From a virus: a stretch of DNA of 27,852 bases. Below the pieces are notes generated by a model. That model was not told where the DNA came from. It did not search any database and saw only the letters and a program-made list of their open reading frames with translations. This document shows, piece by piece, positions 1-27,852 of this stretch; positions within the stretch are counted from its first letter, which is position 1, and each line of letters begins with the position of its first letter. The stretch lies in the IMG/VR virus record IMGVR_UViG_3300017782_000155, positions 1-27,852 of that record, one strand, 5' to 3'. The position numbers and the translations under genes are program-made.

Positions 1-1018
1 CACTAACATTTTCATCCATTATGTGACTAAGCATAACATAAGAATCATCAAAGTCTACATTGCCACTGTTGTTAACTTCGCCTAGTAAATATTGTAGCGC
101 GTGTGTGAATGTATTTGCTGAACTACCCGGGCTAGCGCCTGCGCCGATAGCTTCTTTAAATACCAGGAAAACATCAGTTACAGTAACTACATCATCTAGC
201 CAATCAGAAGCCAATTCATTATCAACAGTAATGTTAATATCGTATTTAACATCGTTTTCTAAACCAGTTACAATAGCTTGAGAATTAGCATCAAAGTTGC
301 CACTCGCTACACTATTATTATTACTTAATATATCGTATTTATAATGTGTCGGTTTGTCATTCTCTGTTTTAAGATTTATAGTAACACTTCCAGCATCACC
401 ACCTTCAACGCCAGACAATGTTATTTTTTGTTGCATTGCGTCCACATCGTATTTTGTTAATGTTGAATTGTCTTCAGCTCTCATCCAGTTAAGATGTGTT
501 ACATTATTATAATTGCTGTAGTTAGTATTAATCTTATCCTTAATTTTAAAATCAACTTCAATTAAAGTATTGTTATATGTTATGCCTACACCATCTTGAA
601 TTGTTATTCTTTCTACTGACCAATCGTTATCTGTAGGGTATGAATTAGTATCTCCTTGTACTTGTGATCTGTTAAACCAACCGTGTAAATACTGAGCTGA
701 AAGATTGTCCTCATCATAAGTACTTAAAACTTTATACTTATAACCGTCCCAATGTGTTAACGATGTTTGCGCATTTGTGTTGGCTGAGTTGTCGGTTACT
801 TTAAATCTATGAGTAATCTTCTGTAACAATTTGTTATTGTATTCATAATCAAATATATACAAGTTAGGATCTACATCTTCTGTAACTTGTATTGTATTAA
901 ACTTTATTGTTATAGTATCACCAACCGCAAAATCTTCGGCGTTTGTATAACTGTGATCAAGTTTTAAATCTTGTGCTAAGCAGAATAATGGTAATAATAA
1001 AAACAATAATTTTTTCAT
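1..1018 (-). CDS. Exported protein with Fn3-like and dockerin-like regions (partial, runs off left edge)
   Basis: The frame is open from the ATG at 1018 to the window edge, giving 339 complete codons without a stop, so the C-terminus is missing. Residues 1-16 form a signal peptide (MKKLLFLLLPLFCLAQ) with likely cleavage before Gln16, as in Bacteroidetes secreted proteins. Residues about 18-200 are beta-rich and resemble cohesin-type folds, with phrases such as YIFDYEYNNKLL. Residues about 215-275 look fibronectin III-like and end in TGLENDVKYDINITV. Residues 313-325 (GEVNNSGNVDFDD) match a dockerin calcium loop, with Glu at position 1 and Ser at position 5 in place of the usual Asp. The start overlaps the stop of the upstream gene (ATGA, 1015-1018). 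It may be a surface-displayed or virion-decorating protein, but its role is unknown. The frame is certain; the function is weak. Confidence 0.8.
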   Translation of the reverse strand, partial: MKKLLFLLLPLFCLAQDLKLDHSYTNAEDFAVGDTITIKFNTIQVTEDVDPNLYIFDYEYNNKLLQKITHRFKVTDNSANTNAQTSLTHWDGYKYKVLSTYDEDNLSAQYLHGWFNRSQVQGDTNSYPTDNDWSVERITIQDGVGITYNNTLIEVDFKIKDKINTNYSNYNNVTHLNWMRAEDNSTLTKYDVDAMQQKITLSGVEGGDAGSVTINLKTENDKPTHYKYDILSNNNSVASGNFDANSQAIVTGLENDVKYDINITVDNELASDWLDDVVTVTDVFLVFKEAIGAGASPGSSANTFTHALQYLLGEVNNSGNVDFDDSYVMLSHIMDENVS

Positions 1019-1479
1019 AGTTTTAATTTCTTAATAATGTTTTCAGATAATTTTTTTAATGCAACGCTAACACTGTTTTGCGTGAACTTTCCTTGCTCAT
1101 TTAATAAAATTAAAGATGTAGTTATATCTTTTGACGTGCCTTTTACTTTTACTTTTTTCTTTTTGTATTTGGCAATAGCAATTATTTCGGTTTGACTCGA
1201 TGATTTGCTATACAACGCAATATTTGATTGAGTACGTTTCACATCAAAATAAATTAGTTCAACATCTAAAACATTTTCACTTCTATCATTTAAGTTATAA
1301 TCTTGATCTTGAACCACTTCCTCTAATATGTTTTTCAAACCAAACCCAACGTTCCTATTGCCAACCAAAGGACCAGTTTGAATTGAATTTTTTATATCGT
1401 TTATTTTAATATCTTGTGCAGATATTACAATGCAAAATAATAAACTACTTACTATCTTTATTCCTTTTATGTACTTCAT
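1015..1479 (-). CDS. Small exported protein of unknown function
   Basis: This is a 154-residue protein. Residues 1-22 (MKYIKGIKIVSSLLFCIVIS then AQ) form a signal peptide with cleavage likely before Gln22. The mature protein begins QDIKIND, close to the QDLKLDH of the next gene's mature form. The rest is mixed alpha/beta and ends in a basic amphipathic helix (residues about 138-154). The central strand DVELIYFDVKRTQSN and the later KKKKVKVKGTSKDITTSLI give a faint likeness to small periplasmic outer-membrane assembly proteins such as CsgG- or LptE-like families, but nothing diagnostic is present. Its first 35 bases lie inside the end of the holin-like gene, and its stop overlaps the next start by ATGA. 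It may act in the periplasm during lysis or modify the infected cell's surface; this is inference. Confidence 0.8.
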   Translation of the reverse strand: MKYIKGIKIVSSLLFCIVISAQDIKINDIKNSIQTGPLVGNRNVGFGLKNILEEVVQDQDYNLNDRSENVLDVELIYFDVKRTQSNIALYSKSSSQTEIIAIAKYKKKKVKVKGTSKDITTSLILLNEQGKFTQNSVSVALKKLSENIIKKLKL

Positions 1480-1609
1480 ACCATCTTTGAACAGTAAAGC
1501 CTATTGAAACTAATAATAATATTATTTTAAGTATATCTTCAACCGAAGTCATTGAAACTGTAAATGCTGATGTGTTCAATGCTAACACTTTTAAATCTTG
1601 AGTATCCAT
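1445..1609 (-). CDS. Holin-like small membrane protein
   Basis: This 54-residue ORF starts at ATG 1609 and stops with TAG at 1445-1447. It has a short polar N-terminus (MDTQDLKVLALNTSAF), one hydrophobic segment (about residues 27-41, LKIILLLVSIGFTVQ), and a charged C-terminal tail (RWYEVHKRNKDSK). This small, single-span architecture with a positive tail suits a class III-like holin, and closely similar short proteins are common in marine phages near lysis genes (from memory). The ATG directly follows the stop of the 91-aa gene, and the 3' end overlaps the exported-protein gene by 35 bases, so translation is probably coupled. No endolysin is visible in this window. Coding status is well supported by position; the holin role is inferred. 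Confidence 0.75.
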   Translation of the reverse strand: MDTQDLKVLALNTSAFTVSMTSVEDILKIILLLVSIGFTVQRWYEVHKRNKDSK

Positions 1610-1885
1610 TTATTTTTTTCTTTTAACTGATTTGACCCTTCTTGGTTTTCCTTTTGGTTGTCCTAAGCTTTTCTTTTCCCTGATTTTTTTTGCTTTTTCA
1701 GATGAAGACATTTCGCTTGCTGTTTTTGGTGTTTTACTAGATACTCTTTTGCTTGGTCTACAATACGGCACACCTCTGCCGTCACCTTTTTTACGGCCAC
1801 AAGCTTTTCCTGTTCTAACGTCAACCCATTTTTCCTTGAACCAACGTTTAAGTGATGCACCTTTTTTGGTTTTTCTTACGGCCAT
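1610..1885 (-). CDS. Small very basic protein (DUF5872-like)
   Basis: This is a 91-residue protein extremely rich in Lys and Arg. The N-terminal half holds the recognisable core: GASLKRWFKEKWVDVRTGK, then CGRKKGDGRGVPYCRPSKR, with Cys29 and Cys42 as a possible metal-binding or disulfide pair. The C-terminal half is low-complexity and basic, ending KSVKRKK. From memory this resembles the DUF5872-type motif of marine phages and large algal viruses; a homology search would settle it. The basic charge suggests nucleic-acid binding, perhaps inside the virion, but no function is established. The start overlaps the previous stop by one base (TAATG at 1884-1887 on the minus strand), and the holin-like start follows its stop directly. 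Confidence 0.8.
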   Translation of the reverse strand: MAVRKTKKGASLKRWFKEKWVDVRTGKACGRKKGDGRGVPYCRPSKRVSSKTPKTASEMSSSEKAKKIREKKSLGQPKGKPRRVKSVKRKK

Positions 1886-2223
1886 TATCTAATTGTTCTT
1901 TTTGTTAATGTTTTTCCGTTGGTTTCACTTGTAAAAGTTCCTCTATGGAAACCTTGAGCAATATCTTTTTGTAATCTACTAGACATCATAACGTCTTTCA
2001 TACTGGATGTTTCCATAGGAAACATTTTACCTACCTCTTGCATTCTATTCCAAACACTATCATTGTCTTTGTTAAATTTTTCAAAATCTAGTTTGCTAAT
2101 TTCTTTACCATTTCTTTTATAAAGAGTATCGCTGCTAACCATATTTCTGACAGTGTACCCTTTTGGGTCGTCAGCAACTATAACAACGTCGGCTTTAGGA
2201 TCTTTAAATCTTTTTTTGCTCAT
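1885..2223 (-). CDS. Hypothetical phage protein, 112 aa
   Basis: I do not recognise this 112-residue protein. It begins MSKKRFKDPKADVVIVADDP and ends with a basic TLTKRTIR. It is predicted soluble, with no membrane segment or signal peptide. A Met-rich middle (MQEVGKMFPMETSSMKDVMM, about residues 61-80) is notable and may be an amphipathic helix. It sits between two small basic proteins in a coupled cassette: its ATG overlaps the stop of the 39-aa gene (ATGA at 2220-2223) and its own stop overlaps the next start. The context after the internal virion genes and before the holin suggests a minor virion component or a late accessory protein. Coding status is secure from the packing; function is unknown. 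Confidence 0.75.
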   Translation of the reverse strand: MSKKRFKDPKADVVIVADDPKGYTVRNMVSSDTLYKRNGKEISKLDFEKFNKDNDSVWNRMQEVGKMFPMETSSMKDVMMSSRLQKDIAQGFHRGTFTSETNGKTLTKRTIR

Positions 2224-2339
2224 TGCTTTTTATTTTTACCTTTGTTTTTTCTGCACTTAGCTATAGCTCCACTCGCATATGCGGATGGGAATACTTTGTA
2301 TTGTCTTTTTACTTTATAGTAACACGCATCTTTTGGCAT
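2220..2339 (-). CDS. 39-aa basic mini-protein with conserved phage motif
   Basis: This short ORF runs from ATG 2339 to TGA 2220-2222 and encodes 39 residues. Its sequence contains DACYYKVKRQYKVFPSAYASG followed by AIAKCRKNKG and a basic tail. From memory, the 'YKVFPSAYASG..xKCRK' phrase recurs in many marine phages and some large viruses, so this is likely a real gene despite its size. Two cysteines (Cys6, Cys29) might pair or bind a metal. It begins two bases after the stop of the giant internal protein and its stop overlaps the next ATG (ATGA), giving strong operon-packing support. A nucleic-acid-binding role is plausible given the charge, but not shown. Confidence 0.7.
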   Translation of the reverse strand: MPKDACYYKVKRQYKVFPSAYASGAIAKCRKNKGKNKKQ

Positions 2340-2341
2340 AA

Positions 2342-5300
2342 TTAATTGTTTTTAAATTTTTCATTGTATTCTTTTTCAAAAGCAGAGGCATCAAATCTCG
2401 TTGATTTTTGCTTTTTCTTTTTTCTCTTATCTTGTTTCCATTCTAGTTCCCATTTACTCCAACCTAAAATATTAGCAATTCGCATCCAATCAGCATTTTC
2501 AGTATCTAGCGCATCTTTTATATTGGTTAATTTTTTAATACCTCTATCAAGCGGAACGTTTGTTGTTGCACTAATTAATTGACCAATAGCTAAATAAGCT
2601 GGATTGTCTAATGCAAATCCTTTTTCTTTTATTTCTTTTTTATTCCAATCAAATGTTCTACCAGCCGATCTTACTTTTCTTATTTTAGATGATACTGGAG
2701 GGGATAAATTTATTAGTTCTAAAGCGGAATCCTGCATTGGTTTTCCTTCAGCTACTTTTAATATTGCATTTTTTAGAGTTGAAATTGCAGCACCATGGAA
2801 TCCAATACCTCTTAATAATGAGTCAGCCATACCGTTGGCAATATTTCCATATTTTTGTTTTTCTTTTTCATCTTCAGCTTCATCTCCAAAAGACAAAGCA
2901 AATAAGGCTTGTTGTAATGCATTGAATATAACATTTTGTATCATACCGTAATATAATATTTTTGATATATTACTTTTCGTGTCACCACGTCCGTTTTTAA
3001 GATCACTAGCAGCTCTTTGCATAATTCTAGCATATTGAGCTGGCGTATTAGCAAAAGCCAATATAATACGCCCTAATGGGCCAGCCTGCTGTTGGCTAAT
3101 TCTATCAGGCCTGCTTGATTGTTGTGATTCCTCTGCTATTTCTCTAAAATCTAAAAATGCTTTTTGCTCGGCATCTTTTTGGGGCATACCGTCTTTAACA
3201 TAAGATTTTACCCTGTTTCTATAAAATGTAGCGCCACCAGATGCAATAGCAAAACTATCCGCAATTTGTGTTGGTAAAAATCCTAATTTCAATAGTTTGT
3301 TTACAAAAGCTTTGGCTTTATTATCAGATTCAGCTGCTATTTCAGCAATATCAGCTTCATTAACGTTTATTTTTAAACCATTTCTTCTTTCAACTAAATA
3401 GTTTGAGTTCATTATGAACATTACGTCTTTCCAATATTGAGGCTGATTAGCAAATGCTGTTGAAGCTTTAAATATATTATTATCGTTCCAATTTATAAAG
3501 TTAACAGATGATATAGTTTGTAGCACCGCGGATCTCATATTAAAGAACATGATTGCCCCAACAGAGCCGTTAAGCCAATCTACAAATCTGGATGTTAATC
3601 TATCGTTACCAAATTTTCTATTGCTACCAGATTTCATGCGCTCAAGCATGTTTTCTAAAGCCATTTTATAGCCCTTACCATACGCTGCCTCAAGTTTATT
3701 TAAATTAGCTTCATTAAATATTTCATCAGCATTTGTTTGCCATTTAGATAAAGCTTGTTTTCTTGTAGTTGTATTTAATCCTTGTAATAAATCTGTTGAT
3801 ATTGTTCCTACAAGCCAATTTTTATCAGGCGCAGGGTATCCCTCTACATTAATAGCCGATAATTCATCAGCAAACTTTTTTAATTTTTCGTTTGATTCTA
3901 TATATTTATTTAATGTTTTCCCATCTGCTATTGATAGTCCCGGAACTTTTAAACCTTGTTTTGTCCACACATATGTTCTTAAAGCATCACTTACAGAATA
4001 TGGTTCTCCCGGTATTTTTTTCTTTAATTCTTTTGGTGCTATTTCAGCAATTTTTTTAATTTGGTTATATTTTTCAGCTAAAACAACTCTAGCTTGTGAT
4101 ATAGCCACATTGCCTTGAGCCCAAGGATCTAATAAATTTTCTTTTATCCAAGCAAGATGTTTATTCCCTTCTTTACCTTTACCAACAAATTTTCTTACTA
4201 ACCCTTCAAAATCTTGAGCGGATGGAGGTATACCAAGCATATCGTATTTACCTTTATCTTTGCCGACTATTGCAGCTTTTGATTGGCCGTATCTTTTTCT
4301 TGATTCAATTTTTGTAGAATTTTCTAAAATATCATTAAACTCAACATCTAAACTTTTCTTTTTATCGCTTTTACTTAATTTTGATTTTAAAGTTTTATAA
4401 TCGGTGCCTTTACTTTTAGGCTTACCCGCTAATGATAATTGAACAACTCTAGTCAAAGTTGTAAATTTATCAGTAGATTTTCCAGTTGATTTCCAACTAA
4501 CAGTGACTCTACTTTGCAAACCAGATTCAAATAAATCTTTACCACCAAATTTAGCAATATCTGAACCAATTCCCCAAACTCCAGCGGCTGTTCCATCTAA
4601 AAATACCATATATTCTAGAGGAATACCTTTGTTTTTACCCTTAGTAGTGTAAAAAGCTTTTACTAAATTTCCATAATCATTAAGAATTTCAGATTTAGAC
4701 TTAACCACCTCAAACAAACTATTTTGTTTATCTGTAATTACTTTTTTACCATTAATAAATTTTGGAAATTTAATTGTTGTGTCTCCCACAATAATTTCAG
4801 AATCTTTAAAACCAATTCTTTTTAAATCTTTAATAATATCATTTTTAATACTATCACTAAACTTTTTTAATTTATTAGCTAGCCCTTGAGGTAAAACACT
4901 GGTATCAATTTGTATAAAACTTCCGGTTCTATCAGTATGCTTAGTTTTAACTTCTATGCCAAATTTTATACCCTTGTATTCTATTTCAATATCTACTCCA
5001 GTATCACCAACAACTAGCTTTTCTAAATCTGGTTTATTTAAAATTTTTATACCTGGTAGTATTTTTTCTAATTTTTGAGCTAAAAATAATTCAGCAGCCT
5101 GTCCTGTTCTGTTTTTCATAAAATCTACAGGATCAAAATCTGGAAATTCTTTTTTAAGGACTTTAGCTTTATTCATAAATTCTTCAAAAGCTTCTTTAAA
5201 GTCTACTGTTTTAGATGCAAAAGTAGATATAATTTTACCAAACCCAGGTGATAAAATAACTTCTTCAGCTAATTGTTTTTTCTTTTTATTTTTTGAAAAT

Positions 5301-8300
5301 TTAGCCCCAACAGTTCGTTCAATTTTTCTAGCCACAGTAGCCTGCTCGTTTATATTTAATCCAGCAATTTCAAGAGCGGAAGGCGTCATATCAAACCCTA
5401 ACTGAACAGCTATACCTCTAGCTAAAGCATCTTTTCTTCCTCTTACTTTAAAAAATTCTTTAAATTGTTCTTTAGTAGGCCTTAGTCTATCATATAAATC
5501 TACCCCTTGAGCTTCATTTTCAACAAACGCTCTTCCTTCGTCTCGTGCTTTTCTTATGTCTGCTTGTTTTGTTAATCTTCTATTATATTTTGTAAATATT
5601 TTTTTGTCAGCCGGAACTAATTTTTCGGCTTGTATAAAAAATTGAATAGGCATATGATTAAGTATACTAGAGTATTCTTTATCTAAAAACGCGTCAAAAT
5701 CTTTCATTTGTGCTTTTACACTTTTATAAAGATTAGCCCCATAAGTTTTTACTAAAAAATTTCTAAACTTTTTATCGTCAATGCTAACTTCATCTAGTAC
5801 TACCGCATCGTAGACAACATCAAATATTTCTTGTGCTAATTCTGGCGTTACTATAGAGGTGTTTTCTTTTAGCTTAGATTTTGGTATTGATTCCTCCGTC
5901 TGCAACAAACTTTGATCAACCATATCTTCTATAGATTGACTATCTGTATCAACAACTTGTATAGTTGTAGTTTCCCCACCAGTTTGTTTTTCTATCGATG
6001 TAGTTTTAATCTCTTTAACATATTGTTCTTTAACATCTAATAATGACTTATACGCTATACCCCCTGTTCCTTTTCCTTTACTAGAGCCATATATATAACT
6101 AAATAAACTTCTTTTATTTCCGTCTACTGTTGGTTTGTAATTTTTTAAAACTCTGTCAGTAATTCTTTCTCTTATTTTTCTAAGAGCTTCTGATTGTATT
6201 TCTTTAGGTAATCCCCCTAGGTTTTTATCAGCAGCTATTAAGTTACTTAAATACCCATCCAGTATTTGATTCCCCTCAATTTCTTTATAAACGCCCGATA
6301 CAGCTTTATTATTTTTCTTAAAGTCATCTTGAGTTTTAATTTCTTCAGTAATGTAGCTATCTAGTGTATTAGACATAGAAGCTGTGCTAACCGATTTCTT
6401 TTTAATTGTTTGTTTTTTGTCAACTATTTCAACACCGTCTTTTGATGTAGTAATTTCGTAATTTAATAACTTGTTTTTCTTATTAACATTAGTATTAAAA
6501 TTTCTAATAAAATCTACTATATCTTTACCTGTGTTTAATTCAATTTTTGATTTACCAATTATATTATCAAAAGTATTTTTAAGAGATCTTTTAATACCAT
6601 CAATTTTACTTTCATCTAAATTAATTTTTTGTTTAGATATTATATCTGAAAATATAGTAAAATACTCTTCATTGGCCCCTTTTTTAAGTTTACCTGTTTT
6701 TTTATCAGTATAATTTTGAGTAATCCTACTTTCTATTTCTTTTAAAATTTGCGTCCCCTCTTCGCTTTTATTTAAATAATCTTTGAAAGAGTCCACTAAA
6801 GGCTGCATTGATGCGTCATTCACTTTAAAAGCTCTAGACATAACATAATGTAATAACTCATGTCCCAATACATTTGTTGATTCTGCTTCAGCGACCGCCT
6901 TTTTATTAATGAATATTTTAGCCTTACCTCCTGATTCATCTAAAAACATGCCCTCAGCTTTACCCATGCCTTCTGGTAAGTTACTTTCATTTACATAAGT
7001 TATATCTAAATCTTCTTTATTAACGCCTTTAAGCTTGTTTAATTTTTCAAAAACAATTTCACTATCTATAAGCGCTTCTGAAATTTTTCTATCATTCGCT
7101 GCATCAATTTCATTAAATTCCATTATATCAGCATTTTGCTGGTATCTTTTGTCAATTTCTTTTTTAACCTCTTCTTGGTGTATTTTTGAGTATTTATCTG
7201 ATCTTAAATCACCTTGCGATTCTCTAATTACATCCAAATTCTCACCGTATTGTATTAACTCAGTTTTAGTTAAACCATCAAGTTTGTTTTTTAATTTGTT
7301 TTTATGCTCAATAGACTGAGCCTCTAGCTTTTTAATTTTGTTTTCAAAAACTTTCTTTTTTCTTTTTGTTGGAGCCGCTTCTAAATCATTTTTAGCATTT
7401 ACTATTTGTTGATTAATTTTTAAATCTTCTTCTTTCCAAGACGCTGGTGCAATATATTCATATAAAGCGTCTTTATTTTGTGAAGTTTTAAATTGTGTTA
7501 TTACAGAACCTGTTGAGTTTACAGGGCCACCTAAAAAGCCACCAATAACAAAACTATTGAATATGTTTTTAAAATAAGCTGGGTCCTCATCAAATAATAA
7601 AGCATCACTTAGATCTTGAATATAACTATTTGCAGCTTCAGTCGCGCCTTCTTGTAAAAAGCCAACTGCCCCAGCCCCAATTACTTTTGCTGTTGCACCA
7701 AAAAATCCTTTTGTGAAATCTTCAATAGCTTTCTTTTTAGGGCCTTTGCTTAGGTTTTTAATCTTTCCTAATCCCTTAAAAAATTTACCACCCAAATATT
7801 CCGTTGCCCATTCTGATCCACCTTTTATTAAGGCAGAACCATATAATTCAGAAGCGGTTGCCCCCGGTCTATTTTTTAAATTTTCTCTAAAATCATTTCC
7901 AGAGGTAGATGCACCAAGTAATGCCCCGCCATATACTGGGTTTGCAATTGCTAAAGCTAAAGATGGAGCAGAAAAAGCGGCTTGACTTGCGGCTAAATCT
8001 GCAGCATCACCAATTCTTCCTGCGTATACTAAATCCTGTACATCTAATACATTACCTTCGTTATCGTATTTTTTTACACTTATTTCTTTTGCTAGATTCA
8101 ATTGTTCATACATTGGTTCTAGATCAATTTTATCACCATGTTTTCTTGCCCAATCACCCAAGCCTTCATCTATATCATCTGCTAAAGAAACCGTACTCAT
8201 AAGGTCTACCAAACCAGCAGGTCCAGTTGCGGCTATAATAGGAGAAGCTATCATGTCAATAGCATCAACAATACCTCCACCAATTTCCATAGTACCTATG

Positions 8301-8653
8301 GTTGCATTGTACATTTTTTCCTGGGCCCAATCTGGTAATAAACCAAATATGCTAGTTCCAGGGGTTGGCACACTGCCTATAGCATCAAAAGTAGCTTTTC
8401 TTTTTGCTGTATCTCTATTTTCTAAAGCTTGAGATACCGATAAACCAGGATCCGATTTGGACTCCATATCGGGTGCTAAAGTTTCCTCCACAACCGCACC
8501 CGGTGTTGTGGGAGTTTGAAAATCCTGCTCAACAGGATCTATTTGTTTTACTTCAGGATTGTTTTTTAAAAGCTCTTCTAAACTTATATTTCTTCTACTT
8601 GCTTCACCTTGTAATTCTTCTAAAGTAAGCTGCACTCCATTGTATTCAAACAT
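2342..8653 (-). CDS. Giant internal virion / polyvalent protein with metallopeptidase and nuclease-like domains
   Basis: This 2103-residue protein is probably carried in the virion and ejected with DNA, as with the large internal proteins of T7-like and marine podoviruses. Residues about 120-380 contain several Gly/Ala-rich hydrophobic stretches that could insert into membranes. Residues 410-510 are Lys/Glu-rich and probably coiled. A zincin metallopeptidase motif HELLH lies at 598-602. Residues about 1184-1250 match a PD-(D/E)xK nuclease layout: Glu1188, Asp1221, Glu1234-Val-Lys1236. Residues 1685-1925 form a helical region ending in AFANTPAQYARIMQRAASDL and hydrophobic helices, typical of the C-terminal part of large polyvalent phage proteins. 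The C-terminus is basic. It follows two smaller probable internal proteins with a six-base gap. Coding and class are strong; domain activities are inferred from motifs. Confidence 0.88.
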   Translation of the reverse strand: MFEYNGVQLTLEELQGEASRRNISLEELLKNNPEVKQIDPVEQDFQTPTTPGAVVEETLAPDMESKSDPGLSVSQALENRDTAKRKATFDAIGSVPTPGTSIFGLLPDWAQEKMYNATIGTMEIGGGIVDAIDMIASPIIAATGPAGLVDLMSTVSLADDIDEGLGDWARKHGDKIDLEPMYEQLNLAKEISVKKYDNEGNVLDVQDLVYAGRIGDAADLAASQAAFSAPSLALAIANPVYGGALLGASTSGNDFRENLKNRPGATASELYGSALIKGGSEWATEYLGGKFFKGLGKIKNLSKGPKKKAIEDFTKGFFGATAKVIGAGAVGFLQEGATEAANSYIQDLSDALLFDEDPAYFKNIFNSFVIGGFLGGPVNSTGSVITQFKTSQNKDALYEYIAPASWKEEDLKINQQIVNAKNDLEAAPTKRKKKVFENKIKKLEAQSIEHKNKLKNKLDGLTKTELIQYGENLDVIRESQGDLRSDKYSKIHQEEVKKEIDKRYQQNADIMEFNEIDAANDRKISEALIDSEIVFEKLNKLKGVNKEDLDITYVNESNLPEGMGKAEGMFLDESGGKAKIFINKKAVAEAESTNVLGHELLHYVMSRAFKVNDASMQPLVDSFKDYLNKSEEGTQILKEIESRITQNYTDKKTGKLKKGANEEYFTIFSDIISKQKINLDESKIDGIKRSLKNTFDNIIGKSKIELNTGKDIVDFIRNFNTNVNKKNKLLNYEITTSKDGVEIVDKKQTIKKKSVSTASMSNTLDSYITEEIKTQDDFKKNNKAVSGVYKEIEGNQILDGYLSNLIAADKNLGGLPKEIQSEALRKIRERITDRVLKNYKPTVDGNKRSLFSYIYGSSKGKGTGGIAYKSLLDVKEQYVKEIKTTSIEKQTGGETTTIQVVDTDSQSIEDMVDQSLLQTEESIPKSKLKENTSIVTPELAQEIFDVVYDAVVLDEVSIDDKKFRNFLVKTYGANLYKSVKAQMKDFDAFLDKEYSSILNHMPIQFFIQAEKLVPADKKIFTKYNRRLTKQADIRKARDEGRAFVENEAQGVDLYDRLRPTKEQFKEFFKVRGRKDALARGIAVQLGFDMTPSALEIAGLNINEQATVARKIERTVGAKFSKNKKKKQLAEEVILSPGFGKIISTFASKTVDFKEAFEEFMNKAKVLKKEFPDFDPVDFMKNRTGQAAELFLAQKLEKILPGIKILNKPDLEKLVVGDTGVDIEIEYKGIKFGIEVKTKHTDRTGSFIQIDTSVLPQGLANKLKKFSDSIKNDIIKDLKRIGFKDSEIIVGDTTIKFPKFINGKKVITDKQNSLFEVVKSKSEILNDYGNLVKAFYTTKGKNKGIPLEYMVFLDGTAAGVWGIGSDIAKFGGKDLFESGLQSRVTVSWKSTGKSTDKFTTLTRVVQLSLAGKPKSKGTDYKTLKSKLSKSDKKKSLDVEFNDILENSTKIESRKRYGQSKAAIVGKDKGKYDMLGIPPSAQDFEGLVRKFVGKGKEGNKHLAWIKENLLDPWAQGNVAISQARVVLAEKYNQIKKIAEIAPKELKKKIPGEPYSVSDALRTYVWTKQGLKVPGLSIADGKTLNKYIESNEKLKKFADELSAINVEGYPAPDKNWLVGTISTDLLQGLNTTTRKQALSKWQTNADEIFNEANLNKLEAAYGKGYKMALENMLERMKSGSNRKFGNDRLTSRFVDWLNGSVGAIMFFNMRSAVLQTISSVNFINWNDNNIFKASTAFANQPQYWKDVMFIMNSNYLVERRNGLKINVNEADIAEIAAESDNKAKAFVNKLLKLGFLPTQIADSFAIASGGATFYRNRVKSYVKDGMPQKDAEQKAFLDFREIAEESQQSSRPDRISQQQAGPLGRIILAFANTPAQYARIMQRAASDLKNGRGDTKSNISKILYYGMIQNVIFNALQQALFALSFGDEAEDEKEKQKYGNIANGMADSLLRGIGFHGAAISTLKNAILKVAEGKPMQDSALELINLSPPVSSKIRKVRSAGRTFDWNKKEIKEKGFALDNPAYLAIGQLISATTNVPLDRGIKKLTNIKDALDTENADWMRIANILGWSKWELEWKQDKRKKKKQKSTRFDASAFEKEYNEKFKNN

Positions 8654-8659
8654 AATATA

Positions 8660-9913
8660 TTATTTAAGTGTTTTTACTAACTGAGATGATGATAATAATT
8701 TACCATTAAGTAATTTCTGCACAGCGGCTTGGTCAGTTAAATCTATAGACATTGCTGGGGTATCATTAGAAGGATTGCCGCTACTATTTAATGTAAATAC
8801 TTTATAACCATCTTTAAATTTCATTATTTTAAATCCGTAAGGTCTATTTCTTAAATTATTTATTTCTTCAACAACGTTGGCATAATTAACAATTTTTCCT
8901 TTACCACCTAATAGATTTTTTGTGTGTCTTTCATATAATGTATCTACATAAGTTTTAATAGTGTCAACATTTTTATTTTCATTATTTTTCCCCTTTTCTA
9001 AAGACTGTATTTTTAACTGATTACTTAAGTCTTCTGATCTACTAATACCTTTATTTATAATTGATGGTCCAAGTAGATTTTTGTAATATTGTTTTAAAGT
9101 GCCATCTCTTTGTTTTTCAAAATCTATCATTCCTTCTTTTGCAATTCCACCACCAATATAGTTAGTATTTGCGACATCTCCGTATTGACTATCACCTTGT
9201 ATTTTATTTTTATAAGTCCAATGGGCTGAAGGATGCGAAATTAATTCCGTATCAATGTTACTGTCTATTATTTGATTTATACGTTCTTGACTTAATTTTC
9301 CTCCTAAAGTTTTTTGCTCTGATTCAATCGCTTCTTCAATTCGTTTTCTTGTGTTTAGATATGTTTGAGAATATTCTGCTTCAGAACCAGTCACAGGTTC
9401 GTTCTTTTTCATTTCTGCCATTATAACAGAAAGCTTAACACCATTTAAGGTTGGGTCATTATCTTTATCTAAAGCATATTTAGGATTATCTTCAATAGAG
9501 TCTATATATTTCATCATCTCCGGGTTATCTAATTCAATTTGCCCGTTTTTAACTTTACCAACTAATTCAAAAAAGTCATTACCAAAGTCAGCATTTTTTT
9601 GAAGTTTTCTAAGCAGCATTGCTTGCTTAGTTTTACTTTTTTTATCAAAAAATTCAGACCCAACATCTCTAGTAACCATCTCTCTCATTAAATCTTGATA
9701 GCCATCACTTAAGTATTCATACTTTGCTAAATCTTGTTCTGTTGTTAAAACCCAATTAGCACTAGATGCATCTCTTCTTATTTCTTCTTTTTCTCTATCT
9801 TGTTTAACTTTTTCGATAGTACCCGCTACTTGTCCAAACCCTTGTTGGAAAGCTTTTACTCCTGCTGTCATATCTTCGACGATACCGTATTGCTGTGGAT
9901 TTCTATAACTCAT
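8660..9913 (-). CDS. Putative internal virion (ejection) protein
   Basis: This 417-residue protein is mostly helical and charged, without a signal peptide or clear membrane span. The N-terminus (MSYRNPQQYGIVEDMTAGVKAF) leads into a probable coiled region (GTIEKVKQDREKEEIRRD, about residues 31-50). The middle is Glu/Lys/Asn-rich, and the C-terminus has a short beta-like stretch (YGFKIMKFKDGYKVFTLNS). No enzyme motif is visible. It lies between a Gly/Ala-rich 280-aa protein and the giant 2103-aa protein with 6-10 base gaps, matching the three-gene ejection-protein block of podoviruses (small, medium, large). That position is the main reason for the call; sequence identity to a named family is not recognised. 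Confidence 0.65.
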   Translation of the reverse strand: MSYRNPQQYGIVEDMTAGVKAFQQGFGQVAGTIEKVKQDREKEEIRRDASSANWVLTTEQDLAKYEYLSDGYQDLMREMVTRDVGSEFFDKKSKTKQAMLLRKLQKNADFGNDFFELVGKVKNGQIELDNPEMMKYIDSIEDNPKYALDKDNDPTLNGVKLSVIMAEMKKNEPVTGSEAEYSQTYLNTRKRIEEAIESEQKTLGGKLSQERINQIIDSNIDTELISHPSAHWTYKNKIQGDSQYGDVANTNYIGGGIAKEGMIDFEKQRDGTLKQYYKNLLGPSIINKGISRSEDLSNQLKIQSLEKGKNNENKNVDTIKTYVDTLYERHTKNLLGGKGKIVNYANVVEEINNLRNRPYGFKIMKFKDGYKVFTLNSSGNPSNDTPAMSIDLTDQAAVQKLLNGKLLSSSQLVKTLK

Positions 9914-9923
9914 ATTTTATTAT

Positions 9924-10766
9924 TTAATTAGGGCTCTCATAACTAGCCGGGGAGTTTGTTAAATTTTGAAAAAAACTAAAATCATCATTTGATTTATAAT
10001 TATAACCATAATTTTGATTTGGCGTTGCACCTAAGGTATTATTGCCACCGCTGGCGTTATTGTTTCCCGACCCAAAATTGTACATTAAATTTTTACCAAA
10101 ACTTCCTTTACCGCCAAATAATCCGCCACCAATAATACCTGCAGCGCTACCTAAAGCGGATCCAAACATTGATCTAGCTTGGTTGCCATAACCCGCGGCT
10201 TGTTGTCTAGCCCCGCCAGCTTGAGCAGATAAACGATCTAATTGTATATTGTCCCTAGACTCTTGTGCCCTAAATTTAAAAGCTTCGCCTTGTGCTTGTG
10301 CGCCTTGTACCCTTGCTGCTTCGCTCATTCTTAATTGTTGCATTCTTTGTTCCCCTTGAGCTCTTAATCTTGCATTTTGTGCTTCTTGTTTTTCAATACC
10401 AGCAGCAATCCCAGATTTTGATCTTGCAGCGGCTTGTGCTAAAGCAGTAGCCCCACCTGCTCCAGCGCCCGTGGCTCTTAATGTATCCAAGGTAGTAGCT
10501 AAACTAATATCTGCTTCAGCTCCTTGTATTTCTGCAGCTTTTGTTGCTACTTGCAAATTAGTAAATGGATTTGTAATCATTCCACTTAAATCTTTAATGT
10601 TTTCGTAAGGATTTATAACCTGTTGTCTATTAGCTTCAAAAGAACGTATTTTAGCTTCAAACTCTGCCGCTTGTTGCCTAGCTTTTCTAGCTCTTTTTCT
10701 AGCCCCAAAACCCCCAAAGATATTACTTATAAGGCTTACACCGGTTCCTATTAATGCTAAACTCAT
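9924..10766 (-). CDS. Putative internal virion protein, Gly/Ala/Gln-rich
   Basis: This 280-residue protein has a hydrophobic N-terminus (MSLALIGTGVSLISNIFGGFG) followed by a basic cluster (ARKRARKARQQ). A long Ala/Gln/Arg helical stretch (about residues 75-195) comes next, then a Gly-rich hydrophobic segment (about 200-225, MFGSALGSAAGIIGGGLFGG). The tail is low-complexity Asn/Gly (about 230-260). This layout is like the small ejected core proteins of short-tailed phages, which contribute to a channel across the host envelope. It directly follows the tail nozzle gene and precedes two larger probable internal proteins. No catalytic motif is present. The role is inferred from composition and gene order; the membrane helices would be the feature to test. 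Confidence 0.7.
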   Translation of the reverse strand: MSLALIGTGVSLISNIFGGFGARKRARKARQQAAEFEAKIRSFEANRQQVINPYENIKDLSGMITNPFTNLQVATKAAEIQGAEADISLATTLDTLRATGAGAGGATALAQAAARSKSGIAAGIEKQEAQNARLRAQGEQRMQQLRMSEAARVQGAQAQGEAFKFRAQESRDNIQLDRLSAQAGGARQQAAGYGNQARSMFGSALGSAAGIIGGGLFGGKGSFGKNLMYNFGSGNNNASGGNNTLGATPNQNYGYNYKSNDDFSFFQNLTNSPASYESPN

Positions 10767-10775
10767 ACTTTTATT

Positions 10776-12020
10776 TTAATTTGATGATAATACCGTTTCA
10801 GATGAAACAGCAAATAATTCTTTTTTCGATGTCTCCGTAGTGTTTGTTTCAAACACAGATGATACATACATTCCTTTTATTCCTGACATAGCTTCTCCAA
10901 ATATTATTTCGTTTTCATCAATAGCTGAACTATTTTGTAAATAAGATAAATATTTGTTTTCTTTTTTATTAAAAGCCTGTAGGCCAGGTAAATCATAATC
11001 TAAAGCGTTGCTATAGGCGCTTATATCAAAAGCACTATCAGTGAAGTTAGCATCGTCTAAATCTGTTTTTATGTTATTGACTTTCCAGCCAGTTGTTCCT
11101 TCGTAAGATAAATTTTTAAATACTTTTACCGCCGAAGGAGTATTATTTAATATTACGTTTACTTTTGATGTATTGTTTACATTATAAAAGTTATTGTAAT
11201 TCGTTGTTTGATAATGTTTGTAAATATTTGGGCCATTAAATGTGTATAATACATTTTTTAATGTAAACCCTGCGTTAGGCTTATAAGTATAAAAACTTGT
11301 CCAACCTTTTGAGGATTCATCATACCCCAAAGTATAATATTCTGAATCGTTTTGAAGCGATAGTACATATTGATCTTTTACATTATCGTATATACCAACA
11401 ATTTTATTAGCTGTTTTTAAATTATCTTTAAACCAACTTCTCATACCATAATATGACACCTCAGTATGGCCATCTCTTGTTAATCTAATCACAACCCCTC
11501 TTTTTTTATCAGCAAAGTATTTCATTCCGCCTTTTATTGCAAAACTTTCAGGATTTGTACTAATTCCGTATCTTCCTAAAAAAGGTATTACTTGTCCAAT
11601 AACTACATTACTTAAGGATTTTATTGAGCTGCCTTCAGCGGTAAATACCGCGTCTTTATCTATTAATGCTCTGCTAATTTTATCTTCTTGTAATATTAAT
11701 AAATTAGTGTCTTCTGCGTGTAGCTTTTGTATACTACCTTGTGCACTATCAACAGCTTTAGTATTAGATTTTCCAATACTAAATTCATTTAATTTATTTA
11801 CACCTGTTTTAGAATTATAAATACCAGAATATATTAAAGCATTTTTTCTTCTTCTTTCTGCATAATTTTCATCAGTAGCAAAAGCTCTGGTGGCTAATTC
11901 CATAGACTGATTGTTAAACCCACCTTTTATTCTGGATTCTTCAATATGAAATTTTCTGCTTGCATGAGCGGGTTTTATAATAAAGGTATTAAAATATCCT
12001 ATTTCTTTTGCTATTCCCAT
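10776..12020 (-). CDS. Tail nozzle/stabilisation protein, C-terminal portion encoded as a separate gene
   Basis: This 414-residue protein is beta-rich. It contains GGFNNQSMELATRAFATDENY, then ALIYSGIYNSKTG, SIQKLHAEDTNLLILQEDK and RALIDKDAVFTAEG. From memory of related marine and crAss-like phages, these phrases occur in the second half of one very long tail stabilisation (muzzle/nozzle) protein whose first half matches the upstream 1081-aa gene. Here the two halves are separate genes in different frames, 34 bases apart, with stops in both frames between them. The start at 12020 follows an in-frame TAA two codons upstream, so it is a clean initiation site. It probably assembles with its partner to form the distal tail tube. 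Split status needs alignment to confirm. Confidence 0.72.
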   Translation of the reverse strand: MGIAKEIGYFNTFIIKPAHASRKFHIEESRIKGGFNNQSMELATRAFATDENYAERRRKNALIYSGIYNSKTGVNKLNEFSIGKSNTKAVDSAQGSIQKLHAEDTNLLILQEDKISRALIDKDAVFTAEGSSIKSLSNVVIGQVIPFLGRYGISTNPESFAIKGGMKYFADKKRGVVIRLTRDGHTEVSYYGMRSWFKDNLKTANKIVGIYDNVKDQYVLSLQNDSEYYTLGYDESSKGWTSFYTYKPNAGFTLKNVLYTFNGPNIYKHYQTTNYNNFYNVNNTSKVNVILNNTPSAVKVFKNLSYEGTTGWKVNNIKTDLDDANFTDSAFDISAYSNALDYDLPGLQAFNKKENKYLSYLQNSSAIDENEIIFGEAMSGIKGMYVSSVFETNTTETSKKELFAVSSETVLSSN

Positions 12021-12054
12021 GTTTTAAATATTACATGTTTTACCACATCTCTAA

Positions 12055-15000
12055 TTATGGCGTTCCTTGACATGATCTAGAATTATCTATTGATTGTACC
12101 ACGCCATTACTAGTCCTAACATCTGCGTATTTTCCTTGATCGTACTGCCCACCAATAGGTTGTGTTAATATAACACCAAAGAATGTAGAACTTAAGTTTG
12201 AATTTGTATATATTGTATCTCCCTGTTCTATAGCGCTAGGACCAGCTAATTGTGGTTTTGTTATATATAATGTTTGCGTTGATGGTTGACATAATCCTGG
12301 TACAGAAGATGCTACAAAATAACTAACTAAAGTTCCTGGCGTTATTGTTACATTTACAGTGTGTTCGTCAAATGAGGGTGCCGAACCAGTATGCCCAGCA
12401 TCTACAACTTTAATTTTTACGTTATAAACATTACCGACTGTGCTTACAGCCATATAGGTGTTTAACTTAAGTTGTCCCGGGCTTGGATTACCAGCATCTC
12501 CCGTGTTTGTAATTGTAAATAAATTACTGGATGTCACGTTTGCACCGCTTAATAACACTTCTTCTATGCTATACACTAGACCTAAATCATCCCTAGTAGT
12601 GTCCTTGCTTCCGTTTTCTGTTCCAGCCGCCGCGTTTAAAACAACACTACCTATAGTATAATGTAATGCGTTAGCTGCGCTTGCCAATGAATTTGAAAAT
12701 GTTGGCGCTGCGTTCGTTAATGTTATTACTAATGTGCCATTTAGTTGCTCCCCGTTACTATCTGTTACTGTTATTGATACATTATAAGACTCACCGCTGG
12801 TTCCATAATAAAACACAGGATTAATAACCCTAAGGTTACCTCCGTTTATATCAAAATTATTTTTTAAATCTGTATTTAAATCAGATTGTGCAAAAACATT
12901 ATTTAAAACAAAAGACAAACTAGACATTGCACCACCTGATGAATTTGTAGCGCCAAGTGCTCCTATAACTGTATTTGCAACTGCTCCCTCTGAAAATGTA
13001 GTTCCTGATATTGTTAATGTTGCTGGCCCACCAGTGTTGCCTAAGATTTGCGTATTTAATTCTGTTACTAATCCAGTTAAAGAAGTTTCATAATATATAT
13101 CCAACGCGGACTCTATCGGTTCTGTTTCAAATATTGATAAGCCTAAAGTACCTAAAAAGTTCAAAGGCTGTTGATTTTTAGGACTACTACTAACAGTAAT
13201 AGATTTCCCGTATCCATCTGGTAATTCAGCTAATAAAGGATTCTTGCTGTAATTATGAAAAACTAAATAAGTATGTCCTAATTCTTGTGCTGATCCAGTT
13301 GCTGTGGTATCAAACAATTCTAAACCATGATCCATTGCAGTACCTATACTTATCACGTCTACTTTACCTTCTTCAGAATTATATATAAAAGGATCTGAAT
13401 TTGTGCCCGCTGGAGTTAAAGCTCCATCTACTATTACAGGAAATAAAGCCGATTCGCTAGGGCTTGTAGTTTCTTCTATAATTCCGCCATCTGCAGGTTT
13501 TTTTGGAACTTTATTTATGTTGTCTCCGTGTAAAACTAACCAAGTTCTTTTATCTGTATCGCTAAAATATAAACTGGAATGAGCAGATTGTACGTTGGAG
13601 TTAGGGATATTATCTATAGCATGTGGAGCATATATATTATAATATTCTTGCTCTGTTTGTTTTACAACAGCTTTCCATGAATACCAGCCAAAAGGATTTG
13701 AATTTGAGTAAGCGTTTGGAATTATATCATTAAACTCAATTCTTAAAGCGTATCCAAGCCAATTAGCAGAATCTCCTGTATGTACAGGCACTCTTACTGA
13801 AGATTTATTAGCATCAGAAGGTAATATAACTGGGGATTGTCTTCCATATTTATCAGAAAGTACTAAACCTATTTGATAAGTACGCCTTGATTTAACAGAT
13901 TGATATGGGTATTGTATATTCCAAGTTCCAGTACTTATTCTGTTTGCATATCCCGCTTCAAAATTAATTGAAGGTAAATTATAATTTTCTTGAAAATTAC
14001 CATATATAAGTCGGCTTCCAGCAATTTCTTGTGCTTTAGCTTTTCTTGGTACGTTGTCAAAAACTCTCGTTAATTGATCTTCCGGTAAAGTTTTAAAAGG
14101 TAGTGTTAACTCATAATTATAAGTAAATAAACTACCTACAACGCCATAAGAAGCATTATTAGTAACATCATTATCTGTTAATGGTATTTCAGCAACTGCT
14201 TTAATTCCAGGGTTATCAGCTTCTTTATAAAGTATTTCAATTTTATTTATGCCATAATCAGAAGTTACATTACCAGATGGTAAATCAACTCTTAACTGAA
14301 CCCTCCCAACATCATTTATAAAAGAATCAACTTCTGTTGTTGATGCTGCAGATGCTATTTGCGCATCAGTTAAGCCATCCTCGTGGTATCCTGAATAAGC
14401 AGCATTATACATTTTGGGTATAAAGCATGTCTGCGTAAACGGCGATATAACGGAATATTCTCCATCCTCAAATTTATATCTATACGCAAATTTTATAAAT
14501 TCTTCCTCAATTCTATCTTCAGAATTTTTAAAAGCTAAGGTTACAGTAGCGCTAGCACTAGCTGGTTTTGTTAATGTTATTGTTAAACCATTACTGCTAA
14601 TGTTTTTAACGGAAGTGTCAGCGGGAATTCCAGATCCAGTAACAGCTTGTCCTATATAAATATTATTATTAACACTACCAGTATAAGTTATACTATCTGA
14701 GCCTGATGTTGTTGCAACCGATTGGGTTGTAGTCAACTTCTGTAATCCTGTTTGATTTAATGTAGGGTGTAAAATATTCGGAGCGTTATAGGGATAATAC
14801 TTGGCTACGCTAATTTTATCTTCAGAATTATAATAAGATGTGTTTTCTAAAGCTTTCGTTATATTTATTTTCCTAGGTTGGTTGTTGTTATCTGTCCAAA
14901 ATAACAAATCATCTATTATATTAACCCCAGTAATTAAATGACTACCACTAAAGTTTAAAAAATTTGATGCGTTATTTATTACAGTAGTTGGAGAAGAAGT

Positions 15001-15300
15001 GCTGTTTGTGTTATGATAATATATATTGTCAGCAACACCACCGCCACTGACAAAATAAAAAACTCTATTGCTACCGTCCACTTGTGACTCAGAATCAGCT
15101 ATATAACCTATAACTTCTCCGCTATTTATATTACCAATTTTGGAATTACCTTTTATATTTTGAACAACACCAATATCAGAGCCATCAGATTTAGTTATAT
15201 GGATGTTTTGTGCGTCTACGTATTCACCATTAGGTATTAAACGTGCATCGAGATCTTTATTCATTTTACCTTTTAAAAAGGTATTCTTGATTTCTGGCAT
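12055..15300 (-). CDS. Large tail nozzle/stabilisation protein with inserted beta domains
   Basis: This 1081-residue protein begins with a recognisable block: TFLKGKMNKDLDARLIPNGEY, then DAQNIHITKSDGSDIGVVQN. From memory this marks the stabilisation or muzzle protein of marine and crAss-like podoviruses. Residues 60-180 and 270-600 look like beta-propeller or barrel repeats. Residues about 190-257 read as an inserted small beta domain (GQAVTGSGIPADTSVKNISS). Residues 725-745 (ETEPIESALDIYYETSLTG) close the core. After these come two cadherin- or Ig-like repeats, about 757-864 and 865-988, with strands YNVSITVTDSNG and YNVKIKVVDAGH. The C-terminus holds two cysteines. The downstream 414-aa gene appears to supply the rest of the family protein. 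Virion location is confident; exact sub-position in the tail is inferred. Confidence 0.78.
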   Translation of the reverse strand: MPEIKNTFLKGKMNKDLDARLIPNGEYVDAQNIHITKSDGSDIGVVQNIKGNSKIGNINSGEVIGYIADSESQVDGSNRVFYFVSGGGVADNIYYHNTNSTSSPTTVINNASNFLNFSGSHLITGVNIIDDLLFWTDNNNQPRKINITKALENTSYYNSEDKISVAKYYPYNAPNILHPTLNQTGLQKLTTTQSVATTSGSDSITYTGSVNNNIYIGQAVTGSGIPADTSVKNISSNGLTITLTKPASASATVTLAFKNSEDRIEEEFIKFAYRYKFEDGEYSVISPFTQTCFIPKMYNAAYSGYHEDGLTDAQIASAASTTEVDSFINDVGRVQLRVDLPSGNVTSDYGINKIEILYKEADNPGIKAVAEIPLTDNDVTNNASYGVVGSLFTYNYELTLPFKTLPEDQLTRVFDNVPRKAKAQEIAGSRLIYGNFQENYNLPSINFEAGYANRISTGTWNIQYPYQSVKSRRTYQIGLVLSDKYGRQSPVILPSDANKSSVRVPVHTGDSANWLGYALRIEFNDIIPNAYSNSNPFGWYSWKAVVKQTEQEYYNIYAPHAIDNIPNSNVQSAHSSLYFSDTDKRTWLVLHGDNINKVPKKPADGGIIEETTSPSESALFPVIVDGALTPAGTNSDPFIYNSEEGKVDVISIGTAMDHGLELFDTTATGSAQELGHTYLVFHNYSKNPLLAELPDGYGKSITVSSSPKNQQPLNFLGTLGLSIFETEPIESALDIYYETSLTGLVTELNTQILGNTGGPATLTISGTTFSEGAVANTVIGALGATNSSGGAMSSLSFVLNNVFAQSDLNTDLKNNFDINGGNLRVINPVFYYGTSGESYNVSITVTDSNGEQLNGTLVITLTNAAPTFSNSLASAANALHYTIGSVVLNAAAGTENGSKDTTRDDLGLVYSIEEVLLSGANVTSSNLFTITNTGDAGNPSPGQLKLNTYMAVSTVGNVYNVKIKVVDAGHTGSAPSFDEHTVNVTITPGTLVSYFVASSVPGLCQPSTQTLYITKPQLAGPSAIEQGDTIYTNSNLSSTFFGVILTQPIGGQYDQGKYADVRTSNGVVQSIDNSRSCQGTP

Positions 15301-15303
15301 GTA

Positions 15304-16443
15304 TTAGTGTTTAATAAATTTTGATTTACCTCTCATTACTTGTTCTAGTTCAGCAATTTTAAGGCTTGATAATCTTAATTTAGCATTTCTTATTGCTGCT
15401 CTTTTTTCTTTTCTAAATCTATTTATAATGTATTCAGGAAAGTTTACTCTTGAACTAGCAATACCATATGTTATGTATTTATATATTGCGTCTTCTGCAA
15501 ATTTATGTATTTTCATTTCATCATCTGTGCCTAAACCATCTGATGTGTACTTTAATGTAACTATTTGACCAGCTAATTCACTTGAAAAGCTTATTTTGCC
15601 ATTTAATTCATCTATTATAAATACGCCGTTTTCTTGTGTAGTTTCTGGATTTGAACCTTTTCTACCACCATAAGAAGTTATTTTTTGTAATCCTATACTA
15701 GTATCATAACTAATATCTTCCTCAGCAAAGTTACCTGATATTTTTCTATTATCAAATGTTTTAAATCTATCATCCGTTACAGGCGTTCCAGTTAATAAAG
15801 AACCATCAACATCAAATAAATAATTATAATCATCATCTTGTAATATTGATTCTGATGGTTTAGATGTGTATCTAGCAGGATAAACGATGTGTTCAATACC
15901 TGTATCATCTATAAAAGATATTCTTACATAATGAATATAATCTTGGGGCATTGGTATAGATAAGCTTGTACCAACCTCAATTTCTTGTATTTTTTCTGTT
16001 CTAGCTATATCGTAACTAAATTCTTGTATACCTCTTTTTGTGTGAAATAATACATCTGATTTATTTACGCTAGATATTAATTTGCCATCACCAACAAAAG
16101 CAACCATATAGTTGTTTATAATATCATTTAAAGATATGTATCTATATCCTCCAAATTTATTTAATGAACCAGTTGGTTTAATTTCTATAATTTTACCAGC
16201 AAGCGGAGCGCCATTGTTTGCAAGAACATCTGCATTGCTTACATTACCCGAAAAGGTTACTGTTGGAGAGCTATAACTGTAATTATTTGTGTTTATTTCT
16301 TTGCCATCTACAAATACAACAACACTAGTGGGAATTGATTCAAAAGCGGCTGTAGTTAAAGTAAACCCTGTAGCTGAACCTGTACCAACAAATCCTTGTG
16401 ATTTATTGTAATACGATTGATTAGTTTGTGTTATTAATCCCAT
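15304..16443 (-). CDS. Neck/tail connector protein with an N-terminal inserted beta domain
   Basis: This 379-residue protein has a short conserved start (MGLITQTNQSYYNKSQ). An inserted beta-rich module follows (residues about 17-90, with FVGTGSATGFTLTTAAF and VVFVDGKEINTNNYSYS). The core resumes at FGGYRYISLNDIINNYMVAF and continues with LFHTKRGIQEFSYDIAR, SIPMPQDYIHYVRISFIDD and a helical basic C-terminus (RFRKEKRAAIRNAKLRLSS). The core resembles head-tail ring/connector proteins found beside the nozzle gene in marine podoviruses (from memory). It sits three bases upstream of the nozzle gene and follows another connector candidate. Function as an adaptor closing the filled head is likely but not proven from sequence alone. 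Confidence 0.72.
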   Translation of the reverse strand: MGLITQTNQSYYNKSQGFVGTGSATGFTLTTAAFESIPTSVVVFVDGKEINTNNYSYSSPTVTFSGNVSNADVLANNGAPLAGKIIEIKPTGSLNKFGGYRYISLNDIINNYMVAFVGDGKLISSVNKSDVLFHTKRGIQEFSYDIARTEKIQEIEVGTSLSIPMPQDYIHYVRISFIDDTGIEHIVYPARYTSKPSESILQDDDYNYLFDVDGSLLTGTPVTDDRFKTFDNRKISGNFAEEDISYDTSIGLQKITSYGGRKGSNPETTQENGVFIIDELNGKISFSSELAGQIVTLKYTSDGLGTDDEMKIHKFAEDAIYKYITYGIASSRVNFPEYIINRFRKEKRAAIRNAKLRLSSLKIAELEQVMRGKSKFIKH

Positions 16444-16448
16444 TTATT

Positions 16449-17447
16449 TTAGTTTTCTAATTGTATTATTTTATTTTCTTCTCCGCTTGCTACTTGAATA
16501 ACTGTTGGGTCTTTTATTATAATTCCAACATAACCTAATATTTTTATTACTAAATCAACTTCGTCAGATTCATGCAACTCAAAATCAGTTGATGATCCTG
16601 AAGCATATTCGTAAGACCCATTGGATGAGTTTTTTGAAAATCCCCAATAAGGATCAGCTGGTATTTTTATATAATCAAAGATAATGTTTTCACCAATTAA
16701 ACTAATCGGACTTATCTTAAAACCTTCATGGCCTCTATAATAAACAGGGTAAGTTTTAGTTGGGGCTGTTAATTTTGATGAATTAACATAAGTGTATTCT
16801 GATTTATCAAGCTCTTCAAAATTTATAGACCTGTTTAATCTTGATAAGTTCACTACGCGATACATATCTGAAGGTAGTATAAAATTTCCTGTAACTAAAT
16901 CAGTGCTTTCTATTGGGAACGTATAAGGATTATTTGCACCAGTCATTAATGCTTGAGCGATAGTTATTACATCTCCCGCAGTATAACCTGAACCAGGCTC
17001 TGTAACTGTTATTGACACAAAATTATTTGTAGTTGCTACAACAGTAACTTTTAAACCTGTGCCACTGCCGTTTGAAGTCGTAGCTAAGTTTGAATATGCG
17101 CCAGCCGTAACTTGTGTAGGAATACTAACACCCGTAGATGTTGTTCTGGTTCTTACATTTGTGCTAACTTTTATTCCGTTAACACCATACATTAGCAATT
17201 CAGCTTCTTTTGAAAAAATATCAATTTTTTCTTTTATATTCTTAGGAATATTTGCATAGCCATTGTTTGTTATATTAGCTTTTTCTTTATTTACAGCTTT
17301 ATTATAATCAAAAAATGCTCTTTCTAAAAGATCGAGCTGCACTTCTCTACCGATTCTATTAAATTGATCCGGTGTTAAAAAGCCTCTACCCTCTTTATTT
17401 ATTATTGAAAGTACGGTTCTATATACTTTATTTACTGATATTGCCAT
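16449..17447 (-). CDS. Head-tail connector (ring) protein with an inserted beta domain
   Basis: This 332-residue protein has a helical N-terminus (VNKVYRTVLSIINKEGRGFL then TPDQFNRIGREVQLDLLERA) typical of small adaptor proteins that dock on the portal. Residues about 115-172 are a low-complexity beta module with SNGSGTGLKVTVV and ITVTEPGSGYTAGDVITIA, a phrase widely seen as a repeated decoration in marine phage structural proteins. The core resumes at YTFPIESTDLVTGNFILPSD and ends with a helical LHESDEVDLVIKILGYVG. A hairpin lies just upstream (17469-17492). The gene order after the capsid and before the nozzle supports a neck ring role. Confidence 0.72.
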   Translation of the reverse strand: MAISVNKVYRTVLSIINKEGRGFLTPDQFNRIGREVQLDLLERAFFDYNKAVNKEKANITNNGYANIPKNIKEKIDIFSKEAELLMYGVNGIKVSTNVRTRTTSTGVSIPTQVTAGAYSNLATTSNGSGTGLKVTVVATTNNFVSITVTEPGSGYTAGDVITIAQALMTGANNPYTFPIESTDLVTGNFILPSDMYRVVNLSRLNRSINFEELDKSEYTYVNSSKLTAPTKTYPVYYRGHEGFKISPISLIGENIIFDYIKIPADPYWGFSKNSSNGSYEYASGSSTDFELHESDEVDLVIKILGYVGIIIKDPTVIQVASGEENKIIQLEN

Positions 17448-17468
17448 TTATATTTTTTTATATAATGA

Positions 17469-17492
17469 TTAAGCCGCTTATTTGCGGCCTAA
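17469..17492 (-). promoter_or_regulatory. Intergenic hairpin between the 261-aa and 332-aa genes
   Basis: On the minus-strand RNA the sequence UUAGGCCGC-AAAUAA-GCGGCUUAA folds into a nine-pair stem with a six-base loop. One pair is G-U, so the fold is better in the minus-strand RNA than in its complement, as expected for a functional element in this operon. The following bases are AU-rich but lack a solid U-run, so it is a weak terminator candidate and could instead be an RNA processing or stability element. Confidence 0.5.
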
Positions 17493-17506
17493 CCACTATA
17501 AGCATT

Positions 17507-18262
17507 TTATTTTAATTTTTTTTCAATAGTTTGATAAACTTCAACGCCTTCATCTGTTTTAAACCACGCAGCTAAAGCTGAATACGGGTTTTCATCAAAT
17601 GGAACTGTTATAAGTTTTCTTCCTGTCGATGCCCAAGTAAATGTTCTTTGGTCATTTGATAAAACAATAATATTCCTTTCTGCTGCTTTTATACCAACAT
17701 TTCTAATATTTATGTTTTCATCATTCGCAAGTTCTAAGAATAATTCCGGGTTGTTACGAGCAAATAGTAATAAATCTCTTTTAAGCTCCTTAGAAGTCAT
17801 CGTAGATACCTTATCGCCCAATTCTGTTCTTAATATTGCTTCAGCGTGATCAACATCTACACCTTGCGCTGTTGTTAATGCACTAATTTCTAATTCAATA
17901 AAATCAAGATCGTCTTCGGCTATTTTAACAGGGTTGTGTTCTATAAATCTATTCCCTAAATCAGGGTGCATAGATAAAAACTTTTGTAAAATTTGTTTTT
18001 CTTTTGGAACGTATAAATTACCATCTCTGAAAATAATATGTGATAATCTTTGCGGCCCTTTCATTTCATCTACAAATACTGTTTTTTGATTTTCGCAGTA
18101 TTTAATTTCTCTTTCGTATCCTTTTTCTTCGTCAAACCATAATATACCTCTGGATTTTACCATATAAACTATTGGCGTTTCATTTATGCACAGTTCATAT
18201 ATTTTATCCTTTATTTCCCATTTAGGTTTAACTTCTTTTGTTTTTTCTTTAATTTTTGTCAT
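17507..18262 (-). CDS. Conserved hypothetical protein after the capsid gene
   Basis: I chose ATG 18262 (MTKIKEKTKEVKPKWEIKDK), giving 251 residues. An upstream in-frame ATG at 18292 would add ten hydrophobic residues encoded by the AT-rich leader just behind a terminator-like hairpin, which is unlikely. The N-terminal half is beta-like (KIYELCINETPIVYMVKSRG, then ILWFDEEKGYEREIKYCEN). The middle has NLYVPKEKQILQKFLSMHP and an acidic stretch (EDDLDFIELEI). The C-terminal half is helical, ending NPYSALAAWFKTDEGVEVYQ. No catalytic motif is seen. It lies between the capsid and neck genes and may be a minor head protein. The function is unknown. Confidence 0.7.
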   Translation of the reverse strand: MTKIKEKTKEVKPKWEIKDKIYELCINETPIVYMVKSRGILWFDEEKGYEREIKYCENQKTVFVDEMKGPQRLSHIIFRDGNLYVPKEKQILQKFLSMHPDLGNRFIEHNPVKIAEDDLDFIELEISALTTAQGVDVDHAEAILRTELGDKVSTMTSKELKRDLLLFARNNPELFLELANDENINIRNVGIKAAERNIIVLSNDQRTFTWASTGRKLITVPFDENPYSALAAWFKTDEGVEVYQTIEKKLK

Positions 18263-18299
18263 GATATAATATAATATAATTAATAAAAGCAAAGAGTAC

Positions 18300-18318
18300 C
18301 CCCACTATTACCGTGGGG
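18300..18318 (-). terminator. Terminator-like hairpin after the capsid gene
   Basis: Reading the minus strand, CCCCAC-GGTAATA-GTGGGG forms a six-pair, GC-rich stem with a seven-base loop, starting 18 bases after the capsid stop. It is followed by GTACTCTTTGCTTTTATTAA, which is T-rich though interrupted. In this AT-rich sequence such a GC stem is conspicuous. It may partly end transcription so that capsid protein is made in excess over the tail genes. Confidence 0.65.
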
Positions 18319-18336
18319 ATAAACTTTACGTCAAAT

Positions 18337-19761
18337 TTATGAGTCAAATCTCATGAAGTTGTTAGCAGCTTGTACTACTAAACATCTTTCTGAAAGATAG
18401 TGAATCTCCATTTTGTCATCACCGATTGTAGATGCTCCACCTACTGAACCAGTAACCCAAGATTTTAATTTTCTATCGTCAGCTTGAGAAGCTCTATATC
18501 TTACGTGTAAGAAAGGTCTTCTAACATTGCTTCCTAAGTTTTGGTCATATACTGAAGATGTTCCAGCAGGAACTAAAAGTCCTTTTAATGATCCTACAGA
18601 ACCTCTTGTAGATTTATCGTTAAGATATTTCCAGTCAGTTTTGTAAAAATCGTAAGAACCTCTTCTGAATCCTGTGAATCCAAGGTTTAATGCCATATCT
18701 TCAGAGTTGTTAAATACTCCGTAAGCAGTTCCACCTTGTGCTCCAGATGATAAACCAGCTAATAAGTCGTCTATGTAAAGATTTGCATCTCTATCTAAGA
18801 ATAACATATTTTCTTCGATAGCTCCTTGCTTGTCTAATTCTTTTAATAAAAGATCAAACTCAGGAAGCTTATCAGCAGCTGGAGTAGCTGAGTCAAATTG
18901 GTTTGTCGCTACGATACCTCTAGATCCGATAGCAGCTAATAAACCTTCAGAACCCTCAGGAATATCAGAATCAGCAGTTGAATCAGATTTTTCAGATTCA
19001 ATTGCAATCATTTCTAAATAGTCGTCAAATCTTGCTTTTGTATCAGCAGAAGATTTTAAGTACCATAAGTATCCAGACTCTCCGCCTTCACCGCTTACTT
19101 GAACCCACCCAATTTGAGCAGTGTCAGATCCGTTGATTTCAAAGTGATCTTTGATAATCATTGGCTTATTAGTGAAAGTTTTGAAACCAGGCTCAACAGA
19201 TTCAGTCATACTAGCAGTTCCTTTTTTAAATTCAGAACCGTATACGAAAAATTTGATTACTTGGTTGTCTGTAGTCGCGATTCCCGCTAGGTCATCAACG
19301 TTTTCAGCACCGTAAGGCTTAATTGTTAAAGCGTTGTTAGCTGTTTCAACACCAACTTTAACGAAAGCTTTAAATACAATACTGTTTACCTCACACACTA
19401 ATGTTGCCCCTTTTCTTATTGCATGCGTTTCAGCAGCTCCAGAGTCAATACCAGTAATAGTGTCGATTGCACCTGTAACAGGGTTAATCTGACCATTGTA
19501 AGATAAATGTAGTCTACCTTGCTCAGACCAAATTACTTGATCAGAAGACATAGGCATTTCTGCACTAATTTGTGAAAGGAATCCAGAAATAGTTCTGTTC
19601 CCGTATCTCTGTACTTCACTTTCGTAAAGCTCAGGTAGATATTGTTTAGCCCATCCGTCATTTTGGATGTCTAAGTAACTCCCTAGTGTAGTCATCTTCG
19701 ATGCCGAAGGAGTTAAAATGCTGCCAGCCAATGGGCCAGCAAATGCTGCGTTTGTTGCCAT
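18337..19761 (-). CDS. Major capsid protein
   Basis: This 474-residue protein follows the terminase, portal and acidic scaffold genes, the standard place for the shell protein. The N-terminus (MATNAAFAGPLAGSILTPSA) and the segments KMTTLGSYLDIQNDGWAKQY and YGNRTISGFLSQISAEMPMS resemble the N-arm and E-loop region of HK97-fold capsid proteins of podoviruses. The C-terminus (HYLSERCLVVQAANNFMRFD) resembles the terminal strand of marine and crAss-like capsid proteins (from memory). Its codon use is more uniform and less A/T-extreme than its neighbours, as expected for the most abundant protein. A terminator-like hairpin sits just downstream. The HK97 fold is inferred; the role is well supported by order and size. 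Confidence 0.85.
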   Translation of the reverse strand: MATNAAFAGPLAGSILTPSASKMTTLGSYLDIQNDGWAKQYLPELYESEVQRYGNRTISGFLSQISAEMPMSSDQVIWSEQGRLHLSYNGQINPVTGAIDTITGIDSGAAETHAIRKGATLVCEVNSIVFKAFVKVGVETANNALTIKPYGAENVDDLAGIATTDNQVIKFFVYGSEFKKGTASMTESVEPGFKTFTNKPMIIKDHFEINGSDTAQIGWVQVSGEGGESGYLWYLKSSADTKARFDDYLEMIAIESEKSDSTADSDIPEGSEGLLAAIGSRGIVATNQFDSATPAADKLPEFDLLLKELDKQGAIEENMLFLDRDANLYIDDLLAGLSSGAQGGTAYGVFNNSEDMALNLGFTGFRRGSYDFYKTDWKYLNDKSTRGSVGSLKGLLVPAGTSSVYDQNLGSNVRRPFLHVRYRASQADDRKLKSWVTGSVGGASTIGDDKMEIHYLSERCLVVQAANNFMRFDS

Positions 19762-19780
19762 TTTTTAAAATAGTTTTTAA

Positions 19781-21016
19781 TTAATAATTCTTAAGTTTAA
19801 ATTTTAGCTTAGAATTATCATCCCCAGAAATAGCTTTTACTTTTAATCCGCTAGTTTCAACATATCCACTAGAAGTTTTTCTAGGATCCATATTGATGTT
19901 CTTAGCTTCTGCACCCATTTGTTTGATTGCATCTGCTTTACCTTGTTCATAAAAATGGTTAGCTATTTTGTCAGGATTAGAAGCGGCAAATAAAGCTTTA
20001 TGGTAACCCCCGGCGTCCTGTAACATTTTATTGTTACCAACATATTTATTGAAAACATTCAATAAATCACTCTGAGTTTCCTTTACTTTGTTAACATCTT
20101 TTACATTGAAACGGTATTTCTTGTCTCCTACGTTGAAATTAAAACCTTTAAATTCTTCGCTAAAAACTTTACTAGTTTCCTGTTCAAAATGTTTTGTTTG
20201 CTGCTGTAATAATTCTTCAGCTGATTGTTGCTCTTTATTGTATCTGTCAAAAAATTCAATAGCTTTTTGCTGTTCAGGAGCTAATTTGGAACCCAACTTG
20301 ACTTCCTTATAGTATTTATCCTTAGTTTCATTTAAAAACTTATTGGCATTTGCGACTTCCTCTTTGAGAGCAAGTTTTTTTCTTTTAATATCTCTTTCCT
20401 CATCAATTTCTGCGTCAAATGAAAATTGATCGTCTAATAAAAACGATACTTCATCATAGCTTAAATGAGGTTTAGTTTGTTTATAGTATTCTCTTAATAA
20501 TGTATTTTCATCTACATTTGAATAGTCGGCACTAAGTCTGACATAGTCTTCAAGAGTTCCACCAGTTTCTTCCATAAATTTTACCAGGTCTTGTATGTTT
20601 TCTGGTAAGTTTACTTCTGGTTCTTGTGTTTTTTCTTCCTGTAATACTTCTTCAGGTTCCGGTGTGGCGTCGGGAGCTTCAATGCTTCCATCCACTCCTT
20701 CCTCTTCAGTATTATTTTTTTCATCTTCAATAATTTCTTCCAGTACAGGTTCTTCTACTTTTTCTTGCTGTACTTCTTGCAGTTCCACTTTGGCTTCTTC
20801 CCCATCTTTTTCATCTTCGCTGCTTCCGCGTAACACGCCATCTTCTGGGCTTTGTTTTTGAACGGCATCTGTTTCTTCTTTTGATTGATTAATTTTTCCT
20901 AAATCCACAGTGTAATCACCATCTTCGTTAGTTGATAGCTTTTGTACCTCTGCTTCTTTTTCAGCAATAGACTTTTCTTCGATGTCTAAAGCTTCTGCTT
21001 TGATGTTTTCTGACAT
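19781..21016 (-). CDS. Capsid scaffold protein
   Basis: This 411-residue protein is placed directly before the capsid gene. Residues 1-140 are extremely acidic and low-complexity (repeated Glu, Asp, Pro and Val, e.g. EEPVLEEIIEDEKNNTEEEG). Residues 140-310 are helical and charged with likely coiled coil (FLNETKDKYYKEVKLGSKLA, then EELLQQQTKHFEQETSKVF). The C-terminal tail is basic (KLKFKLKNY), as in scaffolds whose C-terminal helix binds capsid protein. No protease motif is present, so release would need another enzyme or non-proteolytic exit. Position, acidity and helical content together support the call. Confidence 0.8.
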   Translation of the reverse strand: MSENIKAEALDIEEKSIAEKEAEVQKLSTNEDGDYTVDLGKINQSKEETDAVQKQSPEDGVLRGSSEDEKDGEEAKVELQEVQQEKVEEPVLEEIIEDEKNNTEEEGVDGSIEAPDATPEPEEVLQEEKTQEPEVNLPENIQDLVKFMEETGGTLEDYVRLSADYSNVDENTLLREYYKQTKPHLSYDEVSFLLDDQFSFDAEIDEERDIKRKKLALKEEVANANKFLNETKDKYYKEVKLGSKLAPEQQKAIEFFDRYNKEQQSAEELLQQQTKHFEQETSKVFSEEFKGFNFNVGDKKYRFNVKDVNKVKETQSDLLNVFNKYVGNNKMLQDAGGYHKALFAASNPDKIANHFYEQGKADAIKQMGAEAKNINMDPRKTSSGYVETSGLKVKAISGDDNSKLKFKLKNY

Positions 21017-21039
21017 AATAAAATATAATTGTTTAAGTA

Positions 21040-23451
21040 TTATCTTGGATCAAATTGTTCCAATCCAAATCCACCTAAGTTATCAAACCCAGCGGATTCA
21101 AAGTTTTTTGGTGGTTTTCCAGATTTTCTCTGGTCTATAAGTTCACTTTGTTGTGAAGCTTGTATTTTTGTTCTTTCGTCTTTACGATCTTCTTTGTACT
21201 CTTCTTTTTTATTAATCACCTGATTGTCCTGCTCCTTAAGCCTCATATTAAGCTGAAATTCAAACTCCATTAGCTCTTTTTTAATTTCTGCTTCTCTTTC
21301 AAGTTTTGCAATATCAAACTGTGATTGTGCTTGTGCGATTTGTACTTTGCTTTCAGCAATCCCTTGCTGTTTTTGTATTTCTGCGGCGGCTCCCGCTTGA
21401 GCTGACTGAGCGTTAGCTTGTGATTGCGCTTGGATATTTTCTTGTTGAATTTGTCTATCTCTATCAAACTTTTGCTTTCTTCTTAGTTTTAATAATTGAT
21501 TAGCTAACTTTAAATTTTTTATTTCTCTAACATCAATAGCATCTTCTAATTCTATTTGCTTTTGTGTAATTGCCATTTGTATATTATTTTCAAGCAATTG
21601 TTTTTCTTCATCATCGGGTGCTAATTGTAAAAATATACCAAAATCATGTAAATGTAATTCCTTCATTTCCTCTAACGCACCTACATTAAATTTTCCTAAA
21701 GATTGCAAGAATGAATTTTTAACATTAGAATACTCCAAAACATCAGAAACTCTTAACGCAATAGCTTCAGCTGTTTTTAATGTTAAATATAAACCTGCTT
21801 GTAATATATGCCTGGTAGCAGTATTTGAATTAGCTGCTGCTATTTTTTGCAACCCAACTAGTGCATTTCTATCCGGTACACTCCCGTCTCTTGCTTCATT
21901 CAACCCTGTAACATCTCTCATCATTTGCAGATAATAATTATAAGATTGTATTAAGCTTTGTATTTTTGAACCTCCAGAACCCGCTCTTAATTCTTGTATA
22001 GGTACTCTACCATTATTAAATTCACCGTCTTGTGTCATTGATCTACCAATAACAGAACCTGTTTGAAAATACATATTCAATGCTTCCTGCGGATTGTAAT
22101 TAGTTCCATTACCTAAATCAACTTCTGCTAAACCATCGGCATCTAAATAAACACCATCGGGAACCATACGAGATAAAACTTGTTGAAGCTTTAAATGTGT
22201 AATTTGAATCATATCAGCAAATGATGTCATTCTGCTAACTAACGATTCAGTTTTTCCTTTGTACATTCTAGGCGCTACAATATTGTAACTCATCTGAACT
22301 TTTGTAATATCAGATTTAGGCCTTGTCATATTAACAGCCTTTTGCCATTTTAATAATTTATCATGACCAACAATTTTTGCACCTTCATATAAACATTCTA
22401 TAGATCTATTTACTTTTTCAAATCTAGCTCTAGAATCTTTAGGAGGATTAAATGTATCGTCTTTTTTAATTGCTTTATCTGCTCCGCTATTAGTTTCTTT
22501 TATTTTATATACTTGGTTTTGGAATGTTTTATATTCAAAATACAATACATTTACAAAATTTTTATCAGCAGAATTAGTTCCAAGCTGATTATATAATGTA
22601 GAACCATCACCCTTCCCTTCAATTTCTTCAATATCTTCGTTTGTTAATTTTGGAAATTGTTTCTTTAATTCAACCAAACTTACTCTTCTAACTTCGCCAA
22701 CATAATATAAATCATCAAAATATGGTGAATCCGTGTAAGAATATACTAAATCAGAAGGATCAACATATTGTAATTTAATACCTTCAGCAGTATTAAAACT
22801 ATTTTTAACGCACCCAATGCCTAAAACAGTAATATCGTAATCTAATCTTTTCTTTAATAATTCATATTTATTAATTTCAAAAACGTTATTAATTGCTTGC
22901 TCTTCGGCAATTTCAACTGATTGTTTATAATCAAGTTGCATGTGTAATTCTAATTCCTGATTATTAGCAGGTAAACTTTTAGGATCGTTCTCAAACATAT
23001 TAATACCCAGTTGTTGTTGAGCAGCTTGATAATATTCTGTATTGCCCATATCTCTAAGTATACTTTGAACATATTTTGTTCTTTTTTCTGTTGAAATATT
23101 ATCAACTGAGAACGCCTTTAAATCATATGCTCTTTCAGCAATACCGTTAACAACTATATCCACAAACTTTGGAATAATAGGTACTGGCTTCCAATCTAAA
23201 TTTAGATAAGATAAATCACCGTTAATGGATAATTCATCTTTATATTTTTTAATGCTTTGTTCGCCTCTAGCATATAACCTAAGGTTATGGTAGTTATCTC
23301 TATTAGAGAAATAGCGAGATCCTCCTGAATCTTTTTTGAACCATTCTGACTCAACAGCTTTAGCGATTTGAAGCCCATAATCTAAACCTCCTTTTTCTGC
23401 GTCGCTAACTGCTTGACTCGGAAAAATACCTTTTGGTGATACTCTTGCCAT
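21040..23451 (-). CDS. Portal protein
   Basis: This 803-residue protein directly follows the large terminase: the terminase TAG is immediately followed by this ATG. Its size and order match portal proteins of marine and crAss-like podoviruses, which form the dodecameric ring through which DNA enters and leaves the head. Early segments include LSYLNLDWKPVPIIPKFVDI and VNGIAERAYDLKAFSVDNIS. The wing/stem region includes the phrase GLNEARDGSVPDRNALVGLQ and helical KIAAANSNTATRHILQAGLY. The last ~185 residues (from about 617) are Gln/Lys/Glu-rich helical and probably form a long coiled barrel or a disordered tail, ending with a Gly/Pro-rich stretch (SGKPPKNFESAGFDNLGGFG). The portal role is strong by synteny and length. 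Confidence 0.85.
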   Translation of the reverse strand: MARVSPKGIFPSQAVSDAEKGGLDYGLQIAKAVESEWFKKDSGGSRYFSNRDNYHNLRLYARGEQSIKKYKDELSINGDLSYLNLDWKPVPIIPKFVDIVVNGIAERAYDLKAFSVDNISTEKRTKYVQSILRDMGNTEYYQAAQQQLGINMFENDPKSLPANNQELELHMQLDYKQSVEIAEEQAINNVFEINKYELLKKRLDYDITVLGIGCVKNSFNTAEGIKLQYVDPSDLVYSYTDSPYFDDLYYVGEVRRVSLVELKKQFPKLTNEDIEEIEGKGDGSTLYNQLGTNSADKNFVNVLYFEYKTFQNQVYKIKETNSGADKAIKKDDTFNPPKDSRARFEKVNRSIECLYEGAKIVGHDKLLKWQKAVNMTRPKSDITKVQMSYNIVAPRMYKGKTESLVSRMTSFADMIQITHLKLQQVLSRMVPDGVYLDADGLAEVDLGNGTNYNPQEALNMYFQTGSVIGRSMTQDGEFNNGRVPIQELRAGSGGSKIQSLIQSYNYYLQMMRDVTGLNEARDGSVPDRNALVGLQKIAAANSNTATRHILQAGLYLTLKTAEAIALRVSDVLEYSNVKNSFLQSLGKFNVGALEEMKELHLHDFGIFLQLAPDDEEKQLLENNIQMAITQKQIELEDAIDVREIKNLKLANQLLKLRRKQKFDRDRQIQQENIQAQSQANAQSAQAGAAAEIQKQQGIAESKVQIAQAQSQFDIAKLEREAEIKKELMEFEFQLNMRLKEQDNQVINKKEEYKEDRKDERTKIQASQQSELIDQRKSGKPPKNFESAGFDNLGGFGLEQFDPR

Positions 23452-25662
23452 CTATTGTATTATTTTTGAAAAATTTCCATTATTGTTATATTTAGAAAAA
23501 CTAAAATTAACTTTGCTTTTTAATTCTCTTGTTTGATTTGGTGCATATCTATTTTTATTGCATGCCATAACCGCTAAGCCTGAACTTATCGCCGCATCAA
23601 ATTTTGTTCTTTTGTTTATATCAAACTTAGCCCAATCGTTTAATGTACTATTAAAATACATATCGCCGTAACTACCATCTTCTTTTTCACCTACGTAGTT
23701 ATTTATATAACTTTCAATTGCAGCAGCATGAGCTTGTCTAATATCTTCACTTGAATTCGGTATACCTCCAATTTCTTTTTCAGTAACCGATAATTTATTC
23801 CATATTTTATCAGGTCTATTCATTGAATAGCCTCTATATCCTCTTCGTTTTAAATAGTATAATAATCTAGGCTTGTTGTTTTCTGCTAGTATTGGCATAC
23901 CGTAAAAGTGTAATGCCATTAATATATCTTCAAAAAACATTTCTGCTGTTTGCGGTCTAGCTATATATTCTAAAAAAAACATATTAGCAGGAATTTCTTC
24001 CATGCTAAACTTTGTGAGACCGTGTAAAGCGCCCTTAGATCCTTGACCGTCGGTAGTCCCGGATATATCGTAGCTATCGCAGCCAAATGCACCGCTATGT
24101 TCGTTTCCAGGATATTTAATTCCATTTTTTAGTATTACTTTATTTTGTAAATGTGCGGGTGGAACCCAACTAACATTAAATCTTCCGTTTGGATTAGGTA
24201 TAAATTCAACTTTTGTATCTTTAATACCATTTTGCCATTGAAAGCTTCCTTTTGTAACTAAAGCGCTGTACTTTGCTTCTTCGTTAAAGTCTACTTGCTC
24301 GTATATTTTTACTAAATTAAATATACTATTTTTTGTTTCGTCTCTAAATGCGTGCTCTTCAGTTCTTGGAAACTGACGATAAAATTCATTTAAACCGTCT
24401 TGATCCCCTTTTAATCCCTCAACTTCATTCTCCCAATGTTCAATAACCCCGATGTCGATATTATCTTCTTGGTGGTCTTTGACAGGGTTGCTCGGTGTGT
24501 TAAAGACAGGTATTCCATAAGAATCGATGAATCCTTCGAAATTCCATTCCATAGGTATGAACAAAGAATATAATCCCGAGCGAGTCTGTCCATTTTTATT
24601 CCGTTTAGTAACATCTGAATTATTATATAATTTTTTAAAATTCTCGCCTCCTTTGTCAAGAGAATTACTCGTTGACCCCATCATACATTTGCCTATTATT
24701 CTCGAACCGAGCCTGAGGGTGGTTTTTGTGACGCGCCAGTTATTGAGGATGTTTTCCGGACGCTCCCATTTTCCAGCTTCATCATGGACGAGAAGTGTGA
24801 GCTTCTCTCCATCATAGGAATTATCTCCGGTATTTTTCCAATCGATGGTGGTGTCCAATCCGGCAATTTCTTGATGTCTATCCTTCGACTCGAATCTTTT
24901 ACGTGTAAATTTCGAAGCGGGTACTCTGTACGCGAGTTCTGTCTTGGGGCGATCCATACCGTCCTGAATGGGTCTGAAAAAGAATGGATAATTGATCGAT
25001 ATTGGTACCACTTTATCTGTGAACATTTTCTTCGCATCGGCTCCAGATTTGGACAGTATTCCGTACCGTGCATCGGAAGATATGGTAGCCAAGTTAACTG
25101 TCTCCGCGGATGCCATAAACGAAAAACCTGAACGTCTATTCTTGAGATAGCACATTCCGTAACACCTTCTATCTGCTTTACACGCTTCCCAATAAATAAA
25201 GAATAATCTATTGGCTTCTCGAAAGTCTGGTCTCCCAACATCAATCTTGGTCCACTGCAAGTACATATAGTGAGTGCCAGTAATATAAGTGGGAACCCCT
25301 TTACTTTTGAACCAATACCCTTCATCTCGTTTAGTAAATTCTTTATCAATATATGCATGCCATCTTTGTTTAAATTCGTCCGAATAATCCTTCCAATCAA
25401 ATATACTCTTGATTGCTTTAAGCTCCTTAGGATACTCGTGTGGAGTCCACTTGTCATTGTGAGTATCAACTTCTTTAGATTTTGGCAACGCAATTTTTAA
25501 ATTCTGTATGCTATACACTTCTCCTATTTGGCCTGTCTTTGATATAACAATAATGTCATGTTCCTCATTATATCCATATTCCCATTTTTTAGATTTATTC
25601 AATCTTTTAATGCTGGTTATTTTTATGGGTTCAATAACTTTATATAAACTTTGCTTGTACAT
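23452..25662 (-). CDS. terL: Terminase large subunit
   Basis: This 736-residue packaging motor has an extended N-terminal region (about 1-160) with YWFKSKGVPTYITGTHYMYL, a phrase typical of crAss-like and related large terminases. The ATPase has a divergent Walker A (KNRRSGFS, 174-181), Walker B with catalytic Glu (LTLLVHDEAG, Asp294-Glu295) and a coupling motif (MMGSTSN, 327-333). The nuclease domain shows the RNase H-like acidic triad: Asp529 (FGCDS), Glu594 (ILAENN) and Asp689 (KFDAA). All key residues are present. The DNA from about 24400 to 25270, spanning most of the ATPase, has markedly higher GC and different wobble use from the rest. The start overlaps the upstream stop by one base (TAATG). 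Confidence 0.95.
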   Translation of the reverse strand: MYKQSLYKVIEPIKITSIKRLNKSKKWEYGYNEEHDIIVISKTGQIGEVYSIQNLKIALPKSKEVDTHNDKWTPHEYPKELKAIKSIFDWKDYSDEFKQRWHAYIDKEFTKRDEGYWFKSKGVPTYITGTHYMYLQWTKIDVGRPDFREANRLFFIYWEACKADRRCYGMCYLKNRRSGFSFMASAETVNLATISSDARYGILSKSGADAKKMFTDKVVPISINYPFFFRPIQDGMDRPKTELAYRVPASKFTRKRFESKDRHQEIAGLDTTIDWKNTGDNSYDGEKLTLLVHDEAGKWERPENILNNWRVTKTTLRLGSRIIGKCMMGSTSNSLDKGGENFKKLYNNSDVTKRNKNGQTRSGLYSLFIPMEWNFEGFIDSYGIPVFNTPSNPVKDHQEDNIDIGVIEHWENEVEGLKGDQDGLNEFYRQFPRTEEHAFRDETKNSIFNLVKIYEQVDFNEEAKYSALVTKGSFQWQNGIKDTKVEFIPNPNGRFNVSWVPPAHLQNKVILKNGIKYPGNEHSGAFGCDSYDISGTTDGQGSKGALHGLTKFSMEEIPANMFFLEYIARPQTAEMFFEDILMALHFYGMPILAENNKPRLLYYLKRRGYRGYSMNRPDKIWNKLSVTEKEIGGIPNSSEDIRQAHAAAIESYINNYVGEKEDGSYGDMYFNSTLNDWAKFDINKRTKFDAAISSGLAVMACNKNRYAPNQTRELKSKVNFSFSKYNNNGNFSKIIQ

Positions 25663-25934
25663 TACTTAGATCTTCTTTCTGCAAAACCTTTAAAAGTATT
25701 ATCTACTTCTTCTTTAGGCTTGTTTTCTAGTATTCCCTTCTCCTCTTCTATTCTATTTAATATCTCAAATGCATCGAATATTGCGAGCTTTTTAGTGGCT
25801 GCAGCGTTCTTGAGTCTATCGGCTGAGATGTCATCATCAGTTTCAACAATAGGTTCTTTAGCAACTTTAATAAGTTCTTTAACTGCTTCATGTCCAGCTA
25901 GGATTATATTCTGTTTCGTTTCCTTGACGTTCAT
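25662..25934 (-). CDS. Putative terminase small subunit
   Basis: This 90-residue helical protein lies immediately upstream of the large terminase, with stop and start overlapping as TAATG. The sequence begins MNVKETKQNIILAGHEAVKE and has helical segments LIKVAKEP and AAATKKLAIFDAFEILNRIE followed by a charged tail ending FAERRSK. Small terminases recognise phage DNA and regulate the large subunit; the position fits this. It lacks an obvious helix-turn-helix that I can assign with certainty, so the call rests on synteny and family memory. Its first 47 bases overlap the end of the GroES-like gene, an unusually long overlap; the conserved-looking LAGHEAVKELIKVA near the N-terminus argues against a later start. 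Confidence 0.65.
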   Translation of the reverse strand: MNVKETKQNIILAGHEAVKELIKVAKEPIVETDDDISADRLKNAAATKKLAIFDAFEILNRIEEEKGILENKPKEEVDNTFKGFAERRSK

Positions 25935-26481
25935 ATTTAATAGATATTTCTCTTGTTAGTACCCTGTACATTCTTTCACCTTCCACAATAAATTCATATT
26001 CACTGCTTGGTGTAAACCCAACTAAATCTTCTTTCTCTATTAAACTGCTAACGTCTTTATCAACGTATTTTATAATGCCCCTTAGGGCTTGTTCTTTCTC
26101 GTTATTTAATATATTAGTAGATTGAATTGGTTTAACGAAGCAAAAGCCTCTGGGTGCGTTCCATTCGTTATTTCGTTTATATAAGTATATTTGATCTGAC
26201 TTTACAAAATACAAATTATCTTTATAATAACTTCGGCTGTTTTTTTCTATACCATGCTGATTGTACCATCTTCTAAATACATTGTGATGTAGTATAACTT
26301 CATCTCCTATTTGAATTTCAGTATCCTCAGACTTTGGTGTATTTAAAACTATTCCGTTACGACTAATATACCGATGATCAGAGATCTCGGTATTAACCAA
26401 GAGCTCCTGACCATCTATATATTTTTTATTATCGTATCTTTCGTTTTTTGGTTTTATAATAAAATCAAATAAACTTTGCAT
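25888..26481 (-). CDS. Protein with two tandem GroES-like domains (putative co-chaperonin)
   Basis: This 197-residue protein reads as two GroES-like beta-barrels. Domain 1 (about 1-103) has FDFIIKPKNERYDNKKYIDG, then IVLNTP, IGDEVILHHNVFR and NLYFVKSDQIYLYKR, corresponding to the GroES order 'KPLxDR', 'GxVV', 'VGDxVIF' and 'YLILxExDILA'. Domain 2 (about 113-185) has FCFVKPI, RGIIKYVDKD, IEKEDLVGFTPSSEYEFIVE and GERMYRVLTREISIKYE, matching the last strands even more clearly. The region between Arg70 and Tyr91 (NQHGIEKNSRSYYK) may be loop decoration. A phage co-chaperonin helps the host chaperonin fold the capsid protein, as T4 gp31 does. This function is inferred from visual pattern matching; no mobile-loop hydrophobic tripeptide is certain. 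Its start overlaps the upstream stop (TAATG). Confidence 0.65.
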   Translation of the reverse strand: MQSLFDFIIKPKNERYDNKKYIDGQELLVNTEISDHRYISRNGIVLNTPKSEDTEIQIGDEVILHHNVFRRWYNQHGIEKNSRSYYKDNLYFVKSDQIYLYKRNNEWNAPRGFCFVKPIQSTNILNNEKEQALRGIIKYVDKDVSSLIEKEDLVGFTPSSEYEFIVEGERMYRVLTREISIKYERQGNETEYNPSWT

Positions 26482-26699
26482 TAATATTCTAAATTGTATT
26501 CCACGGCTATTGCCATGTTTTTATTAAAGTCTTTCCACGGTAATACTTCGTTTTTCTTTTTAATATAAATAGAAAACTTATCGTCATTTTCAACTATGTC
26601 ACATATTGTGTGGCCACCATATACTTCTTGGCCAACCGCATAGTGCATAGCGTCATTCTTATAGTCTCTACCTATACTTATTTTACGAACTAGACTCAT
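26481..26699 (-). CDS. Hypothetical 72-aa phage protein
   Basis: This small beta-rich soluble protein contains ISIGRDYKNDAMHYAVGQEV, then YGGHTICDIVEND, DKFSIYIKKKNEVLPWKDFN and MAIAVEYNLEY. From memory, similarly patterned short proteins occur next to the GroES-like gene in marine phages, but their function is not known. It overlaps the preceding coiled-coil gene by 17 bases and the following gene by one, so the four genes from 26937 to 25662 are a tight translational unit. No signal peptide, membrane span or enzyme motif is visible. Confidence 0.75.
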   Translation of the reverse strand: MSLVRKISIGRDYKNDAMHYAVGQEVYGGHTICDIVENDDKFSIYIKKKNEVLPWKDFNKNMAIAVEYNLEY

Positions 26700-26937
26700 C
26701 TTCTACGATTTCTTCGTACGTACCGTCTTGAATATTAATTTGTACTTTACCGTACTTTTCTTCTAACTTTGCTTGGAATTTATTTAAATCCATTTGAACT
26801 TCAGAAGCAGCGTGGTTAATTTTGTGTTTTTGCAATTCTAAGTTTCCAATTTGGGATGCAGCATTGTTTAATTTACCTACATAACCTTGTAATTCTTCTA
26901 ATTGTTCTGGTGTAATTTTTTGTTCTTGGTTTTCCAT
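26683..26937 (-). CDS. Small coiled-coil protein
   Basis: This is an 84-residue protein. Residues about 8-62 form one long, heptad-rich, charged helix (QLEELQGYVGKLNNAASQIG, then NLELQKHKINHAASEVQMDL). The C-terminus is a short strand-like VQINIQDGTYEEIVEDESSS. The pattern of a hairpin or coiled helix followed by 'INIxDGTY' recurs in many marine phages (from memory), and the function is unknown; a prefoldin-like or structural helper role is possible. It is preceded by a 76-base gap that is very AT-rich (A/T runs near 26941-26970) and could hold a promoter, although no clear Bacteroidetes -7 (TAnnTTTG) box was found. Confidence 0.75.
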   Translation of the reverse strand: MENQEQKITPEQLEELQGYVGKLNNAASQIGNLELQKHKINHAASEVQMDLNKFQAKLEEKYGKVQINIQDGTYEEIVEDESSS

Positions 26938-27013
26938 AATTTTAATTTTTTTTTAAATTTAATTTAATTGTTTGGGTTATAATTTATTATCACTTGTTTT
27001 ACTTGATTTCTAA

Positions 27014-27355
27014 TTATTCTTCAACAGACTCAGTAAAAGGTGAATGAAATGTTTTGTCTACGGGGACTTTTTGTAATGCAATTTGTGCATCTAAACCAGC
27101 CTTCATAGCGTCAACATCTAACCCAGCTTCTAGCCAAGCTATTACATCACTTTCTTTTATTTTGTTGTATTCTGTAAAATTATCTTTGTCGTATTCAACA
27201 GAATGAGTTCCTATACTATTTGCTTGGTAAATATTAGGAGCCTCGCCCTCTGAAGCTACATAGCTCCAGTGAATTGTGTTGATAACATTGTCTTTGCTAT
27301 CGTGTGAAATTTTTGCGTCTAACGCATTAATTGTCCATTTGTAAGTTATTGCCAT
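27014..27355 (-). CDS. Conserved small marine-phage protein (unknown role)
   Basis: This 113-residue protein begins MAITYKWTINALDAKISHD and continues DNVINTIHWSYVASEGEAP, a beta-sandwich-like start known to me from many marine cyanophage and pelagiphage-type proteins annotated only as hypothetical. Later it has EYNKIKESDVIAWLEAGLDV and DAQIALQKVP, a helical segment ending in a Pro/Ser tail. No catalytic residues are evident. It sits just behind the fibre-like gene with a 17-base gap, so it may be a tail accessory or chaperone for the fibre; this is inference from position only. Confidence 0.75.
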   Translation of the reverse strand: MAITYKWTINALDAKISHDSKDNVINTIHWSYVASEGEAPNIYQANSIGTHSVEYDKDNFTEYNKIKESDVIAWLEAGLDVDAMKAGLDAQIALQKVPVDKTFHSPFTESVEE

Positions 27356-27372
27356 TTTTTTTATTTATTTAT

Positions 27373-27852
27373 TTATAATAGTTTTCTAAATCTAAAAGAT
27401 ATTGGTGCGGATGATATGGTGTTAGCTGTTTTTATTTGTAATTCGCATCTGTTTGCATAGCTAGTTCCATCATTTATATGTAGTTTTGTTCTTAATTCTA
27501 AAGTATTGTTATTTCGTGCATGCCCCGCCATATGCAAAGGTATTTCATCTATATCATCATCATTAACACCGGTATGATACCAGCTCATTATACCACTCCA
27601 ATACATACCGTACCAACCAGCTCCAGTGCTACCATGTGCATCGCTATACACCTGAACTGCAAACGTTCCCGTGCCGCCTATATTAGACAAACTAATATCT
27701 AAACTAGTCCAAGTATTTGCTGTAGTTGAAACTGTTTTATTTATAGTAACCAGCCCGTCTACAAAAGCACCTGCTTTTGGTACTAATCCTTCATGCGTAA
27801 TTTCGCCCGCAACATCTAATTTACGGGTTGGCGAAGTCACCCCAATTCCTAC
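27373..27852 (-). CDS. C-terminal part of a tail-fibre-like protein (partial, runs off right edge)
   Basis: The reading frame is open to the window edge, so the start lies outside. The GTG at 27840 is internal: the four codons before it read VGIG and join it to make VGIGVTSPTRKLDVAGE, a common motif in fibre and adhesin proteins just before a C-terminal region. The remaining ~140 residues are beta-rich (TANTWTSLDISLSNIGGTGT, then FAVQVYSDAHGSTGAGWYGM and HARNNNTLELRTKLHINDG), ending FRFRKLL. There is no visible S74-type autoprotease. This is likely the receptor-binding or knob end of a fibre. The gene is certain to be coding; the fibre role is good but incomplete. Confidence 0.75.
   Translation of the reverse strand, partial: VGIGVTSPTRKLDVAGEITHEGLVPKAGAFVDGLVTINKTVSTTANTWTSLDISLSNIGGTGTFAVQVYSDAHGSTGAGWYGMYWSGIMSWYHTGVNDDDIDEIPLHMAGHARNNNTLELRTKLHINDGTSYANRCELQIKTANTISSAPISFRFRKLL

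Follow-up and report, generated by a model that had tools for sequence, protein, structure and literature searches.

The window analysed here (27,852 nucleotides of DNA from a marine phage whose host is probably among the Bacteroidetes) encodes a giant protein of 2103 amino acids (positions 2342-8653; this and all other features of the window given below lie on the minus strand), in which residues of about 1157 to 1415 form a domain whose membership of the PD-(D/E)xK nuclease superfamily is well supported. The chances seem about even that this domain is a metal-dependent nuclease with an HhaI/Hjc-like core, acting as a swappable payload of a polyvalent ejection protein and cutting DNA that is already in the cell.

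Conserved residues and homologues

The original prediction had placed a PD-(D/E)xK nuclease-like domain at positions 4874-5116, which correspond exactly to residues 1180-1260 of the 2103-residue open reading frame, and its reading of the motif was accurate: GQAAELFLAQKL begins at residue 1184, GVDIEI at 1219 and GIEVKTK at 1232, with E1188, D1221, E1234 and K1236 in the places assigned to them and E1234 13 residues after D1221. The domain thus carries the signature of the superfamily, i.e. an acidic residue on the first helix, followed by an aspartate and, one strand further, by (D/E)xK. Counting the spaced motif (E-x(25-40)-D-x(8-19)-[DE]xK) was rejected as evidence for a nuclease, since its 11 matches in the giant protein equal chance (13.1 +/- 3.6 in shuffled sequences). 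The protein is rich in lysine, glutamate and aspartate, which makes the count uninformative, and homologues were therefore needed.

Searches with the nuclease domain against Pfam, PHROGs, NCBIfam, PADLOC and PDB sequences returned only noise, while the whole giant protein as query yielded four relatives. The anchor for a wider search was the conserved C-terminal block of the protein (residues 1438-2072, positions 2438-4342), which is common to all relatives; with it, 10 viral loci were recovered, along with 8 from MAGs of bacteria or archaea, and a wider alignment gave at least 586 matching stretches in viral contigs, 80 of which were kept. A domain profile run beside the anchor recovered L065 (E 3e-21), a profile of the core recovered L112, L114 and L115, and a profile scan recovered L039 (E 4e-20). 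In L005, L052, L064, L088 and L099 the slot is filled by a second, divergent group, with L062 standing apart; when the two subfamilies were compared by profile (L062 excluded), the probability was 95.7% (E 1e-8), against 0.2% for an unrelated slot domain. Weak tblastn matches led further to stand-alone cyanophage proteins (S-8S53, P-SSM2, P-TIM40 and AG-345-D19), which matched the slot nuclease in profile comparison with a probability of 98.1% (E 1e-13). The L005 group, L062 and L099 were chosen from slot contents after an ExK had been seen, so that, against selection bias, weight was put on the homologues found by sequence only (L065, L112, L114, L115, L039 and the cyanophage proteins). The domain was found in 13 of 91 relatives in total.

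The same nuclease thus occurs on its own among the hypothetical proteins of T4-like cyanophages, as PSSM2_192 of P-SSM2 (AAX44570.1), WLW37558.1 of S-8S53 and PTIM40_181 of P-TIM40, and this form is covered by phrog_26930, a PHROG of unknown function. The stand-alone genes adjoin replication and metabolism genes (recombination, primase-helicase, MazG) and not virion genes, which indicates that the nuclease domain as such is not tied to ejection.

Among 12 slot domains, the only invariant residues are D1221 (the catalytic Asp candidate, positions 4991-4993), E1234 and K1236 (the ExK motif E1234-V-K1236, 4946-4954), and Y1335 and K1338 (a YxxK motif on a helix, 4640-4651), while E1188 (the first-helix acid, 5090-5092) is kept in 11 of the 12. 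An alignment of 17 sequences with 14-60% identity to the window, in which the stand-alone cyanophage proteins are included, contains exactly six invariant columns, and these are E1188, D1221, E1234, K1236, Y1335 and K1338. All four residues named beforehand are therefore conserved, and the nuclease motif does lie within the predicted stretch of residues 1184-1250; the full domain turned out to be longer (about 1157-1415, i.e. 259 residues at positions 4409-5185) and to include the invariant Y1335-x-x-K1338, which the prediction lacked. With a dN/dS of 0.18-0.19, the domain is fast-evolving but under purifying selection, with the motif residues best kept.

REase-like folds can lose catalysis, and the domain could accordingly have retained the fold as a structural or DNA-binding module that is no longer a nuclease. 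As it is precisely the catalytic residues that are the most conserved positions, under purifying selection, we consider this very improbable.

Predicted fold and structural neighbours

AlphaFold2 gave a pLDDT of 46 with two sequences, and a pLDDT of 79.8 and a pTM of 0.74 with 12 homologues. The latter model is predicted to have the REase-like, alpha-beta-beta-beta-alpha-beta core. Its first helix (model residues 27-42) contains E1188, with D1221 just before or at the start of a core strand (66-70), E1234 and K1236 in the next strand (73-80), and Y1335 and K1338 in a helix (173-185). A Foldseek search of the model against the PDB gave no significant match, while against viral models it returned the P-SSM2 protein and two other entries. 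VIA-align ranked the restriction enzyme R.HhaI (PDB 6uke) first (Z 8.3, 157 residues, 3.4 A), followed by archaeal Hjc resolvases, MspI and I-Ssp6803I, and all of its best ten matches are PD-(D/E)xK nucleases. A Z near 8 is middling by VIA-align's own note, and the weight of these matches comes from the fact that ten of ten belong to one superfamily, together with their agreement with the conserved residues. The claim of a PD-(D/E)xK nuclease-like domain is in this way borne out by predicted fold, structural neighbours and conservation in homologues alike, and neither of the two outcomes that were named beforehand as speaking against it (a structure lacking the REase-like beta-sheet core, or loss of the residues in homologues) was seen.

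Any closer link to HhaI has the status of a lead. In a joint alignment all six signature residues of R.HhaI are in register (the HhaI query sequence being identical to 6uke at 258 of 258 residues), and hhalign to the single HhaI sequence was not significant (probability 0.9%). R.HhaI, a type II restriction enzyme, being the best structural match with the same six residues raises the possibility of a specific cutter of the restriction-enzyme kind, aimed at resident prophages, plasmids or other phages as an anti-rival or anti-defence measure, with the phage's own genome lacking the sites. Four-base palindromes are not strongly avoided in the window, however, the lowest ratio of observed to expected being 0.69 (CATG); the ratio of 0.84 for GCGC says little, and palindrome avoidance was on the whole uninformative.

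The archaeal Hjc resolvases, which are the second-best structural matches (Z 5-7) and give weak profile matches (E about 0.6), point to another alternative, in which the nuclease serves the phage's own DNA, as an ejected Hjc-like enzyme that resolves junctions or processes ends and so readies the genome for circularisation, recombination or replication. Together with the position of the cyanophage homologues near recombination, primase-helicase and MazG genes, this likeness keeps own-DNA processing alive. What speaks against it comes from the distribution of the domain among closely related phages.

The variable slot

The nuclease lies in a variable slot of the giant protein (residues about 1115-1437, positions 4343-5311), directly before the C-terminal block. 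Compared with L002, the protein of the window is about 95% identical over most of its length from about residue 526 onwards, whereas residues 1115-1415 are only 40-70% identical. L004 and L005 share 89.5% of their DNA upstream and 94.6% downstream of the slot, and yet their slots (1.0-1.1 kb) are unrelated, one containing an EH-motif domain and the other the PD-(D/E)xK domain. Slots are non-homologous in 6 of 31 pairs of which the C-terminal identity is at least 90%. In 12 of its 13 carriers, 12-78 residues separate the end of the nuclease from the conserved block. Between the window and L005, the DNA is about 83% identical in the 7.6 kb that precede and 88.7% identical in a stretch of 1.9 kb that follows, with most of the middle of the giant protein having no DNA match.

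Since unrelated modules take its place in near-identical phages and no more than 13 of the 91 relatives carry it, the domain does not provide a step that their common life cycle requires, for which reason processing of the phage's own DNA appears unlikely despite the likeness to Hjc. This exchange of modules speaks for a part in an arms race and against an indispensable action on the DNA of the phage. That the slot behaves as an arms-race cassette would also suit the restriction-like cutter aimed at rivals. Neither an immunity-like gene nor a partner methylase was found travelling with the nuclease in the loci compared, which makes such a specific cutter improbable as well. A 112-residue open reading frame just after the giant gene (positions 1885-2223) was rejected as an immunity gene, since it is missing beside the same nuclease in L002 and L112; it is also absent from L005, and its likeness in L065 is confined to the first 24 residues.

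Several other modules were seen in or near the slot. One slot domain, which has a [YFL]EHxxP-like motif and is not recognised by Pfam, recurs in L026 (9014-10000) and L029 (9014-10000), as well as in L003, L004, L011, L018, L021, L036, L041, L044, L057 and others; it is an alternative to the nuclease as payload and possibly another nucleic-acid enzyme. A HAD-like phosphatase domain (FDFDDTL...LTAR...FADD) is found near the slot in 56 of 91 giant proteins (L009, L011, L018, L020 and others); L039, L114 and L115 have both it and the nuclease. Upstream of the slot, the giant protein of L021 has an N6/N4 DNA methylase domain (PF01555, E 3e-6; residues of about 1942 to 2068). In L003 two overlapping frames (7902-11909 and 11890-14094) take the place of a single giant gene, with the break at the end of the slot, which may be a frameshift, an assembly error or a real split.

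The giant protein as a candidate ejection protein

In the window, the genes for the terminase large subunit (positions 23452-25662; phrog_6681, E 6e-166), the portal protein (21040-23451; phrog_6547, E 1e-151) and virion structural proteins are followed by those for an Ala/Gln-rich protein of 280 residues (9924-10766; present in 88 fetched loci) and a protein of 417 residues (8660-9913; weakly conserved), both of which are candidate internal or ejection proteins by gene order, and then by the giant gene. The same order is known for podovirus ejection proteins, as inferred from the T7-like gene order. The giant protein further contains a zincin-like metallopeptidase region (6533-6997), with HELLH at residues 598-602 and E663 as candidate third ligand; HExxH is present in 81 of 91 relatives, all 81 of which have a glutamate at the position of E663, and the nuclease carriers L005 and L062 are without HExxH. 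By eye, residues of about 830 to 960 (about 560 to 700 in L005) have the look of sigma-factor region 2, an assignment that was dropped, as Pfam gave it no support.

The C-terminal block distantly matches a protein of 2482 residues of Tenacibaculum phage Gundel_1, which has an HEFGH motif of its own and is deposited under the label 'structural protein'. Phage-type polyvalent proteins, which are injected with the phage DNA, have been described with an HExxH...E zincin signature (Iyer et al. 2017, PMC5512222), in which HEXXH is joined by a Glu in the helix after it and which is frequent among them without being universal. In the protein studied here a zincin and the nuclease are found in one chain, with portal and terminase in the same window, and relatives add HAD-like and methylase domains. 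Reading the giant protein as an ejection protein is favoured by the gene order, the zincin HExxH...E, the Gundel_1 relative and this precedent (PMC5512222), while carriage of the nuclease in the virion and an attack on host or resident DNA are suggested by gene order, polyvalent-protein architecture and cassette swapping.

If the domain is indeed an ejected nuclease that cuts DNA already in the cell, the conserved C-terminal block would probably hold the giant protein in the virion as a packaging anchor and take it through the ejection machinery, so that it would enter the cell together with the phage DNA. The built-in zincin would then probably free or activate the payload, after which the nuclease could cut resident DNA, be it the host chromosome, a plasmid or a rival phage, while the incoming genome might escape through sequence preference, through modification or because activation is delayed. 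On a wider scale, we tentatively envisage, as a possibility somewhat less likely than not, a large lineage of uncultured marine phages in whose ejection protein there is an effector slot, passed from phage to phage as a cassette and holding at least three unrelated payloads (the HhaI-like nuclease, the HAD-like phosphatase and the EH-motif domain), each of which would be a pre-made weapon against the DNA or defences of the cell that comes without an immunity gene.

If true, this would show how, ahead of any expression of their own genes, marine phages act against resident DNA or defences, and it would provide a function for hypothetical proteins of such well-studied cyanophages as P-SSM2. Near-identical phages that differ mainly in a putatively injected payload moreover constitute a natural experiment.

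Comparison with known systems

The concept itself is already known from polyvalent proteins and MuF toxins. As regards the family with its E-D-ExK-YxxK signature, the slot it occupies and the link to hypothetical proteins of cyanophages, no earlier description was found in the libraries searched or with the terms used on the main text of PMC5512222, and the curated libraries tested do not recognise this nuclease family. On ejected nucleases in internal virion proteins, nothing specific was found in the literature searched, the scope of which lay mostly outside subscription journals.

MuF polymorphic toxins (Jamet et al. 2017, PMC5576092), which belong to temperate phages, resemble the present case in that variable effector modules sit on a phage protein that is probably delivered into the cell. 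Those toxins have the payload at the C-terminus, whereas here it is internal and is followed by the conserved C-terminal block, about 635 residues long; a cognate immunity gene was not found beside the nuclease, nor a tyrosine integrase in the records of eight relatives, some of which are fragments, and a Pfam scan of the whole giant protein up to E 10 gave no MuF domain. With Hjc (e.g. PDB 1gef) the domain has the core fold in common, but Hjc has about 120-140 residues, whereas the domain of the window has about 259, with the YxxK helix and C-terminal strands in addition. R.HhaI is the closer structural match, having E, D, ExK and YxxK in register, and differs in that the domain of the window is part of a candidate ejection protein with no partner methylase known.

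With polyvalent proteins, as presented in the main text of PMC5512222, the giant protein shares its very large, multidomain build, its occurrence in a phage with portal and terminase, and the combination of a zincin HExxH...E with unrelated enzymatic domains. A term search of that main text did not find an REase-fold domain, and the giant protein differs from the proteins presented there in having such a domain, placed in a defined slot ahead of the conserved C-terminal block.

What the first reader, a model, noticed from the sequence alone, without database searches (positions are those of the whole stretch)
6848..6862. HExxH metallopeptidase motif in the same giant protein
HELLH at residues 598-602 is preceded by a GKAKIFINKKAVAEAE strand-helix typical of zincin domains in polyvalent phage proteins. 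Together with the nuclease-like domain this makes a multi-enzyme ejected effector. It could cut host proteins early, or process virion proteins such as the scaffold, since no separate protease gene is seen.
Basis: partly seen in the sequence, partly recalled or inferred. Interest (0 to 1): 0.5.

Follow-up and report, generated by a model that had tools for sequence, protein, structure and literature searches.

The report
Zinc-protease domain in giant phage protein
A giant protein of an uncultured short-tailed phage, probably carried inside the virus particle, holds a genuine zinc-protease domain of a kind already known from other many-purpose phage proteins, most likely used to cut the giant protein itself into working pieces.

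Summary
The motif is real and exactly placed. HELLH (residues 598-602 of the 2103-aa protein, window 6848-6862, minus strand) is the only HExxH in the six frames. It lies in a conserved domain: 12 of 12 aligned viral sequences, 24-93% identical to the window's, keep ExTNxxGHExLH and, 55-81 residues downstream, EEY (E662/E663, candidate third zinc ligand). AlphaFold gives three strands, the HExxH helix and a helix bearing the glutamates, at modest confidence; structural matches are mostly zincin-fold proteins, also modest (best Z 6.5). Selection on the domain is strongly purifying (dN/dS 0.042). The setting, last gene of a virion operon, fits the published "polyvalent protein" metallopeptidases. 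So the zincin reading stands; cutting of host or scaffold proteins is untested, and I favour processing of the giant protein itself (inferred). Three relatives lack the module. In eight relatives a segment of the same protein resembles sigma-factor region 2; this is not shown for the window itself.

The parts
2342..8653 (-). Giant gene, 2103 aa, last and longest gene of the virion operon; multi-module protein
   Evidence: translation; portal, terminase and capsid genes upstream; relatives
6848..6862 (-). HELLH, residues 598-602: zinc-binding histidines and catalytic glutamate (by homology)
   Evidence: HExxH kept in 12 of 12 relatives
6665..6670 (-). E662-E663 of the EEY motif: candidate third zinc ligand (which of the two is not settled)
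   Evidence: invariant in 12 of 12; on the predicted helix 660-675
6614..7012 (-). Zincin core, residues 548-680
   Evidence: AlphaFold elements; dN/dS 0.042 against L002
6419..7156 (-). Segment aligned and modelled, residues 500-745
5279..6418 (-). Residues 746-1125, directly after the zincin; in eight relatives the corresponding place holds a sigma-region-2-like segment, which is not detected in the window
4394..5278 (-).
   Evidence: 58% identity and dN/dS 0.222 against L002; mean identity to nine other relatives 0.07-0.1 over most of 1151-1400
2429..4396 (-). C-terminal module, residues 1420-2075, shared also by the relatives that lack the zincin
   Evidence: 74-75% identity in L003, L004 and L005; dN/dS 0.047
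8660..9913 (-). 417-aa gene directly upstream of the giant gene; same order in relatives
9924..10766 (-). 280-aa gene, Ala/Gln-rich, upstream of the 417-aa gene; same order in relatives

Best explanation
The 2103-aa protein is the large internal (cargo) protein of a short-tailed Bacteroidota-type phage, built of swappable modules. Residues about 548-680 form a zincin-type metallopeptidase domain: zinc held by H598, H602 and E662 or E663, with E599 as general base. The most likely job is to cut the giant protein itself, in the head or after delivery into the host, freeing the modules on either side. Shown: motif, conserved domain, selection, gene position. Predicted: fold. Inferred: zinc binding, activity, packaging, delivery, and self-cutting. 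My odds: zincin-type domain 0.92; active peptidase given that 0.8; self-processing as main job 0.5.
For: HExxH and EEY invariant in 12 of 12 sequences down to 24% identity. dN/dS 0.042 for 548-680 against 0.147 for the whole protein and 0.222 for the variable module (window against L002). Predicted strands 549-554, 568-571, 578-583, HExxH helix 595-609 and EEY helix 660-675 match the published core of polyvalent metallopeptidases: three strands, a helix with HExxH, a later helix with a Glu (PMC5512222, passage). phrog_87 'metallo-protease' matches 6 of 6 scanned members, best E 8.3e-5. VIA-align rows are mostly zincin-fold proteins, best Z 6.5; viral library hits include polyvalent and virion-RNAP proteins, best E 7.4e-4. 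Profile match to the zincins in the giant proteins of elemo and ctfjg026, P 1.5e-5. Operon position and order small/medium/giant in 12 of 14 loci. Precedent for self-processing: P1 DdrB (PMC5512222, passage).
Against: No experiment. AlphaFold mean pLDDT 56 and only 57-64 around the HExxH helix; no coordinates were available, so zinc-site distances were not measured. No Foldseek PDB match with E <= 0.001; VIA Z values below 8 can arise from common arrangements. No Pfam match for the window's domain. phrog_87 also rings in 13 of 14 control genomes, so it is a broad profile. L004 and L005 lack the zincin yet keep the protein in one piece, so cutting is not needed in all relatives. N4 virion RNAP has such a domain but is packaged uncut (PMC5512222). 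Panino and phi38:1 giant proteins at the same place have no HExxH.
Confidence: 0.5

Rival explanations
1. The zincin is an effector in its own right: delivered with the DNA, it cuts one or more host proteins early in infection.
For: Published discussion allows host-targeting for polyvalent metallopeptidases (PMC5512222, passage). The module is optional: absent from L003, L004 and L005 although these share the C-terminal module at 74-75% identity, as expected of a host-specific effector.
Against: No target is known. The zincin core is among the slowest-changing parts (dN/dS 0.042), unlike an effector in an arms race.
Confidence: 0.27
2. A true zincin fold that no longer cuts, or whose cutting is incidental, and that serves packaging or folding of the giant protein.
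For: The metallopeptidase region of N4 virion RNAP is needed for encapsidation though the protein is packaged uncut (PMC5512222, passage).
Against: HExxH and the EEY glutamates are invariant in 12 of 12 sequences while the rest falls to 24% identity, as expected for catalysis.
Confidence: 0.13
3. The zincin processes other virion proteins during assembly, such as the scaffold (window 19781-21016, 411 aa).
For: No S78 or ClpP-type prohead protease in 12 records.
Against: Relatives L003, L004 and L005 lack the zincin in the giant protein, and no phrog_87 or A4 match was found anywhere in the records of L003 and L005, although they belong to the same group. These records may be fragments.
Confidence: 0.07
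4. Chance HExxH in a coiled or helical stretch, no zincin.
For: No Pfam hit and no PDB sequence relative.
Against: Conservation, selection, fold prediction and profile matches; chance 0.245% from shuffles alone.
Confidence: 0.03

Closest known systems
Zincin-like metallopeptidase (MPTase) domains of polyvalent proteins (Iyer et al. 2017, PMC5512222; passages read)
   Same: HExxH helix plus later helix with conserved Glu behind a three-stranded sheet; inside a giant multi-module phage protein coded next to virion genes
   Different: No named polyvalent partner domain found by Pfam or PHROGs in the whole protein; could not be assigned to one of the paper's 12 clades, whose alignments are not held
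N4 virion RNA polymerase MPTase region
   Same: Relative L025's zincin matches phrog_2206 (virion RNA polymerase) at profile 2029-2205, E 0.013; an N4-like virion RNAP is in the viral fold list, E 2.3e-2
   Different: No RNA polymerase module was found in the window's protein
Phage P1 DdrB
   Same: Large phage protein with an MPTase domain and a processing precedent (PMC5512222, passage)
   Different: Not compared by sequence here; the DdrB-like ParB domain was not seen in our Pfam scan
Cargo proteins of the crassvirus PhiCrAss001 (PMC10172136, passages read)
   Same: The window's 1081-aa gene matches the crassvirus muzzle family, PF25731, 40 bits over a cut-off of 27; large internal proteins delivered through a short tail are shown for that phage
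   Different: The text holds no 'zincin', 'protease' or 'metalloprotease'; no sequence comparison of the cargo proteins was made
Giant proteins of Flavobacterium phage elemo (gp18) and of phage ctfjg026
   Same: Same operon place; zincin with HEIFH or HEFGH, profile P 1.5e-5; elemo gp18 residues 533-708 match window residues 232-397 at 30% identity
   Different: 3694 and 3859 aa; the elemo protein has DUF3293, ctfjg026 has two HEFGH sites

Membership tests
Zincin-like metallopeptidase (fold level) | HExxH on a helix | tested here: met
   motif; helix 595-609, pLDDT about 57-64; 12 of 12
Zincin-like metallopeptidase (fold level) | Third ligand on a later helix | tested here: inconclusive
   EEY glutamates invariant in 12 of 12 and on predicted helix 660-675; distances not measured as no coordinates were available
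Zincin-like metallopeptidase (fold level) | Three-stranded sheet before the HExxH helix | tested here: met
   predicted strands 549-554, 568-571, 578-583
Zincin-like metallopeptidase (fold level) | Structural similarity to solved zincins | tested here: inconclusive
   VIA-align rows mostly zincin-fold, best Z 6.5 over 156 residues at 4.6 A; no Foldseek match with E <= 0.001
Polyvalent-protein MPTase | Domain lies in a large protein with several unrelated modules | tested here: inconclusive
   Modular swapping between relatives is clear, but no second enzyme domain was identified in the window's protein
Polyvalent-protein MPTase | Coded with virion genes (phage type) | tested here: met
Polyvalent-protein MPTase | Assignment to one of the 12 published clades | not testable with these tools
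   the paper's supplementary alignments are not held
Polyvalent-protein MPTase | Protein packaged and delivered to the host | not testable with these tools
   needs virion proteomics; phi38:1 gp101 at the same place is annotated 'structural protein', basis not seen
Peptidase_M78 (ImmA/IrrE-like) | Match to PF06114 above its cut-off | tested here: inconclusive
   4 of 6 members at E <= 1, best 8.4e-4, none for the window's own segment; unrelated families score nearly as well, e.g. T2SSF 0.0016
Sigma70 family, region 2 (relatives only) | Region-2 sequence and fold | tested here: inconclusive
   For eight relatives: 5 of 8 PDB sequence hits are sigma factors, best E 0.025; hhalign P 1.1e-4, probability 57%; 46 of 50 VIA rows are sigma factors, best Z 8.4. 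Against: no Pfam sigma hit and no Foldseek E <= 0.001
Sigma70 family, region 2 (window) | Region-2 sequence | tested here: not met
   HMM of the relatives' segment does not hit the window's protein; profile comparisons P 0.27 and 0.37

The most novel reading that the evidence does not exclude
In this phage group the giant virion protein couples a self-processing zincin to a sigma-factor-region-2-like module: on delivery the zincin frees a piece that binds host RNA polymerase and turns it to the phage's first promoters, doing with a borrowed polymerase what N4 does with its own virion polymerase. Eight relatives show the sigma-like segment (six of them with the zincin, two without); the window would carry a diverged or replaced version.
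Probability: 0.15. Interest if true: 0.8.

Novelty: new member of a known kind. Interest (0 to 1): 0.42.

Why it matters
It places a metallopeptidase in the large, probably delivered protein of a widespread but little-studied group of marine Bacteroidota-type short-tailed phages that carry a crassvirus-type muzzle gene. Isolated relatives (elemo on Flavobacterium) have a related zincin in the syntenic giant protein, so self-processing against host-cutting can be tested at once by virion proteomics. If the sigma-like segment seen in relatives is borne out, it would be a polyvalent virion protein that carries a transcription-redirecting part, a role so far described for virion RNA polymerases.

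Tried and rejected
Chance motif: rejected by conservation and selection. Direct hits of the whole protein in Pfam, PHROGs, PDB and the phage collection: none useful; the zincin segment alone had no match in the phage collection at E <= 1. Scan of 84,980 cellular genomes with alignment A1: 39 stretches matched a pattern, none confirmed; this scan finds only fairly close relatives. PDB sequence searches with A1 and A4: nothing relevant. A multiple alignment with the elemo and ctfjg026 zincins was too loose to place their third ligand.

Separate prohead protease: S78 0 of 12, ClpP-type 0 of 12; S77 0 of 12 but controls silent, so no conclusion.

Sigma-like module in the window: not borne out. The HMM of the relatives' 330-aa region, built without the window, meets the window only at residues 903-1097, E 9.6e-4 for a nominal 10,000 sequences, i.e. 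mostly after the sigma-like segment.

Rows dropped: L020 was left out of the zincin alignment because the stretches printed are the same as L019's; L009, L015, L021 and L022 are the same contigs as L002, L016 and L017 fetched again. L003, which has an insertion in the segment, was left out of the sigma-like alignment. In one search the script picked a wrong ORF for L027, and L026 lacks the upstream stretch; both count as misses in '12 of 14'. L025 was not among the 14.

Papers: the Cellulophaga phage proteomics paper I recalled (PNAS 2013) is not held. Literature searches for a virion or polyvalent protein with a sigma-like domain: (listings; passages of PMC2147016 and PMC7824862) gave none; 'sigma' does not occur in the text of PMC5512222.

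Full report
Observation. The minus-strand ORF 2342-8653 encodes 2103 residues. HELLH is at residues 598-602, window 6848-6862, and no other HExxH occurs in the six frames; residue shuffles of the protein contain one in 0.245% of 20,000 trials.

Setting. The window is a 27,852-base virus record. Reading along the minus strand it holds a terminase large subunit (phrog_6681, E 5.6e-166), a portal (phrog_6547, E 1.2e-151), a 411-aa gene in scaffold position with no PHROG match, a virion protein in capsid position (phrog_13704, E 3.9e-98) and a 1081-aa protein with the crassvirus muzzle family at its N-terminus (PF25731, 40 bits, cut-off 27). Then come 414-, 280- and 417-aa genes and the giant gene. 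The portal's best phage-collection matches are phage ctfjg026 (53%), Maribacter phage Panino (47%) and Flavobacterium elemo phages (42%), hence 'Bacteroidota-type'; the host itself is unknown. A small gene (180-290 aa), a medium gene (417-634 aa) and the giant gene follow each other in 12 of 14 loci examined; phi38:1 has the same run, gp99-gp101, with gp101 annotated as structural protein (basis of that annotation not seen). That this trio is a packaged, delivered set, like the internal proteins of other short-tailed phages, is inference.

The domain. Iterated scans of viral contigs found relatives of the HELLH region. In 12 sequences (window, L002, L016-L019, L023-L028), 24-93% identical to the window's, the invariant columns include E-x-T-N-x-x-G-H-E-x-L-H and E-E-Y....S-D. 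From first His to first Glu of EEY is 64 residues in the window and 55-81 in the set (positions). Between the window and L002, dN/dS is 0.042 for residues 548-680, 0.147 for the whole protein, 0.047 for the C-terminal module and 0.222 for residues 1126-1420.

Fold. AlphaFold on this 12-row alignment gives strands 549-554, 568-571, 578-583, the HExxH helix 595-609, further helices, and helix 660-675 carrying E662/E663; mean pLDDT is 56, 68-74 over residues 550-589, 57-64 around the HExxH helix and 78-83 from 620 to 669. This is the layout published for polyvalent metallopeptidases (PMC5512222, passage). Foldseek against the PDB has no match with E <= 0.001. VIA-align's list is mostly zincin-fold proteins, best Z 6.5 (4.6 A over 156 residues); many of its top rows cover chain residues below 251 of the lethal-factor or Certhrax chains, while the catalytic part of lethal factor appears at ranks 15, 18, 21 and 38 (Z 5.7-4.4). 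Small zincins and an SprT-type protease score 5.3-6.1, and some rows are unrelated (alpha-glucuronidase, baculovirus capsid proteins, an AB5 toxin). In the viral model library the best hit is an uncharacterised 1475-residue viral model (E 7.4e-4), followed among others by a 'large polyvalent protein associated domain' protein, an ART-PolyVal protein and an N4-like virion RNA polymerase.

Profiles. phrog_87 (metallo-protease) matches the window's segment at E 8.9e-4 and 6 of 6 members scanned, best 8.3e-5; it is a broad profile that also rings in 13 of 14 control genomes. Among 12 records it hit 8, once each, always within an open frame of more than 2000 residues. Pfam gives nothing for the window's segment; Peptidase_M78 hits 4 of 6 members weakly. 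L025's zincin touches the virion RNA polymerase family phrog_2206 (E 0.013). The A4 profile finds only its own members in 12 records (6 of 12), but profile-profile comparison joins it to the zincins of elemo gp18 and ctfjg026 (P 1.5e-5, probability 80%).

Modularity. L003, L004 and L005 share the C-terminal module (74-75% identity to the window's) but have no HExxH. The giant proteins of Panino and phi38:1 have none either. In L003 the C-terminal module is a separate ORF overlapping the preceding one by 20 bases, which may be a real split, a frameshift or an assembly error. L004 and L005 lack the zincin and are unsplit, which tells against cutting being essential.

Mechanism. I commit to a zinc peptidase that mainly cuts its own polypeptide. 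The reasons are precedent (P1 DdrB, PMC5512222 passage), a low dN/dS unlike that of a host-targeting effector, and modules on both sides that swap independently. Against it stand N4, whose protein is packaged uncut (same passage), and the unsplit zincin-less relatives. Host cutting is the main rival. Scaffold cutting is unlikely because close relatives do without the zincin.

Side finding. In eight relatives (L016, L017, L018, L019, L023, L025 after the zincin; L004, L005 without zincin) a 115-aa segment resembles sigma-factor region 2: 5 of 8 PDB sequence hits at E <= 10 are sigma factors, best E 0.025; hhalign against four E. coli sigma factors gives P 1.1e-4, probability 57%, on region 2, while the zincin alignment as control gives P 0.54 and the longer 330-aa alignment only P 0.0065, probability 6%. 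In VIA-align 46 of the 50 rows listed are sigma factors, judged by title, best 3.0 A over 90 residues, Z 8.4. Against: Pfam finds no sigma match, Foldseek no E <= 0.001 with sigma chains only at ranks 7 and 29 of the 50 rows shown, and helical models often reach such Z (tool note). The window's own protein does not show the segment. It is reported as a lead, and the novel reading rests on it.

Novelty. The zincin is a new member of a known kind. No paper on a virion or polyvalent protein with a sigma-like part turned up in three full-text searches.

Noticed in passing
L016 8487-8831 (+), and matching segments of L017, L018, L019, L023, L025, L004, L005: Segment of the relatives' giant virion protein resembling sigma-factor region 2 by sequence profile, profile-profile comparison and predicted fold; not detected in the window.
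   Followed up: partly
L003 8902-12909 and 12890-15094 (+): Giant gene split into two ORFs that overlap by 20 bases, at the border of the C-terminal module; real split, frameshift or assembly error not decided.
   Followed up: no
L006 8229-13718 (-), Panino CDS0069: The syntenic giant protein of Panino carries a stretch matching phrog_4752 (tRNA methyltransferase), E 1.7e-16, residues 381-599.
   Followed up: no
L007 741-12320 (-): The 3859-aa protein of ctfjg026 has two HEFGH motifs; the second lies in the segment that contributes to the zincin profile match, the first has no PHROG hit at E <= 0.1.
   Followed up: partly
window 4394-5278 (-): Residues 1126-1420 are the fast-changing part of the giant protein: 58% identity to L002 against 93-94% in the zincin segment and C-terminal module.
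   Followed up: partly
window 2-1018 and 1015-1479 (-): Two genes after the giant gene begin with what looks by eye like a Bacteroidota signal peptide; a relative of the first is in L005 15670-17295.
   Followed up: no
L002 17228-18949, L005 20902-22623, L016 14256-15998, L017 13762-15504 (-): By eye a ribonucleotide-reductase-like gene of 573-580 aa on the opposite strand downstream of the giant gene in these relatives.
   Followed up: no
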